This document shows positions 1-64,000 of a stretch of 64,000 bases of DNA, in pieces. The position numbers and the translations under genes were made by a program. The notes below the pieces were generated by a model, which was given only the letters and a program-made list of their open reading frames with translations, made no database searches and was not told where the DNA came from. Every line of letters starts with the position of its first letter. Positions within the stretch are counted from its first letter, which is position 1. The DNA is from an uncultured Muribaculaceae bacterium (lineage in GTDB: Bacteria; Bacteroidota; Bacteroidia; Bacteroidales; Muribaculaceae): contig CAJOFM010000002.1 of NCBI GenBank assembly GCA_905233915.1, forward strand, positions 1 through 64,000, written 5' to 3'.

Positions 1-423
1 ACGGAATATGCCGTTTGCTTTAGTCACCTTGGACGTGTTGAAACTGCTCAAGTCAAGGCTCGTCAGATTTGTACAGCTCGCAAACATATAAGACATATTG
101 GTCACCTCACTGGTGTTCAGGTAACTCAGGCCTGTGATGGACTGAAGGTTCTCCATTCTGTAAAACCAAAAATAGGTGGTCGTCGGGCGGGCATCGGCAA
201 ACGAGGAGTTAAAGACCACCTTGGTCACATTGGCATTGGTGCCGTCAGTGTACCAGCCGGGACTGTTGTTGAGCGTGTTCAGGTCGTAGGTCGTGCCCGT
301 GCGGCTGCTGCGCTGGTTGTCGTAGTAGAACGTCAGCGTCGTGTTCGAGGACGTGTAGTTGGCATAGGCCTCGGCAGCGGCGGCGCCGAGGGCACACATC
401 ATGGCCGTCACCAGGACAACCAA
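1..423 (-). CDS. BspA-like leucine-rich repeat surface protein (N-terminal part, cut by window edge)
   Basis: The reverse strand carries an open frame that runs off the window start. It has a hydrophobic leader (LVVLVTAMMCALGAAAAEAYA), then about 60 residues without a recognised domain, then the start of DUF285/BspA-type repeats (NMSYMFASCTNLTSLDLSS, FNTSKVT). Such proteins are secreted or surface-anchored and are thought to mediate adhesion. The start is uncertain. A TTG at 423 gives a complete signal peptide, ATG at 402 or 399 would shorten it, and the frame stays open upstream to about 488. The promoter at 485-516 supports transcription of this frame. Repeat number and C-terminus lie outside the window. 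Confidence 0.7.
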   Translation of the reverse strand, partial: MVVLVTAMMCALGAAAAEAYANYTSSNTTLTFYYDNQRSSRTGTTYDLNTLNNSPGWYTDGTNANVTKVVFNSSFADARPTTTYFWFYRMENLQSITGLSYLNTSEVTNMSYMFASCTNLTSLDLSSFNTSKVTKANGIFR

Positions 424-484
424 ACGAAAGAGGAGTAAATGGTTATAGTTTTGATGAATATTTATCAGTTTATTAGATTTTCCG

Positions 485-516
485 CAAATTTAGTAATTAT
501 TTCTGGGTTTCCAAAA
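485..516 (-). promoter_or_regulatory. Bacteroidota-type promoter for the BspA-like gene
   Basis: On the minus strand TAAATTTG (492 to 485) matches the -7 consensus TAnnTTTG. A TTTG-containing -33 box lies at 516-511, 19 bases upstream. Transcription would start near 479 and give a leader of about 55 bases to the TTG start. Confidence 0.65.
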
Positions 517-533
517 TATTTATGTTAGTTTTA

Positions 534-704
534 GTTAGCATCCGCCCGAAAAAACAACTGACTTATCTGAATGTTCTGAAGGCTGACGCACTCCTCTTCA
601 AACAACAGGAACAACAATAAACAACTCAAACAACCCTATAGTTAAGCATCCGCATCCCTCAATCAAAACAACTGACTTATCTGATTTTTCTGAAGGCTGA
701 CGTA
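534..704 (+). repeat. Imperfect direct repeat, two copies
   Basis: Copy 1 is about 534-590 and copy 2 about 642-704. Both open with GTTA(A)GCATCCGC. Both then carry AAAACAACTGACTTATCTGA, identical at 551-570 and 665-684, followed by TTCTGAAGGCTGACG. Function unknown. Confidence 0.7.
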
Positions 705-1109
705 TCGCTTAAGGTGCGCCAGCCATTCGTTTAATCCGTATAATCCGCCGACAGAAAAAAGGATGCGGATGCCATAGTAATTATTGTATTTATTGTTTTA
801 ATTTATAGAGGTGTGTAGAGGCAAAAAAAAATCCCCGACTCGCGCCGCGGATCATTTTTGAAAAAAATCTAATTAACCTCTAATACCATTAACATAAACC
901 TTAAAACTAAATCTTAACCTTTTTAAAACTTGAACAATAATCTCATGCCTCACGGCATCTATTTTCTTGTTGTGATGAAAAATCGGTGCAAAGATAATGC
1001 TAAATATGTTATTAAACATAATTTTCAAACAAGAAAGTTTGTTTAGTTAACTTTATTTAACATATATGGTCATTTTTTCAGCATTTCGAGGCTTTTAGAT
1101 AGGCACTTC

Positions 1110-2468
1110 TCACTTGAGGTTATACAGCAGCAGGTACTGGTAAGGCTCAAGTGTGATCTTCTTACCCAGGGGGACGTCCTGACCGGTCATCAGGTTAGTC
1201 ACCGTCTTGTTGCTCCACATGCCGGGAACATCGATAGAGCTGGGGTGATTGCGCACGTTGACTATCACAAGCACATTGTCGTTGTTGAGGACACGGTCCA
1301 CACACAAGACGCTGTTCTCGTCGTCATCATAGGCGGTCACCTTGCCGCTGGAGCGCAGGGCCGGGTGCTCATTATAGACGGCGATTAGCTTCTTGTACTC
1401 CTCACGCAGCTCACTATTGGCGTTCCAGTTAACGGGCACATACTTGAAGAAGTTAATCGTCTCGGGATAACCCACCTCCTGCGAGCCATACACGAGCATA
1501 CCGCCGTGCAGCATCGTCGTGGCGACAAACGCGGCCATCGATGCTCTCACGCCACCATATTGCTTGATGGGTGAATACTTGGTGGCCTCATCGTGGTTGG
1601 TAGTGAAACGCAGTTTGAACTTGCCGGGACCCAAATCCTTGTACTCATTCTTATCCACAGCAACGAGGTGGTTGACGCGGGCTTCTCCCTTCATCACCTT
1701 GTCGATGGCTCTCATGAAATCCCACGCGTAGTTCAGGTCAAAGCCAGCAGTGAAGTTCTCAAGGTTGGTACCCTCGGCAAGCATGATCAAGCGACGGGGC
1801 TTAGCCGCGGCACGCAGGTTGCTGATACACTCTGTCCAGAAGTCCACAGGCACAGCGTCGGCGACATCGCAGCGGAAGCCGTCAACGCCCACACTGTCCA
1901 CCCAGAAGCGCATCGCATCAATCATCGCAGCGCGCATGTCCTTGTTGTCGTAGTTAAGGTCGGCAACATCGGTCCAGTCGGTGCCTGGCGGATAGATGAT
2001 ATTTCCCACCGAATCGTGGGTGTACCACTCGGGGTGCTCCTTGAGCCACACGTTGTCCCATGCGGTGTGGTTGGCCACCCAGTCCAGGATGACGCCCATG
2101 CCGCGCTCATGGCATGACTCGACGAGCATGCGCAGGTCGTCAACGGTGCCATATTCGGGAGCCACGGCCTTGTAGTCACGCACCGAGTAAGGGGAATTCT
2201 TGCTCTTTTCCTCCCCAATGGGATAGATGGGCATGATCCACAACATGTTCACGCCCAAGTCCTCGATGGAATCGAGGCGGGAAAGGATAACCTGAAACGA
2301 GTTGGATGGCGCGAACACGCGCGGGTTGACCTGATACATTACCACATCGGCAACCTCGGGGGCAATATAGTCCTCGGTAACCGGCGCAGCGTGGTGATCC
2401 TTGGGTTTGCAGCCAACAGCGACCACAAACGAGGCCAACAACATAATTAATAATAGTCTCTTCATCAC
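1110..2468 (-). CDS. GH13 alpha-amylase family lipoprotein
   Basis: This glycoside hydrolase should cleave alpha-1,4 (or alpha-1,6) glucans at the cell surface or in the periplasm. All four GH13 regions are visible: DWVANHT at about 129-135, GFRCDVADAVP with nucleophile Asp201, LAEG with acid/base Glu232, and TTNHDE with Asp293. The N-terminus is a lipoprotein signal ending at Cys20 (VAVGC), so the protein is membrane anchored. At 452 residues it is a catalytic barrel plus a short C-terminal beta domain, with no extra carbohydrate-binding module. It lies 37 bases downstream of a coiled-coil secreted protein on the same strand and probably shares its promoter. No SusC/SusD pair is nearby. Subfamily and exact substrate cannot be told from motifs. 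Confidence 0.9.
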   Translation of the reverse strand: MMKRLLLIMLLASFVVAVGCKPKDHHAAPVTEDYIAPEVADVVMYQVNPRVFAPSNSFQVILSRLDSIEDLGVNMLWIMPIYPIGEEKSKNSPYSVRDYKAVAPEYGTVDDLRMLVESCHERGMGVILDWVANHTAWDNVWLKEHPEWYTHDSVGNIIYPPGTDWTDVADLNYDNKDMRAAMIDAMRFWVDSVGVDGFRCDVADAVPVDFWTECISNLRAAAKPRRLIMLAEGTNLENFTAGFDLNYAWDFMRAIDKVMKGEARVNHLVAVDKNEYKDLGPGKFKLRFTTNHDEATKYSPIKQYGGVRASMAAFVATTMLHGGMLVYGSQEVGYPETINFFKYVPVNWNANSELREEYKKLIAVYNEHPALRSSGKVTAYDDDENSVLCVDRVLNNDNVLVIVNVRNHPSSIDVPGMWSNKTVTNLMTGQDVPLGKKITLEPYQYLLLYNLK

Positions 2469-2505
2469 ATTAATAAATTTAGTGGTTCGTTATGATCAAT
2501 AGTTA

Positions 2506-3744
2506 TTAATTACCCAGGCCCTGCTTGAAGAGCTCGAACTCGTCGCCCGAGACCTCGGTAACAGTGACGGTGGTGTTGCCGTCATCATCCTTGCCGATGG
2601 CGAACACGAGCACGTGACCATCGACGGTATAGCCCGTCTCGATGACCTGGGTCTCGCTGTTCACGCGCCAGGGCACCGCCATGCGGGCATTGCTGCCTTT
2701 CAGGGCGTTCTTGATGGCGAGCTTTGCCATCTCAACGTCCTTGACGGCAGTGGAGTACATCGTGCATGACGCATCGCCGGCAGCAATCTGGGTGAAGTCA
2801 TATTTCTCACTCAGCCACAGGGCAACGTCGGTATAATGGAAGCGGCTCTCGACTGGCTTGGGCGCGGCGGATGCTTTGCGGGAGGCTTCCTTGCGGGCCT
2901 CGGCCTGCTCGCGGCGGGCTTGCTCGCGTTCACGGCGGGCCTGCTCACGCATGCGGCGTTCCTCTTCCTTCTTGAGCCGTTTTTCCTCTTCCTTCTGTTT
3001 CTTTTCCTCAGCTTTCTTCTGCTTCTCGGCCTCACGCTGGGCCTTGGCCTCCTCGCGGCGCTTGTCCTGCTCGCGGCGCTGGCGGGCACGTTCCTCGCGA
3101 CGCTGGGCCTCCTTCTTTTCGCGGGCCTCCTGACGGCGCTGCTTCTCGCTCACAAACGGCACAATCTCCTCATCGTCGATGCTGGCGGCGGTTTCATCGT
3201 CATCGGGCTCGACAACGGGCTTGCGGTCACGGCGCGTGCTGCGCTTGTCGGGGGAGGCGGCGGACTTCTGCTTCACTTGGGAACCGCTCTGCTTGCCTTT
3301 CTTGCCCAGGGACTTGTAGTAGTTGGCCGTTTCGGTGATGCTCACATAGTAGGTGCCGTCGTCAAGGGCCTTGCGCTTGACGCTGAAACGGAAACGGTTA
3401 CGCTCGTGGCGGAATTCTTTCCAATAGGTGGTAGAGGTCATGTGCCAGTCGCCCTGGGCCTTGATGTCGTCATAGCTGGCCATCAGGCGGTCGATCAGGT
3501 CACAGGTCTTCTTGCGGTTCAGCCCGCCCGGTGTGTTGAGGAAATAGGACACCTCGCCCTTCTCGCGCTGCTGGGCCATATCGGCTGCGCTGGGCACATA
3601 GTAGTATTCAAAGTCATTGTGCTTGACGAACACATCGCTCACCACCTCGTCGAGATACCACTCGACGTCGCCGGCGACAGGTTGTGCCGTTGCCATCAAG
3701 ACCAAGCCCATCAACAGGCTCAACACGATACTTCTTGTTCTCAT
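2506..3744 (-). CDS. Secreted protein with a long charged coiled-coil linker
   Basis: I do not recognise this 412-residue protein. It has a signal peptide (MRTRSIVLSLLMGLVLMATA) and a folded N-terminal part to about residue 145. A disordered linker rich in K, S and D follows to about 190. Then comes roughly 110 residues almost wholly of E, K, R, Q and A, expected to form a long single helix or coiled coil (about 200-305). A C-terminal domain of about 105 residues ends the protein. The layout resembles TolA-like or envelope-spanning spacers, but no TonB/TolA motif is seen. Its own promoter is at 3773-3780 and the amylase follows 37 bases downstream. Confidence 0.75.
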   Translation of the reverse strand: MRTRSIVLSLLMGLVLMATAQPVAGDVEWYLDEVVSDVFVKHNDFEYYYVPSAADMAQQREKGEVSYFLNTPGGLNRKKTCDLIDRLMASYDDIKAQGDWHMTSTTYWKEFRHERNRFRFSVKRKALDDGTYYVSITETANYYKSLGKKGKQSGSQVKQKSAASPDKRSTRRDRKPVVEPDDDETAASIDDEEIVPFVSEKQRRQEAREKKEAQRREERARQRREQDKRREEAKAQREAEKQKKAEEKKQKEEEKRLKKEEERRMREQARREREQARREQAEARKEASRKASAAPKPVESRFHYTDVALWLSEKYDFTQIAAGDASCTMYSTAVKDVEMAKLAIKNALKGSNARMAVPWRVNSETQVIETGYTVDGHVLVFAIGKDDDGNTTVTVTEVSGDEFELFKQGLGN

Positions 3745-3772
3745 AGGCCCAAAACATTGTTGTTGCAGGTTA

Positions 3773-3780
3773 CAAAGTTA
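3773..3780 (-). promoter_or_regulatory. Promoter -7 element for the coiled-coil protein/amylase operon
   Basis: TAACTTTG on the minus strand (3780 to 3773) matches TAnnTTTG. A TTGG lies 19 bases further upstream. It is 29 bases before the start codon at 3744. Confidence 0.65.
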
Positions 3781-3886
3781 CATGAATAAATGGAAATTCC
3801 CAATATTTTACTGCAGTTTTTTCATATTATCGCATTTTTTGTCGCCCGTGTGCAGCAGGTTACACAATTCCCACACAGAATAAAAT

Positions 3887-3910
3887 ATCTGCCATTTTGG
3901 CAGATTTTAA
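3887..3910 (+). terminator. Small hairpin between divergent promoters
   Basis: ATCTGCCA (3887-3894) and TGGCAGAT (3898-3905) form a perfect 8-bp stem with a TTT loop, followed by TTTAA. It resembles a weak terminator, but no gene precedes it on this strand. It may be a regulatory stem or the end of a short transcript. Confidence 0.4.
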
Positions 3911-3943
3911 CAATAAAGATGTGTCAGTTCACGAAAATAGTTG

Positions 3944-3951
3944 TAACTTTG
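3944..3951 (+). promoter_or_regulatory. Promoter -7 element for the acyltransferase-secG operon
   Basis: TAACTTTG matches TAnnTTTG. It lies 33 bases upstream of the ATG at 3985. A start inside the longer open frame (from 3790) would lie upstream of this promoter, which supports 3985 as the true start. Confidence 0.7.
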
Positions 3952-3984
3952 CACCCCGATTTTAGACATGAAGCAAATATTCAC

Positions 3985-4893
3985 ATGGAGAATAACAAGA
4001 TAGAACAAAACGAGCCCCAACAGGAGCCTCAGACACAGCAACCAACTCAAGACGGACAGGCAACGCCCATCAAGCCCGACATCCTGGACTATGACGACAT
4101 CCGCAAGCTGGTGCCTTTCTTTGACGGTAAGCCCAAACTGGTCAAGTGGTTGTTCCACCTGTTCGACATGGACGACGCCAACTGGATCCACGGCCACAAT
4201 TGCCACACGCCGGGTGTGCCTTTCTGCACCGGTGTGCTCAAGGACCTGAATGCCACCATCACCTACGACAACGGCGAGGTGCTCGACAATCTGCCCGAGG
4301 GCCCCTTCATCACGGTGACCAACCACCCCTTTGGCGCCGTTGATGGCGTGATGATGATTCACATCATCGGCACCCACCGCCCCGACTACAAGTTCATGGT
4401 CAACATGCTGCTGAGCAAGATTGGCGGCATGATGCCCAACTTCATCACCGTCGATGCGCTGGCCAGCGACGATCCGGCCAAGCGCGCCGTGTCGATGCAG
4501 GGCATCAGCGACACGCTCAAGCATGTCAAGGCCGGCCACCCGATGGGATTCTTCCCCGCCGGTGCCGTGAGCAAGTTGACGTGGAAACTGCGCGTCGAGG
4601 ACCGCGAGTGGCAACCCGTCATCATGCGCCTGATCCAGAAGCTCAAGGTGCCCGTCATTCCCATCTACATCCATGGCCACAACAGCTGGATTTCGCTCGT
4701 CCTGGGCGCCATCAGTTGGAAACTGCGCACGCTGAGGCTCCCCTCCGAGATGTTCCGCCGCAAGAGTTACGACTTCCGCGTGAGCGTGCATGACCCCATC
4801 ATGCCCGAAGAGTATGCGCAATACAAGACGCCCGAGGAATTGGGTGTGTTCCTGAAAAACGAAACTTATAAAATGAAGAAATGGCAACGATAA
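3985..4893 (+). CDS. PlsC-like lysophospholipid acyltransferase
   Basis: This 302-residue protein should transfer an acyl chain from acyl-ACP or acyl-CoA to a lipid acceptor at the inner membrane. It carries the acyltransferase motif I in the form NHPFGAVDG (His114, Asp120), the variant typical of the hemolysin/OlsA-like branch rather than classical HxxxxD PlsC. A motif III-like FFPAGAVSK lies near residue 192. The first 35 residues are Q/E/P-rich and probably disordered. I chose ATG 3985 because it follows the promoter and starts the soluble Q-rich segment. The gene overlaps the sigma-54 activator by 13 bases, so the two are translationally coupled. The acceptor (lyso-phosphatidate, lyso-ornithine lipid or other) is not decided by sequence. 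Confidence 0.8.
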   Translation: MENNKIEQNEPQQEPQTQQPTQDGQATPIKPDILDYDDIRKLVPFFDGKPKLVKWLFHLFDMDDANWIHGHNCHTPGVPFCTGVLKDLNATITYDNGEVLDNLPEGPFITVTNHPFGAVDGVMMIHIIGTHRPDYKFMVNMLLSKIGGMMPNFITVDALASDDPAKRAVSMQGISDTLKHVKAGHPMGFFPAGAVSKLTWKLRVEDREWQPVIMRLIQKLKVPVIPIYIHGHNSWISLVLGAISWKLRTLRLPSEMFRRKSYDFRVSVHDPIMPEEYAQYKTPEELGVFLKNETYKMKKWQR

Positions 4894-6137
4894 GCGATAC
4901 TAACATCCGTGCTATCAAGCAACGCTTCGGCATCGTGGGCGAGTCGCCGGCACTCATTGCCGCCATTCGCCGCGCCATGCTTGTGGCACCCATCGACCTG
5001 AGTGTGCTCATCATCGGCGAGAGCGGTTCCGGTAAGGAGTCGTTCCCCAAGATCATCCACGAGAGCAGCCCGCGCAAGCACAAGAAATATATCGCCGTGA
5101 ACTGCGGCGCCATCCCCGAGGGAACCATCGACAGCGAACTGTTTGGCCACGTCAAGGGCTCGTTCACCGGCGCCATCGCCGACCACAAGGGCTACTTTGA
5201 GGAGGCCGACGGCGGCGTGATTTTCCTGGACGAGGTGGCCGAGATGCCCATGAGCACCCAGGCCCGCCTGCTGCGCGTGCTCGAGAATGGCGAGTACCTG
5301 CGCGTGGGCGACAGCACCGTGCGCAAGACCAACATCCGCATCGTGGCCGCCACCAACAAGGACATGCTGCAGGCCGTGAAGGACGGCAAGTTCCGCGAGG
5401 ACTTGTACTACCGCCTCTCGACGGTGCAGATCAACGTGCCGCCCCTGCGTGACCGTGGCGACGACATCGTGCTGCTGTCCAGGCTGTTCCTGCGCAACTT
5501 CATCAACGAGAACCGCACCCGCGAGGTGACCCTCACCGACGATGCCCAGCGACTGCTCAAGTCCTACCACTGGCCCGGCAACGTGCGCCAGCTGAAGAGC
5601 GTCATCGAACAGGTCGCCCTGTTCGAGTCGGGCAACACGGTAGATGCCATGACGCTGAGCCAGTACATGCCCAGCAACCGCGAGACCGCACTGACGGTGC
5701 AGTCCAAGCCGAGCTATGACTACAACGCCGAGCGCGAGCAACTCTTCACGCTCATCCTGTCGATGCGCGCCGAGATCGATGCCCTGAAGAAACGCATGGA
5801 TGGCGCCGGCCCGTCGTCACACGTCACTTCGACCGTGCATGAGCTCAAGCGCGAGAGCAATCCGCTGCTCGACATCAGCAGCGAGCGCGACATCAACATG
5901 GCCTCGCCCTACCGCAACCTGCAACGCGAGGCCCAGGACCTGGGACGCGTCGATGAGGTGGCACCCATGGACGTTGAGGGCGAAACGGTCAAGACGCTGG
6001 ACGAGACCGAGCGCGAGACCATCGAGACCGCCCTGCGCCGCAACAACGGCCGCCGCAAGCTCACCGCCCAGGAGCTGAACATTTCGGAACGAACCCTGTA
6101 CCGTAAAATCAAGCAATATAACCTGGAACGGCAGTGA
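4881..6137 (+). CDS. Sigma-54 dependent transcriptional activator without a sensor domain
   Basis: This 418-residue AAA+ enhancer-binding protein should remodel RpoN-RNA polymerase. Walker A is GESGSGKE (46-53), Walker B is in GGVIFLDE (111-118), and the sigma-54 contact loop reads GSFTGA (93-98) in place of canonical GAFTGA. A Fis-type helix-turn-helix closes the protein (LTAQELNISERTLYRKIKQY). Only about 20 residues precede the AAA+ core, so there is no receiver, PAS or GAF domain; activity must be set by expression, a partner protein or a ligand. It sits between an acyltransferase and lptE, overlapping both (13 bases upstream, 4 downstream), so it is co-expressed with envelope genes. Its target promoters are not evident here. 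Confidence 0.9.
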   Translation: MATISDTNIRAIKQRFGIVGESPALIAAIRRAMLVAPIDLSVLIIGESGSGKESFPKIIHESSPRKHKKYIAVNCGAIPEGTIDSELFGHVKGSFTGAIADHKGYFEEADGGVIFLDEVAEMPMSTQARLLRVLENGEYLRVGDSTVRKTNIRIVAATNKDMLQAVKDGKFREDLYYRLSTVQINVPPLRDRGDDIVLLSRLFLRNFINENRTREVTLTDDAQRLLKSYHWPGNVRQLKSVIEQVALFESGNTVDAMTLSQYMPSNRETALTVQSKPSYDYNAEREQLFTLILSMRAEIDALKKRMDGAGPSSHVTSTVHELKRESNPLLDISSERDINMASPYRNLQREAQDLGRVDEVAPMDVEGETVKTLDETERETIETALRRNNGRRKLTAQELNISERTLYRKIKQYNLERQ

Positions 6138-6649
6138 AACGGCTCATCATCATCTTGACCCTGGCCGTTGCGGCATTAGGTTGGCAGGCGTGCATCCCCC
6201 GATACACGTTCAACGGCGCGTCGATCGACTACAACACCTACAAGACCATCTCGTTTGGCGAGTTCCCGATTCGCGCCGCGCTGGTTTATCCGCCGCTGCA
6301 GTCGATGTTCGAGAACCGCATGACCGACATGATTGCCCAGCAGACCAGGCTGCGCGTCATTGACGGCAACAACGCCGACCTGCACATGGAGGGCGAAATC
6401 ACCAATTACCAGCTCTCGCCGCAAGCTGTGGGCGAAGACGCCTATGCGAGCCAGACGCGCCTGACCATCAGCGTCAAGGTCAAGTACATCAACAACAAGA
6501 ACCAGAACCTGTCCAAGGACCTCTCCTTCAGCGCCTACCGCGATTTCTCCAGCAGCGAGATGCTGACCGACGTGCAGGACGAATTGTGTGACCAGATCAG
6601 CAAGGACCTGGCAGACCTGATTTTTAATGCCACGTTGGGTGACTGGTAA
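6134..6649 (+). CDS. lptE: LPS assembly lipoprotein LptE
   Basis: LptE plugs the LptD barrel and helps insert lipopolysaccharide in the outer membrane. The protein has 171 residues, a lipoprotein-like leader ending at Cys20, and the Bacteroidota LptE pattern (YTFNGASIDYNTYKTISF, then FENRMTDMIAQQTRLRV). It starts with GTG at 6134, overlapping the TGA of the preceding activator as GTGA, which argues for translational coupling. The residues before Cys20 (GWQA) are a relaxed lipobox. Position downstream of a sigma-54 activator and two genes before secG fits a known Bacteroidales neighbourhood, which raises confidence although the family is poorly conserved. Confidence 0.87.
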   Translation: MKRLIIILTLAVAALGWQACIPRYTFNGASIDYNTYKTISFGEFPIRAALVYPPLQSMFENRMTDMIAQQTRLRVIDGNNADLHMEGEITNYQLSPQAVGEDAYASQTRLTISVKVKYINNKNQNLSKDLSFSAYRDFSSSEMLTDVQDELCDQISKDLADLIFNATLGDW

Positions 6650-6673
6650 TCAGGCAATTAGTATTGTATTGGC

Positions 6674-7444
6674 ATGACAATATCAACATGGATTGAGGAC
6701 ATCAAGCGCGTGGCAGCCGACGAGACTGCCCAGGTGACACGCGAGTGGATGGAACAGGCCCTGGAGACCGCCCCCTACTGCGTTACACCCGCGCTGCTGT
6801 TCCTGAAACGCAATGGCGTGAAAGGCAACGAGGACATCCTTGCAAAACTCGCCATCACCTTCCCCGACCGCCAGGCCCTGGCAACGGTCATCGGCGAGGA
6901 GGCACACAAGCTCACGGATTTCTACCCCCCAGAGGAGGTGCCCGAGACACCCGACACCATCACCACCATCGACCGTTTCCTGGACAACTACGGCAAGACC
7001 AGCCCTGGCGAGGTCGAGGCCATCAACCGGGCGATTTTCAACCCGCAGCCCGACTATGCCGACGTGCTGGCGGCACAGGAAATGGAAGAGGGCGGCATGC
7101 AGCTCACCGAGGGTGATTCGCAGGATGACCTGATCAACAAATTCATCGCCGAACAGATGCAGCTGGGCGAACAGGCGGCACAGACGCCTATCGACATCGC
7201 CGTGGGCGAGGAAGAGAAGGCCGAAATTGCCGAAGAGACCATCGAAAATCCTACCGAAAACGATGATTCCATGTTGAGCGAAAGTCTGGCCAAAATGTAC
7301 ATCGCCCGACACAAATATTCACAGGCTCTTGAAATTATTAAGCGTTTAAATTTGAAATATCCAGAAAATAGTATTTACTTTGCAGACCAAATTCGGTTTT
7401 TGACCAAATTGGTCTTAAATGAGACACTAAACGACAAAAAATAA
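6674..7444 (+). CDS. Helical hypothetical protein of the lptE-secG locus
   Basis: This 256-residue protein has no signal peptide or membrane segment and is very acidic in its middle (about residues 130-200). The N-terminal 60 residues and the last 60 look helical. The C-terminal part (MYIARHKYSQALEIIKRL, then NLKYPENSIYFADQIRFL) reads like one TPR hairpin. No enzyme motif is seen. It lies between lptE and secG on one transcript, 6 bases before secG. A cytoplasmic adaptor role is only a guess. Confidence 0.75.
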   Translation: MTISTWIEDIKRVAADETAQVTREWMEQALETAPYCVTPALLFLKRNGVKGNEDILAKLAITFPDRQALATVIGEEAHKLTDFYPPEEVPETPDTITTIDRFLDNYGKTSPGEVEAINRAIFNPQPDYADVLAAQEMEEGGMQLTEGDSQDDLINKFIAEQMQLGEQAAQTPIDIAVGEEEKAEIAEETIENPTENDDSMLSESLAKMYIARHKYSQALEIIKRLNLKYPENSIYFADQIRFLTKLVLNETLNDKK

Positions 7445-7450
7445 GAAAAA

Positions 7451-7834
7451 ATGTACACTATTTTTGCAATTCTGATCGTGATCGCATCGATTCTGTTGGT
7501 CGGTGTTATCCTTATCCAAAAATCCAAGGGCGGCGGCCTCGCTGCCAACGTGAACAATTACAACCAGTTCATGGGTGTTCGCAAGACCACCGACTTCGTA
7601 GAGAAAGCAACTTGGGGTCTGGCCATCTTCATCTGCGCGCTGAGCATCGCTTCGGCTTTCGTTACAGCTCCCAGCATTGTTGAGGGTGCTCCCCAAATCA
7701 AGAAGTTACCCACCAGCGAGTCTCAGGCTCCCAACTTCGGCACTCAGGCCGAGGAGGCTCCTGCCGCTGCTGCCGCTCCTCAGGAGGCTACCGTTCCCGC
7801 CAAGGAAGAGGCTCCCGCCAAGGAGGGCAAGTAA
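7451..7834 (+). CDS. secG: Preprotein translocase subunit SecG
   Basis: SecG is the small accessory subunit of the SecYEG channel in the inner membrane. The 127-residue product has a first membrane helix (FAILIVIASILLVGVILIQ), the typical SecG loop QKSKGGGLA, and a second helix at about residues 56-76 (WGLAIFICALSIASAFV). The C-terminal 45 residues form an Ala/Glu/Pro/Lys tail that is longer than in E. coli SecG and common in Bacteroidota. It is the last gene of the acyltransferase-secG operon and is followed by a strong terminator. Confidence 0.93.
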   Translation: MYTIFAILIVIASILLVGVILIQKSKGGGLAANVNNYNQFMGVRKTTDFVEKATWGLAIFICALSIASAFVTAPSIVEGAPQIKKLPTSESQAPNFGTQAEEAPAAAAAPQEATVPAKEEAPAKEGK

Positions 7835-7870
7835 CTCACTTATCGCATCTGAAACCAACTTTTTCAAGAG

Positions 7871-7930
7871 GATGCGGTATGTCGTATCCGCATCACAGCG
7901 GGTCAAGACATACCGCATCTTTTATTTTTC
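7871..7930 (+). terminator. Rho-independent terminator after secG
   Basis: GATGCGGTATGTC (7871-7883) and GACATACCGCATC (7907-7919) are perfectly complementary over 13 bases with a 23-base loop, followed by TTTTATTTTT. Confidence 0.85.
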
Positions 7931-7934
7931 AGTT

Positions 7935-8897
7935 ATGAAGATGACATTATTATATATAGCTCTCGCGATACTGGCAACCGCATGTGGCAGCACCAACAAC
8001 ACGGCGGCCACGCACGATAGCGAGGAGGCCATGACGACGGCGGCTGTCAGCACGTTTGACGGCAATGCCGCCTATGAACTCACGCGCCAGCAGTGCGAGT
8101 TCGGTCCCCGCATGCCCGGCACGGCCGCCCATGCCAAGTGCGCCGAATGGCTCACCTCCACCCTGCAGGCCTCGTGCGACACCGTCATGGTGCAGACCGG
8201 AACCGTCCAGACGGCTAAGTCAGGCAAGTTAGGCATCAAGAACATCATCGGTATCATCAACCCCGACGCCAAGCAGCGCCTGTTGCTGCTTGCCCACTGG
8301 GACACCCGACCCTGGGCTGACAATGACCCTGATCCCGCCAACCACAACAAGCCCGTGATGGGCGCCAACGATGGTGCCAGCGGTGTGGGCGTGCTGCTCC
8401 AGCTGGCACGGCACCTCAAGGCCGACAGCACGAGCCTGGGTATCGACATCCTGCTGGTTGACGTCGAGGATATGGGCGTGGACGAAAACGAGGAATCATG
8501 GGCCCTGGGCACCCAGTATTGGGCCCAGCACCCCCATGTGGAGGGCTACAAACCCCTGTTCGGCATCCTGCTCGACATGGTGGGAGCCGGCGATGCCACA
8601 TTCACCTGTGAATACTATTCGACACAATATGCTGGCGGCTTTGTTGACCTGATTTGGAGGCATGCCGCGGGCAGTCACTTCAAGAAGACGCAAGCGGGAG
8701 CCGTGACCGATGACCACATCTTTGTGAACCGCGCGGGCATCCCTTGCGTCGATATCATCGACCTGCGCAGCGACAGCGACACGGGGTTCTGCTCCGCTTG
8801 GCACACCGTGAGCGACACCATGGACGGCATCAGCGCCACGACCCTTGGAGAAGTGGGCCAGACCCTGCTCAACGTCATCGCCGACCTTCAAAACTGA
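7935..8897 (+). CDS. M28-family glutaminyl cyclase-like lipoprotein
   Basis: The 320-residue protein fits zinc-dependent type II glutaminyl cyclases, which convert N-terminal Gln to pyroglutamate; M28 aminopeptidases share the fold. Visible motifs are AHWDTRPWAD, the zinc-site GANDGASG, LLVDVEDMG (Glu-Asp pair), ILLDMVGAGDATF (compare LLDLLGAPNPTF of mammalian QC) and SAWHTVSDTMD, matching the WHT zinc histidine of QC. A short lipoprotein leader ends at Cys17, so it acts in the periplasm or outer membrane. ATG 7935 is chosen because it starts the leader; the frame stays open upstream across the secG terminator. Its stop codon lies inside a 7-nt repeat array that leads into the prolyl oligopeptidase gene, so both are probably one transcript. 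Confidence 0.85.
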   Translation: MKMTLLYIALAILATACGSTNNTAATHDSEEAMTTAAVSTFDGNAAYELTRQQCEFGPRMPGTAAHAKCAEWLTSTLQASCDTVMVQTGTVQTAKSGKLGIKNIIGIINPDAKQRLLLLAHWDTRPWADNDPDPANHNKPVMGANDGASGVGVLLQLARHLKADSTSLGIDILLVDVEDMGVDENEESWALGTQYWAQHPHVEGYKPLFGILLDMVGAGDATFTCEYYSTQYAGGFVDLIWRHAAGSHFKKTQAGAVTDDHIFVNRAGIPCVDIIDLRSDSDTGFCSAWHTVSDTMDGISATTLGEVGQTLLNVIADLQN

Positions 8898-8924
8898 AAA
8901 CCGAAAATCGAAAACTAAAAACTA
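8890..8924 (+). repeat. Heptamer spacer array AAAACTG / AAAACCG / AAAATCG / AAAACTA / AAAACTA
   Basis: Five consecutive 7-nt units sharing AAAANYR fill the space between the M28 stop (TGA 8895-8897, formed by units 1-2) and the next start codon at 8933. Confidence 0.75.
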
Positions 8925-8932
8925 TTATAACA

Positions 8933-11050
8933 ATGAGAAAAGAAAGGATTTTACTCATGAGCGCATTGATTGCAGCGTCGGCTGTGACGACGCAGGCTCG
9001 CATCAACTATCCCGACACCCGTCGTGTGGATACCGTGGACAATTACTTCGGCACCCAGGTGCCCGACCCTTACCGTTGGCTCGAGGATGACCGCAGCGCC
9101 GAAACCGAGGCATGGGTCAACGCCCAGAACAAGGTGACCCAGAACTACCTGGCCAAAATCCCGTTCCGCAAGGACGTGAAGAAGCGCATCACCGAGCTCG
9201 CCAACTACGAGAAGATGGGCGCACCCTTCAAAATCAAGGACAAATTCTATTTCTTCAAGAACGACGGCCTGCAGAACCAGAGCGTGCTCTACGAGTATGA
9301 TAAGGCTGGTAATCACAAGATGGTGCTCGACCCCAACACGCTGAGCGAGGACGGCACCGTGGCCCTGCAGCAGTTGGACTTCTCCAACGATGGCCGCTAC
9401 CTGGCCTACATCATCACCCGCAGCGGTAGCGACTGGAACGAGATCTACGTCAAGGACCTCAAGGAGGACCGTGTGCTCAACGACCACATCGTCTGGGCCA
9501 AGTTCACCGATGCCCAGTGGCTGGGTGACGGCTTCTTCTACAGCGGCTACGACGCCCCCGAGGATGCCAAGTCGTCCAAGAACGAGTTTCAGAAGGTGTA
9601 TTACCACAAGCTGGGAACGCCCCAAAGCCAGGACTACGTCGAGTATCAGGACAAGACCGAGCCGCTGCATTTCCACCAGGTGAGCGTGAGCGATGACGAG
9701 CGCTATGTCATCCTGTGGAAGAGCGACGCCGAGGGCAATGACATCTACGTCAAGGACCTCAAGGATCGCAACCCCCACTACGTGCAGCTCATCGGCGGCA
9801 TGAAGTATGAGCGCGGCATCATCGGCATCGACAACGGCAAGATCTACGTTTCCACCAACGAGAACGCCCCCAAGGGCAAGATTGTCACCTACGATGCCGA
9901 GACCCTGTCTCCCGCCAGCTGCGCCGAGTTCATTCCCGAGCAGGAGTCGGTGCTTACCGGCGCTGCCATGGCCGACCACAAGTTCATCCTCACCTACGAC
10001 AAGGATGCTTCCAGCCATCCCTACCTGTATGACCAGAACGGCCGTCTCATCCGCGAGATTGAGCTGCCCACCTATGGCTCGGTAGGCTTCAGTTGCAAGA
10101 AGACCGCCAAGGAGGTCTTCTACAGCTTCACCAGCTACACCTTCCCCGGCGCCATCTACAAGTATGACCTCGAGACAGGCAAGAGCGAACTGTTCTTCCA
10201 GCCCAAGGTGAACCTCAAGAGCGAGGACTATGTGACCGAGCAGGTGTTCTACCCCAGCAAGGACGGCACGCGCATCCCCATGTTCCTGGTTTACAAGAAG
10301 GGTATGAAGAAGGACGGCCAGCGTCCCACTTTCCTCTACGGTTACGGCGGCTTCAACGTCGGTCTCAATCCTGCCTTCACCTACACCCGCACCCTGTTTG
10401 CCATGCTCGATTGCGGCGGCATCTGCGCCTACGCCAACCTGCGCGGTGGCAGTGAGTACGGCGAAGAGTGGCACCAGGCCGGCACCAAGATGAACAAGCA
10501 GAACGTGTTTGACGACTTCATCGCCGCTGCCGAGTGGCTCATCGACAACAACTACACCAACCCCAAGAAATTGGCTTGCAACGGCGCCAGCAACGGCGGT
10601 CTGCTCGTGGGTGCTGTGGTCAACCAGCGTCCCGACCTGTTCGCCTGTGCAGTGCCCCAGGTGGGTGTGATGGACATGCTGCGCTACCACCTGTTCACCA
10701 TCGGTTGGAACTGGGCTCCCGATTATGGCCGCAGCGATGACAGTCCTGAGATGTTCCGTTACCTGCGCGACTACTCGCCCCTGCACAACATCAAGAACGA
10801 CGGCACCCCCTACCCTGCCATCCTGGTGACCACCGGTGACCATGATGACCGCGTCGTGCCCGCCCACAGCTTCAAGTATGCCGCCGAGCTGCAGCACTGC
10901 AACACCGGTGACCAGCCCAAGCTCATCCGCATCGACAGCAAGGCTGGCCACGGCCACAGCAAGCCCATCAGCAAGATCATCGACGAGTACACCGACATCC
11001 AGGCCTTTATCATGTACAACCTGGGCGTCAAGTACAAATACAAAAAATAA
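8933..11050 (+). CDS. Secreted prolyl oligopeptidase (S9A)
   Basis: This 705-residue serine peptidase should cleave short proline-containing peptides after Pro. A signal peptide (MRKERILLMSALIAASAVTTQA) places it in the periplasm. The N-terminal S9 segment (YPDTRR, VPDPYRWLEDD) is followed by a beta-propeller and the catalytic alpha/beta-hydrolase domain, with nucleophile Ser553 in GASNGG, the acid in DHDDRVVPAHSFK and the His in GHGHSKP. Length matches the family (about 700). It follows a glutaminyl cyclase-like gene, so both may act on peptide ends in the periplasm. ATG 8933 starts the signal peptide; the longer open frame upstream overlaps the previous gene and is rejected. Confidence 0.95.
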   Translation: MRKERILLMSALIAASAVTTQARINYPDTRRVDTVDNYFGTQVPDPYRWLEDDRSAETEAWVNAQNKVTQNYLAKIPFRKDVKKRITELANYEKMGAPFKIKDKFYFFKNDGLQNQSVLYEYDKAGNHKMVLDPNTLSEDGTVALQQLDFSNDGRYLAYIITRSGSDWNEIYVKDLKEDRVLNDHIVWAKFTDAQWLGDGFFYSGYDAPEDAKSSKNEFQKVYYHKLGTPQSQDYVEYQDKTEPLHFHQVSVSDDERYVILWKSDAEGNDIYVKDLKDRNPHYVQLIGGMKYERGIIGIDNGKIYVSTNENAPKGKIVTYDAETLSPASCAEFIPEQESVLTGAAMADHKFILTYDKDASSHPYLYDQNGRLIREIELPTYGSVGFSCKKTAKEVFYSFTSYTFPGAIYKYDLETGKSELFFQPKVNLKSEDYVTEQVFYPSKDGTRIPMFLVYKKGMKKDGQRPTFLYGYGGFNVGLNPAFTYTRTLFAMLDCGGICAYANLRGGSEYGEEWHQAGTKMNKQNVFDDFIAAAEWLIDNNYTNPKKLACNGASNGGLLVGAVVNQRPDLFACAVPQVGVMDMLRYHLFTIGWNWAPDYGRSDDSPEMFRYLRDYSPLHNIKNDGTPYPAILVTTGDHDDRVVPAHSFKYAAELQHCNTGDQPKLIRIDSKAGHGHSKPISKIIDEYTDIQAFIMYNLGVKYKYKK

Positions 11051-11082
11051 CCCTCCCCAACCGAGGGAAATCTCAACCACAG

Positions 11083-11112
11083 GGCGGTTCCGATAAGGGG
11101 CCGCCTTATTCT
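11083..11112 (+). terminator. Probable terminator after prolyl oligopeptidase
   Basis: GGCGG (11083-11087) pairs with CCGCC (11101-11105), with further CC/GG pairs inside the loop, followed by TTATTCTATT. The stem is imperfect. Confidence 0.45.
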
Positions 11113-11144
11113 ATTAAAAAGCAGTCTGTTGGGCAGCCATTGAA

Positions 11145-11171
11145 TTGTTTCGGGGATTTTTTGTAATTTTG
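11145..11171 (+). promoter_or_regulatory. Promoter for the first CotH-like gene
   Basis: TAATTTTG (11164-11171) matches TAnnTTTG, with TTG (11145-11147) 16 bases upstream. It is 32 bases before the ATG at 11204. Confidence 0.65.
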
Positions 11172-11203
11172 CAGGCACCACCAAAAATGGGGCTTCTTTG
11201 ATC

Positions 11204-12814
11204 ATGAAAAGATTTTTATTGCTTGTGATAGCAGTGCTGACCTTGACGGGCACAGCACGCGCATGGACTTGGGTTAATTATCAGCCCGACAATGAGAATG
11301 TGCAACTGACCTCCACCAACCTGCCTATCGTATGGATCGACGTGGACGGGGAGTATATCGACCGCTATGAGCGCATCACCGCGCGCATGAAGATCATCCA
11401 TAACGGTGAGGGCCAGCTCAACTGGGCCGACACGGTGGGTCACCCGGGCCAGACGATAGATTATGAGGGTTATGTGGCCCTGCGCTATCGCGGTAGCTCA
11501 TCATTCAGCATGAGCGACAAGAAGCCCTATTCCTTCCGTCCGCTGGACAAGCCGCTGGAAGAGGGCGGTGTGAAAAAGAAGGTGAAAATCCTAGGCATGG
11601 GCAAGGACAACAACTGGGCGTTGCTGGCCCCCTATGCCGACAAGAGCATGATGCGCGACCTGCTGGCGTTTGAGGTGTCGCGGCCATGGATGGAATATAC
11701 GCCCCAGGGCCGGTTTTGCGAACTTTTCCTCGATGGCACTTACTACGGCGTGTACATTCTCACCGAGGTCGTCTCGGCCGGCAAGCACCGCCTCAACCTG
11801 CCCGACCCGGGCGAGACGGGCGATGACCTCACCGGCGGCTACATCATGGAGGTGAACCGCACCGAGGACGAGGTGACCTACACCTCCAAGTACCACCCCG
11901 TGAGCAATACGGGTACACGCTACATGAACCAATACATCAATTTCCAGTACAAGTCGCCCGACTACGAGGACCTGACCGAGGACCAGGTGAGCTACATCAC
12001 GAGCCGCATCGACCAGATGGAGCAGTCCTTGTGGACCTATAAGCCCGGCAACGCGTCAACCTATCAGGATTACCTCGACGTGACCAACTTCATCGACTAC
12101 CAGATTGCCATGGAGCTGGGCCACAACGTGGACGCCTACCGCCTGAGCGGCTGGTTTTTCAAGCGCCGCGACAGTGAGGACCCGCGCTTCAAGATGGTGG
12201 TGTGGGACATGAACCTGGCCTACGGCAACTCCGACTATTATCAAGGCTGGCGCACCGACACCTGGATGTACCAGAACAACAACACGATGAACGCCGAGGG
12301 CGACCCGCAACTCGTCCCCTTCTGGTGGTACAAGCTCAATACCGACCCCACCTACACCGCAGCCCTCAAGGCCCGCTGGGCACAGTACCGCCGCAGCAAC
12401 CTGCGCGAGGACCGCGTGATGGCCACCGTTGACTCGCTTGCCCATGTGCTCACCGTCAATGGCGCCGAGCAGCGCAACAGCCAGGCCTGGCCGCGCTGGG
12501 GTGAACACGTATGGCCCAACTACTATGTGGCCATCGACTTTGCCGACGAGGTGAGCTACCTCAAAGGGTGGATCAGCGACCGCATCGCCTGGATGGACAG
12601 CAAGCTGGGCTTCGACCCCAATGCCCATGAACTGGGCGACGTGAACGGCGACGGCATCATCAACGTGGGCGACGTGACGGCCCTCATCAGCTATGTGCTC
12701 AATGGCAACGCCACCGGCATCGACCTGGAGGCCGCCGATTGCACTCATGACGGCATCTGGAACGTGGCCGACGTGACCGCCCTTATCCACTATGTCCTGA
12801 ACAACACCTGGTAA
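11204..12814 (+). CDS. CotH-like protein with C-terminal dockerin-type repeats (paralogue 1)
   Basis: This 536-residue secreted protein belongs to the CotH family, whose Bacillus member is an atypical protein kinase of spore-coat proteins. The signal peptide is MKRFLLLVIAVLTLTGTARA. CotH hallmarks are YRGSSSFSMSDKKPYSF, LGMGKDNNWALLAPYADKSM, the PQGRFCELFLDGTYYGVY block and KMVVWDMNLAYGN. In the last, the family WD-x-D reads WD-x-N. The C-terminus carries two dockerin-like calcium loops (GDVNGDGIINVGDVTALI and CTHDGIWNVADVTALI). Substrate unknown. It has its own promoter and a UvrA-like gene 30 bases downstream. It is closest to the paralogue at 19926-21515. Confidence 0.85.
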   Translation: MKRFLLLVIAVLTLTGTARAWTWVNYQPDNENVQLTSTNLPIVWIDVDGEYIDRYERITARMKIIHNGEGQLNWADTVGHPGQTIDYEGYVALRYRGSSSFSMSDKKPYSFRPLDKPLEEGGVKKKVKILGMGKDNNWALLAPYADKSMMRDLLAFEVSRPWMEYTPQGRFCELFLDGTYYGVYILTEVVSAGKHRLNLPDPGETGDDLTGGYIMEVNRTEDEVTYTSKYHPVSNTGTRYMNQYINFQYKSPDYEDLTEDQVSYITSRIDQMEQSLWTYKPGNASTYQDYLDVTNFIDYQIAMELGHNVDAYRLSGWFFKRRDSEDPRFKMVVWDMNLAYGNSDYYQGWRTDTWMYQNNNTMNAEGDPQLVPFWWYKLNTDPTYTAALKARWAQYRRSNLREDRVMATVDSLAHVLTVNGAEQRNSQAWPRWGEHVWPNYYVAIDFADEVSYLKGWISDRIAWMDSKLGFDPNAHELGDVNGDGIINVGDVTALISYVLNGNATGIDLEAADCTHDGIWNVADVTALIHYVLNNTW

Positions 12815-12844
12815 GCTAACGACAAAAGAAAACAGCAGCATCAC

Positions 12845-15106
12845 ATGAATGGCGACAAGATAATCATCAAGGGAGCACGGGAGAACAACCTCAAGGAGGT
12901 CTCGCTGGAGATTCCCAAGCATCAAATCACGGTATTCACGGGCGTCTCAGGCTCGGGCAAGAGCTCGCTGGTGCTTGACACCATCGCGGCCAAGTCGCGC
13001 CGGGAGTTGAACGACACCTTCCCGTCGTTTGTGCAGCAGTACCTGCCCAAATATGGCCGTCCTCATGTGGATGCCATCGAGAATCTGCCCATCGCCATCG
13101 TCATCGACCAGAAGAAGCCCGCCCAGAACTCCCGCTCGACGGTCGCCACCTACACCGACATCGCCGCCCTGCTACGCCTGTTGTTCTCGCGCGTGGGGCA
13201 GCCCTTTGTGGGCTATGCCGAGTCGTTCAGCTTCAACCATCCCGAGGGCAGTTGTCCCCGCTGCTCGGGCTTGGGCGAAATCCGCGAGCTGGACATCCAC
13301 AAATTGGTGGACTTTGACAAGAGCCTCAACGACGAGGACACCATCCACTACATCGCCTTCGGCAAGGGCGGCTGGCGCTGGATTCGCTACGCCCACAGCG
13401 GCCTGTTCGACCTGGACAAGAAAATCAAGGATTACAGCCCCGAGGAACTCGACTTGTTCCTCAACAGCCCGCAAATCCGCCTCAAGAACCCACCTGCCAA
13501 CTGGCCCAAGACGGCCAAGTACGAGGGCCTCATCCCCCGCATGTACCGCAGCATCATCAACAGCGAGGAAGGGCTGCTGCACGCCGCTGTACTCAACCCC
13601 ATGCTCACCATGGGCACCTGCCCCGACTGCCACGGCACCCGCCTGAGCCCCCGCGTGCTCTCATGCAAAATCGAGGGCATCAACATTGCCGACGCCTGCG
13701 CCATGTCCATCACCCGCCTCAACCAGTGGGTCAAGTCGTTGACGGCACCGCTGGCCGTGGACCTCAAGCAAGCCATCAGCGCCCGCCTCACGGCACTCGA
13801 GGAAATCGGCTTGGGCTACCTGAGCCTGGAACGCGCCGTGGGCACCCTCTCGGGCGGCGAGGCCCAGCGCTGCAAGATTGCCAAGTACATCAACTCGTCG
13901 CTGGCCGACGTCCTCTACATCCTCGACGAACCCAGCACGGGCCTGCACGACCACGACATCGAGAAGATGAAGCACTCGGTGCGCCGCTTGCGCGATGCGG
14001 GCAATACCGTCCTGCTCGTCGAGCACCACCGCGAGATGATAGGCATCGCCGATCACATCGTGGACCTGGGTCCCGGCCCGGGCAGCGAGGGCGGACGCAT
14101 CATCTTTGAGGGCAACTACCAACAGCTGCTGCACAGCGGCACCAGCACGGGACAGATGCTCAGCCAGCACGGCGACTTCAAGCCTCAGCCCCGTCCGGTC
14201 CAGCAGACCTTCCCCCTGCGCCACGCCACGCTGCACAACCTCAAGGACATCTCCATCGACCTGCCCATGGGCGTGTTTGCCGCCGTGGCCGGTGTGGCGG
14301 GCTCGGGCAAGAGTTCGCTGATGGAGTGCTTCCGCCGCGAGCACGGCGACGTGGTCTATATCAGCCAGAAGAACATCGGCGTGAGCCTGCGCTCCACCCC
14401 CGCCACCTATATGGACATCGCCCCCGACATCCGCAAGCGATTTGCCAAGGCCCATAAGGTCAAGGAGCAGTACTTCACCTTCAACGGCAAGGGAGGCTGC
14501 CCCGTGTGCGGCGGCAAGGGTGTCGTCATTGCCGAGATGGCCTTCATGGACAACATCGAGACCACCTGCGAGGCCTGCCACGGTTTGCGCTACAGCCGCG
14601 AAGCCCTGCAATACACCATCGACGGCAAGAATATCGCCCAGGTGATGGACCTGTCGGTGCGGCGCGCCAGCGAGTTCTTCAAGGGCACCAGCATCGAGGA
14701 GAAGCTCCAGCCCATGATGGCCGTCGGCCTGCATTACCTGCACCTCAACCAGGCCCTGAGCACCCTCTCGGGCGGCGAGCTGCAGCGCCTCAAGATGGCC
14801 TCCTGCCTCAAGCAATACACCCTGCCCCTCAATCAGGGCGGTCAGCGCGGCGTGTTCGTCATCGATGAACCCACCGACGGCCTCCACCTCAAGGACGTGC
14901 GCCACCTCATCAACCTGTTCGAGCAGATGGTCGAGATGGGTAACACCGTCTATGTCATCGAGCACAACACTGACGTCATCAAGGCCGCCGACCACGTCAT
15001 CGAGCTAGGCCCCGGCGCCGGCGATTTGGGCGGCACCATCATCTACCAAGGTACCCCCCACGGCATCCTCACCTGCCCCACCTCCGTCACCGCCCAGTAC
15101 CTGTAG
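12845..15106 (+). CDS. Short UvrA-like ABC ATPase (UvrA2/DrrC type)
   Basis: This 753-residue protein has two ABC ATPase modules of the UvrA class: Walker A GVSGSGKSS and GVAGSGKSS, signatures TLSGGEAQR and TLSGGELQR, and D-loop regions ILDEPSTGLHDHD and VIDEPTDGLHLKD. Two zinc-binding cysteine sets are visible: CPRC with CPDCHGTRLS in module 1, and CPVCGGKGV with CEACHGLRY in module 2. Canonical UvrA is about 940 residues; here the UvrB-binding insertion of module 1 is missing, as judged from direct passage of ATPase to zinc module. Such short paralogues are linked to drug resistance or alternative DNA-damage recognition rather than UvrABC excision. A long hairpin follows the stop. Confidence 0.87.
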   Translation: MNGDKIIIKGARENNLKEVSLEIPKHQITVFTGVSGSGKSSLVLDTIAAKSRRELNDTFPSFVQQYLPKYGRPHVDAIENLPIAIVIDQKKPAQNSRSTVATYTDIAALLRLLFSRVGQPFVGYAESFSFNHPEGSCPRCSGLGEIRELDIHKLVDFDKSLNDEDTIHYIAFGKGGWRWIRYAHSGLFDLDKKIKDYSPEELDLFLNSPQIRLKNPPANWPKTAKYEGLIPRMYRSIINSEEGLLHAAVLNPMLTMGTCPDCHGTRLSPRVLSCKIEGINIADACAMSITRLNQWVKSLTAPLAVDLKQAISARLTALEEIGLGYLSLERAVGTLSGGEAQRCKIAKYINSSLADVLYILDEPSTGLHDHDIEKMKHSVRRLRDAGNTVLLVEHHREMIGIADHIVDLGPGPGSEGGRIIFEGNYQQLLHSGTSTGQMLSQHGDFKPQPRPVQQTFPLRHATLHNLKDISIDLPMGVFAAVAGVAGSGKSSLMECFRREHGDVVYISQKNIGVSLRSTPATYMDIAPDIRKRFAKAHKVKEQYFTFNGKGGCPVCGGKGVVIAEMAFMDNIETTCEACHGLRYSREALQYTIDGKNIAQVMDLSVRRASEFFKGTSIEEKLQPMMAVGLHYLHLNQALSTLSGGELQRLKMASCLKQYTLPLNQGGQRGVFVIDEPTDGLHLKDVRHLINLFEQMVEMGNTVYVIEHNTDVIKAADHVIELGPGAGDLGGTIIYQGTPHGILTCPTSVTAQYL

Positions 15107-15120
15107 AAGTGGGGAGTTTT

Positions 15121-15185
15121 ATACGGGCTACCGCCCGCAATACTGAACGCCTGTCGAGTCTAGTATTGCGGGCGGCAGCCCGTAT
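15121..15185. terminator. Long hairpin between convergent genes (bidirectional terminator or interspersed repeat)
   Basis: The arms at 15121-15144 and 15162-15185 are complementary at 23 of 24 positions, beginning ATACGGGCT on one side and ending AGCCCGTAT on the other, with a 17-base loop. It lies in the 93-base gap between the UvrA-like gene and the oppositely directed oxidoreductase. No long T-run follows on either strand. Confidence 0.7.
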
Positions 15186-15199
15186 GAGAGGCCTAGTGT

Positions 15200-18145
15200 T
15201 TAATGGCTACTCGTGACCTCGTTGACGAGGTAGATGATGCTCTGATAGGGGATGCCACCGTTGGTTTCCAGGCCGACCTCGCAGGTGCGGCTGTTGCTGT
15301 AGCCCATCTCGATGCGGTTGTCCTCGAGCTGGCGACGCAGCTTCCTGAGTGCCCAGCGGTTGACCTCGGGATGCGTCCAGCCTCGGTCGCCGGCAAAGCC
15401 GCAGCAGCCCACACCCTCGGGCAGGAAGACGTTGTTGCTGCACAGGCGTGCCAGTTGCAGCATCTTATCAGCCAAGCCCATCTCGCGGGTCGAGCAGGTG
15501 AAGTGCAGGGCGATGCGGCGGTCGATGGGGGTGAACTCCAAGCGGTCGCGCAGGTAGTCCCAGATGAATTCGACGGGTTCGTAGAGGTGCATGCGGGTAA
15601 TCATCTTGCGCATGCGGTGCAAGCAGGGGCTCTGGTCACACACGACGGGATACTTGCCCTGCTCGCTGGCTTGCCACAGGGCCTCATCGAGTTCGGCAGT
15701 CTTGCGGTCAGCGATGTCGAGCATGCCCTTCGACTCCCAGATGGTGCCGCAGCACATGCGCTCCAACCCCTCGGGGAAGATGACCTCGTAGCCCGCCTTG
15801 CGGCACAGCTGCACCATCTCGTCGACGAGGGTGTTCTTGACGGGTGCGCCTTTGGACAAGCCCATCGTCTGGTTGATGCACGAGGGGAAATAGACCACCT
15901 TATCGGCCACGCCAAGGCGAGGCCCTACATGCGGTTGACGCGTCTTGCCCGGCATGGCAGGGGTCCACAGTGGCAGTCCCGCCTTGTGCAAGCCCTTGGC
16001 AACGCCTTGCATGGCAGCGGTTCCCAGCACGTTGTGGCCCAGGCGTGCAGTATCGAGGACGAGGCGCAAGCCGCTCTTGATGCCCGCCATGTGACGCGCG
16101 GCAAAATCACCCGTCCTGTAGCCCATCGAACCTGGCGGCAACATCTCCTGGCGCACGAGGTGGGTCAGGTCGGCCACATTGATTTTCATGGGACATGAGG
16201 TGGCACACAGGCCGTCGCCGGCACACGTCTGGTCGCCCTGGTAGCGGTATTGCTTGACGAGGGTTTTGAGACGCTCGGGGTCACTACCCGTCTCACGCAG
16301 GTGGGAAATCTCGCGTTGGATGACGATGCGCTGGCGTGACGAGAGGGTGAGGCCGCAGGTCACACAATTCACCTCGCAGAAGCCGCACTCGATGCATTTG
16401 TTGGCCTTGAGCACGCCCTCGACGGTCTCGCGCTGGCTAGGGCTCGCGCCAGGCGTGGCCGCTTCCAGTCCGCGCATCTTGAGCTCGGGCAGGGGCTTGA
16501 AGTGCTTGATGAAACACTCGGGATCGTCGTTGAAGATGACACCGGGGTTGAGCAGGTAATGCGGGTCGAAAATCTCCTTTAGCTCACGCATGGCGGCAAA
16601 GGCCTCCTCGCCCCACTCATACTTGACGAACGGAGCCATGTTGCGGCCCGTGCCGTGCTCGGCCTTGAGCGAACCGTCATATTCCTCGACCACCAGCCGC
16701 GCCACGTCGCGCATCATGGCGGCATAGCGTTGCACCTCGCTCTCGTCGCTGAAGAGCTGGTTGATGATGAAGTGGTAGTTGCCCTCGAAGGCGTGGCCGT
16801 AGATGCAGGCGTCCCGGTAGCCGTGGTCGGCGATGAGGCGCTGCAGCTTGACGGTGGCCTCGGGCAGGTCCTCGACGGCAAAGGCCACGTCCTCAATCAG
16901 GCACGACGTGCCCACGGGACGCGCTCCGCCCACGCTGGGGAAGATGCCCGAACGGATGGCCCAGTACTTGCCATAGACGGCGGGGTCGGTGGTGAAGGCG
17001 ACGGGGATATAGGTCTGGAACTGCGACAGGCACCGGGTGATGGCGTCGATGCGCAGCTGCAGGTCATCGGGGGTTGTAGCCTTGGTCTCGGTGAGGATGG
17101 CGGTGAGGTTGTGGTAGTCGCCAGGCTCCACGCCGGAAATCTTGCCCGCATCCACATCGCGCTTGTATTGCAGATAGACGGGGTCATCGACCGAGGCCAG
17201 CGACAGGTAGTCGAGCATCTCGGCACTCTTGACCATCAGGTTCTCCTCGCTCATGGCGATGTCGACATCGCTCGAGCGCAGCTGCTTGAGGGCCACCACG
17301 GCCTCGCAACTCTCCTTCATCGTGAAGAAGTAGAGCATGGCCGAGGCCTTGCAGGGATAGTCGTGCAACGTGCGCATGGTCACCCGGCTGATGAAAGCCA
17401 GCGTGCCCTCGCTACCCACCACGCAATGGGCGATGATGTCGAACGGGTCGTCGTAGGCGACAAACGGCCGCAGGTTCAGGCCCGTCACATTCTTGATGCT
17501 GTATTTCTTGCGGATGCGCTCGGCAAGCGGCCCGTTGGCACGAATGCGGTCACGCAGGGACTCAATTCGGGCGATAAACTCGGAATGGCTCTGACGGAAA
17601 GCCTCACGGCTGGCGGCATCGCCCGTGTCGAGCACGGTGCCGTCGGGCAACACCAGGCGCGCCGACAGGAGCATGCGGTCGCTGTTGGCATGGGTGCCGC
17701 AGTTCATGCCCGAGGCGTTGTTGGCGACGATGCCGCCCACCATGGCCGAGCCGATGCTGGCAGGGTCAGGCGGGAACACACGGCCCAGGGGCTTCAGGAT
17801 TTGGTTCACTCGGGCGCCCACGATGCCGGGCTGCAGGGTGATGCTATCGGCGTCGGGGGCAACGGAATAATCTTCCCAGTTCTTGCCCGCCACAATGAGG
17901 ATGCTGTCGCTCACGCTCTGTCCCGAGAGCGACGTGCCGGCGGCGCGAAAGGTGAACGGCAGGCCACGCTTGCTGGCCACCTTGACTATCCGCGACACCT
18001 CGGCTTCATCCTTGGCACGGATGACCACCTTGGGGGTCAAGCGGTAGAAACTGGCGTCGGTACCCCATGCCAGGGTACGCAACTCATCGGTATAAATCCT
18101 GTCCTGCGGCAATACCGCCTTGATTTCGTTCAAAAAGCCCTCCAT
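15200..18145 (-). CDS. FAD-linked oxidase fused to Fe-S CCG-domain protein (GlcD/GlpC-type, D-lactate dehydrogenase-like)
   Basis: This 981-residue membrane-associated oxidoreductase should oxidise a 2-hydroxy acid such as D-lactate and pass electrons to quinones. The N-terminal half is a PCMH-type FAD-binding domain (FRAAGTSLSGQSVSD, GGIVANNASGM) plus the FAD-oxidase C domain (KAEHGTGRNMAPFVKYEWG). Two 4Fe-4S ligand sets follow (CIECGFCEVNCVTC and CAGDGLCATSCPMK). The C-terminal third has CCG-type cysteine blocks (FPSCINQTMG, MCCGTIWES, GCCGFAGDRG). The fused order corresponds to YdiJ/Dld-II-like enzymes. Substrate cannot be fixed from sequence (D-lactate, D-2-hydroxyglutarate and glycolate are options). 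It starts 25 bases after the CotH paralogue upstream on this strand and may be co-transcribed. Confidence 0.9.
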   Translation of the reverse strand: MEGFLNEIKAVLPQDRIYTDELRTLAWGTDASFYRLTPKVVIRAKDEAEVSRIVKVASKRGLPFTFRAAGTSLSGQSVSDSILIVAGKNWEDYSVAPDADSITLQPGIVGARVNQILKPLGRVFPPDPASIGSAMVGGIVANNASGMNCGTHANSDRMLLSARLVLPDGTVLDTGDAASREAFRQSHSEFIARIESLRDRIRANGPLAERIRKKYSIKNVTGLNLRPFVAYDDPFDIIAHCVVGSEGTLAFISRVTMRTLHDYPCKASAMLYFFTMKESCEAVVALKQLRSSDVDIAMSEENLMVKSAEMLDYLSLASVDDPVYLQYKRDVDAGKISGVEPGDYHNLTAILTETKATTPDDLQLRIDAITRCLSQFQTYIPVAFTTDPAVYGKYWAIRSGIFPSVGGARPVGTSCLIEDVAFAVEDLPEATVKLQRLIADHGYRDACIYGHAFEGNYHFIINQLFSDESEVQRYAAMMRDVARLVVEEYDGSLKAEHGTGRNMAPFVKYEWGEEAFAAMRELKEIFDPHYLLNPGVIFNDDPECFIKHFKPLPELKMRGLEAATPGASPSQRETVEGVLKANKCIECGFCEVNCVTCGLTLSSRQRIVIQREISHLRETGSDPERLKTLVKQYRYQGDQTCAGDGLCATSCPMKINVADLTHLVRQEMLPPGSMGYRTGDFAARHMAGIKSGLRLVLDTARLGHNVLGTAAMQGVAKGLHKAGLPLWTPAMPGKTRQPHVGPRLGVADKVVYFPSCINQTMGLSKGAPVKNTLVDEMVQLCRKAGYEVIFPEGLERMCCGTIWESKGMLDIADRKTAELDEALWQASEQGKYPVVCDQSPCLHRMRKMITRMHLYEPVEFIWDYLRDRLEFTPIDRRIALHFTCSTREMGLADKMLQLARLCSNNVFLPEGVGCCGFAGDRGWTHPEVNRWALRKLRRQLEDNRIEMGYSNSRTCEVGLETNGGIPYQSIIYLVNEVTSSH

Positions 18146-18170
18146 AGCGTCATCTCGTGAATCAAAAGTA

Positions 18171-19811
18171 TTACTGGCTCAGCACCAGGTCTATCAGATA
18201 GGTGACATCGGCAATATTGATTTCGCCATCGCCATTCACATCGGAACGCGCTATAACCTCATCGGCATAGTCATCTCCCAAGACGACGCCAATGAGCACG
18301 TTGACATCGGCCACATTGATGTCACCGTCGGCATTGATGTCGCCATTGGCAATTGGGGAAGGAGGTGGCGGCAGGGGCGGCTCGACATACTCAAAACGGG
18401 CATCAAGCCAGGCCATGCGGGTAGTAATCCAGTTCTTGAGGTAACGGATTTCGTCCTCATAACTGCTGGGAACATAATTGTTGGGCCACAACATAATGCC
18501 CCAACGCGGACGGGCGAGATTGTTGCGGTATTCAGCGCCATAGGAGGTAATCTCGTTGGCCAGCGAGTCGATGGTCGCCATGAGCCTGTCGGAACGCAGG
18601 TTACCCTCGCGCAACTGCCTCCAGCGCACCATGCGCTTGGCCATGTAGTCGTCATCCTTCCACATCTTGTACCAGTAGAACGGCACCATGTGGTCATGGT
18701 TGGCATGCAGCGACGTGTTCTGCTGATACACCCAGTTGCCGGTATAGGAGCCCCTATTGTAGTAGCAGTTGCCATAGGCGATGTTGAAATCCCACAGCAC
18801 CATCTTGAAACGCGGGTCCTCGCTGTCACGGCGCTTGAAGAATTTGGTGCTCAAGCGGTAACCGTCGGGGTTATGAGCCAGCTCGTTGAACAGCTGGAAA
18901 TCCATGAACGACTGCACATCGATATACTTGCTGTAACCGGTCTCGGGATTCTTGTAATCCTCGGAGGCAAAGACCGAGTCCATCCTGTCGATAGCCCCGT
19001 TGATGTAATCTATCTGGGCCTGCGTCAAGTCCTCATAGTCGGGCCAGTCGTAATTGAAGTAAATATAAGAGTCTTCAAACACTTCGCCCTTATTGCTCAC
19101 GGGATGCTGGGTGGAGACGTGGGAGGTGGAGTCGGGCGCGTCAACCTCGACGATATAGCCGCCCGTGAGGTCGTCGCCTTCCTCGCCCGGGTCAGGCAGG
19201 TTCAGGCGGTGCTTGCCCTTTGAAACGACCTCGGTGAGAATGTACACGCCGTAGTAGATGCCGTCGAGATAGACCTCGCACAGGCGACCCTGCGGGGTAT
19301 ATTCCATCCATGGCCGTGCCAACTCAAAGGTGAGCAGGTCACGAATCATGCTGCGGTCGGAGTAAGGTGCCAACAAGGCCCAATTGTTGTCCTTGCCCAT
19401 GCCCAAGATTTCCACCTTTTTCTTGTCGTAAACCTCAGGGGTCAGCGGTTCGGACAGGGTGCGGAACGATAACGGTTTCTTGTCGCTGTTGGCGTAGGAA
19501 GAACGCCCACGATAACGCAAGGCGATGTCACCCTCATAGTCGATGTGCTGGCCTGGATGGGCCACGGTGTCGGCATAGTTTAAGAGCCCCTTGCCATTAT
19601 GGATGATTTTCATGCGCGCCGCAATGCGCTCTTCACGCCTGATCATCACCCCGTCCACGTCAATCCACACGATGGGCAGGTTGGTGCAGTCGATTTTCAC
19701 CGTGGTGTCGTCAGGCAGATAGTTGTCGGCACGCTCTGCTCTCGCGGCAAAACACACCGCAAACAGCACAGTCAGCAGCAATACAGTTTTCCTTATCATA
19801 ATCATCTTCAT
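18171..19811 (-). CDS. CotH-like protein with dockerin-type repeats (paralogue 2)
   Basis: This 546-residue protein has a signal peptide (VLLLTVLFAVCFAARA), a CotH domain (YRGRSSYANSDKKPLSF, LGMGKDNNWALLAPYSDRSM, KMVLWDFNIAYGN) and a Pro-rich linker (EPPLPPPPSP). Two dockerin-like loops end it (GDINADGDINVADVNVLI and SDVNGDGEINIADVTYLI). The metal-site motif again reads WD-x-N. Three in-frame ATGs (19811, 19805, 19799) lie close together, so the exact start is open. It has its own promoter just upstream and is followed by the FAD/Fe-S oxidase gene. It is less similar to paralogue 1 than paralogue 3 is. Confidence 0.85.
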   Translation of the reverse strand: MKMIMIRKTVLLLTVLFAVCFAARAERADNYLPDDTTVKIDCTNLPIVWIDVDGVMIRREERIAARMKIIHNGKGLLNYADTVAHPGQHIDYEGDIALRYRGRSSYANSDKKPLSFRTLSEPLTPEVYDKKKVEILGMGKDNNWALLAPYSDRSMIRDLLTFELARPWMEYTPQGRLCEVYLDGIYYGVYILTEVVSKGKHRLNLPDPGEEGDDLTGGYIVEVDAPDSTSHVSTQHPVSNKGEVFEDSYIYFNYDWPDYEDLTQAQIDYINGAIDRMDSVFASEDYKNPETGYSKYIDVQSFMDFQLFNELAHNPDGYRLSTKFFKRRDSEDPRFKMVLWDFNIAYGNCYYNRGSYTGNWVYQQNTSLHANHDHMVPFYWYKMWKDDDYMAKRMVRWRQLREGNLRSDRLMATIDSLANEITSYGAEYRNNLARPRWGIMLWPNNYVPSSYEDEIRYLKNWITTRMAWLDARFEYVEPPLPPPPSPIANGDINADGDINVADVNVLIGVVLGDDYADEVIARSDVNGDGEINIADVTYLIDLVLSQ

Positions 19812-19825
19812 TTATTTGTAGGGTG

Positions 19826-19833
19826 CAAATATA
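19826..19833 (-). promoter_or_regulatory. Promoter -7 element for CotH paralogue 2
   Basis: TATATTTG on the minus strand (19833 to 19826) matches TAnnTTTG, 14 bases upstream of the first ATG at 19811. With a start point near 19821 the leader would be very short, which favours a later ATG (19805 or 19799). Confidence 0.65.
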
Positions 19834-19925
19834 CAATAAAAAGGAGAAAAAGGACTCAAAAACACATCTTTTTGCAATCGGGCAAATGGTCAGTGCCACC
19901 TGCCGATGAGGCAACACGACGGCGT

Positions 19926-21515
19926 TCACTGGCCGAGAATGACATCGACAATGACGTTGATGTCGGCGAGATTGACCTCGCCATCGCCGTTCACATCGCC
20001 ACTGGCTGCAACGCTGCCCGAGTTAATCATATCGACCACCGCATTGATATCGGCAACACTCACCTCGCCATCGCCATTGACATCGCCCGGCAAGACGGCC
20101 GTCGGGTCAAAGCCCAACTGCTCATCCATCCAGGCAATGCGGTCGCTGATCCAGTTCTTGAGGAACCGCACCTCGTCGGCATAACTGCTGGCCACATAGT
20201 AGTTGGGCCACACATACCGGCCCCAGCGCGGCCAGGCCTGGCTGTTGCGCTGCTCAGCGCCATGCGAGGTGAGGACGCTCGACAACGAGTCCACCACAGC
20301 CATGACGCGCTCCTCGCGCAGGTTGCTGCGGCGGTACTGCGCCCAGCGGCTCTTGAAGGCAGCGATGTAGCTGGGGTTGCTGTTCAGCTTGTACCACCAG
20401 AAGGGTATCAGATACTGGTCATAGGCGCTGTTGATGATGTTGTTGCTCTTGTACATCCAGGTGTCGGTGCGCCAGCCGTCATAATAGTCGGCGTTACCAT
20501 AGGCCAGGTTCATGTCCCACACCACCATCTTGAAGCGCGGGTCCTCGCTGTCACGGCGCTTGAAGAACTTGCCGCTCAGGCGGTAGGCATCCACATTGTG
20601 GCCCAGTTCCATGGCAATCTGGTAGTCGATGAAGTTGGTCACGTCAAGGTAATCGGCATAGGCGGCCGTCCCATTGGGCCGATAGTTCCACAGCAAGCGT
20701 TCCATCTCGTCGATACGGCCATTGATATAGCTCACCTGCTCGGCGGTCAGTTCGTCATAGTCGGGTGACTTATACTGGAAATAAATGTATTGGTTGTTAT
20801 AGGGCGAGCCGGTATTGCTCACGGGATGATACTTCGAGACATGGGTCACTTCGTCGGCACGGTCAATTTCCATGATGTAGCCGCCGGTAAGGTCATCGCC
20901 CGTCTCGCCCGGGTCGGGCAGGTTGAGGCGGTGCTTGCCCTTGGAAACGACCTCGGTGAGAATGTACACGCCATAATAGGTGCCATCGAGGATTAGCTCG
21001 CAAAACCGGCCCTGGGGCGTATATTCCATCCATGGCCTGGAGAACTCAAAGGCCAGCAGGTCGCGCATCATGCTCTTGTCGGAGTAAGGGGCCAGCAGCG
21101 CCCAGTCGTTGTCCTTGCCCATACCCAGGATTGCGACCTTCTTTTTCACGCCGCCCTCTTCCAGCGGCTTGTCCAGCGGTCGGAAGGAATAGGGTTTCTT
21201 GTCGCTGCTTCCAAACGAGGAGTTGCCGCGGTAGCGCAGGGCAATATAGCCATCATAGTCGATGTGTTGGCCCGGGTGCCCCACCGTGTCGGCCCAGTTA
21301 AGCTGGCCCTCACCGTTGTGGATAATCTTCATCCTGGCTGTGATGCGCTCATTGCGTTGGATATACTGGCCGTTCACGTCAAGCCACACGATGGGCAGGT
21401 TGGTGGAGGTCAACCGGACATTTTGGTTGTCAGGCGGATAATTGATTCCAGTCCATGCGTGTGCGATACCTGTCAAGGTAAGCACTGCCAGCGCCAGTAT
21501 AACCAATCGTTTCAT
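19926..21515 (-). CDS. CotH-like protein with dockerin-type repeats (paralogue 3)
   Basis: This 529-residue secreted protein has signal peptide MKRLVILALAVLTLTGIAHA and is nearly collinear with paralogue 1, for example DKKPYSFRPLDKPLEEGGVK and DSEDPRFKMVVWDMNLAYGN in both. The C-terminus has two dockerin-like loops (GDVNGDGEVSVADINAVV and GDVNGDGEVNLADINVIV). It lies between xerD (31 bases upstream) and paralogue 2, on the same strand. No clear promoter is seen in the gap after xerD, so it may be read from the upstream transcript. The putative catalytic motif again has Asn in place of the second Asp. Confidence 0.85.
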   Translation of the reverse strand: MKRLVILALAVLTLTGIAHAWTGINYPPDNQNVRLTSTNLPIVWLDVNGQYIQRNERITARMKIIHNGEGQLNWADTVGHPGQHIDYDGYIALRYRGNSSFGSSDKKPYSFRPLDKPLEEGGVKKKVAILGMGKDNDWALLAPYSDKSMMRDLLAFEFSRPWMEYTPQGRFCELILDGTYYGVYILTEVVSKGKHRLNLPDPGETGDDLTGGYIMEIDRADEVTHVSKYHPVSNTGSPYNNQYIYFQYKSPDYDELTAEQVSYINGRIDEMERLLWNYRPNGTAAYADYLDVTNFIDYQIAMELGHNVDAYRLSGKFFKRRDSEDPRFKMVVWDMNLAYGNADYYDGWRTDTWMYKSNNIINSAYDQYLIPFWWYKLNSNPSYIAAFKSRWAQYRRSNLREERVMAVVDSLSSVLTSHGAEQRNSQAWPRWGRYVWPNYYVASSYADEVRFLKNWISDRIAWMDEQLGFDPTAVLPGDVNGDGEVSVADINAVVDMINSGSVAASGDVNGDGEVNLADINVIVDVILGQ

Positions 21516-21546
21516 CTATCCTTCGGGGTATTATGGCAAAAAAACA

Positions 21547-22476
21547 CTATTTTGAGACGCCATGGGCAGCAGCGTTGCGGGGGTGATGGGTGAGAATTTC
21601 GTCACGCAGGCGGGTGCGGTCGATATGGACGTAAATCTCGGTGGTGGTGATGCTCTCATGGCCCAGCATCTGCTGAATGGCACGCAAGTTGGCACCGCCC
21701 TCGAGCAGATGGGTGGCGAAACTGTGGCGCAGGGTGTGGGGGCTGATGACCTTGCGCACCCCTGCCAATTCGCACAGCTGCTTGACGATGTGGAAAATCA
21801 TCTGGCGCGTGAGCATCGCACCACGGCGGTTCAGGAACAGGATGTCCTCGCTGCCACGCTGGGCGACCTGATGGGAACGCGTCTGTTCCAGATAGAGGCT
21901 GATCTGCTCAATGGCAACAGGCGAAATGGGCACCAGCCGCTGCTTATTGCCCTTGCCCTGGATGATGACATAACGCTCCTCCATAAAGAGTTGCGAGAGT
22001 TGCAGCCCGATGAGTTCGCTCACACGCAGGCCACAGCCGTAGAGCGTCTCGATGATGGCGCGGTTGCGCTGCCCCTCGGCCTTGGACATGTCGATACAGT
22101 CAATCATGGCGTCAATCTCGGCGATGGTGAGCACCTCGGGCAGATGGCGCCCGATTTTCGGCGTGAGCAGCAGTTCGGTGGGGTCGGTATCCAGAAAACC
22201 CTCCATGCGCAGGAACTTGTAGAAACTCTTGACACCACTGATGATGCGGGCCTGGGAACGGGGCTGGATACCCACGTCCTGCAGGGTGCAGACAAATCGC
22301 TCCAGGTCATCGGTCGTGGCACGCTCAATGCCCACGCCCACCTCGGCTAGGTAGCGGGTGAGTTTGTCCACATCGTCGCTGTAGGCCACGGCAGTGTTGG
22401 CGCTCATGCCCTTCTCGAGGGTCAAGTGCCCCAAGAAACGCCGTTTCACATCCGCTATGTCAGTAATCTCCCGCAT
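21547..22476 (-). CDS. xerD: Tyrosine recombinase XerD
   Basis: XerD with XerC resolves chromosome dimers at dif. The protein (309 residues from ATG 22476) has an N-terminal SAM-like core-binding domain and the full catalytic set: Arg in GCGLRVSEL, Lys in GKGNKQ, HTLRHSFATHLLEGG, His in LGHESI and nucleophile Tyr in TEIYVH. Length and motif spacing fit housekeeping XerD rather than an integrase of a mobile element, and no attachment repeats or element genes surround it. A GTG three codons upstream (22485) lies inside a heptamer repeat array, so ATG 22476 is preferred. The preceding gene is a serine hydrolase separated only by that array. Confidence 0.88.
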   Translation of the reverse strand: MREITDIADVKRRFLGHLTLEKGMSANTAVAYSDDVDKLTRYLAEVGVGIERATTDDLERFVCTLQDVGIQPRSQARIISGVKSFYKFLRMEGFLDTDPTELLLTPKIGRHLPEVLTIAEIDAMIDCIDMSKAEGQRNRAIIETLYGCGLRVSELIGLQLSQLFMEERYVIIQGKGNKQRLVPISPVAIEQISLYLEQTRSHQVAQRGSEDILFLNRRGAMLTRQMIFHIVKQLCELAGVRKVISPHTLRHSFATHLLEGGANLRAIQQMLGHESITTTEIYVHIDRTRLRDEILTHHPRNAAAHGVSK

Positions 22477-22477
22477 T

Positions 22478-22519
22478 CCTAACACCTAAAGCCTAATGCC
22501 TAAAACCTAACGCCTAATT
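22478..22519 (-). repeat. Heptamer spacer array, six units of CCTAANN
   Basis: On the plus strand six exact 7-nt units read CCTAACA, CCTAAAG, CCTAATG, CCTAAAA, CCTAACG, CCTAATT. They span the whole gap from one base before the xerD ATG into the end of the serine hydrolase gene. They supply that gene's stop codon (22507-22509) and its last two Arg codons. Confidence 0.85.
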
Positions 22520-24096
22520 AAAAAACCGCGAATAGTATCATTGAGCAACGGGTCAAAATTATCATTGGCAATCACGGTAACGCTATCACCGTCAAGGGTT
22601 ATCCACAGGCGGCGGTTATCCCCACCGTCCAGCCAATCAACACGCATTGCAAGCGTGTCGCCCTGCCATGCATAGGCTGCCACACTGGTGAAGGGGCGAC
22701 GGGTTCCCACCAGTTGCTCACGGCTTTCCATGATGTAGATGGGACGCTCATCGCCAGTAGTAAACCGCCACTCGCCACAAGCCGCAACGGCACGCAAGGG
22801 ACCACGTTTGTCGGTCATGGTGAAGATGCGGTCATTGCCCATAGGACTTATGTCAATGGTCTTGATGCCCAGCAGATTGCTATCCAATGCGATATTAGCG
22901 TTGAACAATCGACCCTCCATGGGATGTGTAGCATTCCCTTGTGGCATGGCAATCGACAACGAGTCAAGCGAGTCCTTATAATCGACCTCTTGCTGGGTGA
23001 TGAGCTGCTCGATGAAACGGTAATAAATCGTGTTGAGTTCGTCACCATAGTTGGCGGCACGGCCATTGATGACAATCACCAGGTCAAGCTTGGGTAGCAC
23101 ATAGATGAGCTGACCGCCATAGCCAGCCGCAAAGAACGACTCGGCACGTGGGTGCTGAATGGCCTTGGTCTGGTAACCATAGCCCAGATAGTATTTATCC
23201 ACGTCATAGCCCGTGAACCAGGAGCGAACCTTGTGCCACAGGCGTTTAAAGAACGAGATAACCCGTTGCTTGAACGGTAACTTGGGGCCAGGGCCCTCGG
23301 TGGAGATGAGGCGTTGCGTCATGTCATGAATCCACTGTTCGCTCACCAGCTGCTGGCCTTTCCACTTGCCGCCATGCAGCATGAGCAGGCCCAGTTTGGC
23401 CTCGCTCTCGGTCTGGAGCCGCAAGCCCCAGCCGGCAGCCTCGACACTGTCAGGCGCAAGTTCCCAATCGGCCTCGGTGATGTGCAAAGGCGTGAAAATG
23501 CGTTCCCGCACATAGTCAAGCATCGGCCGGCCCGTTACCCTCGTGACAATCATCGCCAGGGCATGGGTACACATCGAGTCATAGGTGAAACGCTGCCCTA
23601 CCCCGCTGAAATCACCCGCAAACCATGCGGTAAGCCAATCGGCATCGCCCTCGGGGATGCTCAAGTCGGGTTTACGTCCAGCTGCCATCATGAGCACATT
23701 GCGCACGGTAAGACTGTCCAGGGCTGGCGACAATGTGGCGGGCATCTTGTCCCGCAGGTGCTTGGATATCTTGTCCTCGACAGTGAGCTGGCCGTCATCG
23801 ATAGCAAGCCCCACGGCAAGTGCGGTGACCGTCTTGCTGGCACTGTACAGTGTGTGCAGGTCGGTAGCCCTGTAAGGATAAGCATGCAGCTCACCGATGA
23901 CCTTGTCATGACGCAACACCATCAAGTGATGGACATCCACGTCGGGCAAACTGGTCAAGTCATGGTAAAACCTGTTGAGCAGGCCTGTCGGCACGCCCTC
24001 GGCCTCGGGAGTGCTACGGGGCAACTCATCTACCTGAGCAAGCATGGGCGACACACATGCCAACAGCAATACTATTGAGAACAGATATCGTCTCAT
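22507..24096 (-). CDS. Beta-lactamase-family serine hydrolase (second of tandem pair)
   Basis: This 529-residue exported protein has signal peptide MRRYLFSIVLLLACVSPMLA and a class C beta-lactamase/DD-peptidase-like fold: nucleophile motif SASK in TLYSASKTVTALAVGLAIDD, and a Tyr-containing box in FTYDSMCTHALAMIV. The C-terminal 150 residues form an extra beta-rich domain. Members of this family include esterases, peptidases and the muramyl amidase AmiE. It overlaps the upstream paralogue by four bases (ATGA), so the two are coupled and probably arose by duplication. Its final residues and stop come from a heptamer repeat. The context with NamZ suggests a cell-wall fragment substrate. Confidence 0.82.
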   Translation of the reverse strand: MRRYLFSIVLLLACVSPMLAQVDELPRSTPEAEGVPTGLLNRFYHDLTSLPDVDVHHLMVLRHDKVIGELHAYPYRATDLHTLYSASKTVTALAVGLAIDDGQLTVEDKISKHLRDKMPATLSPALDSLTVRNVLMMAAGRKPDLSIPEGDADWLTAWFAGDFSGVGQRFTYDSMCTHALAMIVTRVTGRPMLDYVRERIFTPLHITEADWELAPDSVEAAGWGLRLQTESEAKLGLLMLHGGKWKGQQLVSEQWIHDMTQRLISTEGPGPKLPFKQRVISFFKRLWHKVRSWFTGYDVDKYYLGYGYQTKAIQHPRAESFFAAGYGGQLIYVLPKLDLVIVINGRAANYGDELNTIYYRFIEQLITQQEVDYKDSLDSLSIAMPQGNATHPMEGRLFNANIALDSNLLGIKTIDISPMGNDRIFTMTDKRGPLRAVAACGEWRFTTGDERPIYIMESREQLVGTRRPFTSVAAYAWQGDTLAMRVDWLDGGDNRRLWITLDGDSVTVIANDNFDPLLNDTIRGFLIRR

Positions 24097-25598
24097 TGTA
24101 CGGTAAATGAAATCGTTTCAGCCTTGGAATTGGGATAGGTGTCGCGGATGGTCAACTCGTTTTTGTCGAAGTCGAACACATAGGTAGTGCCACTGATCCA
24201 ATCCACATAGTGGACGCGAACCTCCAGTTTTTTGGGTGTAGTCCAAGCATAGGCAGCAGCATCAGTAAAACCATGCTTAAAGCCTTGCATACGGTTAATC
24301 GCATTGATGGAATAAACCGGATGACCTGCAACGGGAGAATATTGCCAACTGCGATAGCCCAGCACAAAAGACTCGGTTGCCTGCTGATTGCGTTTCACTT
24401 CCATCGTGTTGCCAGCAGCACCAAAATCAAGCGTTATCTGCGCCAAGTCCAATTTATTGGGAGCCAGTTGCAGCAGCTTGTGCTGTTTATTGCCCATTTT
24501 GCCCTGAGGGAACGGCAGAACAGCGTTAGCACACAGCTTATCCAGTCGTTTCTGCAGCTTGTTTTCGGGCTTCAACGGGGCATCTTTCAGGCCTGGCATC
24601 AACTGGTTCCAGATACAAGCCAACTCCTCATGGCCATAAAGCTTCATGCCCAGTATAACCACCACAAGGTCTTCCTGGGGCACCACGACGGTGTATTGGC
24701 CCATCGCACCGTCAGCGCGGAAGGAACCAGGCCACTTGCTCTGCCACACTTGGTAGCCGTAGCCCTGATTGCCATCGGTGGGCGGCACGGTCTCCTTGGC
24801 GCCACCGTCAATAAGGCGTGAGCAAGCCTGCTGAACATAGTCGGCGCTCACCAGTTGCACTCCATTCCAGTTGCCCTTGTTTAGCAATAACTGACCTAAC
24901 TTGGCCATGGTCTCGGCCTGGACACGCAAGCCCCAGCCGCCCGTGTTGATGCCATCAGGACTGGTTTCCCAATCGGCCACGGTGATGTGCATGGGGTCAA
25001 ACAGCTTCTTCTGAAGGTATTCCAGCATCGTCTGGCCCGTCACACGCTGCACGATGGCCGATAGCATGAAGGTGCACATCGAGTCATACTGGAACACCGA
25101 GCCTGGCTTGTCGTCAACGGGTTTGGCTAGCCAATCCTTGACCCAATCGGTGCTGTTGTTGCGCATGGTCCAGTCGGGTTTCACGCCCGATGCCATCATC
25201 AGCAGGTCACGCACGGTCATGTCGGCCATGTTGTCGCTCACTTGGATGGAACGTTTGTCGGGGAAGAAGGTCATCACCCTGTCGGTGAGCCGTAGCAGGT
25301 TCTCGTCGATGGCGATACCCACAGCCAGCGAGGTGAAGGTCTTGCTCGCCGAGTAGAGCGTGTGACTGTCCTCGGCACGGAAAGGTGCCGGATGCAATTC
25401 GGCCACCACCTTACCGTGACGCATGACCACCACATGGTGGATGTCACATTCGGGCAAGGCCATCAGCGAGTCCATCATGTTGATGACCGCTTGGGTGCTG
25501 ATACCCTCGGCCGCGGGAGTGCTACGGGGCAAATCGCCCACCTGGGCCGCCAACAACAGCGGCAACAGGGCCAATATGATAAGAATCTGTCGTTTCAT
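24093..25598 (-). CDS. Beta-lactamase-family serine hydrolase (first of tandem pair)
   Basis: This 501-residue exported paralogue of the next gene shares PRSTPxAEG near the N-terminus, the nucleophile motif SASK (TLYSASKTFTSLAVGIAIDE), and FQYDSMCTFMLSAIVQRVTGQ. The signal peptide is MKRQILIILALLPLLLAA. A C-terminal beta domain of about 130 residues follows the hydrolase part. It starts 2 bases after the WYL regulator's stop and ends overlapping its partner, so all three are one transcription unit. In Bacillus the related AmiE (YbbE) lies beside NamZ (YbbC), which makes MurNAc-L-Ala amidase activity a reasonable hypothesis here, not a demonstrated one. Confidence 0.82.
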   Translation of the reverse strand: MKRQILIILALLPLLLAAQVGDLPRSTPAAEGISTQAVINMMDSLMALPECDIHHVVVMRHGKVVAELHPAPFRAEDSHTLYSASKTFTSLAVGIAIDENLLRLTDRVMTFFPDKRSIQVSDNMADMTVRDLLMMASGVKPDWTMRNNSTDWVKDWLAKPVDDKPGSVFQYDSMCTFMLSAIVQRVTGQTMLEYLQKKLFDPMHITVADWETSPDGINTGGWGLRVQAETMAKLGQLLLNKGNWNGVQLVSADYVQQACSRLIDGGAKETVPPTDGNQGYGYQVWQSKWPGSFRADGAMGQYTVVVPQEDLVVVILGMKLYGHEELACIWNQLMPGLKDAPLKPENKLQKRLDKLCANAVLPFPQGKMGNKQHKLLQLAPNKLDLAQITLDFGAAGNTMEVKRNQQATESFVLGYRSWQYSPVAGHPVYSINAINRMQGFKHGFTDAAAYAWTTPKKLEVRVHYVDWISGTTYVFDFDKNELTIRDTYPNSKAETISFTVQ

Positions 25599-25600
25599 AT

Positions 25601-26497
25601 TTATTGATAGTTCTTTAACGCTTGTTCGAGTTCGGTGCGGATAAGGGTTTTCAGTTCCTGGGGCTCCAGCACCTCGATGCTGGCGCCGTGCGACATGATT
25701 TCCTCTTTAAGGTCATAGGTGATACGCATCTTGTAGGTAAACACCGAGTATTCATCATGGATTTCCTCCTGCTGTGAACTGTGCAACGGCAGGGCACGGA
25801 AATACTTAGCCTGGGTGGGTTCAACACGCAGGACGATGCGCTTGGGGCTGTTCTGGTTGGTGATGATACCGAAACAGTCCTTGAAAAAGTCCGACGGATT
25901 GACATTCGCGGGCATGGTAAAGGATTCCTGCAAGATATTAAGGTCGCCGATACGGTCTAGCGAATAGGTCTTGATGAGCCCATCCTTAACATTTAAGCCT
26001 ATCACATACCACAACTGCTTGAAGATCTTGACAAAATAAGGTTCAAGCACGATTCCATCGGTGGGACGTGAACGCGTGTAACTCTTGTAAGAAAAACGAA
26101 TGCGGCGGTTCTGCTTGAGGGCATCGATAATCACGGGCAAGTGCTCACGTGCCGAGGGCACATTCTCAACCATGATGCGCTCGCTGATGTCACGGGCATT
26201 GCTGAGCATGCCGCTCATCGAGGCCGAGTCCACCAGCCACGACTGTAATCGGGCATTGTTCTCTCCTCCAGAGTCGTCAATATAGTATTCAAAGGTCGAT
26301 TTGTCACACTGGATGTTGATATCGAACATTTCCTCCACTCCGTCACGGTAATGGAAAAAAGTGCGACGCGCCAGCGGCTTGCCTTCACTGATTTCGCTAC
26401 GCAGCCAAGCCTTGTTCAAATCCTTGAGTGTGATGCGTCCATAACGGCTGATGGTATCCACCAGCCACACATAGCGGTTAACAAGGTTGCGGGCCAT
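25601..26497 (-). CDS. WYL-domain transcriptional regulator
   Basis: The 298-residue protein has an N-terminal winged-helix part (VDTISRYGRITLKDLNKAWL, with LARRTFFHYRDGVEEMF) and a WYL ligand-sensing domain containing VLEPYFVKIFKQLWYVIGLN and TYSLDRIGDL. A C-terminal WCX-like extension ends in TLIRTELEQAL. WYL regulators bind nucleic acids or small ligands and control adjacent genes. It lies between a sodium:solute symporter and two serine hydrolases, so it is a candidate local controller of this salvage cluster. No operator could be identified. Confidence 0.85.
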   Translation of the reverse strand: MARNLVNRYVWLVDTISRYGRITLKDLNKAWLRSEISEGKPLARRTFFHYRDGVEEMFDINIQCDKSTFEYYIDDSGGENNARLQSWLVDSASMSGMLSNARDISERIMVENVPSAREHLPVIIDALKQNRRIRFSYKSYTRSRPTDGIVLEPYFVKIFKQLWYVIGLNVKDGLIKTYSLDRIGDLNILQESFTMPANVNPSDFFKDCFGIITNQNSPKRIVLRVEPTQAKYFRALPLHSSQQEEIHDEYSVFTYKMRITYDLKEEIMSHGASIEVLEPQELKTLIRTELEQALKNYQ

Positions 26498-26513
26498 CCT
26501 TTACAGTTATTTA

Positions 26514-26555
26514 CCTAAAACCTAACGCCTAACGCCTAACGCCTAACGCCTAAAA
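26514..26555 (-). repeat. Heptamer spacer array, six units of CCTAACG/CCTAAAA
   Basis: On the plus strand the units are CCTAAAA, four exact CCTAACG and CCTAAAA. The symporter stop codon (26550-26552) is inside the last unit and the array runs toward the WYL start at 26497. Confidence 0.88.
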
Positions 26556-27995
26556 CCTCTTAATCAACAACGCCAGGCCTATCATGGTCAAAGCGGCATT
26601 CAGCAGGAGCAACTCGAAGCCCAGGGTGTAGTCATACTGGTTCTTGAGCCACATCTGGATAAAGAAGCTGATGACAGGGGCTGCGATGCACACCACAGGA
26701 ACCAAACGGTCACGCACGGGGCTCTTGCACATCATGCCAAAGGCAAACAGGCCCAAGATGGGACCATAGGTGTAGCTAGCGAGGGTATAAACAGCGCTGA
26801 TGGCGTCACTGTTGCTGATGGCATAGAATATCAAGATAACCAAGCCCATTCCGGCTGCCATCGCGATGTGTACCATGCGGCGGGTGCGGCCCAGGGCGGT
26901 ATCGTCTTGCTTCTTGTCAGCCTCCAGAATATCGACGGTAAACGAGGTGGTCAACGAAGTCAGAGCCGAGCCAGCAGCCGAATAAGCGGCTGCAATCAGG
27001 CCGATGATGAATACCACGCCCAGCAAGACAGGCATGCCTTCACTGAAGGCTACCGTGCCGAACAATTCGTCGGTCTTCTCGGGCATGGCAATGCCGTTAG
27101 CCTTAACGTGCATAGCCAGCAAGGTGCCCAAAATCAAGAACAGGGCAATCACGATGACCTGCAGGAAAACGCTCACAATAAGATTCTTGGCCGACTCACT
27201 GGCGTTCTTGCATGCCAAGCTGCGCTGCATCAGGTCTTGATCAAGTCCCGTTGTGGCGATTACCATAAAGATGCCTGCAATAAACTGTTTCCAGAAGTAA
27301 GTGCCCTCCTTGGGATTGTCAAAGAAGAACACGCGCGAGGTATCGTCACCGGCAACGGCCTTGCACAGTCCAGCCAGGTCATATCCCAAGCCCTTGGCAA
27401 CAAAGTATATACTCAGCACCACCGACAGGATGAGGCAGAAACTCTTGAGCGTATCAGTCCAGATAACGGTCTTCACACCACCCTGCAACGTGTAGAGGAA
27501 GATGAGGGCGATGGTGACAATGACGTTGATGACAAACGGGATGTGCAACGGCGAGAACACCAGCAGCTGCAGGGTCACGCACACCACATAGAAACGCACC
27601 GCTGCACCCAGCATCTTGCTGATGAAGAAGAACCACGCGCCGCTCTTGTGGGTGCTGCCACCGAAGCGTTGCTCCAGGTAGCCATAGATGGAAACAAGGT
27701 TACGCTTGTAGAATAGCGGGATGAGCACGTAGGCGATAACAAAGTAACCCACAATGAAGCCCAAGGCCATCTGCAGGTAGCTGAAGCCTTTGGTGACCAC
27801 CATGCCGGGCACCGAGATGAAGGTCACACCCGAAATGGGCGCTCCGAGCATGGCGATGGCGACAATGAACCACGGGGCCTGACGGCCGCCGCTCAAGGCG
27901 GTGGCGGTGTCGCTCTTGCGCGAGGCCGCCCACGAAATGATAAATAACAGAATGAAATAGCCAACGATGGTGGCAAGTACAATCCAGGGAGTCAT
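26550..27995 (-). CDS. Sodium:solute symporter (SSS family)
   Basis: The 481-residue polytopic protein shows the SSS (SLC5-like) pattern of about 13 membrane helices, starting TPWIVLATIVGYFILLFIIS. Typical segments are PWFIVAIAMLGAPISGVTF and IGLIAAAYSAAGSALTSLTT, the latter matching the sodium-site helix. It should import a small organic solute with sodium across the inner membrane. It is placed directly after the NamZ-like gene and before a WYL regulator and two serine hydrolases, so a sugar acid or amino sugar such as MurNAc, or a muropeptide fragment, is a candidate cargo. Substrate specificity is not readable from the sequence. Confidence 0.87.
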   Translation of the reverse strand: MTPWIVLATIVGYFILLFIISWAASRKSDTATALSGGRQAPWFIVAIAMLGAPISGVTFISVPGMVVTKGFSYLQMALGFIVGYFVIAYVLIPLFYKRNLVSIYGYLEQRFGGSTHKSGAWFFFISKMLGAAVRFYVVCVTLQLLVFSPLHIPFVINVIVTIALIFLYTLQGGVKTVIWTDTLKSFCLILSVVLSIYFVAKGLGYDLAGLCKAVAGDDTSRVFFFDNPKEGTYFWKQFIAGIFMVIATTGLDQDLMQRSLACKNASESAKNLIVSVFLQVIVIALFLILGTLLAMHVKANGIAMPEKTDELFGTVAFSEGMPVLLGVVFIIGLIAAAYSAAGSALTSLTTSFTVDILEADKKQDDTALGRTRRMVHIAMAAGMGLVILIFYAISNSDAISAVYTLASYTYGPILGLFAFGMMCKSPVRDRLVPVVCIAAPVISFFIQMWLKNQYDYTLGFELLLLNAALTMIGLALLIKRF

Positions 27996-28002
27996 ATCTT
28001 AG

Positions 28003-28075
28003 TTTAGAGTGAATAGTTAATAGTTAACAGTGAATAGATACCAAAAACCTAATGCCTAAAGCCTAATGCCTACTC
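28003..28075 (-). repeat. Two abutting heptamer spacer arrays
   Basis: On the plus strand, 28003-28037 holds TTTAGAG, TGAATAG, TTAATAG, TTAACAG, TGAATAG. Then 28041-28075 holds CCAAAAA, CCTAATG, CCTAAAG, CCTAATG, CCTACTC. The NamZ-like gene's stop (28070-28072) lies in the last unit and the symporter ATG is 8 bases from the first. Together they fill nearly the whole 74-base gap. Confidence 0.85.
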
Positions 28076-29338
28076 AGCATAGAGGAGATAAGGACGGCGC
28101 TGGGCCTTGAAGAGTTCTACATCGGCTTGCCAGGTAGCCTTGATTTCATCGGCACTCTTGCCTTCAGCAATCATCTCACGTACCAACTTTGTGCCCATGA
28201 GCAGGTCAAAGAAATTGCTCTTCAGATAGAACTGGTGGCCGTTCCTGGTCAAGTTGCGGTAAGCGTCGATGACATATTCCAAATTGATGCCTTTGGCAAT
28301 GACTGCCTCGGGATCCAAATTATGGAGGTCCACACCATGGCACAGTTTGTCCATCTGCGGCGGTATCTTGGCGCCAAAGCGGCTGGTGGGCGTGAACTCA
28401 AAGTCGTAGCCCGTCATGTCGGGATGGCCATAGACCTGGAAAGGCCAGTCGGTGCCGCGGCCCAGGCTCACCGTCGTGCCCTCGAAATAGCACATCGACG
28501 GATAGAGGTAGATGGCAAGCATATTGGGCAGATTGGGGCTCGGAGCGATAGGCAACGCGTAACGGGTCTGGTGGGTATAGTTTTGACATGGGATGACCGT
28601 TAGGTCACACTTCTTGCCGTCTTTGAGCCAACCCTCGCCGTTAGCCATCTGCGCCAGTTCACCCAATGTCATGCCATGCACGGTGGGGATGGGCAGGCGG
28701 CCCACTCCCGACTTGAGTGTCATGTCCAGGATGGGTCCATCAACATACATGCCGTTAGGATTGGGACGGTCAAACACCACGAACTGCTTATCGTAGGTCA
28801 CCGCAGCATCCATCAGGTTAATCATCGTCACATAGTAGGTGTAGAACCTGAGTCCCACGTCCTGAATGTCGGTCACGATGACATCAATGCTGTCCATCAC
28901 CTGCTTGCTCGGCATGGGAGACTTGCCGTCATAGAGCGACGCGATAGGGATTCCCGTCTTCTCGTCAACACTGCTCGACACATGTTCGCCGGCATCAGCA
29001 TTGCCACGGAAACCGTGCTCGGGCGAGAAAATTGTCACCACATTCACACCGTTCTCCAGCATCAGGTCCAGCGTGTGCTTGTCGCCCACCATACCAGTCT
29101 GGTTACTCAGCAGCGCGACACGCTTACCCTTAAGCAACGGCACATATTCGCTAGTGCGGGCTGCACCCATCACCACCTCACCTCCCGAAGGAGCAGCCGC
29201 GGACGATTGCTGAGTGCCTGCAGCGCCCTTGGTAACGGCCTTATTCACTTGGCTGTTGCATGCGTTGAGCGTGGTCATTGACGTGAGCGACAGCCACATC
29301 ACCAACATCATCAGCGCCTTCTTGGTCATTGTTTTCAT
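28070..29338 (-). CDS. NamZ-like exo-beta-N-acetylmuramidase lipoprotein (DUF1343)
   Basis: The 422-residue protein has the DUF1343 signature now assigned to NamZ (GH171), which removes terminal MurNAc from peptidoglycan fragments: GKRVALLSNQTGM, TIFSPEHGFRGNADAGE, VIVTDIQDVGLRFYTY, FVVFDRPNPNG and TTVSLGRGTDWPF. A leader with Cys after LTSMTTLNA marks it as a lipoprotein in the periplasm or outer membrane. ATG 29338 is chosen because it follows the promoter at 29366-29396; the longer frame would begin inside that promoter. It heads a same-strand cluster with a symporter, a WYL regulator and two serine hydrolases. Confidence 0.85.
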   Translation of the reverse strand: MKTMTKKALMMLVMWLSLTSMTTLNACNSQVNKAVTKGAAGTQQSSAAAPSGGEVVMGAARTSEYVPLLKGKRVALLSNQTGMVGDKHTLDLMLENGVNVVTIFSPEHGFRGNADAGEHVSSSVDEKTGIPIASLYDGKSPMPSKQVMDSIDVIVTDIQDVGLRFYTYYVTMINLMDAAVTYDKQFVVFDRPNPNGMYVDGPILDMTLKSGVGRLPIPTVHGMTLGELAQMANGEGWLKDGKKCDLTVIPCQNYTHQTRYALPIAPSPNLPNMLAIYLYPSMCYFEGTTVSLGRGTDWPFQVYGHPDMTGYDFEFTPTSRFGAKIPPQMDKLCHGVDLHNLDPEAVIAKGINLEYVIDAYRNLTRNGHQFYLKSNFFDLLMGTKLVREMIAEGKSADEIKATWQADVELFKAQRRPYLLYAE

Positions 29339-29365
29339 TTCACTTAAATATTGGTTTCTACCTCG

Positions 29366-29396
29366 CAAAAATAACTATTTCAATCGAATCAACAAA
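29366..29396 (-). promoter_or_regulatory. Promoter for the NamZ/symporter cluster
   Basis: On the minus strand TTTG (29396 to 29393), a 19-base spacer and TATTTTTG (29373 to 29366) match the full Bacteroidota consensus. The start codon at 29338 is 27 bases downstream. Confidence 0.75.
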
Positions 29397-29513
29397 CCAA
29401 AAGACAACAATTTTGCCAAAAACTGGCACACCTTCCCTTTTTCACACAATCATGAATTAACACATTAAGTAATGATGTGGAATATCAGGAAAAAAGCTTC
29501 GGCGTTTCAATCG

Positions 29514-29885
29514 TCACTGATTCAGCAGTTGACGGTGGGTTTTGGCGCCTGCGGCATAATTTTCAAAATACCACTCCTTAAAGCCGTGGGCGCACTCTTC
29601 TCTCGAAGTGCACATACAACCCAACCAATGATCATAGCGATTGAACAGCAATGCTTTCAATCCCAGGGGCGTGCCGTCACCTTCAGGAAGGAGATTAGGC
29701 AAATCATATACTTCGGTATAATGATCGATGTTTATTTGAAGCCTATCACATCCTTCCAGGATCCACTCTGTCCACACTCGCTCATAGTCCCAAAAGATCT
29801 CCTTTCCTGCTGGTAACGAGTCTGGTACTTCGTCTTCGCCATTGTAATAACGGCAATCTAATATCAATTCTTCTTTTGTCATCAT
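29514..29885 (-). CDS. Hypothetical acidic protein, possibly leaderless mRNA
   Basis: I do not recognise this 123-residue protein. It has no signal peptide or membrane helix, is acidic, and is rich in Trp, Tyr and Cys (ILDCRYYNGEDEVPDSLPAG, IFWDYERVWTEWILEGCDR, CMCTSREECAHGFKEWYF). ATG 29885 and 29882 are the only sensible starts. The -7 element TATATTTG ends six bases before ATG 29885, so transcription would begin at about the start codon. It stands alone between the NamZ promoter region and a divergent membrane-protein gene. Size and composition recall immunity-type proteins, but no partner toxin is seen. Confidence 0.6.
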   Translation of the reverse strand: MMTKEELILDCRYYNGEDEVPDSLPAGKEIFWDYERVWTEWILEGCDRLQINIDHYTEVYDLPNLLPEGDGTPLGLKALLFNRYDHWLGCMCTSREECAHGFKEWYFENYAAGAKTHRQLLNQ

Positions 29886-29890
29886 AGGTG

Positions 29891-29898
29891 CAAATATA
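29891..29898 (-). promoter_or_regulatory. Promoter -7 element for the small acidic protein
   Basis: TATATTTG (29898 to 29891, minus strand) matches TAnnTTTG and lies immediately upstream of the only plausible start codon. A good -33 box was not found. Confidence 0.55.
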
Positions 29899-30023
29899 CT
29901 GCTTTTTCTCAAAAGACCTTTACTTTTGCCACACCGCTCAATCAAAGCGGGTCGTATTCCTGCTGCAACTCGGGATAGCCATTTATCACCAAGTGGCAAA
30001 AAGCCACAATCATGGAAGCCATT

Positions 30024-30054
30024 TTTGAAGGAACAGCGAAAAGTTGTATCTTTG
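30024..30054 (+). promoter_or_regulatory. Promoter for the membrane protein/GT2 pair
   Basis: TTTG (30024-30027), a 19-base spacer and TATCTTTG (30047-30054) match the Bacteroidota consensus. The start codon at 30068 follows 13 bases later. Confidence 0.75.
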
Positions 30055-30067
30055 TGGAGTTGTAACG

Positions 30068-31282
30068 ATGAAGACGGCTGGACGCATATTTGTCGCTTAT
30101 TTGGTGTTGACGCTCTTGTTCACGGGGGCGTTGACGGCTGTGTTTCTTATCCCCAGCAGTGCCATCGAGGGTAACGTGCGCCAATCGGTGCTGCAGCTGA
30201 ACGATGAGGGTCCGAAATACACGACTCAAATAGGCTTTGTCCAACCTTACAAGTTGGCAGTGTTTAGTGACTGCCTGATGATGGGCATCGCCTATTGCGC
30301 CGACAACAGCCAGCCCTTGCAGTCGGCGATGAATGCCCGATTCATGATGGTTGACGGATCACCTATTAATGGGTCACGCATCATGATGGAGCATCCCGAT
30401 GATCAACGGCTACAACCCGTCATTTACAGCCGTTACTGGCATGGCAATCAAGTCATCATCCGGCCCCTGTTGAGTGTGATGCCGTTGAATGGCATCCGCA
30501 CCGTGAACGTCGTCCTGTTAACCCTGCTATGGCTAACCCTGTTGGTGGTAATGTGGCAACGAGTGGGACGAGCCGATGCGCTTATTGTCGCAGGATGCCT
30601 CGCAGCGGTGATGGTGCCCAGCGTGCCACTGTGCATGAATTACGTGTCCACCTTCTACATTGCGCTGGTAGCCTCGGTAGTCATTCTGTTGTGGAAACCC
30701 GCAACGGCGCGATGGCAATCGGCAGTGATACTCTTCTTTGTGATTGGTGCAGCGACCACTTTCCTTGACCTGCTCACGACACCCATGGTGGCCATGGCGG
30801 TTCCCCTTGTGGTTTACATGCTCTACCGCAAGCCCGAAAAAACTTGGCGTGCAGTCATCCTGTTGTCACTCGCCTGGTTGCTGGGCTACGCCTCGTTGTG
30901 GGCCACCAAATGGCTGCTGGCCATCCTGATTACCGGCCATGCCGCATGGCAAGATGCCATGAGTGCAGTAACTCAACGCACCGTGGGGCACGGCGAACAG
31001 GATTACATGCTGTGGTGCCTCAAGCATACCCTTATTGCATTAGGGTGTTTCATAGCAATCGCATCTGTACTCATAGCATTCACAAAAAATCGGTGGGACA
31101 ATTTGCGCCGCCATGGTTGGATGCTATTGATAGCCCTGTCTGCCTTTGTGTGGGCTCTCGTTCTGCTGGAGCACACTTGGCATCACCTGCATTTCACTTG
31201 GCGCACATTTGTCGTGACATTGATTGGCATTGCCCTTTTCATGAGGTATAGCAACTTCAAAACAAAACCTAAAGAATTATGA
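30068..31282 (+). CDS. Polytopic membrane protein, possible GT-C glycosyltransferase
   Basis: The 404-residue protein has an N-terminal helix (IFVAYLVLTLLFTGALTAVF) and a periplasmic loop of about 110 residues ending in SRYWHGNQVIIRPLLS. About nine more membrane helices follow. This layout, a first helix, a long external loop and many helices, is that of GT-C transferases that use polyprenyl-phosphate sugars. It overlaps the following GT2 gene by 4 bases (ATGA), which supports a two-protein modification unit. It is not obviously homologous to the four paralogues encoded on the opposite strand. No acidic catalytic motif could be assigned with confidence. Confidence 0.65.
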   Translation: MKTAGRIFVAYLVLTLLFTGALTAVFLIPSSAIEGNVRQSVLQLNDEGPKYTTQIGFVQPYKLAVFSDCLMMGIAYCADNSQPLQSAMNARFMMVDGSPINGSRIMMEHPDDQRLQPVIYSRYWHGNQVIIRPLLSVMPLNGIRTVNVVLLTLLWLTLLVVMWQRVGRADALIVAGCLAAVMVPSVPLCMNYVSTFYIALVASVVILLWKPATARWQSAVILFFVIGAATTFLDLLTTPMVAMAVPLVVYMLYRKPEKTWRAVILLSLAWLLGYASLWATKWLLAILITGHAAWQDAMSAVTQRTVGHGEQDYMLWCLKHTLIALGCFIAIASVLIAFTKNRWDNLRRHGWMLLIALSAFVWALVLLEHTWHHLHFTWRTFVVTLIGIALFMRYSNFKTKPKEL

Positions 31283-32205
31283 AGCACATCGCAGTGATTA
31301 TCCCATGCTATAATGAAGCCGCCACCATCGGTCAGGTGGTACGAGAGTTTGCCGCAGCACTACCAGCGGCCACCATCATCGTCGGCGACAACAATTCCCA
31401 TGACGACACAGCACAGGTTGCCCGCGAGGCAGGGGCTCAGGTCATCAGTGAGCCACGTCAAGGCAAGGGCAACATGCTGCGCACATTGCTACGCTCGGTG
31501 GACGCCGATTGCTACCTGATGGTTGACGGGGATGCCACCTACCCTGCCGACAAGGCGCGGGCCCTGTGCGACAAGGTACTGGTTGAGGGTTGTGACATGG
31601 TGATGGGCGACAGGTTATCTTCCACCTATTTCACTGTGAACCGCCGCCGTTTTCACAACACGGGCAATCGCATGATGCGTGGCCTTATCAACTGGATGTG
31701 CCGCAGCAACGTGCAAGACATCCTCACGGGTTACCGTGCACTGAGCCGCAGATTCGTCACCCATTTTCCATTGCGTTCTCAAGGGTTTGAGGTCGAAACC
31801 GAGATGACCGTCCATGCGCTTGAGCACAGTTTCAAAGTGGACTCGGTGCCTGTCGAGTACCGCGACCGCCCGCAGGGGAGCCACTCCAAGTTGAGCACCT
31901 TTGGCGACGGCTACCGCGCCATCAAGACGGCTTTGGCACTATTCGGTGAGCATCGCCCGTTGCGATGCTTCAGCATCATTGCAGCCATCCTGTTGCTACT
32001 GGCGCTGATACTTGTCACGCCCGTATTTATTGAGTATTTCCAAACCGGTTTAGTGCCCCGCTTCCCCACCCTGATTGTGAGCGGATTTATCGCGTTGCTA
32101 GCCATGATGATGTGGGTGGCAGGCGTGATTCTCGAGGTCATCTCACGCAACCACTGGAAGCAGTTTGAGCTGGCGCTTATTCATGACAGTAAGACGAAGG
32201 AGTAA
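31279..32205 (+). CDS. GT2 glycosyltransferase (polyprenyl-phosphate sugar synthase-like)
   Basis: The 308-residue protein has a GT-A fold with IPCYNEAATIGQVV at the N-terminus, GDNNSHDDT, the metal-binding motif in MVDGDATYP, and TGYRALSRRF. Two C-terminal membrane helices end it (about 235-257 and 268-292). This resembles DPM1/GtrB-type enzymes that load a sugar from a nucleotide donor onto undecaprenyl phosphate. It is coupled to the upstream polytopic protein, which could be the transferase that uses the loaded sugar. Its last 29 bases overlap the 3-prime end of the oppositely directed GT-C-like gene. Confidence 0.85.
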   Translation: MKHIAVIIPCYNEAATIGQVVREFAAALPAATIIVGDNNSHDDTAQVAREAGAQVISEPRQGKGNMLRTLLRSVDADCYLMVDGDATYPADKARALCDKVLVEGCDMVMGDRLSSTYFTVNRRRFHNTGNRMMRGLINWMCRSNVQDILTGYRALSRRFVTHFPLRSQGFEVETEMTVHALEHSFKVDSVPVEYRDRPQGSHSKLSTFGDGYRAIKTALALFGEHRPLRCFSIIAAILLLLALILVTPVFIEYFQTGLVPRFPTLIVSGFIALLAMMMWVAGVILEVISRNHWKQFELALIHDSKTKE

Positions 32206-33886
32206 GGGTCACCTCGGGAGCGCCCAGACCGAGAGCCACCGGAAAGACGATGTGTGACGTCTGGCGGTCAAACTTTGGGAAAATAAGCAATGTGTGACCC
32301 TGATAACGCAATGGGAAAAAGCCCTGTGGATTGTAATCGGTGACAAGGCCGTAGTCGGTACGGCGTTTCATTTCGCGCTCTGTCATTCCAGTGGCCTCAG
32401 GGGCGATGTAATAACGTGCCGTCTGGAACGTGTAGGGGACGGTGTCGGTGTGCAGCACGACAACCATGTAGTCCTGGCCAGGGACAGCAAGTACCGAATC
32501 AATGACTTGAGGAGAATCGCACACCATTGACAAACCGGAAGCTCCGTCAAGCAAGCGTCCCGCATGGAAACGCTCATAAATGGAATCACCGACAAACTGC
32601 ACGTTCTCTTTATCATAGTAGGCGCAATAGACCACCCCATGAGCAAAGAAATTGGTGGACATGTAGTTCATGGGCTTGATAAAACGGCTATATCCCTCAA
32701 ACTGGCGTTCACGCAAAACGGCTTGACGGGGAGCAGCAACAATTTCGCTGGCCACCTGGTCGTCAAATGCCTTATATTGTCTTAGCACCATCATACCGCG
32801 CGCCCAAGTGAATGCAGTCAACATTAAGGCGCCAACAATCACCGCAACCCTCACACGAGGCCATCGAGCCAGGAGCCAATCGGCAGCCGCCATTACAATG
32901 ATGAGCGCCACTGTGGCCAACGGAGCGTAGGCCCGCTCGTTGATGAGCCCCAAAACGAACATGACCACTGTCATGCACACAAAGATATAGCCCCAGACAC
33001 TCTTACGCAGCGCTGTCCGTCCATGACGGAAAAACAACGCCGCAAGTCCCACGACAAGCGCCAACACCGGCGTGAGAATGTGCCACATTTTCTCGCTGAA
33101 AATGAAGCTGCGCGATGAAAACAATTCTGAGAGACCGAGATTGACCACAATTCCGCCTTCGGCCGCACGACTCCAAGCCGCCGGCGAAGACACAATGACC
33201 AGCAATCCCGTCAAGTAGCCAATCATGGCCACAACAACGGCACGGTTCACATGGCTGCGGTTTAACAGAAAATACAAGCACAAACCCGTGAAGACGCCTA
33301 TCGACGTGGCCTCATTGAAAGCACCTGCCATCAGGCCACACACGGCCAACAAGGCATATCCACCCCACCCCAAACTGCCAGTATCGTGGCGAAGCAGGTA
33401 ATAGATCAAGGCCAGCGAGGCGGTAATTGCCCACATGTAGTTGCAACTGCCAGCCAACCACAACATGGTCTCACCAGGCACAGGATAACAGGTTCCCACA
33501 ACCGTCCAAAAGCCCACAATTGCCAGCAAGGACTTGCGCCCTGTGGACAAGAGGCTGACAAGGTGGCTTAACAGCCCGAACACCAACGTGTTGCAGACGT
33601 TGAAAACGCCTTTCCCCAAGAAAGCGCAGAATAGAGTCGCAAACACATCGGCCAAGCGGCCATTGGTCCCCAGATAATGATTGTGCAGGGAGCGTAAAGC
33701 GTCGGCAAACGACTTGACAGGCGTCCACTCACCGTCAATGAGGAAGAAGCCCAAATCGTCCTCCTTAAAGGTTGTCAACACATTCATGACCAGGAACGCA
33801 AGACAGGCAAGAACGATCAGCCCCCAATAGGCAAAATCATGCCATCGGGAATTGGGATTGATGCTATGACGAGGCTCTCGTTCCAT
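32177..33886 (-). CDS. GT-C-like polytopic membrane protein (paralogue A)
   Basis: The 569-residue protein begins with a cytoplasmic tail and a first helix followed by NVLTTFKEDDLGF. An acidic motif just after helix 1 is the usual place of the catalytic Asp in GT-C enzymes. Further conserved blocks are GTNGRLADVF, YPVPGETMLWLAGSCNYMW, AFNEATS and SSPAAWSRA, then about 10 helices in total. A soluble C-terminal part of about 170 residues contains YYDKENVQFVGDSIYERFHA and FFPLRYQGHTLLIF. Three further copies lie in this window. The family matches what is labelled DUF6056; a role in surface-glycan decoration is inferred. ATG 33886 is preferred over a TTG two codons upstream. Confidence 0.78.
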   Translation of the reverse strand: MEREPRHSINPNSRWHDFAYWGLIVLACLAFLVMNVLTTFKEDDLGFFLIDGEWTPVKSFADALRSLHNHYLGTNGRLADVFATLFCAFLGKGVFNVCNTLVFGLLSHLVSLLSTGRKSLLAIVGFWTVVGTCYPVPGETMLWLAGSCNYMWAITASLALIYYLLRHDTGSLGWGGYALLAVCGLMAGAFNEATSIGVFTGLCLYFLLNRSHVNRAVVVAMIGYLTGLLVIVSSPAAWSRAAEGGIVVNLGLSELFSSRSFIFSEKMWHILTPVLALVVGLAALFFRHGRTALRKSVWGYIFVCMTVVMFVLGLINERAYAPLATVALIIVMAAADWLLARWPRVRVAVIVGALMLTAFTWARGMMVLRQYKAFDDQVASEIVAAPRQAVLRERQFEGYSRFIKPMNYMSTNFFAHGVVYCAYYDKENVQFVGDSIYERFHAGRLLDGASGLSMVCDSPQVIDSVLAVPGQDYMVVVLHTDTVPYTFQTARYYIAPEATGMTEREMKRRTDYGLVTDYNPQGFFPLRYQGHTLLIFPKFDRQTSHIVFPVALGLGAPEVTLTPSSYCHE

Positions 33887-33901
33887 AAACAAACATGACG
33901 C

Positions 33902-35590
33902 TTAGTTATTCTGTCTTCTTCTCAATGTCATCTCTGACCTACCATTAGCATTGTTAAGCGTGACCACGATATGAGTGGTGGCATCATCGATGAGCGAGAG
34001 AATGAGCAGATGCTTACCCTGATAATACAACGGATAATAGCCCCTATACTCAAAATTAGATAAGAAACCGTAATTATTGCGGAACTCCACATCCTTGTCG
34101 TGCAGCGCACTGTCGGCATGCTCGAAATAATAACTTGCGTGCTGAGATGTAGGCAACAAGGTGTCCACGTTAAGCACCACCGCCATATAGTCCTGGCCAG
34201 GAAAACCTAAAACAGTATCGGCAATTTCGGGATGGTCGCACTCCAAGGGCAACAAACGCGCTCCGTCCAACAACCGGCCAGAGTGATAACGGTTATAGAC
34301 CGAGTCAGGGACAAACTGCACGTTATCCTTGTCGTAGTAAGCGCAGAAGGTCGATTCGCGGTTGAAATACTCGGCTGACGCATAACGCAAGGGCGTCGCA
34401 AAACGGCTGTACCCGTTAAACCGGAATTCATGCAAAATCGCATGACGTGGAGCGGTCGTGATCTCGTGCTCGATATTATCTTCAAAGACCTTGAGGCTAT
34501 GCAATACACGCATCCCCCGGCCAAAACCATAGACGCTGAAGGCAAGTGAGAGAGCAATGACCAGCCAACGCATCCAATCGGCCCAACGGCCACGCGAGAG
34601 CAGAGCATCTGCGGCCATCGCCACAATGATGAATGCAGTGGTTGCCAAGGGAGCATAGGCACGGTCGAAGAAGTATCCCAGGACAAACATCAGCAACGCC
34701 TGACAAATCAGCACATAGGCCCATATATTCTGCTTGAGCGGGCGCAAACCTCTCCAACACAAGACGGCAATTCCCACAATGACAGCAGCTATCGGCGTGA
34801 TCACACGCACCATCTTCTCGGTGAAAATGAAAGAGCGGGTCTTCAACAACTCCGCAAGCCCCATATTGGTCACGATGCCACCCTGCGAAGCCCTATCCCA
34901 TGCAGCCGGAGAGGCGAAGATGAGCGCCACACCAATAAAATAAGCCAGCATAGCCCACTTAGCGTTGCGGTCAAACTCCTTGCGGTTGAATAGATAATAC
35001 AATACCAAACCACCGAAGACGCCAAAAGAGGTCGCTTCATTGAAATTACCGGCCACCAACGCCAGCAGCATGAGCAAAATGGTCTTTCCAACAGATAACT
35101 GCTTGCCGCAAACGCGCCGTAGCAGATAAACCAACAGCAATGAAGCGGTGATGGCCCACATATAGTTGCAACTGCCCGCGACGAACAGCATCGTTTGGCC
35201 AGGCACGGGATAGGCCACACCCACATAGGCAATGAACAACGCCAACACCATAACCGAACGGCGGCCCGTGCTCAACAGGGATATCAGGTGAGCCATCAAG
35301 GCGAACACCAACGTATTGCACACGTTATAAACCGGTTTGCCCAAGAACGCGCAGAAAACCGTCGCAAAAAAGTCGGCACAACGCCCGTTGGATGTGATGA
35401 AGTGGTCATACTGCGCACGCAGGAAATCCATGAAGCCCACATTGCGCAGGAGCGAGAATTCCATGTCATCCTCTTTATAGGAAGTCCACAGGTTCAACAC
35501 ATAGAAAACAACGCAAGCAGCCAACATCAGCCCCCAATAGGCCACATCATGCCATCGCGCGTTTCCCGGTTTTATGTGATGGTTATCCAT
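33902..35590 (-). CDS. GT-C-like polytopic membrane protein (paralogue B)
   Basis: The 562-residue protein is collinear with paralogue A: NLWTSYKEDDMEF after the first helix, TSNGRCADFF, YPVPGQTMLFVAGSCNYMW, NFNEATS and SPAAWDRAS. The soluble C-terminus carries YYDKDNVQFVPDSVYNRYHS and YYPLYYQGKHLLIL. It starts 7 bases after the stop of paralogue C and ends 15 bases before paralogue A, so the three form one operon. ATG 35590 is chosen over an upstream TTG that would overlap paralogue C. The sequence differs clearly from its neighbours outside the motifs, so the duplications are not recent. Confidence 0.78.
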   Translation of the reverse strand: MDNHHIKPGNARWHDVAYWGLMLAACVVFYVLNLWTSYKEDDMEFSLLRNVGFMDFLRAQYDHFITSNGRCADFFATVFCAFLGKPVYNVCNTLVFALMAHLISLLSTGRRSVMVLALFIAYVGVAYPVPGQTMLFVAGSCNYMWAITASLLLVYLLRRVCGKQLSVGKTILLMLLALVAGNFNEATSFGVFGGLVLYYLFNRKEFDRNAKWAMLAYFIGVALIFASPAAWDRASQGGIVTNMGLAELLKTRSFIFTEKMVRVITPIAAVIVGIAVLCWRGLRPLKQNIWAYVLICQALLMFVLGYFFDRAYAPLATTAFIIVAMAADALLSRGRWADWMRWLVIALSLAFSVYGFGRGMRVLHSLKVFEDNIEHEITTAPRHAILHEFRFNGYSRFATPLRYASAEYFNRESTFCAYYDKDNVQFVPDSVYNRYHSGRLLDGARLLPLECDHPEIADTVLGFPGQDYMAVVLNVDTLLPTSQHASYYFEHADSALHDKDVEFRNNYGFLSNFEYRGYYPLYYQGKHLLILSLIDDATTHIVVTLNNANGRSEMTLRRRQNN

Positions 35591-35597
35591 AATACTT

Positions 35598-37322
35598 CTA
35601 TTGTTCAACGGGTTTCACCTCGGGGGGATTGGGACCTTGGCGATAGAGGGTGACCACCTCGTCGCCAGCATAATCCAGCAACAACTTCATGCTGGTCATC
35701 TTGTTACCCATCAGCGGCAACACCATCAACACCTTGCCTTCATAACGCAAGGGATAATAACCAAAGGGGTCGCTCTTGCTCATGAGTGCGTGTTGGCGAC
35801 GATAGGCCTGTTCCTCGGTAGATAGACCTTGAACAGAGTCATTCCAGAACGCCTTGCCCACCTGATAAGCAGTAGGCAGCGTGTCGAGCTGTAACGGCAC
35901 GATCATATAGTCCTGGTCGGGGAAGGCCACGGGTTTGCCCACGATTGTGGGTCGGTCGCTGGTGAAGGGCATTTCCACAGCCCCGTCAAGCAGGCGGCCG
36001 CCGTGGAAACGCTCGTAAACCGAGTCACTGACGAACTGCACATTCTCCTTGTCAAAGTAGGCGCGCCAAGTGTACTCATTGGGGAAGAACCAATCAGACT
36101 TCATCGGCAACGGATAGAGGAAACAGCTATTCCCCTTGTAGGGGCACTCTCGCAGGATGGCTTGAGCGGGAGCCGAACGTATCTCGTTGACCACCCTCTC
36201 GTCATGCACCTTGTAGTCCCGCAACACCATGACGCCACGGGCGAACGAATAGGCACTGACGGCAAGACAAGCTGCTACAAACGCCACACGCAGCCACTGC
36301 CAGCGTTCCAAAATCACATCGGCAGCGATGACGGCAATGATGAGCGACACGGTCACTAACGGCGCATACGGACGCTCAGGAATCAACCCAAGGGCGAACA
36401 TGACAAGCGTCAACATGATCAGCAAGTAGGGCCAAACGCTCGCTTTGAAAGCCTTGAAACCTTTCCAGGGCAAAGCGGCAATTCCAACCGCGAACGCAAC
36501 GATTGGGACCACAAAGCGCAGCATCTTCTCGCCAATGATGTGGCAACGGCTCAACATCAAGTCCTTCAGGGGCATATCGACAACTATTCCGCCATCAGAA
36601 GCCCGCTCCCATGCCGCCGGCGACATCACAATCAATAACAGGCCCAATAAGTAGCCAGTCATTGCTAATAATACCACACGGTCAAGCTGGCGGCGATTGA
36701 AGACGAAATACAGCACCATAGCGCCGAAGAAGCCGAATGACATCGCCTCGTTGCCCGCGCCGGCCAATACCGCCCATATCACTAGCAGCACCTGACGCCA
36801 CCACGACAATCGTTGCCCACTATGATGGAGCATATAGTATAACAGCCACAGTGTTGCCGTGATGCTCCACAGGTAGTTGCAGCTGCCGGCAAGCCACAGC
36901 ATGGTCTCGCCGGGCACAGGATAGCAAGTGCCGATGCAGGCATAGAGCATGGTCTGGGCCAGTAACGAGCGGCGTCCTGTTGCCAACAAGCTCACCACAT
37001 GGGCAAGCAAGCCGAACATCAATGCGTTGAAAACATTGAACAACGGCTTTCCCAACAGGCCGCAGAACAGTTCCGCCACCATGTCGGACGTTCTGCCGTT
37101 GGTAATGAAATACTTATTCCAATAGGAATGTAACAAATCACCCAACGACCTGACGTGCGTCAAGTCGCCGATGACCATCGAGTGCAGCATGTCGTCCTCC
37201 TTGAATGGCGTCAGCACGTTCATCCAGTAGAACACAACACAAGCCACCAGCAGCAGTGCCCAATAGGCGACATCGTGCCAGCGCTTAGTTGACTGAGAAT
37301 CCAAGGATTCAGACAATTTCAT
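35598..37322 (-). CDS. GT-C-like polytopic membrane protein (paralogue C)
   Basis: The 574-residue protein shares the array's blocks: NVLTPFKEDDMLHS, ITNGRTSDMV, YPVPGETMLWLAGSCNYLW, GNEAMS and SPAAWERAS. The C-terminal part has YFDKENVQFVSDSVYERFHG and YYPLRYEGKVLMVL. It is the first of three consecutive copies and lies 87 bases downstream of frr. The gap contains heptamer-type repeats that could fold into a hairpin, and no clear promoter. Either it is read through from frr or it has a non-canonical promoter. Confidence 0.78.
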   Translation of the reverse strand: MKLSESLDSQSTKRWHDVAYWALLLVACVVFYWMNVLTPFKEDDMLHSMVIGDLTHVRSLGDLLHSYWNKYFITNGRTSDMVAELFCGLLGKPLFNVFNALMFGLLAHVVSLLATGRRSLLAQTMLYACIGTCYPVPGETMLWLAGSCNYLWSITATLWLLYYMLHHSGQRLSWWRQVLLVIWAVLAGAGNEAMSFGFFGAMVLYFVFNRRQLDRVVLLAMTGYLLGLLLIVMSPAAWERASDGGIVVDMPLKDLMLSRCHIIGEKMLRFVVPIVAFAVGIAALPWKGFKAFKASVWPYLLIMLTLVMFALGLIPERPYAPLVTVSLIIAVIAADVILERWQWLRVAFVAACLAVSAYSFARGVMVLRDYKVHDERVVNEIRSAPAQAILRECPYKGNSCFLYPLPMKSDWFFPNEYTWRAYFDKENVQFVSDSVYERFHGGRLLDGAVEMPFTSDRPTIVGKPVAFPDQDYMIVPLQLDTLPTAYQVGKAFWNDSVQGLSTEEQAYRRQHALMSKSDPFGYYPLRYEGKVLMVLPLMGNKMTSMKLLLDYAGDEVVTLYRQGPNPPEVKPVEQ

Positions 37323-37370
37323 AATCAGTTCAGAACAGGAATTAAGAAATAAGGAGTTAGAAGTCTTGAA

Positions 37371-37405
37371 CTCAACACCTCTAACTCCACACTCCTAAAT
37401 CCTAA
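37371..37405 (-). repeat. Heptamer spacer array after frr
   Basis: On the plus strand the units read CTCAACA, CCTCTAA, CTCCACA, CTCCTAA, ATCCTAA, ending 4 bases from the frr stop. The adjoining 37342-37370 continues a looser 7-nt rhythm. Its GGAGTTAGA (37353-37361) is the complement of TCTAACTCC (37380-37388), giving a possible hairpin. Confidence 0.65.
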
Positions 37406-37409
37406 GTAT

Positions 37410-37970
37410 TTACACGGTCAGGATTTCCTTCTCCTTGGCGGCAAACAGTTCATCGATTTTCTTCATGAACTTGTCATGAATCTTTTGAACCTTCTCCTCG
37501 CCGTCCTTGGAAACGTCCTCGCTCATACCTTCCTTAACGGCCTTCTTCAAGCCCTCGATAGCCTCGCGACGGGCATTGCGGATGCTCACACGAGCCTTCT
37601 CGCTCTCGGCCTTGGAATCCTTAACGAGCAACTTGCGGCGCTCCTCGGTCAAGGGAGGAATATTCAGGCGGATAACCTCACCGTTGTTGACAGGCATAAT
37701 ACCCACATTGCTGTCGATGATGGCCTTCTCGATGGTTCCAATCATGTTGCGCTCCCAAGGCATGATGGCGATGGTGCGCTGATCGGGAGTGCTCACGTTA
37801 GCCACATTATCGATGGGCACGGGGCTGCCATAGTAGTTCACACGGATGCCGTCAAGAATTTTCACGTTGGCCTTGCCTGCACGGATGTGTGCGAGGGTGT
37901 CATCGAGGAAATCCACGGCTTCCTGCATCTTTTTCTCGGCTGCGTCGAGATAGAATTTCACGTCGTTCAT
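37410..37970 (-). CDS. frr: Ribosome recycling factor
   Basis: RRF splits post-termination ribosomes together with EF-G. The 186-residue product is full length and shows the family blocks: FLDDTLAHIRAGKANVKIL, YYGSPVPIDNVANVSTPD, the IMPWERNMIGTIEKAI block, NDGx-like NNGEVIRLNIPPLTEERR, and the helical end with KIDELFAAKEKEIL. It is an essential single-copy gene sitting inside the array of GT-C-like genes, with its own promoter at 38020-38027. Separation from its usual Bacteroidales partner pyrH is noted from context only. Confidence 0.96.
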   Translation of the reverse strand: MNDVKFYLDAAEKKMQEAVDFLDDTLAHIRAGKANVKILDGIRVNYYGSPVPIDNVANVSTPDQRTIAIMPWERNMIGTIEKAIIDSNVGIMPVNNGEVIRLNIPPLTEERRKLLVKDSKAESEKARVSIRNARREAIEGLKKAVKEGMSEDVSKDGEEKVQKIHDKFMKKIDELFAAKEKEILTV

Positions 37971-38019
37971 AGTGTTACGATTTTATTATTTTGTTGTTCA
38001 ATTGTTGTTTTATTGGTCA

Positions 38020-38027
38020 CGAAATTA
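38020..38027 (-). promoter_or_regulatory. Promoter -7 element for frr (TAATTTCG variant)
   Basis: TAATTTCG followed by TGAC on the minus strand (38027 to 38020). The same variant TAATTTCGTGAC precedes the GtrB-like gene at 40717-40724, which supports both. It lies 49 bases before the ATG. Confidence 0.55.
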
Positions 38028-38072
38028 CTGCATTTGCAACAACCTTACAAATATTTTGCCAAAAATGTGGAG

Positions 38073-39758
38073 TTAGCGCCCTACATCTTGGTCGGTCCAC
38101 TCGGGATTGGGACCAGTGCGGACAAGTTCGACAGATTCACCCTCCAGGGAATAAGGCGAGAAAACAAGTCTGGCAATCTTATTGTCAACTATCGGGAAGA
38201 TGAGATACTCATGGCCCTGATAGAGCAACGGGAAGAAGGGCACAGGCAGTAGGCGCGAATCATCAGCCTGAAACGCCTGCGCCATCTGATAAGACCGGGA
38301 CACCGTGTCTTGATGCAACTTCACTGCCATGTATTCCTGACCAGGAACCGCAATCACCGCCTCAATCCCAGCATGAGGAGAGGCAAACGGCATAGGCTCG
38401 GCTCCATCGAGCAGGGTTCCAGCATTAAATTGGCTGTAGATGGTGTCGGGGACAAACTGAATGTTGTCCTTATCATAATGTAAACACAGAGCCTCCTCGC
38501 GGATGAGGAAGTTATCAGACTCAAAATTGAAATATTTGATGAAACGGCTATAATCCGTAAAAATGCGCTCCTTGAGAATAACTTGACGGCCGGGAGTCTG
38601 CTTAATGTCGGTATCAACTTGGTTGAAGAACTCCTGATAGTGTTTCAAGGTGCGGATGTTTCCAGGATATAACTTGGCGCAAACAGCCAGGCCCACCACC
38701 ACAACCGCCAACCGCAGCCACGGCGCACGCTTGAGCAATGCATACACACCCATCGACATAATCACAAATGCGGCCATCGATATCGAGAAGAAGAGACGCG
38801 GTTGAGGCTTACCCACAAGGAAAGCGAAACCCATGAGCGCCAAGAGCACCCACGGCCACGGGGAATGGACAACCGCCTTTTTAACGCCTAATATCACGAG
38901 CCCGGCCAGTATTACAACAACCGCAACCGCAGGAGTGACATACCTTAACGACAGTTTCAAGAGCATGTTCGTCCGTTCAATCAACAAGGACACCCAACCG
39001 TAATTATGAGCTATCTCGTCAGAGGCGCGGTTCCATGTACCAGGACAGGTGAGCAACAACAGCACGCCCAGCAGGTATCCTGTCATGGCAATCGCCACAG
39101 CGCGATCCACCTTACGGCGGTTGAAAAGGTAATAAACCACCAGACCGCCGAAAACGCCCAGTGTGGTACCCTCATTGATGCCACCGGCAAAGAAAGACAG
39201 CAACAGCACAACAGTGCCCAGCAACCAACCCGGACGGCTATTGCGGTGCCACAACAGATAGGCGATGAATAGCAACGATGCCGTGAAAGCCCACAGGTAA
39301 TTGAAAGCGGCTGTAGCCCACAACAGGGTCTCTCCCGGCACTGGCATCGCCGTGACCATGTAGGCATACAGCATCACCAACACCATAGCGGAATTACGCC
39401 CAGTGCTCATGCGGCTCAACAAGTGGGCCATAATGCCGAATACCAATGTGTTACAGATGTTGAAAACCGACTTCCCTAGGACGCCGTTAAAGGTGAACGA
39501 TATGATGTTGGCTATGCGCGCGTCATATTTGTAATAGGCCAGCCAACCTCGCAGGGCGTCCAATAAAGAATCTATTGGGCGCAACGAGCCGTCTTGAATA
39601 TAGGAATGGAACAAATCATCATCCTTGATGGTGGTGTAAATGTTCATCAGAAGAAAGACTACACAGCCTCCTATCAGCAAAAGCCAATAGAGAGCCTCGG
39701 CCCATGTGTTAGCACGGTCATTCACACCTGCCGATGATGTGTTGTTCCAGAGTCTCAT
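38073..39758 (-). CDS. GT-C-like polytopic membrane protein (paralogue D)
   Basis: The 561-residue protein is the most diverged of the four. The post-helix-1 motif is NIYTTIKDDDLFHS, TNGR is replaced by DARIAN, and the later blocks read MPVPGETLLWATAAFNYLW, GINEGTT and CPGTWNRAS. The C-terminal soluble part keeps HYDKDNIQFVPDTIYSQFNA and the PLLYQGHEYLIFPI block. Its ATG overlaps the stop of a GtrB-like GT2 gene (ATGA), so the two are a coupled pair: the GT2 would make the lipid-linked sugar and this protein would use it on the periplasmic side. It is separated from the other three copies by frr. Confidence 0.78.
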   Translation of the reverse strand: MRLWNNTSSAGVNDRANTWAEALYWLLLIGGCVVFLLMNIYTTIKDDDLFHSYIQDGSLRPIDSLLDALRGWLAYYKYDARIANIISFTFNGVLGKSVFNICNTLVFGIMAHLLSRMSTGRNSAMVLVMLYAYMVTAMPVPGETLLWATAAFNYLWAFTASLLFIAYLLWHRNSRPGWLLGTVVLLLSFFAGGINEGTTLGVFGGLVVYYLFNRRKVDRAVAIAMTGYLLGVLLLLTCPGTWNRASDEIAHNYGWVSLLIERTNMLLKLSLRYVTPAVAVVVILAGLVILGVKKAVVHSPWPWVLLALMGFAFLVGKPQPRLFFSISMAAFVIMSMGVYALLKRAPWLRLAVVVVGLAVCAKLYPGNIRTLKHYQEFFNQVDTDIKQTPGRQVILKERIFTDYSRFIKYFNFESDNFLIREEALCLHYDKDNIQFVPDTIYSQFNAGTLLDGAEPMPFASPHAGIEAVIAVPGQEYMAVKLHQDTVSRSYQMAQAFQADDSRLLPVPFFPLLYQGHEYLIFPIVDNKIARLVFSPYSLEGESVELVRTGPNPEWTDQDVGR

Positions 39759-40693
39759 AGTTTTTTCTCGCCGTTAACCTCACGCACGATATAATCGGGA
39801 CGGTTCTTGGTCTCATTATAGATGCGGCCGATATACTCGCCGATAATACCCAACGACAACAACTGTATTCCACCCAGGAACAAGATGAGAATCACCAGCG
39901 TGGGATAGCCCTGTACCGGGTCGCCAAAAATGACGGCCTTGAAGAATACATAGATCATGTAAAGGAAAGCACATAGCGACACGACAAATCCCACCACGGT
40001 CGAGATGCGCAATGGCGCATTGGTGAACGAAGTGATGCCGTCGATGGCGAAAGAGAACAACTGCCTATAGTTCCATGATGATTCACCGGCAATGCGGTCG
40101 CCTTGCTCAAACTCAATTTCTTTCTTTTTGAAGCCTATCCAACTGTACATGCCCTTGGTATAACGTTCACTCTCGCGCAACTGTTTGAGGGCATTAATGC
40201 AGCAACGGTCCAGCAAGCGGAAATCCCCCACATTCTGCAGCACCTCAAAGCGTGACGAGCGTTGCAGAATCTTGTAAAACTGCAACGAGAGGCGCTTGCG
40301 CAACCAACTCTCTTTGCCGCGGCTCTTGCGCTTGGCATAGACATCGTCATATCCCTGTTCCCACCACTTGATCATCTCGGGAATCAGCGTGGGCGGATGT
40401 TGCAGGTCGGCATCGATGATAACCATACAGTCGCCAGTGACATGATCAAAACCAGCCAACATGGCCGCCTCCTTGCCAAAGTTACGAGAAAGGTCCACGT
40501 AGTTGACACGGCTATCCTGTTGACGCAATTGTTGCAATACCGTCAATGTATTATCTTTGCTGCCATCGTTGACGAACATGAGCTCCCATTCATAATCAGG
40601 GTTTGCGTCTATGAGCTTAACCAACTCAGGATAAAGCAAGGGCAGCGACTGCTCCTCGTTATAACACGGGATGAGGATTGATATCTTTTTCAT
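39755..40693 (-). CDS. GtrB-like polyprenyl-phosphate glycosyltransferase (GT2)
   Basis: The 312-residue protein has the GtrB/YfdH layout. It begins ISILIPCYNEEQSLPLLYPE, has FGKEAAMLAGFDHVTGD and the metal motif DADLQHPP, then YAKRKSRGKESWLRK. Two C-terminal membrane helices are at about 225-247 and 262-285, and the tail YIGRIYNETKNRPDYIV is a family hallmark. It should transfer glucose or another hexose to undecaprenyl phosphate at the inner face of the membrane. ATG 40693 starts the conserved N-terminus and follows a good promoter; the longer frame to 40747 lies across that promoter. Confidence 0.9.
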   Translation of the reverse strand: MKKISILIPCYNEEQSLPLLYPELVKLIDANPDYEWELMFVNDGSKDNTLTVLQQLRQQDSRVNYVDLSRNFGKEAAMLAGFDHVTGDCMVIIDADLQHPPTLIPEMIKWWEQGYDDVYAKRKSRGKESWLRKRLSLQFYKILQRSSRFEVLQNVGDFRLLDRCCINALKQLRESERYTKGMYSWIGFKKKEIEFEQGDRIAGESSWNYRQLFSFAIDGITSFTNAPLRISTVVGFVVSLCAFLYMIYVFFKAVIFGDPVQGYPTLVILILFLGGIQLLSLGIIGEYIGRIYNETKNRPDYIVREVNGEKKL

Positions 40694-40716
40694 TGCCGAT
40701 ACAGTATTTAAAGTCA

Positions 40717-40748
40717 CGAAATTAGTGTAACTAATCTGATTATGCAAA
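40717..40748 (-). promoter_or_regulatory. Promoter for the GtrB-like/GT-C pair
   Basis: On the minus strand TTTG (40748 to 40745), a 20-base spacer and TAATTTCG (40724 to 40717). The ATG at 40693 follows 23 bases later. Confidence 0.65.
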
Positions 40749-40752
40749 TAAA

Positions 40753-41976
40753 TTAACGGAAAGTGAGCGACGACAGGCGGTCGGACGACAGGTAGGCGGA
40801 AGCCTGTGCCACCTCGTCGGGCGTGACAGCCATGATATGCTCGATGGTTTCGTCAACCTGAGCGACCTTACCATGATAGAGCAGGCCACGGCCCGCCCGC
40901 ATAGCCAAGAACTCTGTGTTGTCGGCTGCGACAACGAGCTGTCCGCAGTATTGTTTCTTGTAGGCCTCCAGGCGACGAGCAGGCAACAACTCCTGGCCCA
41001 AACGGGTGGTGATGCGCTCGATGACCCTCAGGCTAGAACGCACATCATCGGGGTCGCACCCCAAATAAATCTCCATCCATCCGCAGTCACTGAGCAAGGT
41101 GAGTGTTGACTCAACCGTATAGACGTAGCCGCGCCGCTCACGCAGCTCAACATTGAGCAACGAGTTCATACCCGGACCGCCCAAGATATTATTCAACAGC
41201 ATCAAGGCATAGCGCAACGGATGCCCCATGTGAGGCATGCGGGCACCGACGATGGTATGAGCCTGATGAGTACCGATGGAAACATCCTGCTTGAAAGCCG
41301 GGACCTCGTGAGGTGTGACACGGTGACGTGGCGCCATCTCGTGGCTCATGGCGCCAAAACATTTCTCGGCCAAACGGAACACGCGTTCGGGGCGCTCAGG
41401 GCCTACCGAGAAAAACACCATATTGGCGGGCACATAAAGCATCTTGAGGTATCGCAAGCAATCGTCACGCGTGAGTTGCTCAAGGTCCTCTTTTCGGCCC
41501 AAGATGTTGTGCCCCAATTCGCTGCCAGCAAACAACAGGTCCTCAAAATCATCATAGATGGCGTCGCTGGGCGTGTCACGGTAACTGGCGGCCTCCTCAA
41601 GCACGACGTCGCGCTCGCGGTCTAACTCGTCCTGAGGGAACACCGACCATTGCACAAGGTCGGCAAGCAAATCAACGGCACGCTGCAAGTGACGGTGAGG
41701 AAAGATTGAATAGATCATCGTGCCCTCTTTGGTCGTGTAGGCATTCAACTCACCGCCCACTCGCTCCATGCGGTTAAGGATATGCCACGCGCGGCGGTGC
41801 TGTGTGCCCTTGAAGATGGTGTGTTCGACAAAATGGGCCAAGCCATAATGCCCATCCTGCTCATCACGACTGCCTGCATTCACGGCAAGACCGCACCAGG
41901 CCACTTGGGTTGCTGTCGCGACATGCACCATTCGCAGACCGTTAGGCAACGTATGATAAAAAATATGATTACTCAT
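40753..41976 (-). CDS. M16 family zinc metallopeptidase
   Basis: The 407-residue protein is a pitrilysin/processing-peptidase-like enzyme. The inverted zinc motif HFVEH is at residues 48-52, and the distal Glu lies in VLEEAASYRDTPSD. The second half has the inactive-like M16 domain with GGPGMNSLLNVELRERRGYVY, which carries the substrate-gripping Arg/Tyr block. No signal peptide is present, so it is probably cytoplasmic. It begins 2 bases after the stop of the S24-type regulator and is co-transcribed with it. Confidence 0.9.
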   Translation of the reverse strand: MSNHIFYHTLPNGLRMVHVATATQVAWCGLAVNAGSRDEQDGHYGLAHFVEHTIFKGTQHRRAWHILNRMERVGGELNAYTTKEGTMIYSIFPHRHLQRAVDLLADLVQWSVFPQDELDRERDVVLEEAASYRDTPSDAIYDDFEDLLFAGSELGHNILGRKEDLEQLTRDDCLRYLKMLYVPANMVFFSVGPERPERVFRLAEKCFGAMSHEMAPRHRVTPHEVPAFKQDVSIGTHQAHTIVGARMPHMGHPLRYALMLLNNILGGPGMNSLLNVELRERRGYVYTVESTLTLLSDCGWMEIYLGCDPDDVRSSLRVIERITTRLGQELLPARRLEAYKKQYCGQLVVAADNTEFLAMRAGRGLLYHGKVAQVDETIEHIMAVTPDEVAQASAYLSSDRLSSLTFR

Positions 41977-41978
41977 GA

Positions 41979-42674
41979 CTAGAGTCTGGAATTGATGTGA
42001 AGAACATGCTGCACGAGCAACATCTCATGGATGTCGGTGCGGAGCACGTCCATGTCGTCATAGTTCGGATTCTCGCTGCGCAGTACCACCATGTTGGGGT
42101 CGGTGTGACGACGTAGGTATTTCACCACCCTGAAATCATCGAGTTGGACAACATAAATCTGGCCCCAATAAATCTGGTTGGGGTTGCTCACCTCACGAAC
42201 GGCCACAAAGTCACCGTCTTGAATCACGGGAGCCATCGAGTCACCGCTCACGCGCACAATGCGGCAATTTGGGCTCATGTTAGGCAGATTAACCCACCCT
42301 ACAATATTCTCGGAGGCAAACAACTCATTGCGGCCTGATGACGCGCCAGCCGTCGCATCAACGTCATAGACAGGAGTTGCCGTTGTGGCATCACCCGACA
42401 TCACCGCCACGTGGCCGTCGTTAGCGTCAAGACAAACGGGCGTTTTTCCGAACGGCAGGTCGGTGCCATCAAGCAGCCACTCTTTGGAAACGCCCAAGTT
42501 CACTACCAGGCGGTTAAGGAACGAATCGCTCAAGGGCATGTGGGCATTGAGATACTTTGAGAGGTTGGAGGTGTCCACGCCGATGCGCTCAGCAAACTGC
42601 ACTTGCTTGACACCCATTTCCTTCATGAGGTACTTGATTCTCGCTATAATTTCTGCATTCTTCTGTGAATCCAT
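41979..42674 (-). CDS. S24-type (CI/LexA-like) transcriptional repressor
   Basis: The 231-residue protein has an N-terminal helix-turn-helix (KQVQFAERIGVDTSNLSKYL) and a C-terminal S24 serine-lysine domain: the nucleophile Ser146 in RVSGDSMAPVIQDGD and general base Lys185 in VVKYLRR. A DATAGASSG stretch (about 106-114) is a possible self-cleavage region. Such repressors often respond to DNA damage or stress. It is co-transcribed with the M16 peptidase and diverges from a CotH lipoprotein gene. A 12-base direct repeat in the shared 230-base intergenic region is a candidate operator. Confidence 0.85.
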   Translation of the reverse strand: MDSQKNAEIIARIKYLMKEMGVKQVQFAERIGVDTSNLSKYLNAHMPLSDSFLNRLVVNLGVSKEWLLDGTDLPFGKTPVCLDANDGHVAVMSGDATTATPVYDVDATAGASSGRNELFASENIVGWVNLPNMSPNCRIVRVSGDSMAPVIQDGDFVAVREVSNPNQIYWGQIYVVQLDDFRVVKYLRRHTDPNMVVLRSENPNYDDMDVLRTDIHEMLLVQHVLHINSRL

Positions 42675-42702
42675 TTCTTATGCTCATTCAATGGTGATAC
42701 AT

Positions 42703-42847
42703 GTGTTCATGTTGCGGCAAAATTACCACAAAAAATTGTAATATGCAACCAAACACCCATTTCTTCAACCATTTTTTGGCAGCAAACCCACCTTTTGGGG
42801 ATGAATGGCGCTACACCTTAGACATCAAAAAACAAGTGTTCATGTTG
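42703..42847. promoter_or_regulatory. Candidate operator pair GTGTTCATGTTG
   Basis: The identical 12-mer GTGTTCATGTTG occurs at 42703-42714, near the repressor transcription start, and at 42836-42847, overlapping the -33 region of the CotH gene. It is followed by GCGGC and TGCGGC respectively. Binding by the S24 repressor is inferred. Confidence 0.45.
42718..42725 (-). promoter_or_regulatory. Promoter -7 element for the S24 repressor operon
   Basis: TAATTTTG on the minus strand (42725 to 42718) matches TAnnTTTG, with TTG 20 bases upstream. Confidence 0.6.
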
Positions 42848-42867
42848 TGCGGCTTGCATAAACTTTA

Positions 42868-42875
42868 TATATTTG
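42868..42875 (+). promoter_or_regulatory. Promoter -7 element for the CotH lipoprotein
   Basis: TATATTTG matches TAnnTTTG and lies 29 bases before the ATG. A TTG at 42845-42847 is 20 bases upstream, inside the second GTGTTCATGTTG copy. Confidence 0.65.
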
Positions 42876-42904
42876 CGCTGTAAATCAAAAACGTGCCTAC
42901 CTAA

Positions 42905-44302
42905 ATGACGAAGAGACCCTGGTTACTGATGGGATTGATGGCGCTGATGCTGGCATTGGCATCATGCGACAAGACTCCGCATAACTACCCGCCCGATGAC
43001 ACGACGGTGAAACTGGACTCAACCAACCTGCCCATTGTGTGGATTGAGGTGGGTGGGGACTCCATCATGCGCGACAATCGCATCGACGGCCGCATGAAAA
43101 TCATCCATAACGGTGAAGGCAGACTTAATTATGCCGACACGGTCACCCATCCTGGCCAGCATATTGATTATGTGGGTTACATCGCAATCAGGTACCGCGG
43201 CAACTCTACCTACATGAGAAGCCCAAAGAAGCCCTACTCATTCCGCACACTGGAAGAGCCTCTCAAGCGAGGCGGCAAGAAGCAGAAAGTCTCACTCCTG
43301 GGGATGGGGAAGGACAACAACTGGGCCTTGTTGGCACCCTATGCCGACAAGAGCATGATGCGCGATATGCTCACACGGGAATTGGCACAACCCTGGATGG
43401 AATTCACCCCTCAAGGACGGTATTGCGAACTGTATCTTGATGGCATCTACTATGGCGTGTATGTACTCTCGGAAGTGGTTTCCAAGGGCAAGCAGCGCCT
43501 CGACCTGAAGAAGCCAGGCGATAGAGGCGACTCGCTCACGGGCGATTACCTGATGGAAGTGGATTGCAATGACGAAGTGACCTATACATCCAAACACCAT
43601 CCTGTCACTGCCGACGGCAAGCCATTATCGGGCCACCATATCCTGTTCCAGTACAAGGAGCCCGAGTACGACGAGCTGAGTGAAGAGCAGATTGCCTACA
43701 TTAACCACCGCATCGACGAGATGGAAAATGCGTTTCAAACGGGCAACTATCAACCGTTTATTGACGTGATGTCATTCATCGACTACCAATTGATGATGGA
43801 ATTGTGCCACAACGTGGATGCCTATCGCCTGAGCGGCAAGTTCTATAAGCGCCGCGACAGCGTGGACCCGCGCTTCAAGATGGTGGTGTGGGACACCGAC
43901 CTGGCCTATGGCAACGCCGATCACCGCCAAGCATGGCGCACCGACACATGGATGTACCAGAACAACGATATCATGCTCAATGAAAAGGAGGTTTACATGG
44001 TACCCAGCTGGTGGTACTGGCTCAATAACGACCCTAGCTACACCGCACAACTCCGGAAGAGATGGACACAACTGCGGGAGACACACTTGAGTACCGAGAG
44101 AATCATGGCGACAGTCGATTCGCTAGCAAATGTCCTCACGTCGCATGGCGCCGAGCAGCGCAACAGCAAAGCCTGGTCCAGTTGGGGTGTTCACGTGTGG
44201 CCCAATCACTACGACGCCACCAGCCATGCCGACGAGGTGGACTATATCAAACAATGGCTCTCGCGCCGCCTCACATGGATGGATGAGCAACTGAAACAAT
44301 GA
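42905..44302 (+). CDS. CotH-like lipoprotein without dockerin (paralogue 4)
   Basis: The 465-residue protein has a lipoprotein leader (LLMGLMALMLALASC) in place of a cleavable signal peptide and ends directly after the CotH domain (RRLTWMDEQLKQ), with no dockerin repeats. CotH blocks are YRGNSTYMRSPKKPYSF, LGMGKDNNWALLAPYADKSM, PQGRYCELYLDGIYYGVYVL and KMVVWDTDLAYGN. Unlike paralogues 1-3 the metal-site motif keeps the second Asp (WD-x-D). It diverges from the S24 repressor and has its own promoter. Surface anchoring by lipid here and dockerin tails elsewhere suggests different placement of the same activity. Confidence 0.85.
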   Translation: MTKRPWLLMGLMALMLALASCDKTPHNYPPDDTTVKLDSTNLPIVWIEVGGDSIMRDNRIDGRMKIIHNGEGRLNYADTVTHPGQHIDYVGYIAIRYRGNSTYMRSPKKPYSFRTLEEPLKRGGKKQKVSLLGMGKDNNWALLAPYADKSMMRDMLTRELAQPWMEFTPQGRYCELYLDGIYYGVYVLSEVVSKGKQRLDLKKPGDRGDSLTGDYLMEVDCNDEVTYTSKHHPVTADGKPLSGHHILFQYKEPEYDELSEEQIAYINHRIDEMENAFQTGNYQPFIDVMSFIDYQLMMELCHNVDAYRLSGKFYKRRDSVDPRFKMVVWDTDLAYGNADHRQAWRTDTWMYQNNDIMLNEKEVYMVPSWWYWLNNDPSYTAQLRKRWTQLRETHLSTERIMATVDSLANVLTSHGAEQRNSKAWSSWGVHVWPNHYDATSHADEVDYIKQWLSRRLTWMDEQLKQ

Positions 44303-44364
44303 AATCTAAATTGAGCCCAAAGACTTTTTATTACAAAGGGGCATGAAATGTTAGAATTTCTATG

Positions 44365-44372
44365 TACATTTG
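44365..44372 (+). promoter_or_regulatory. Promoter -7 element for pepT
   Basis: TACATTTG matches TAnnTTTG, 41 bases before the ATG at 44414. No good -33 box was seen. Confidence 0.6.
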
Positions 44373-44413
44373 TGGGTTGAAAAACAGATGAACCATTAAC
44401 AAACAATATCACT

Positions 44414-45628
44414 ATGAAATTAGTTGACAGATTTTTAAAGTATGTGAAGTTCGACACCCAGAGTGACGAACTCACCAACCTGACACCGTCCACCCCTGGG
44501 CAGATGGTGTTTGCCAAAGAACTCGAGAAGGAATTGCATGAGATGGGCTTGAGCGACATCTCGCTCGACGAGAACGGCTACCTGTTCGCCACATTGCCCG
44601 CCAATACCGACAAGGAGGTGCCCACCATTGGTTTTATCGCTCACATGGACACCGCTCCCGACATGAGCGGTCATGACGTGAAGCCCCGCATCGTTAAGTA
44701 TGAGGGCAAACCCATCACGCTCAATGAGGAGGCAAATATAGTGCTTGACCCGCAACAGTTCCCCGAAATGAACGACTACATGGGCCAAGAGTTCATCGTG
44801 ACTGGCGGTGACACCCTGCTGGGTGCCGATGACAAAGCCGGTATCGCCGAGATCTTGAGCGCTATCGAGTGGCTGCAGGAACATCCCGAGGTGAAACACG
44901 GCAACATCCGTGTAGGCTTCAACCCTGACGAGGAAATCGGTCTGGGTGCCCACCACTTCGACGTGGAGAAATTCGCCTGCGATTGGGCTTATACCATGGA
45001 CGGTGGTGCCGTGGGCGAGTTGGAATACGAGAACTTCAACGCTGCCAGTGCCAAAATCACATTCAAGGGTCTGAACGTACACCCCGGAGCCGCCAAGCAC
45101 AAGATGCTCAACTCCATGCGCGTTGCCTTGCAATTTGCCACGATGCTCCCGCGCTGGGAAACACCCGAGCACACCGAGGGCTACGAGGGCTTCTACCACC
45201 TTATCAGCATGCAGGGCGGTGTTGAGAACACGACATTGAGCTACATCATCCGCGACCACGACCGTGACCGCTTCGAGAGCCGCAAGCGTGAGATCGCACA
45301 CCTGTGCAACAAGATCAACTGCGAGTTCCCCGACTGCGCCACCTGTGAGATCAAGGACCAGTACTATAACATGCGCGAGAAGATTGAGCCCGTGATGAAT
45401 ATCATCGACATCGCCAAGCAAGCCATGGAGAATGTTGGCGTCACGCCCAAGGTTCAGCCCATCCGTGGTGGCACTGACGGTGCCCAGCTCTCATTCAAGG
45501 GACTTCCCTGCCCCAACATCTTCGCTGGTGGCATGAACATGCACGGACGCTATGAATACGTGCCCATTCCCTCGATGGAAAAGGCCATGATGACCGTCGT
45601 TGAGATTTGCAAACTTGTTGCTCAATAA
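44414..45628 (+). CDS. pepT: Peptidase T (tripeptide aminopeptidase)
   Basis: PepT removes the N-terminal residue from tripeptides in the cytoplasm. The 404-residue product matches the family length and motifs: zinc ligand in [13 protein letters not shown], bridging Asp in [14 protein letters not shown], the catalytic Glu pair in [14 protein letters not shown], the [15 protein letters not shown] block, and the final His in [14 protein letters not shown]. There is no signal peptide. It is monocistronic, with its own promoter upstream and the tRNA-Lys promoter downstream. Confidence 0.95.
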
Positions 45629-45657
45629 AGCATCATAAAACAAAAAACGACTAAAAA

Positions 45658-45689
45658 TTTGGCTGGTATGGATTTTTGCCGTACCTTTG
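45658..45689 (+). promoter_or_regulatory. Promoter for tRNA-Lys
   Basis: TTTG (45658-45661), a 20-base spacer and TACCTTTG (45682-45689). The tRNA begins 16 bases later. Confidence 0.75.
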
Positions 45690-45704
45690 CACCGCTTTTT
45701 GGGA

Positions 45705-45777
45705 GATTCGCTAGCTCAGCAGGTAGAGCACATCCCTTTTAAGGATGGGGTCGTGGGTTCGAGCCCCACGCGAATCA
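45705..45777 (+). tRNA. tRNA-Lys (anticodon TTT)
   Basis: The full cloverleaf is visible. The acceptor arms are GATTCGC and GCGAATC with discriminator A, and the D arm is GCTC/GAGC. The anticodon stem CATCC/GGATG carries loop CTTTTAA with anticodon TTT at 45738-45740, and the T arm is GTGGG TTCGAGC CCCAC. CCA is not encoded. Confidence 0.96.
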
Positions 45778-45782
45778 CTAAT

Positions 45783-45823
45783 AAAAAAGACGCGGTCCCT
45801 GAGTAGGGATCGCGTCTTTTTTT
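45783..45823 (+). terminator. Rho-independent terminator after tRNA-Lys
   Basis: The arms 45783-45800 and 45805-45822 pair (AAAAAAGACGCG with CGCGTCTTTTTT, plus TCCCT with AGGGA), with loop GAGT and a T-run. The A-run on the other side makes it usable from both strands. Confidence 0.85.
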
Positions 45824-45856
45824 GTATTGGACAAACCCGCGAACGGGTTATATCGG

Positions 45857-47578
45857 TTAGCTTAAGATGATGTTGATGACTTCATTGATATCAGCCACAG
45901 TCACCTCACCGTCGCCATTGACGTCAGAACGGCCATCGGAATTATCAATGCCACCCATGACAATATCAATCAGCATATTGACATCGGCCACATTCACCTC
46001 GCCGTCACCATTGACGTCGCCGCGGATGAATCCAGAACCATCAACAAACACATACTTGTCGAGATAGTCCATGTGACGACGAATCCAATCCTCCACATAA
46101 TCCATCTCGGCACTCAGGTCAAGCTTCTTTTTGTCAAGATCAGTGTCTCGGCTCCAGCGGCTTTCCTCACGAGCAGCTGCGCCGCAATTCTCGAGCTCAT
46201 CGATAGCAGTGCGATAGCGGTTCACCAGGTTGTCGGTATTGAGATAAGTCTCACGCAGTTCCTTGTAACGGGCAATCACTTGCGCACGATAGAAATCATC
46301 CTCCATCATGCAAACCATGGGCAGGTGCATAATCCATCCAAGGTCACGTTCGGGTTTCACCATCTCGGGATCATTGATGTTAGGAGCAAAGTTCTGACCG
46401 AGGCAGATGTCCAAGTCCCAAGGCACCATAGTAAGGCGGGAATTGGTCTGGAAGTCATGGCAAGCATAGTAGATGTTCTTGCTCTCGTTATCCAGAGCCT
46501 GCAGTGCTGCGATGAAAATGTAGTAATCCTGCATGACAGGCATATCGAAGAAGACTCCCATACTGTCAACGACCAGGCTGCGGTCATCATCGGCACGCTT
46601 GGCAAACCTCACGGCCTTTTCCATAGCGGTCCACCTGACAAGGTTAATCTCATCGGGGTCGGGATACTTGACTTCGATGCCATCCCAGTCGCGGGTGCCA
46701 GGACGGCGATCAACGGGCTGACTCATGGAAACAGTCTGAGTCCACTTATAGGCCATCCAAATCTGGCCATGGAATGTCTGGGTTTTGGGCTCATAGCGTT
46801 CGAGTTTCAATTGCTTGCGGTCAATCGGCTCACACATGTTGTAGATACCCACATATTCGCCGTTAAGCAGCACCTCGACCATCTGGCCGCGGGAACCATT
46901 ATGAACGTTCTTGATTGAATCGGCATACCAGGGTTTGCGGGCCATGTCCAGCCACAGGTCGGTGCTGACACGATTGCGGACGCGCAGGAAGTCCATCTGA
47001 CCGGCATCCAGAATCCAGCAGTTATCGTTGCGCAAACCGAAGAAGCGACGATTCATCTTCGTGCTAACACTGTCTTCGGTAAGGAACTTCATGCGGTAGT
47101 TGCGTTTATGCTTCGTACTGGTATTGGTAGCGATACCACGCCATTTGAGTTTCGCCTTCATGGGCTCTGCAAATGCCGAGTCAGGCTCACTAACAATCAC
47201 CGTTCCCTCCTTGTAGTAATAACCAAAGCGGCCATTGAGTTCAACGATGGGAAGCCAAGTAAAGGTGATGGCACCAGTGATAAGGCTGTCACCCATGTGG
47301 GCTGTCACAGTGTACTGCTTACCGCCCTGGACACCTTCGAAAACAAAGTTTTCGCCATCCGTAACCGATACACCCTCAATAGCCAGGTCAGTCAGTTCAC
47401 CGGCATAATTCACCTGGGCCTCATAATCGTTACCAAAGGTGGCCTGGGGCACACTGCACAACCAAATGTGATTGAGGTTATCTATCGGCGCGCGATGGCC
47501 ACCGATGTTAAGCACCTGAGCACTAGCAAATAAGGGCAACACGAACAATGCCAGTGCCATTGATAAGTACTTCTTCAT
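45857..47578 (-). CDS. CotH-like protein with dockerin-type repeats, diverged (paralogue 5)
   Basis: The 573-residue secreted protein has signal peptide MKKYLSMALALFVLPLFASA and an extra N-terminal domain of about 110 residues before the CotH region. The CotH part shows KLKWRGIATNTSTKHKRNYR, LRNDNCWILDAGQMDFLRVR, EVLLNGEYVGIYNMCEPIDR and MVPWDLDICLGQN, keeping the standard WD-x-D. Two dockerin-like loops end it (GDVNGDGEVNVADVNMLI and SDVNGDGEVTVADINEVI). It is much more distant from paralogues 1-4 than they are from each other. ATG 47578 starts the signal peptide and follows the promoter at 47626-47633; the frame extending to 47659 is rejected. Confidence 0.85.
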   Translation of the reverse strand: MKKYLSMALALFVLPLFASAQVLNIGGHRAPIDNLNHIWLCSVPQATFGNDYEAQVNYAGELTDLAIEGVSVTDGENFVFEGVQGGKQYTVTAHMGDSLITGAITFTWLPIVELNGRFGYYYKEGTVIVSEPDSAFAEPMKAKLKWRGIATNTSTKHKRNYRMKFLTEDSVSTKMNRRFFGLRNDNCWILDAGQMDFLRVRNRVSTDLWLDMARKPWYADSIKNVHNGSRGQMVEVLLNGEYVGIYNMCEPIDRKQLKLERYEPKTQTFHGQIWMAYKWTQTVSMSQPVDRRPGTRDWDGIEVKYPDPDEINLVRWTAMEKAVRFAKRADDDRSLVVDSMGVFFDMPVMQDYYIFIAALQALDNESKNIYYACHDFQTNSRLTMVPWDLDICLGQNFAPNINDPEMVKPERDLGWIMHLPMVCMMEDDFYRAQVIARYKELRETYLNTDNLVNRYRTAIDELENCGAAAREESRWSRDTDLDKKKLDLSAEMDYVEDWIRRHMDYLDKYVFVDGSGFIRGDVNGDGEVNVADVNMLIDIVMGGIDNSDGRSDVNGDGEVTVADINEVINIILS

Positions 47579-47625
47579 GATTACAATAATCCTAATAATT
47601 GATGTTAAATGTTGATAATTTGCCG

Positions 47626-47633
47626 CAAAGGTA
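47626..47633 (-). promoter_or_regulatory. Promoter -7 element for CotH paralogue 5
   Basis: TACCTTTG on the minus strand (47633 to 47626) matches TAnnTTTG, with TTGG 18 bases upstream. Confidence 0.65.
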
Positions 47634-47812
47634 GTAAAAGTTTTCATCTTACCAATCAAGTTAAGTCTAAAATCCTGTTTTATAATTCATAGAGTCCTCG
47701 AACCATACCAAAACCAATAGTCAAGAACGCTTGTAGCACCGAATACATTTTTTAAGAAAAATAATTCGACAGTTTTTTTTGTTTTTTTGCGTTTCATCCG
47801 CCAAAAAAGAAG

Positions 47813-47820
47813 TAACTTTG
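47813..47820 (+). promoter_or_regulatory. Promoter -7 element for the NAD(P)HX repair gene
   Basis: TAACTTTG matches TAnnTTTG. A TTTG at 47786-47789 lies 23 bases upstream. The start codon at 47860 is 39 bases downstream. Confidence 0.65.
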
Positions 47821-47859
47821 CTAACTCTAAAAATTCAACTTGAAAATCACTCGATAGCA

Positions 47860-49380
47860 ATGAAAATATTTACCAACGATGGACTGCGTCGCATCGGCGA
47901 CCACACTGTGGATAAAGAGAATATAACCATGCTCGATCTCATTGAACGGGCAGCATCTGCCGTATCTTATGAGCTTATCTCGAGATGGAGGACGTCAAAG
48001 CGTTTTGTGTTCTTTGCCGGACCTGGCGACAATGGCGCTGATGCCCTTGCTGTGGCACGCATGATGTATGAACAAGGCTACAAACCCGAGGTCTATCTGT
48101 TCAACATTAAGTCGGCACAGCTCTCTCCCTGCTGCCTGGCCAACCGCGACCGCCTGCTGCAAACGGCAGGTGACAACATTGAGTTCATCGAGGTAATCCA
48201 GAACTTCACCCCTCCCGAACTCGATGAGAACGACGTCGTGGTTGACGGTTTGTTCGGCAGCGGCCTGCGCATGCCCCTGAAGGGCGGTTATACGGCGCTC
48301 GTGCAGTACATCAATACGAGTGGTGCCTACGTGGTGTCGATTGACGTGCCGTCAGGAATGTTCGGTGAGTGGAATGTGGGCAATGACCGCCGCAACATCA
48401 TCCGCGCCAACTTGACATTGACTTACCAGAGCAAGCGCCTGGCCTTCTATTTTTCCGAGAACGCCGACTGTGTGGGCGAGTGCAAGGTGCTCGACATCGA
48501 ACTTGACAACGACAGTTTGGCACGCACGCCAACCGACTTCTATCTTATCGAGCGTGAAGACGTACACGAGCTGATGCATCCCCGCAACCCATTCATCAAC
48601 AAGTATGACAACGGTACCGTGCTGCTCATCGCCGGCAGCTACGGCATGATGGGAGCTGCGGTGCTTGCGGCACGCGGTGCCCTGCGTGCTGGTGCCGGAC
48701 TTGTGACAGTGCATGCGCCACGATGTGGCTATCAAGTGCTGCAGACGGCGGTTCCCGAAGCGCTGTTCGAGCCTGACAACAACGAAATAGTGACCAGCAA
48801 GATCGACCTGCACCGCACCTACAGCGTGGTGGCATTAGGTCCCGGCATGAGCGTCAACGACGAGACCCTTGAGGCAGTCCACCAGTTCATCATGAACTTC
48901 AAGCGTCCCTGCCTGATCGACGCCGATGCGCTCAACTGTATCGCCCGCCGCCCCATGTTGTTGAAGAGCATCCCCACCCGTTCCATCATCACACCGCACG
49001 CCATCGAGTTTGATCGCCTCTTCGGCGAACACAACACCGATGAGGAACGCCTCAAGAAGGCTCTCGACGTTTCCAAACTCTACAACATCACCATCGTGCT
49101 TAAGGGCCACTACACCATGACCGTGCGCCCTGACAGCAAGGTATATGTCAACAGCAGCGGCAATCCCGGCATGGCGACTCCTGGTAGCGGCGATGTGCTC
49201 ACGGGAGTTATCTCGGCCCTCATTGCCCAGAACTACTCGCCCGACTGGGCGGTGGTACTTGGAGTCTACCTTCACGGTTTGGCTGGCGACTTGGCTGCAC
49301 AGGCTCATGGCACCTATGGCATGATTGCCGGTGACATCATTGACAACTTGGGCAAAGCCATCGTCGAGGTGATGAAGTAA
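47860..49380 (+). CDS. nnr: Bifunctional NAD(P)H-hydrate epimerase / ADP-dependent NAD(P)H-hydrate dehydratase
   Basis: The enzyme repairs damaged NAD(P)H hydrates in the cytoplasm. The 506-residue product joins a YjeF_N epimerase domain (about 1-220, with FAGPGDNGADALAVARMM and VVDGLFGSGLRMP) to a ribokinase-like dehydratase domain (about 225-505, with LLIAGSYGMMGAAVLAARGA, ALGPGMS and TPGSGDVLTGVISALIAQN). Both active-site regions look intact. ATG 47860 is chosen because it begins the epimerase domain and follows the promoter. It converges on tRNA-Leu with a shared terminator between them. Confidence 0.94.
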   Translation: MKIFTNDGLRRIGDHTVDKENITMLDLIERAASAVSYELISRWRTSKRFVFFAGPGDNGADALAVARMMYEQGYKPEVYLFNIKSAQLSPCCLANRDRLLQTAGDNIEFIEVIQNFTPPELDENDVVVDGLFGSGLRMPLKGGYTALVQYINTSGAYVVSIDVPSGMFGEWNVGNDRRNIIRANLTLTYQSKRLAFYFSENADCVGECKVLDIELDNDSLARTPTDFYLIEREDVHELMHPRNPFINKYDNGTVLLIAGSYGMMGAAVLAARGALRAGAGLVTVHAPRCGYQVLQTAVPEALFEPDNNEIVTSKIDLHRTYSVVALGPGMSVNDETLEAVHQFIMNFKRPCLIDADALNCIARRPMLLKSIPTRSIITPHAIEFDRLFGEHNTDEERLKKALDVSKLYNITIVLKGHYTMTVRPDSKVYVNSSGNPGMATPGSGDVLTGVISALIAQNYSPDWAVVLGVYLHGLAGDLAAQAHGTYGMIAGDIIDNLGKAIVEVMK

Positions 49381-49400
49381 ACCTCTACACAAAAAATAAC

Positions 49401-49432
49401 AAAGGCTGATAATCGATTGATTATCAGCCTTT
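49401..49432. terminator. Bidirectional terminator between nnr and tRNA-Leu
   Basis: AAAGGCTGATAATC (49401-49414) pairs perfectly with GATTATCAGCCTTT (49419-49432) around a short GATT loop. Confidence 0.85.
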
Positions 49433-49437
49433 ATTGG

Positions 49438-49522
49438 TACCTGAAGTGGGACTTGAACCCACACGGCCGCAATGGCCAAGGGATTTTAAGTCCCTCGTGT
49501 CTACCGATTCCACCATTCAGGC
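49438..49522 (-). tRNA. tRNA-Leu (anticodon TAA)
   Basis: The reverse strand folds as a class II tRNA of 85 bases. Acceptor GCCTGAA pairs with TTCAGGT. The anticodon stem AGGGA/TCCCT has loop CTTAAAA with TAA at 49488-49486. A long variable arm (TGGCCATTGCGGCC) and T arm GTGGG TTCAAGT CCCAC follow. The discriminator is A and CCA is not encoded. Confidence 0.96.
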
Positions 49523-49542
49523 ATCGGTTATGAATTCGGCGG

Positions 49543-49550
49543 CAAAGATA
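49543..49550 (-). promoter_or_regulatory. Promoter -7 element for tRNA-Leu
   Basis: TATCTTTG on the minus strand (49550 to 49543) matches TAnnTTTG, 20 bases before the tRNA 5-prime end. Confidence 0.65.
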
Positions 49551-49612
49551 CAACTTTTTAACGAAAGAGGATGGTATTTGCCGTTTTTTTTATCGTTTCA
49601 CAATGATGGCAC

Positions 49613-50959
49613 TCACATGAGGTCGAGCAAGGGGAGGTCAGGCGTATTGGCCTGCTGCTTCTCACGATACTCTGTAATACGGTTTATCGCATCGGCAAAA
49701 CGGCTATCTGCCTTGGGAATGAAATGCGTGTTGCCCAGGTTGTTCAATGCATCGGCAACACCAGCGACAGTCAGATCGTCGGGGTCGCACGATGGCTGGA
49801 AGGCATCATCTTCGGCCGACTTGGGGTCGTCCTTCCCACCCTTACTCTCCTTGACTGTATTGATCAGTCCAGCCATCATTAATCGGTCCATCATCTTATC
49901 AACAAGCGGCCCCGGCATGTCATACTCACATATGAGTTCGCCACGGGTCAAGAACGGCTCACGCTGCTTGAAACGTTTGGCTGCGAGGGCCAGGATAACG
50001 ATGGCCATGTTGTTGGCATAGTTCTGAGAGGCGCCTTCGGCCTTACCCAAATAAGCAAAACTGCCAAAGTTCTGCCACGAATAGGTCAACACCACGCCCG
50101 AGAGGGTAATCAGCCATGACAGTTGCATCCACACCAGCATCAAGGGCAAGAATGCGAAACTACCATAGATGGCATTATACTTTGACACATAAACCTGTCC
50201 TGTCACAAACAGCCACTGCACACCCTGAAAGAGCGTGCCGCAAAGGACACCCGCAAACAAGGCCCCCTTAAACCTGACCTTGGCATTGGGAACCAAATAG
50301 TAAGCAGCCGTGAAAATAATCCAGGAAATCACGATGGGCATGAATCCCAGCAAACGGTGCATCATGGGAGAGATAGAGTAGCCCTGAAACACACGCTGCA
50401 CGGCATCACTCATGAAGATGGTAATACCTGCCGAGCACACCATCAGCACGGGCAAGAGAAGGAAAAGAGCCGTGTAATCGGTGAACTTGCGCTGCAACGA
50501 CCGCTTGGTGGTCACGTGCCAGATGTGGTTGAAGGTATCCTCGACATTACTCATGAGCGAGACGAGGGTCCACAACAGGAAAATGAGACCGATGCCGACA
50601 AAGGCTCCTTGCGAAGCCTGAGCGAGGTAATTGTCCACATAGGCTAGTGCATTCTCCAATGCTTGATGCTGAGCGGGGAAATAGCGTAACAACTCACTCT
50701 GCATCAAGTTCTGGAAGCCGAAACCGCGAGCGATGGCAAACAGCATGGCCAGCGCGGGGACCACCGCAAGAACGGTGTTGTAGGTCAAGGCGCAAGAGCG
50801 CAACTGCAGGTCACGGTCGAGGAATGAGCGGACACTCAAATTGATGATCTTCAATGTCTTGACAGACCACACCGATTTGGTATCGTCCCACACACCATGG
50901 ATGCAGTACTGGATGTTCTGCATCACACGTTGCCACAGGCTGCCACTCTTCTCGTTCAT
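49613..50959 (-). CDS. YihY/BrkB family integral membrane protein
   Basis: The 448-residue protein belongs to the YihY/virulence factor BrkB (UPF0761) family, inner-membrane proteins of unclear function. It has about six membrane helices with the family blocks LRSCALTYNTVLAVVPALAM, LLWTLVSLMSNVEDTFNHIW, VPNAKVRFKGALFAGVLCG and YGSFAFLPLMLVWMQLSWLI. A cytoplasmic C-terminal region of about 130 residues, partly disordered and acidic, follows and is longer than in E. coli YihY. ATG 50959 is preferred over a TTG three codons upstream. It lies 26 bases downstream of adk on the same strand. Confidence 0.88.
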   Translation of the reverse strand: MNEKSGSLWQRVMQNIQYCIHGVWDDTKSVWSVKTLKIINLSVRSFLDRDLQLRSCALTYNTVLAVVPALAMLFAIARGFGFQNLMQSELLRYFPAQHQALENALAYVDNYLAQASQGAFVGIGLIFLLWTLVSLMSNVEDTFNHIWHVTTKRSLQRKFTDYTALFLLLPVLMVCSAGITIFMSDAVQRVFQGYSISPMMHRLLGFMPIVISWIIFTAAYYLVPNAKVRFKGALFAGVLCGTLFQGVQWLFVTGQVYVSKYNAIYGSFAFLPLMLVWMQLSWLITLSGVVLTYSWQNFGSFAYLGKAEGASQNYANNMAIVILALAAKRFKQREPFLTRGELICEYDMPGPLVDKMMDRLMMAGLINTVKESKGGKDDPKSAEDDAFQPSCDPDDLTVAGVADALNNLGNTHFIPKADSRFADAINRITEYREKQQANTPDLPLLDLM

Positions 50960-50985
50960 CACCCGCAATAGGAAGGCTTGACCAG

Positions 50986-51561
50986 TTAGAGGCTGTCGAG
51001 GCTCTCCTTGATCAAGTCAAAGATATCGTCAATCGAGCCAAGGCCATTGATAGCACGGTATTTACCCTGCTCCTCATAGTAGGCCTTGAGAGGAGATGTC
51101 TGATTGTGGTAAGTCTCTAGACGCTTGCGCGCTGTATCCTCGTTGTCATCGGAACGGCCACTCATCTGACCACGCAACAGGATGCGCTTGATGAGTTCAT
51201 CCTCGGGGACTTCCAAGCCCACAACGGCATCAATCTTGGTGCCGCGGTCGGCGAGCAGCTGCTCAAGAGCCTCGGCCTGAGGGATTGTGCGGGGGAAACC
51301 GTCAAAAATCACACCCTCCTGGATATTCTCCTTATTATCATCAAGCACTTGGGCAAGGATATCAATAATCAGCTCGTCGGGGACGAGTTGACCCTGATCG
51401 ATGTAGCCCTTGGCCACCTTACCCAAATCGGTGCCGCGACGGATGTTGTCACGCAACACGTCACCGGTTGAGATATGGAACAACTTATAGTGATCTATCA
51501 ATTTATCGCTCTGAGTGCCCTTTCCCGAACCAGGCGCACCAAAAATAACAATGTTCAACAT
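50986..51561 (-). CDS. adk: Adenylate kinase (short type)
   Basis: Adenylate kinase interconverts AMP, ATP and ADP in the cytoplasm. The 191-residue product has the P-loop GAPGSGKGT (8-16), the NMP-binding block HISTGDVLRDNI, FDGFPRT, and the arginine region GRSDDNEDTARKRL. The LID insertion with zinc cysteines is absent, which defines the short type usual in Bacteroidota. It follows the damaged hpt gene by 62 bases and precedes the YihY gene. Confidence 0.96.
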   Translation of the reverse strand: MLNIVIFGAPGSGKGTQSDKLIDHYKLFHISTGDVLRDNIRRGTDLGKVAKGYIDQGQLVPDELIIDILAQVLDDNKENIQEGVIFDGFPRTIPQAEALEQLLADRGTKIDAVVGLEVPEDELIKRILLRGQMSGRSDDNEDTARKRLETYHNQTSPLKAYYEEQGKYRAINGLGSIDDIFDLIKESLDSL

Positions 51562-51623
51562 AATCCAGTAATTGTACCTTTTATAAAAAAATATCTGTTA
51601 TATCTCTTTTTCTACCCTTGAGC

Positions 51624-52155
51624 TTATTGCTCCTTAAGCACATAGATGTCAGGCAAATTGCGAGCCTGTTCGTCAAGGTCAAGTCCGTAACCTAAAATGA
51701 ATTTGCGAGGAATCTCAAAGCCCACATATTCCGGACCCTTGCCCACGGTGAGAGCTTCGGGTTTAAACAAGAGTGAGACCATCTTGACCGACTTGGCATT
51801 GCGCTTGGCAAGTTCCTTGCGCAGTTGCGCAGCCGTCACGCCGCTGTCAATGATGTCCTCGACGATGAGCACGTTGCGGCCTGTGATATCCTCATTGAGG
51901 CCCATGATTTCCTTAACCTTGCCAGTTGATTCCATGCCCTCATAGGACTTGAAACGGATAAAAGCGATCCAAATTGCAGGCGCGGAACAAATCGGCGGCA
52001 AAGATAAAGGAACCGTTAAGGACACACAGGAACAGAGGATTCTCATTGGCATAGTCACGCTTGATTTCCTGAGCAAGCCTATATACCTGCTTGGCAATCT
52101 CTTCACGTCTGATGTAAGGCACAAACGTCAAGCCCTGATAGGTTACTTCTTCCAT
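51624..52155 (-). pseudogene. hpt: Hypoxanthine phosphoribosyltransferase, frameshifted
   Basis: Two frames together make one Hpt. The first frame starts at ATG 52155 and gives MEEVTYQGLTFVPYIRREEI and NPLFLCVLNGSFIFAADLFR up to about CNLD, then runs into a TGA at 51940-51942. The second frame takes over near 51970 with IAFIRFKSYEGMESTG, the PRPP-binding loop VLIVEDIIDSGVTA and the end FILGYGLDLDEQARNLPDIY. The join falls where other Hpt proteins have about three residues between the two segments, so a loss of about 8 bases is the simplest reading. A sequencing or assembly error is possible, because both halves are otherwise well preserved. Confidence 0.85.
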
Positions 52156-52174
52156 TGTTTTACAGATTAAAGTG

Positions 52175-52182
52175 CAAAGTTA
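52175..52182 (-). promoter_or_regulatory. Promoter -7 element for hpt
   Basis: TAACTTTG on the minus strand (52182 to 52175) matches TAnnTTTG, 19 bases before the hpt ATG. It overlaps the stop codon of the upstream transporter frame. Confidence 0.65.
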
Positions 52183-53802
52183 CAAAGAAGTTTTCAGTTT
52201 TAGGTTTTCAAATCCCGTTTTTATCATGGAAAAAACAAAAGCGGGCCGAGGCCCGCTTTTGCTAAATGCGACTTTCTCGAGACGCTTCATCATGGCGAAC
52301 ATGAAGATGGCTGCGACAAGGCACACGCCCATAAACACGCTCCAGCATACCCACAAGGGCACCTTGCCCCACAGAGCGCCACCCACAAGCACCAATTGGT
52401 TACCTAAGGCGGTCGATACAAACCATCCACCCATCATCGCACCCTTATATTTGGGAGGAGCCACCTTGCTGACAAACGAGATGCCCATCGGCGACAGCAA
52501 CAGCTCGCCAAAGGTCAGCACCAGATAGACGCTAATCAACAGGTTGGGTGTAACATCGGCCACATGCTGGCCAACAAGATTGCCACTGGCGTCGGGAGCC
52601 TGCTGCGGCATGGGAAGTCCGAACGAAGCAAACACCATGATAGCATAGGCGATGGCTGCGACTACCATACCGTAGGCAATCTTACGCGGTGCCGACGGCT
52701 CCTTACCCTTGGATGCCAACCAGCTGAAAATGGCCATCGACACAGGGGTCAATGCCACCACATAGAACGGATTGAACTGCTGGAAAATAGGCGCTGCGAT
52801 GTCGATGCTGCCGGTAGTGCGGGTGTACTTGTAGTACAGGAGACCCAACGCTGCCAGGATAATCGCACCCGAAATGCCCTTGGCCTTGGCGGTTTTGCTC
52901 TGGAAGAGCGAGAAGCCAGCATAGACAATAAAGATAACCAGCACAAGGTTCCACACGTCAAATGCCATACTTTCCAAGCCGCTTGACGTGTTAGCCGTAA
53001 ACTCGTCGGCAAAGAAGGTGAGTGACAAGCCGTTCTGGTGGAAAGCCATCCAGAAGAACACGACTACAGCAAACACAAGGCACAAGGCAATGATGCGGGC
53101 CTTGGTATCCTCCTTGCTCAGTTCGGGCTCTTTGACGGTGTCGTCCTCGGCCTTGACGGCCACCTTCTTGCCTCCCTCGCAGTGACGGAAAGTGCTGCGG
53201 AATGCATAGTAGATGGCAATCGAGAGAATCAACGACACACAAGCCACAGCGAACGAGAAGTGATAGGCATCGTTGGACGAGAAGCCCCAAACAGTCTCGG
53301 CATATTCCTTGATCTTTACAGCCGCGGTAGGTGCAAACAGGGCACCGATGTTGATGGCCATGTAGAAAATCGAGAAACCGGCGTCGCGCTTGGCGGCATA
53401 ACGTGTGTCATCATACAGATTACCCACCATGACCTGCAGGTTGCCCTTGAACAGGCCTGTGCCTAGACCGATGAGCAATAGTGCTCCAATCATCACAATC
53501 AAAGCAAAGGTGTTGCCACCCAGGGGCACTGCCAGCAACAGATAGCCCAGGAACATGATGATGATACCGATGGTCACCATCTTGCCAAAGCCAAACTTGT
53601 CGGCCATCCAGCCACCAATCAACGGGAGGAAATACACTACCATCAGGAATGAACTATAGATGGTTCCAGCAACTGCCGGCGACAATCCGTAGTTGGCCCT
53701 GAGGAAGAGGGCGAACACGGCAATCATCGTGTAGTAGCCGAAACGCTCGCCCGTGTTGGCCAATGCCAACGCGAATAATCCTTTAGGTTGTCCTTCAAAC
53801 AT
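52180..53802 (-). CDS. POT/PTR family proton-dependent peptide transporter (second of pair)
   Basis: The 540-residue MFS protein imports di- and tripeptides with protons. The POT signature ERFGYY is at the N-terminus (LALANTGERFGYYTMIAVFA), followed by GGWMADKFG and GLGTGLFKGNLQVMVG, with 12-14 membrane helices. The C-terminal extension after MKRLEKVAFSK is unusual. It is encoded by a perfect terminator hairpin (52236-52261) and by what looks like downstream non-coding DNA, ending inside the hpt promoter. An ancestral stop just before the hairpin has probably been lost. It is a paralogue of the gene immediately upstream. Confidence 0.88.
   Translation of the reverse strand: MFEGQPKGLFALALANTGERFGYYTMIAVFALFLRANYGLSPAVAGTIYSSFLMVVYFLPLIGGWMADKFGFGKMVTIGIIIMFLGYLLLAVPLGGNTFALIVMIGALLLIGLGTGLFKGNLQVMVGNLYDDTRYAAKRDAGFSIFYMAINIGALFAPTAAVKIKEYAETVWGFSSNDAYHFSFAVACVSLILSIAIYYAFRSTFRHCEGGKKVAVKAEDDTVKEPELSKEDTKARIIALCLVFAVVVFFWMAFHQNGLSLTFFADEFTANTSSGLESMAFDVWNLVLVIFIVYAGFSLFQSKTAKAKGISGAIILAALGLLYYKYTRTTGSIDIAAPIFQQFNPFYVVALTPVSMAIFSWLASKGKEPSAPRKIAYGMVVAAIAYAIMVFASFGLPMPQQAPDASGNLVGQHVADVTPNLLISVYLVLTFGELLLSPMGISFVSKVAPPKYKGAMMGGWFVSTALGNQLVLVGGALWGKVPLWVCWSVFMGVCLVAAIFMFAMMKRLEKVAFSKSGPRPAFVFSMIKTGFENLKLKTSL
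52230..52261 (-). terminator. Rho-independent terminator lying inside the transporter reading frame
   Basis: On the minus strand CAAAAGCGGGC and GCCCGCTTTTG pair perfectly over 11 bases with a 4-base loop, followed by TTTTTT. The hairpin is in frame within the last 30 codons of the POT transporter. Confidence 0.8.
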
Positions 53803-53819
53803 TTTAATCTTGATTTATC

Positions 53820-53864
53820 AGAGAATCTAGAAAATCTAGATGTGCTAGATTCCCTAGATTCTCT
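53820..53864 (-). repeat. Repeat/hairpin between the two POT genes
   Basis: On the minus strand four 9-nt units CTAGGGAAT, CTAGCACAT, CTAGATTTT and CTAGATTCT follow each other. The outer arms AGAGAATCTAG and CTAGATTCTCT (53820-53830 and 53854-53864) are complementary over 11 bases. It may act as a processing stem or terminator between the genes. Confidence 0.6.
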
Positions 53865-53904
53865 TGTTAGTATTATTTATAATAAATAATGTGTAACGCG
53901 GTAA

Positions 53905-55491
53905 TTACTCCTTCTCGCCGGTGACACGCTCCAGCCAGTTGACCATACCCCACATGACGCCCATGGCGACGAGGCAGATAACCAGGAAGACTGCCCAGCA
54001 CATCCACAGCTTGGGCATCTTGTTGAGCATAACCGGGCCAATCCAGATGAACAGGTTACCCAGTGCGGTGGCACCCAGCCACAGACCCTGGCAGATACCC
54101 TGCAGGTGCTTGGGAGCAATCTTGGATACAAACGACAGACCCAGCGGCGAGATGAACAGCTCGGCAACCGTCAGGAAGAAGTAAGTAGCGATGAGAACCC
54201 ACCACTGCGACTTCATAGCGGCCTGCTGGTCGATACCCATAGCACGGAAGACCTCACCATTGGGATAGTCATAAGCCATGCTCAAGAGAACCAGGAACAG
54301 GTAAGCCAAACCGGTGATACCCATACCGATTACAATCTTGCGCGGTGTGGAGATGGCTTTTCCTTTCCTTGCCAGTGCAGCAAAGATGGCCATGATAATC
54401 GGGGTGAGCACGATCACGAAGAACGGGTTCACAGCCTGCCAAATCTCGGGAGCAATCTTGTCGGTGATGACGTAGTCACGTGCAAATACCGACAGCGACT
54501 GACCGTTCTGGTGGAACGAAAGCCAGAAGAAGACGCAAACGCCCAGCACAGCGAACAACGCTGCCATGCGCTGCTTGATCTCCTTGGCCATAGCGCGCTT
54601 CTCCTCGGCGGTGTATTCCTCAACGGCGGCAGCCTCTTTCTTGGCGGGAGTCGGGAAGATTTTCTTAAAGGCCACAAAGATGATGAGCGAGATGAACATA
54701 GCGATCACCGAAGCGATGAAGCTGTAGTGAACACCAGTGTTGAAGACCTCCAGGTAGCTGTTGCAGGCAGCTTCCATGTTGCTCATGTCAAGGCCACCTT
54801 GATTAACCTTCTCCATCAGCGCGGTGAGGTTGGTCATCTGCTCACCGGCCATGTTGGCACCTTCTTTCAGGTACTGGTGGCACAATGCGGGCAGACCAGC
54901 ATCATATACCATACCCTTGACACCCAGCCACCACTGACGCAGCAACGGAGCGACGAACGGGGCAATCAGACCACCGATGTTGATGAACACATAGAAAATC
55001 TGGAAACCCGAGTCACGACGATCCTTGATCGACTTGATCTCTTCCTCAGACTTGCCGGCAGCAACGGCGTCGGCCTCCATGTTGTCATACATCTGACCAA
55101 CGATAGCCTGCAGGTTACCCTTGAACAAGCCGTTACCGAAGGCAATCAGGAACAGGGCCACGCAGGTGAACACAAGGAGCCACATGTGGTTGCCAGCCGA
55201 GTGAACCACTGGAATTGACAACAATACATAGCCCACAGCCATGATTACAAGACCCCACTGGATGGTGCCCTTATAATTCTGGGTGCGGTCAGCGATGAAA
55301 CCGCCGACAAGGCTCAACACATAGATACCAGCATAGAAGACGCTGTAGATGGCGCCTGAAGTACCCTCATCAAGACCGAACTTGGAGCACAGGAACAGCA
55401 GCAGCACGGCATTCATGATGTAGTAACCGAAGCGCTCGCCCATGTTGCTCAAGGCGGCAGGGATTAGACCCTTGGGATGGTTTTTAAACAT
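53905..55491 (-). CDS. POT/PTR family proton-dependent peptide transporter (first of pair)
   Basis: The 528-residue protein shares the POT signature (ALSNMGERFGYYIMNAVLLL), GGFIADRTQNYKG and GNGLFKGNLQAIVGQMYD with its downstream paralogue. A long insert between about residues 185 and 265 (WWLGVKGMVYDAGLPALCHQ onward) separates the two membrane bundles; the paralogue has no comparable insert there. It should import small peptides across the inner membrane. The stop lies 102 bases before the second gene, and the gap contains an AT-rich stem and a 9-nt repeat, so the two may be differentially expressed. Confidence 0.9.
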   Translation of the reverse strand: MFKNHPKGLIPAALSNMGERFGYYIMNAVLLLFLCSKFGLDEGTSGAIYSVFYAGIYVLSLVGGFIADRTQNYKGTIQWGLVIMAVGYVLLSIPVVHSAGNHMWLLVFTCVALFLIAFGNGLFKGNLQAIVGQMYDNMEADAVAAGKSEEEIKSIKDRRDSGFQIFYVFINIGGLIAPFVAPLLRQWWLGVKGMVYDAGLPALCHQYLKEGANMAGEQMTNLTALMEKVNQGGLDMSNMEAACNSYLEVFNTGVHYSFIASVIAMFISLIIFVAFKKIFPTPAKKEAAAVEEYTAEEKRAMAKEIKQRMAALFAVLGVCVFFWLSFHQNGQSLSVFARDYVITDKIAPEIWQAVNPFFVIVLTPIIMAIFAALARKGKAISTPRKIVIGMGITGLAYLFLVLLSMAYDYPNGEVFRAMGIDQQAAMKSQWWVLIATYFFLTVAELFISPLGLSFVSKIAPKHLQGICQGLWLGATALGNLFIWIGPVMLNKMPKLWMCWAVFLVICLVAMGVMWGMVNWLERVTGEKE

Positions 55492-55541
55492 AATTTGATA
55501 GGTTTTGATTGGTTAATATTAATAATGTTATAGTTCTCAGG

Positions 55542-55976
55542 TTAACAGCCGGCATGCTCACGGGCCTGAAAAGCGATGGCATAGGCGCGAATCTGCTTAA
55601 TCATGGCCAGCAAGCCGTTGCTGCGGGTGGGCGACAGGTGCTCACGCAACCCGATGCGCTCGATGAAGTAGAGGTCGGCGTCAAGCACCTCCTGCGGTGT
55701 GCAACCGTCAAGCACGCGCACCAGCATCGAGATGATACCCTTGACAATGATGGCGTCGCTGTCGGCCTGCAGGCGCATCGTGCCGTCGATGCAGTCGGCC
55801 TGCAGCCACACGCGGCTCTGGCAACCGTCAATCAGGTTGTCGGCCGTCTTGTACTGCTCGTCAAGCGCTGGCATAGCGTTACCCATGTCGATGATAACAC
55901 TGTAGCGGTCCATCCAGTCGTCCAGACCCTCAAATTCCTCAATGATTTCGTCTTGTCGCTCGTTAACTGTTGACAT
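55542..55976 (-). CDS. sufE: SufE-like cysteine desulfuration protein
   Basis: SufE accepts persulfide sulfur from SufS and passes it to the SufBCD iron-sulfur scaffold. The 144-residue product has the conserved acceptor cysteine in DGCQSRVW (Cys52), the N-terminal block DEIIEEFEGLDDWMDRYSVI, and the C-terminal LSPTRSNGLLAMIKQIRAYA. ATG 55976 is chosen because it begins the conserved part and follows the promoter at 56008-56015. No other suf gene is in the window. Confidence 0.92.
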   Translation of the reverse strand: MSTVNERQDEIIEEFEGLDDWMDRYSVIIDMGNAMPALDEQYKTADNLIDGCQSRVWLQADCIDGTMRLQADSDAIIVKGIISMLVRVLDGCTPQEVLDADLYFIERIGLREHLSPTRSNGLLAMIKQIRAYAIAFQAREHAGC

Positions 55977-56007
55977 TGAAAAAATAGTGATGTTTTGGTT
56001 TAACCTC

Positions 56008-56015
56008 CAAAGATA
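56008..56015 (-). promoter_or_regulatory. Promoter -7 element for sufE
   Basis: TATCTTTG on the minus strand (56015 to 56008) matches TAnnTTTG, 31 bases before ATG 55976. Confidence 0.65.
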
Positions 56016-56069
56016 GGCCATTTTTTTGAAACAAAGCCCATTCTTGTGGCTAAAAATGCGTTTTTGGAT

Positions 56070-56110
56070 AAAAAACAGGTCCCGCATGCCTTTTCGGGCT
56101 GCGGGACCTG
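56070..56110 (-). terminator. Rho-independent terminator after ppiD
   Basis: CAGGTCCCGCA (56076-56086) and TGCGGGACCTG (56100-56110) pair perfectly, with extra GCC/GGC pairs in the loop. On the minus strand a TTTTTT run follows. Confidence 0.85.
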
Positions 56111-56132
56111 AGCTATTGTGAAGATGTGTTTA

Positions 56133-58208
56133 TCAATAGAAGTCGATAAGACGCTTCGTCACCTTAGTGGCCTTGCTCAGGATGTTGTAGATAGTGCGGG
56201 GGTTGGTGAACAACTGAGCACCACGTGACTGAGAGTAGCGGTTGTCGAGCTCTTCCTTGGTGGGCTTGCGCTCAGACTTCTCCTGCTTAACCACCTGATA
56301 AACATAGACGGCGTTCTCGCCCTTCCAGGGACCCTGAAGCTTGCCCTGAGGAGCAACCGACATGCGGCCAATCAGACCGGTCTCACCACTCAACTTGGGA
56401 TTACCGTTGGCTGCGAATACCACTTTAGCGGTGTCGATGGCAGTACCCATCAGCGCAGCATAACCGTTCAGGTCATTGGCCTTGCCTTTATACTGCTTCA
56501 TCAGCGAATCACCCTTCTTGCTGTTGCGCACGCGCTGGGTGAGCATCTCCTTGCCCGGGGGGAAGTCATAGGGCAAGTAGCCTTCGGGATAAATCTTATC
56601 GACAGCTACAGCCAGCAGAACGTTATTGTTATCGCTGAAGATGGGCGATACACTACCCTCCTTGCTGTCAAACGCCCACTTGATGGCCTTGCGGCTATCC
56701 TTGATACCACCACCGAACTGGCTTGCGCCAATCTGCGGGGTGCTGGGAGTGATAATACCCTCAGCGGCGTTGTAACCAGCCTTAGCGGCATTCTCCTCAA
56801 ACGCCTTGATGGTCTTGTTCTTGTTCAGGAAGTCCTGGAATGCATCACGCAACTGCTCGCTGGTCTTGGTGCTGGCATATGCGTCATAGCTTACGGTAGC
56901 CAAGGTGTAGAACGTCTTGGCAGGCTTCTTGTCATTGACCTTGATCAACTGAGCGGCCTGGTCATTGCTGTTGAACACGAAGTAAACGCCAGGAGTAGCA
57001 TTGGCAATCTTAGCCTTCATCGAGTCAACAGTGTTGAAGATGCGCTGCCACTCACTTTCCTTACCATCCACCTTCTGGGGATAGGCTTTCCTCATGTCAT
57101 CAAGAGACTTGCCTGAATTGAGCTGTGCAAGAACCTCCTTCTGAGTCTTGGCATCACCTTGGATAACCACATAACCCAAATCAACAGAGTCGAGGCTCAC
57201 TTCCTTGTTCATGAGCTTGTACATCACGTGATGGTTGTTCACGACACTGTCGCGGCGGGTGGTACCCAGAGGAGCGCTAGCAAAGAAGTCACGCACCTTG
57301 GTGGGAATCTCCTTCAGCTGCATCTTGGCGGTGTCGATCTGAACGGTACCGAGCAGGCGAACCGAGTCAACACCACGACCCTTCTGCAGAGCGATATAAG
57401 CTGCATCGGCAATCTTGTTGGCGGCAGCGATATCCTCAGCGCTGGGTTCGATGTTCACAGCGATATAATGGATAGAACGCAGTTCCTCGTCATTCTTGAA
57501 CATGGGCTTCATCTTCTGGTACTCAGCCTTGAGCTCCTCGTCGGTAACGGTGAACTTGTCATCGGGCAGCGACGAGAAATCCTTCTTGGCGAAGGTGACG
57601 ACATTGGTCAAAGCCTCCTCCTCGGCCATTTGAGCGCGGTCGAGGTCGTTGGCCTGCATACAGCCAGCCAGCAGGTTCTGCAGCTTGGCAAACATATATT
57701 GCTTGGTGATGTCATCCTTAAGCTTATTCCACTGGTTGCGCAATTCTGCCACCTGTGCTTCCTGAACGCCCTGCTTGCCGGGATTCATGATGAAGTCATA
57801 CAGGTCGGCAGGCGACTTGGCACCTACCTGCTGTGCGAACTGCATCACAGCGGGAGCGGGGTTCTTACCAATCATGAGCTCACTGATTTCCTTGTCGCTC
57901 ACGGTAATGCCCAACTTCTTGTACTCCTGCTCGAGGAGCTTCTCGTTGATCATATCATCCAGCACCTGCTGCTGACGTGTTGCGGCATCAATCTGCTGGT
58001 TGTTCTGGTCCTGAGAAGCCTCTTGCTCTACACGACGCTGGAAAGCCATAATGTCAATTTTCTCATTGCCGACTTTTGCGGCTGCGCTGTTGCCACCGGA
58101 ACGGCCGATGGCCTCGATACCTACCTCGATAATGAAAGCGAGCAATGCGGCACCGATGACGATGGCGAGGATCTTTTTCCTCTGCCTAATTTTCTCTAAT
58201 GTAGCCAT
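56133..58208 (-). CDS. ppiD: PpiD/SurA-like periplasmic peptidyl-prolyl isomerase
   Basis: This 691-residue envelope chaperone has a short cytoplasmic N-terminus, one membrane anchor (ILAIVIGAALLAFIIEVGI) and a SurA_N-like helical domain (ILxxRVEQEASQ-type, with VLDDMINEKLLEQEYKKLGI). One or two parvulin-like domains follow (about 225-330 and 335-460, with VVIQGDAKTQKEVLAQLNSG). The long C-terminal part fits PpiD of Bacteroidota, which assists folding of proteins emerging from Sec. It is monocistronic between a promoter at 58270-58277 and a strong terminator. Confidence 0.88.
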   Translation of the reverse strand: MATLEKIRQRKKILAIVIGAALLAFIIEVGIEAIGRSGGNSAAAKVGNEKIDIMAFQRRVEQEASQDQNNQQIDAATRQQQVLDDMINEKLLEQEYKKLGITVSDKEISELMIGKNPAPAVMQFAQQVGAKSPADLYDFIMNPGKQGVQEAQVAELRNQWNKLKDDITKQYMFAKLQNLLAGCMQANDLDRAQMAEEEALTNVVTFAKKDFSSLPDDKFTVTDEELKAEYQKMKPMFKNDEELRSIHYIAVNIEPSAEDIAAANKIADAAYIALQKGRGVDSVRLLGTVQIDTAKMQLKEIPTKVRDFFASAPLGTTRRDSVVNNHHVMYKLMNKEVSLDSVDLGYVVIQGDAKTQKEVLAQLNSGKSLDDMRKAYPQKVDGKESEWQRIFNTVDSMKAKIANATPGVYFVFNSNDQAAQLIKVNDKKPAKTFYTLATVSYDAYASTKTSEQLRDAFQDFLNKNKTIKAFEENAAKAGYNAAEGIITPSTPQIGASQFGGGIKDSRKAIKWAFDSKEGSVSPIFSDNNNVLLAVAVDKIYPEGYLPYDFPPGKEMLTQRVRNSKKGDSLMKQYKGKANDLNGYAALMGTAIDTAKVVFAANGNPKLSGETGLIGRMSVAPQGKLQGPWKGENAVYVYQVVKQEKSERKPTKEELDNRYSQSRGAQLFTNPRTIYNILSKATKVTKRLIDFY

Positions 58209-58269
58209 TTACAATTATTTATATTACGTTATTTCGTTCAATTTTAGGGCTTTTCGCCAAATAAACACG

Positions 58270-58277
58270 CAAAGGTA
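58270..58277 (-). promoter_or_regulatory. Promoter -7 element for ppiD
   Basis: TACCTTTG on the minus strand (58277 to 58270) matches TAnnTTTG, with TTGG 18 bases upstream. Confidence 0.7.
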
Positions 58278-58437
58278 GTTATTTTTTACATTATACCAAT
58301 AAAACTTGCCCAAATTTCTCATTTTTTCTTGAAAAAGGTGTTTTCGGGACCATTGGCTCATTGCGGGGCGAAACATGCTATAATGATTTTTAGCATAATT
58401 TTTGATGGCAGTGCGGGGCTATGTGGCAATTTCTAGC

Positions 58438-58445
58438 TATATTTG
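58438..58445 (+). promoter_or_regulatory. Promoter -7 element for the TPR/outer-membrane barrel operon
   Basis: TATATTTG matches TAnnTTTG, 83 bases before the ATG at 58529, which leaves a fairly long leader of about 75 bases. Confidence 0.6.
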
Positions 58446-58528
58446 CAGTTAATATTAATGCGTACGGTAAATAGAGACGCCCTTTCAAGGCGCTCAAAGT
58501 CAAGAAAACAACAAACTGAACATAAGAT

Positions 58529-61500
58529 ATGGCAAATTTAAAGAACGTCCTTTTGTCACTGCTCGTGGCGGCTCCCGCGATGGCGGTGGCTCAGCCTGGC
58601 GTGATGAACAGCGAGGCCGCTGGCTATCTCGAGCGCGGCAGGCTGATGTATGAATCGCACAATTACGTTGGAGCTATCGACCAACTGGAGCACATGAAGC
58701 AGATGCCCAGCGACGCTAGCATGCGTGAGCAGGCCGACTATTATATCGCCTTGAGCAAATTTGAACGAGGCGAGGAGTCGAGCCTTGCCGCCCTGCATCG
58801 CTTTATCGACCAGTATCCCGGTTCACCGCTCGCGATGGACGCCCAGATGCGTGTGGGTAACTTCTACTTCTATCGCGGTCAATGGGAGAGCGCCTTGCTA
58901 AGCTACTCGCTCGTGCGCAACCGCGCCCTCGACATGGATAAGGACGAAGACCTGGAATACCGCCGCGCTTACTGTAACCTGAGGCTAGGCAACTACCACG
59001 AGGCACAGCGGCAGTACTACGAGCTGGAACGCAGCCCGCGTTATGCCGGCGCCAGCGACTTCTACAAAGCTTATCTGGATTATGCCCAGGGCGACTACGT
59101 GGAAGCCAAGGACAAATTCAGCCGCATCCCCCAGGACAGCGAATTGGGCTATCAGTCGCAGTACTATCTGACCCAGATCGACTATAACAAAAAGAAATAT
59201 AACCAGGTGATCGAACAAGGTAAGCGCCTGCTTGAAGCTGAGCAGAACGACTACTTTGATGCCGAGCTTAACCGCCTCATCGGCGAGAGTTATTACCACC
59301 TGGGCAATGACCGCGAAGCCCGCACCTACTTGCGCCGTTATCTGGACAACCCCGAGGGCGAGCCTTACCGCACTGCTGCCTACACGATGGGCGTGCTCGA
59401 TTACCGCGACGGCAACTACCAGGCTGTGGTCGATGACATGCTTCATGTGACCGACGGCAGCGATGCCCTCTCCCAGAGCGCTTACCTGTACATGGGTCAG
59501 GCCAAGCGACAACTCAACGACCTGAACGGCGCCAACATGGCATTCCAGCAGGCAGCGATGATGGACTGCGACCGTAGCGTCAAGGAGACGGCCTATTACA
59601 ATTATGCCGTCGGCCTGAGCAAGGGCGCCCGCACCCCGTTTGACAAGAGCATCGACCTGTTTGAGGACTTCCTGAACGAGTACCCCAACTCGCGTTATAA
59701 AGACAATGTGGAAGGCTACCTGGTAGATGCCTACATGAATACTACCGATTATCAGCGTGCGCTCACCAGCATCAACCGCATCAAGCAGCCGGGAGCCAAG
59801 GTGCTCAAGGCTAAGCAGAACGTGCTTTACAACCTGGGTGTGCAGGCGCTGGCCAACAACCGCAACAAGGAAGCCGACAATTACTTCAAGCAAGCCATTG
59901 CCGTGGGCAACTACGACAAGACGGCATTGAACGAGAGCCGCTTGTGGCTCGCCGAGGCCGAATACCGCGAAGGCAATTACAAGGAGGCCGCTAAGTATCA
60001 GCAGGAATATGTGAAGGGCACCGACAAGAGCGATGAGAACTACGGCATCGCCCAGTACAACCTGGGTTACAGCCTGTTGAACCAGAACCGCCATGCCGAG
60101 GCCAAGACCGCGTTCCAGAATGCCATCGCCAGCAAGCAGTTGAGCAGCGAGACCACAGCAAGCGCCTATCAGGGTCTGGGTCAAGCACAATACTATCTGC
60201 GGGACTTCAGTGGCGCTCAGGCTTCTTATGACCAAGCGCTCAAGGTTGACAAGAATACCAGCGGCGACTACTCGATGTTCCAGAAGGGTATCATGATGGG
60301 CATGACCCACCAGTATGCCGATGAGATTGCCCAAATGGACGCCCTCGTCAAGGCTTACCCCAAGAGCGACCTCGCTCCGCAGGCACTGCTGGAGAAGGGT
60401 AACGCCCAAGCGCTGCTGGGTAAGAACAACGACGCCCTCAGCACCTATGCCACCCTGTTGAAGAGCTATCCCAAGAGCGTTGAGGCCCGCAAGGGTCTGC
60501 TGCAGACCGCTCTGGTCAACAAGAGCATAGACAAGGAAGATGCCGCCATCGAGGCTTACAAGAAAGTCATTAAGCAGTACCCCACCAGCGATGAGGCCCA
60601 GGCCGCTGCCGAAGATCTGAAACTCATCTATGCCGACCGCGGCCAGCTGGCAGAGTTCGGCAAATTCCTCAACAGCGTCCCCAATGCACCCAAGATTGAT
60701 GTGAACGAGGTTGAGAGACTCACCTTTGAGGCCGCCGAGAAGGCTGCCATCGACACCAAGCCGAGCATCGACAAGATGCAGCAATACCTCAAGGACTATC
60801 CTGGCGGAACCTATACCGCCAAGGCCAAATACTACATCGCCCGCTACCACTACGGCAAGGGCAAGTACAACGAGGCCATGCAAGCTATCGACGAGGCATT
60901 GCAGGGCGGCGGTGACGCCTCCTATGCCCAGGATGCCCTCGCCATGCGCAGCGACATCCTCGCCCGTCAGGGCAAACTCAACGAGGCCCTCCAGAGCTAT
61001 CAGGAACTCGCCGAGCGCGCCACCAGCGACGACAACCGCACACTGGCACAGATCGGTGCCCTGCGCGTCGCCAAGCAATTGGGCAACTGGAACGAAGTGC
61101 AGAAAATCACTAGCGCCCTGCTCGACCGCGGTGGTCTTACCGCCAACGAGGAAAAGGAAATCACCCTCGACCGCGGCTTGGCATTGGCCCAGATAGGTAA
61201 CACCAAGGACGCCGAAACCGCCTTCAGGGCACTGTCCAAGGATGTCAACAACGAGTATGGCGCACAGGCTTCTTATGAGTTGGCCCGCATGCAGTACGAG
61301 ATGGGCAACCTCAAGGGTGCCGAGCAGACCATCAACGCAATGATTGATGCAGGCACGCCCCACACCTACTGGCTCGCCAAGAACTTCCTCACGCTGGCCG
61401 ATGTCTATTACAAGAAGGGCAATGTGGCTCAGGCCCGCGAGTACTTGCAGAGCCTCAAGAGCAGCTATCCCGGCAAGGAGAAGGAAATCTTCAACGAGAT

Positions 61501-61600
61501 TGAATCCCGCCTGAACAAGTGGAAAGGCAACAATGCATCCACAACGGGCAACTCCAGCACCGACAACGGTAAGAAAAAGAGCAACAAGAAGAGCAACTAA
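58529..61600 (+). CDS. Very long periplasmic TPR protein
   Basis: The 1023-residue exported protein has a signal peptide (LLSLLVAAPAMAVAQ) and is almost wholly made of TPR-type helical hairpins, for example YESHNYVGAIDQLEHMKQ, RLGNYHEAQRQYYELERSPR, YREGNYKEAAKYQQEYVKGT, FSGAQASYDQALKVDKNTSG and YGKGKYNEAMQAIDEALQGG. I estimate more than 20 repeats. The C-terminus is a Ser/Asn/Lys-rich tail. Repeat proteins of this kind act as periplasmic scaffolds. The next gene, 29 bases downstream, encodes an outer-membrane barrel, so the pair may form an envelope complex. The partner and cargo are not known. Confidence 0.87.
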   Translation: MANLKNVLLSLLVAAPAMAVAQPGVMNSEAAGYLERGRLMYESHNYVGAIDQLEHMKQMPSDASMREQADYYIALSKFERGEESSLAALHRFIDQYPGSPLAMDAQMRVGNFYFYRGQWESALLSYSLVRNRALDMDKDEDLEYRRAYCNLRLGNYHEAQRQYYELERSPRYAGASDFYKAYLDYAQGDYVEAKDKFSRIPQDSELGYQSQYYLTQIDYNKKKYNQVIEQGKRLLEAEQNDYFDAELNRLIGESYYHLGNDREARTYLRRYLDNPEGEPYRTAAYTMGVLDYRDGNYQAVVDDMLHVTDGSDALSQSAYLYMGQAKRQLNDLNGANMAFQQAAMMDCDRSVKETAYYNYAVGLSKGARTPFDKSIDLFEDFLNEYPNSRYKDNVEGYLVDAYMNTTDYQRALTSINRIKQPGAKVLKAKQNVLYNLGVQALANNRNKEADNYFKQAIAVGNYDKTALNESRLWLAEAEYREGNYKEAAKYQQEYVKGTDKSDENYGIAQYNLGYSLLNQNRHAEAKTAFQNAIASKQLSSETTASAYQGLGQAQYYLRDFSGAQASYDQALKVDKNTSGDYSMFQKGIMMGMTHQYADEIAQMDALVKAYPKSDLAPQALLEKGNAQALLGKNNDALSTYATLLKSYPKSVEARKGLLQTALVNKSIDKEDAAIEAYKKVIKQYPTSDEAQAAAEDLKLIYADRGQLAEFGKFLNSVPNAPKIDVNEVERLTFEAAEKAAIDTKPSIDKMQQYLKDYPGGTYTAKAKYYIARYHYGKGKYNEAMQAIDEALQGGGDASYAQDALAMRSDILARQGKLNEALQSYQELAERATSDDNRTLAQIGALRVAKQLGNWNEVQKITSALLDRGGLTANEEKEITLDRGLALAQIGNTKDAETAFRALSKDVNNEYGAQASYELARMQYEMGNLKGAEQTINAMIDAGTPHTYWLAKNFLTLADVYYKKGNVAQAREYLQSLKSSYPGKEKEIFNEIESRLNKWKGNNASTTGNSSTDNGKKKSNKKSN

Positions 61601-61629
61601 ACTCCACCTCAACCACGCAAAATATATAG

Positions 61630-63474
61630 ATGAACATGAAAAAGATATATATCGCGATGCTGCTGGCCGCCTTCACACTGGCCGGGGCTCACGCACAGGA
61701 CAACACCAAGTTGAACAAGGAGATTACCCTCGAGAAGGACGTCGCACCGCTCGAGAAGAAGGCTGTTAAGAAAAACGAGCTGCCCAAGGTGAAGAAACCA
61801 GCCTCGACAGGCACCAAAACACAGCTGGGTTACAGTGACCTGACGTCGCCCATCGATGTGCCCACCACCATTCCCACGCTGTTGCCCTATGGCTACCGCA
61901 CGGCACACAACTTCAGCGACAAGCGCGGCTATCTCGACATCGGTGCCGGCACCCAGGCCAACTTCAGGGTGGACTTCGGTTACCGCATCCTCAATGAGGA
62001 GCGCGAGAAGCTGGGAGTGTGGTTCAACCACAACAGCACCTGGAATGGCAAGAACTCCAGCAAAATCGTCACGCTTGACGAGAACCGCACCAAGCAGAAG
62101 TTCAACGACAACGCCCTTGCCGTTGACTATAGCCGCATCACCGACCAGGGTACGCTCACCTTGGGAGCCAAGGCTCATATCGACAACTACAATTTCTATG
62201 GCGGTTGGAAGACCAGCACCCATACATCCAAACCAGACTACTACGATTACTATGTCATCAACCACCCCGATTGGGACAAAGAGAAACAGACTTTCTTTGA
62301 TTTCAACGTGAATGCAGGCTGGTCAAGCAAGTTCATGTTGCGCGACAACCCGTTGAAGTACAACATCGGGTTGCAGTATGGTCACGCTGCCTATGACAAG
62401 TCATTCAACAACCTGTACAATCACGGCGCTCACGACAATTGGGGTATCCTGACCCTGGGCGGCTCCTATGACGTCACCGAGTTGACGACTGCCGCCTTGA
62501 ACATCAAGGGAGAATACCTGCGCCGTGGCACCAAGGCCAAGTCGGGCAGCGACTATGACCTGTTTGACGAGGTGGGCATGATTACCCTGTCGCCCACCTA
62601 TACCATCCGTGGTGACATGTACAAGCTGCAGCTGGGTGTGAACGCACACATCAGCTTCAGTGACGGAGCTGTCTTGCGTCTCTCGCCCAACGTGCGTTTC
62701 AACCTAGCACTGGTTGACGGCTTCACGCTGTTCGCCAACGCACTGGGCGGTAAGGCACTGGGATACCGTGTACCCACTCATTATTATAACCACCGCTATG
62801 ACATGCCGCTGCTGATGTACGGCAGCATCTTCACCCCGATTGATGCTGAACTCGGTTTCAAGGTGGGTCCCTTCCAGGGCTTCAGCGGTAAGGCTTCTAT
62901 CGGCTACGCCATTGTTAAAAAACAGCCCGGCATCTGCTATCGTGCCGAACCCGAAGTACTGGCATTGCAAACGGGCTTCATGTCCACCTACATGGTCATG
63001 GACAGCCGTGGTTATTACCTCAGTGCCGAGCTCAACTACAAGTACCGCTCGCTCATCGAGGCATCAGCCGGCTTCAAGTACGCGCCCCACGACGATCAGT
63101 TGTTTGAGACCGACAAGCACTATAACAACTACAAGTTGGGTGTGGACCGCGCCTCCAGCGTTGCCAACATCGACCTCAAGGTCACCCCTTGGCGTCCGCT
63201 GACGTTCAACGTTGGTCTTGAATACCGTGGTGGCCGCATGGCGTTGTTCCATACTATCAATCTGTTTGATGACGCATATCCTGCTGAGCCCAAATACAAC
63301 TTTGTCAAGATGGACAACGTCATCAACCTGCATGCCGGCGCCAACTATCGCCTGAACAGCAACGTCAGCCTGTGGCTGCAGGCACACAACCTGTTGAACC
63401 GCCGCTACGACATCCTTTACGGCATGGGTGCCCAGCGCATCGGCTGCATGGCTGGCGCAAGCTTCACATTCTGA
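61630..63474 (+). CDS. Outer-membrane beta-barrel protein (TonB-dependent receptor-like, no plug seen)
   Basis: The 614-residue protein has signal peptide IYIAMLLAAFTLAGAHA, a charged Lys-rich segment (about 25-60), then alternating amphipathic strands to a C-terminal Phe (CMAGASFTF), the usual barrel end. Blocks such as GYLDIGAGTQANFRVDFGYR, AKASIGYA-like strands and WLQAHNLLNRRYDILYGMGA resemble TonB-dependent receptor barrels, but I do not see a TonB box or plug domain. It is the second gene of a pair with the long TPR protein. Function is unassigned; a porin or assembly role are both possible. ATG 61630 and ATG 61636 are both usable starts. Confidence 0.8.
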   Translation: MNMKKIYIAMLLAAFTLAGAHAQDNTKLNKEITLEKDVAPLEKKAVKKNELPKVKKPASTGTKTQLGYSDLTSPIDVPTTIPTLLPYGYRTAHNFSDKRGYLDIGAGTQANFRVDFGYRILNEEREKLGVWFNHNSTWNGKNSSKIVTLDENRTKQKFNDNALAVDYSRITDQGTLTLGAKAHIDNYNFYGGWKTSTHTSKPDYYDYYVINHPDWDKEKQTFFDFNVNAGWSSKFMLRDNPLKYNIGLQYGHAAYDKSFNNLYNHGAHDNWGILTLGGSYDVTELTTAALNIKGEYLRRGTKAKSGSDYDLFDEVGMITLSPTYTIRGDMYKLQLGVNAHISFSDGAVLRLSPNVRFNLALVDGFTLFANALGGKALGYRVPTHYYNHRYDMPLLMYGSIFTPIDAELGFKVGPFQGFSGKASIGYAIVKKQPGICYRAEPEVLALQTGFMSTYMVMDSRGYYLSAELNYKYRSLIEASAGFKYAPHDDQLFETDKHYNNYKLGVDRASSVANIDLKVTPWRPLTFNVGLEYRGGRMALFHTINLFDDAYPAEPKYNFVKMDNVINLHAGANYRLNSNVSLWLQAHNLLNRRYDILYGMGAQRIGCMAGASFTF

Positions 63475-63499
63475 TTTACACTTTAATTCAAAGTCGATC

Positions 63500-63679
63500 A
63501 TGGACATGCCTAAGGACCCTTACATGAAATCACAGTATGTGAACATGATGCTCAAGGCCAACAATATGGACCTTAACTCTTATTGCATAGCAACGGGGAC
63601 CGACCCCATCGCACTGCAGGCCGAATTGGGATGTTCAGGCATCAAGTATGACCCTGTCGAAAGAAAATTCAAAACTTAA
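63500..63679 (+). CDS. DUF4250 small protein
   Basis: The 59-residue protein matches the DUF4250 pattern: MPKDPYMKSQYVNMMLKAN, then a helix with LNSYCIATGTDPIALQAELG, ending KYDPVERKFK. It has no signal peptide or membrane helix. Function is unknown. It lies 12 bases before xth and 25 bases after the barrel gene, so it is probably in the same transcript as xth. ATG 63500 gives the family length; the open frame upstream overlaps the barrel gene and is rejected. Confidence 0.8.
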   Translation: MDMPKDPYMKSQYVNMMLKANNMDLNSYCIATGTDPIALQAELGCSGIKYDPVERKFKT

Positions 63680-63691
63680 ACCGCAATCATA

Positions 63692-64000
63692 ATGAAATTC
63701 ATCTCGTGGAACGTGAACGGCCTTAGGGCCGTGGTTGGCAAGGGATTTGGCGACATCTTCAAGGAGCTGGACGCTGACTTCTTCTGCCTGCAGGAGACCA
63801 AGATGCAGGCAGGGCAGCTGGACCTGGAATTTGAGGGCTACCGCTCCTATTGGAACTATGCCGAAAAGAAAGGTTACTCCGGAACGGCCATCTACAGCCG
63901 CCATGAGCCACTGAACGTGACGTATGGCATCGGCATTGCCGAACACGACAACGAGGGGCGTGTCATCACCCTTGAGATGCCTGATTTCTACCTGGTCACC
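63692..64000 (+). CDS. xth: Exodeoxyribonuclease III (5-prime part, cut by window edge)
   Basis: Exonuclease III is an AP endonuclease and 3-prime exonuclease of base excision repair. The visible 103 residues start [19 protein letters not shown], with the catalytic-site Asn in SWNVNGLRA and the metal ligand Glu in FCLQETKMQ, followed by the family strand [13 protein letters not shown]. The rest lies beyond the window. It directly follows the DUF4250 gene. Confidence 0.93.

Follow-up and report, generated by a model that had tools for sequence, protein, structure and literature searches.

Heptamer arrays at gene junctions of an uncultured Muribaculaceae bacterium combine fast unit turnover with a preferred direction relative to genes

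Many gene junctions of an uncultured rumen Muribaculaceae bacterium and of some of its relatives carry tandem arrays of seven-base units. The unit changes rapidly from species to species while the period of seven and a favoured orientation toward the flanking genes persist, a combination that suggests rapid growth of repeats together with selection on how they are oriented. We consider it probable that the arrays are microsatellite-like spacers, with turnover by slippage or template switching and transcript-level selection on which strand is presented to a gene.

The window, i.e., the whole stretch of 64,000 bases analysed here, corresponds to bases 1-64000 of contig 2 of a source genome of 2.82 Mb in 24 contigs. 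Between its symporter and WYL-regulator genes (Table 1), the plus strand at 26514-26555 reads CCTAAAA, then four copies of CCTAACG, then CCTAAAA. Both the sequence and TRF (26521-26553, 4.7 copies, 100% matches) confirm the description in an earlier note on this DNA of six seven-base units enclosing the symporter stop codon, whose TAG is the complement of 26550-26552 within the last unit. That note had named four further places of like architecture; those at 22478, 28041 and 8890 stood, the lag-7 segment extending to the upstream stop codon in each, and the one at 37371 did not, being a weak TRF repeat (37369-37402) below the lag-7 threshold, so that four of the five named places are firm. Lag-7 segments are found in 4 of the 39 spacers of the window, as against a mean of 0.008 and a maximum of 1 in 500 shuffles of the spacers. 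At the gathering threshold, Rfam returned two tRNAs only in the window, and no structured RNA family matched at the arrays.

Table 1. Arrays and flanking genes in the 64-kb window
Feature	Position	Strand	Remarks
Heptamer array, mRNA sense TTAGGCG/TTTTAGG, six units	26514..26555	-	Symporter stop codon inside; takes up most of spacer 26498-26549
Sodium:solute symporter gene, upstream gene of the 26514-26555 array	26550..27995	-	Pfam SSF 4.3e-26
WYL/WCX-domain regulator gene, downstream gene of the 26514-26555 array	25601..26497	-	
Heptamer array, TTAGGCN-type	22478..22519	-	TRF 22478-22518; overlaps stop codon of gene 22507-24045
Heptamer array, TTAGGCN-type, behind NamZ gene (28070-29329)	28041..28072	-	TRF 28044-28072; stop codon inside
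Second array in spacer of the 28041 array, mRNA sense AACTATT/CACTGTT type	28000..28037	-	TRF period 7, 5.4 copies; adjoins symporter start
AACTGAA/AACCGAA-type array	8890..8924	+	TRF 8890-8915; overlaps stop codon of M28 peptidase gene
Weak 14-base repeat in gap between RRF gene (37410-37970) and DUF6056 gene	37369..37402	-	TRF score 40; part of imperfect inverted repeat

Three other features of the window deserve mention. The neighbour of the 28041 array, a TTAACTA-type array at 28000-28037, had been overlooked. The RRF/DUF6056 gap holds, at 37335-37402, an imperfect inverted repeat, GGAGTTAGA...TCTAACTCC, with a loose 7/14-base periodicity. A codirectional gap at 53820-53885 holds a nine-base array of TCTAGATNN units, similar to ones at 7175-7215 of the sampled stretch L063 and in stretches L047 and L048.

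Rates in the source genome were obtained from 20 stretches of 20 kb each (L051-L070, 400 kb) placed regardless of hits; a first sample (L031-L050), partly sited on known CCTAA hits, was put to pooled use only and excluded from the rates. Genes were called by an in-house script, and start positions are approximate. Of 195 codirectional junctions, 16 hold a lag-7 array; none of the 32 convergent junctions does, and one of the 27 divergent ones. Among the same 195 codirectional junctions, lags 4, 6, 8 and 10-13 give none, lag 5 one, lag 9 four and lag 15 three, while the multiples of seven, lags 14 and 21, give 15 and 10. The excess of the seven-base period at junctions expected in the earlier note is therefore present. 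The motif CCTAAVR in three tandem copies matches 57+51 times in this genome, its reversed control 0+0 times. Across 80 loci of relatives, with 98 symporter-neighbourhood junctions left out, lag 7 occurs in 62/634 codirectional, 9/109 convergent and 8/97 divergent junctions, at densities of 0.83, 0.32 and 0.23 per kb, respectively. In a small sample of 18 loci from other Bacteroidales families (2 of 20 stretches, shorter than 2 kb, were dropped, and the G095 stretches yielded no codirectional junction), lag 7 was found in 2/64 and lag 8 in 3/64. Nine-base arrays, often TCTAGANNN, also occur, and number 36 against 20 eight-base arrays. Period 7 is thus over-represented in intergenic DNA, as in the heptamer class of long simple sequence repeats (LSSR).

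The turnover of these arrays is seen at orthologous junctions. At the NamZ-symporter junction, a lag-7 array is present in 28 of 31 loci, with lags 5, 6, 8, 9, 10 and 11 giving 1, 0, 2, 3, 0 and 1; at the same threshold the own-genome sample gives 20 of 167 junctions, a comparison to be read with the fact that the locus was picked because of the finding. The symporter-WYL junction has such an array in 20 of 31 loci. The units differ widely among loci at both junctions, and the earlier note was right that unit sequence varies while period and placement are kept. Clustering of arrays among four ortholog groups was not significant (118/2000 shuffles; 162/2000 when stratified by length). Strict ortholog pairs with flank identity of at least 90% comprised 54 array pairs, 19 of them alignable and 35 not. 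In the 19 aligned pairs, 9 of the 14 indels of at least five bases are multiples of seven (7 three times, 14 four times, 28 and 63), and a 9-base indel falls in a nine-base array; in the raw spacer length differences of all 54 close pairs, multiples of seven account for 9 of 49 non-zero values, with no clear excess. Two contigs of one metagenome-assembled genome (MAG) illustrate such a step: their flanks are identical and their TTAGGCG/TTTTAGG arrays differ by 28 bases (L105 4301-4437 versus L106 4329-4437), possibly a strain polymorphism. In another pair, with flanks 96-97% identical, the whole unit has been swapped from an ACTTATT type to an AACTCAT type (L133 9931-9994 versus L134 9953-9994). 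One genome, G018, has two equal-scoring symporter loci (C1:16122 and C13:258830), perhaps a duplicated contig or segment.

These unit-step indels lend support to the earlier suggestion of slippage-grown spacers. We propose that units of seven, less often eight or nine, bases would be gained and lost in short gaps via slippage or template switching, and the comparison of orthologous junctions shows that spacer sequence turns over fast, whole arrays swapping their unit as the period stays. Mismatch repair deals poorly with long loops (PMC4060949), so that slips of seven bases could persist. Heptamers are the commonest class of LSSR in many prokaryotes, and a tie between slippage and the contact length of the polymerase has been suggested (Mrazek 2007, as cited in PMC4679880, PMC4692102); this published guess might explain why the step is seven. 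The whole-unit change in copy number typical of LSSRs is found here in the alignable close pairs and is invisible in the raw lengths of all pairs, whereas the citing papers, in their accessible parts, describe neither a gene-relative direction rule nor orthologous unit turnover for those repeats.

The arrays are patchily distributed. Relatives of the symporter in named assemblies belong to rumen and gut MAGs labelled Muribaculaceae, Prevotellaceae, Porphyromonadaceae or Bacteroidales. Three tandem copies of CCTAAVR are present in 15 of 37 genus genomes and 0 of 24 others; four copies of AACTNNN are present in 83/101 genus genomes, 30/119 of a family sample and 123/296 of a phylum sample; in the last of these, many genomes match the reversed control as well, since units differ in other species, e.g., TCAANNN in G505 and G528. 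The AACT word recurs at eight-base spacing in 23 of the 101 genus genomes (e.g., G094, G033, G028, G085 and G101) and never in the source genome. Within the genus, the share of codirectional gaps of at least 25 bases with lag 7 ranges from 11/26 (G009) through 3/25 (G036) and 2/28 (G110) to 0/32 (G062), and in genus g170 one genome (G451) has 126 matches and four (G425, G470, G497 and G527) have none. This patchiness, and the identical units at many junctions of one genome, are what one might expect of dispersed mobile repeats copied between places, like REP or Correia-like elements. However, the 272 arrays in all comprise 96 distinct consensus units, and what separates adjacent species is indels of whole units, not presence or absence with target duplications. 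Nor do candidate enzymes track the arrays: between 20 array-rich and 20 array-poor genomes – the latter being those without a match to four copies of AACTNNN, in which other units are possible (G088 and G090 have eight-base matches) – there was no separation by reverse transcriptase (11 versus 12 genomes), Y-family polymerase (20 versus 19) or MutS (20 versus 19) domains. We therefore regard mobile repeats as a very improbable source of the arrays; the results support the earlier view of a process acting at many junctions and not of one inserted element.

The second component of our reading, selection on direction, derives from the 230 arrays in codirectional gaps. On the start side, 73 have the AACT/CTAA core in mRNA sense, 2 AGTT/TTAG and 26 neither; on the stop side, 62 have AGTT/TTAG, 36 AACT/CTAA, 30 neither and 1 both. 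Base composition follows the same rule, with C>G in 82, G>C in 10 and equality in 9 arrays on the start side, and G>C in 78 versus C>G in 48 on the stop side. In gaps of at least 80 bases it holds separately for both ends (stop side G>C 52 versus 20; start side C>G 44 versus 8), and behind stops in convergent gaps G>C prevails by 23 to 3. The 14 arrays of divergent gaps show no such start-side bias (C>G 7, G>C 6). Beyond the order, AACT points toward the start in 8/8 and AGTT follows the stop in 9/10 scored loci from six genomes, that is, in 17 of 18 after 2 of 20 loci were dropped for want of a flanking gene. General base composition at gene ends was considered as the cause of the stop-side rule and rejected: G/(G+C) behind stops is 0.466 and 0.446 in non-array DNA as against 0.556 and 0.538 in arrays, making the bias array-specific. 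In two convergent gaps (L049 14689-14807 and L050 819-949), a strong terminator-like hairpin is separated from the stop codon by an array.

Protection of stop codons offers a poor account of the arrays. The earlier note had proposed that the arrays safeguard termination by placing stops in every frame, and all-frame stops are indeed present in sense in 193/230 codirectional arrays, as against 48% for random units of equal base composition. Yet they are present in antisense in 182/230, and among the G-rich arrays that typify the stop side they occur in 56/62 in sense and 62/62 in antisense; overlap with the stop codon, found in 65/230 arrays (28%), is close to the 26% under random placement. 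Moreover, nine-base arrays cannot set one stop word in all frames and so count against safeguarding: 35 of the 36 have stops in at most one frame, and they are not rarer than eight-base arrays. We find this proposal scarcely credible, and attribute the stop codons within arrays to the arrays' reaching the gene end, where nearly any TA-rich unit supplies a stop. The interpretation in the earlier note is, as a whole, partly supported, and the direction rule and the inverted arms described below lie beyond its observations.

For the start side, predicted folding offers a plausible basis. The mean unpaired probability predicted for positions -20 to +13 is 0.616 with the real array, 0.483 with the array flipped, 0.597 with it shuffled and 0.499 at non-array junctions, and in 103 of 125 cases the start region is predicted to be more open with the real than with the flipped array. 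As shuffled arrays are nearly as open, composition counts more than order in these predictions. In Flavobacterium johnsoniae, according to the accessible part of the report, the structure of the mRNA and A residues upstream modulate initiation, which there proceeds without Shine-Dalgarno (SD) pairing (PMC6847099). This and the predicted openness lead us to see selection on leaders behind the start rule: beside a start codon, the G-poor, C-containing strand alone would be retained because translation that starts without SD pairing needs an open, A-rich leader. Selection on transcripts would thus act as the filter on which strand faces which gene end. Behind stop codons the G-rich strand is preferred; the folding models may account for the start side of the rule and not for its stop side.

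Pure slippage does not predict three of our observations. The first is that columns of the AACT core are less variable inside arrays (A2 0.061, C3 0.079) than others (N5 0.234, N7 0.258). The second is that units are more often common to junctions of one genome than to orthologous junctions across genomes, the all-three-identical fraction being 0.319 (about 102/320) versus 0.161 of 311 and 0.05 of 3646 pairs, where pairs are non-independent and the source genome dominates. Both would suit multivalent binding sites: an AACU/UUAG-like core, repeated every seven bases in the leader or at the 3' end of the mRNA, would be recognised by a protein (S1, cold-shock, RRM or other) whose preference the units spell out as species dialects. 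The direction of AACT in the scored loci from other orders would suit this as well; the accessible part of MacGregor's paper puts forward the same idea for TAACTGA repeats (PMC4679880). However, AACT as a general ribosome-binding motif was rejected, since it is not enriched at non-array starts, bar a small rise at -14 to -12 in divergent gaps. Start-side arrays without the AACT/CTAA core obey the rule by composition (C>G 22 versus G>C 3), and the core differs among species. In the family members G505 and G528, the TCAA/TTGA word switches sides while the C>G rule is mostly kept, with C>G near starts in 7/9 and G>C near stops in 16/22, arrays within genes or without two flanking genes having been dropped; taken by itself, G528 departs from the stop rule (G>C 4, C>G 5). 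On this evidence a binding-site reading is rather unlikely.

The third observation concerns matching arms within one junction. The 272 arrays fall in 231 distinct junctions, of which 41 have at least two arrays; 22 of these 41 are ordered AGTT/TTAG then AACT/CTAA, and none in the reverse order. Two arms from one junction match each other more closely than arms drawn from different junctions (10.2 versus 7.5, 0/300 shuffles), also for the 11 pairs of the source genome (13.6 versus 9.5, 8/500 shuffles). REP/BIME palindromes, too, are intergenic and lie behind genes, and their inverted arrangement may have a parallel in these arms. The two arms could accordingly form an intercistronic stem – an mRNA stabiliser, a terminator or a REP-like palindrome – with single arrays as decayed halves, and the Y1 transposase domain, as in REP-associated enzymes, shows a weak association (18/20 array-rich versus 12/20 array-poor genomes, the domain taking in ordinary IS200-type enzymes). 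Against this, most array junctions, those beyond the 41, hold a single array, and the region with start-proximal arrays is predicted to be less structured, not more. Unlike REP/BIME, the arrays have no fixed palindrome sequence and are made of tandem heptamers, and the Y1 domain is missing from two array-rich genomes and matched 7 and 12 times in two array-poor ones. Hence, structured RNA or DNA elements appear quite improbable to us. A more far-reaching possibility, which we put forward as unlikely, is a directional gene-boundary code in Bacteroidota: repeats at seven-base pitch, with the C-rich strand always running into the gene from both sides and a species-specific sequence, would be read by one conserved RNA-level reader (ribosome loading, Rho or a multivalent RNA-binding protein), the arms being kept matched by template switching.

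Judged from the accessible parts of the papers concerned, the closest precedent for the spacers that we favour is the TAACTGA direct repeat of marine Beggiatoaceae, cyanobacteria and five Bacteroidetes (MacGregor 2015, PMC4679880), with which our arrays share seven-base intergenic direct repeats and a forward unit facing start codons – here in codirectional gaps and not in the 14 divergent arrays. A Flexibacter set found behind a stop has the orientation reversed, and other heptamers were noted in the same Bacteroidetes gaps. As far as that text goes, a single exact unit prevails there and heptamers akin to it are rare, in contrast to the 96 consensus units found here; our arrays are further set apart by a direction rule that covers both gene ends, by arms in inverted order and by units that turn over at orthologous junctions. 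Exact TAACTGA tandem sets number 0 in 864 kb of the source genome and 4 in 1.46 Mb of relatives. The GGGAATC and GGGGATT heptamers of Xanthomonas and Nostoc (Rehm 2015, PMC4692102) are likewise described, in the part of that paper at hand, as intergenic, occasionally in inverted pairs and variable in length and sequence at the same genes in close species. Their G-runs form G-quadruplexes, whereas units here are A/T-rich and mostly without GGG: neither the commonest (AACTCCT, AAAGCCT, AAAACTG and AAACTCT) nor their complements contain the run of at least three G per unit. Neither the direction rule nor heptamers in this genus are described in the openly accessible literature searched.

That heptamers are over-represented in bacteria is a long-standing observation with no agreed cause. 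In the present data, one junction can be compared in about 30 species, and unit gain, unit replacement and orientation become separable. Should curated genomes bear out the direction rule, it would provide fast-evolving seven-base markers for strain typing and a testable handle on how SD-less Bacteroidota shape their leaders and gene ends.
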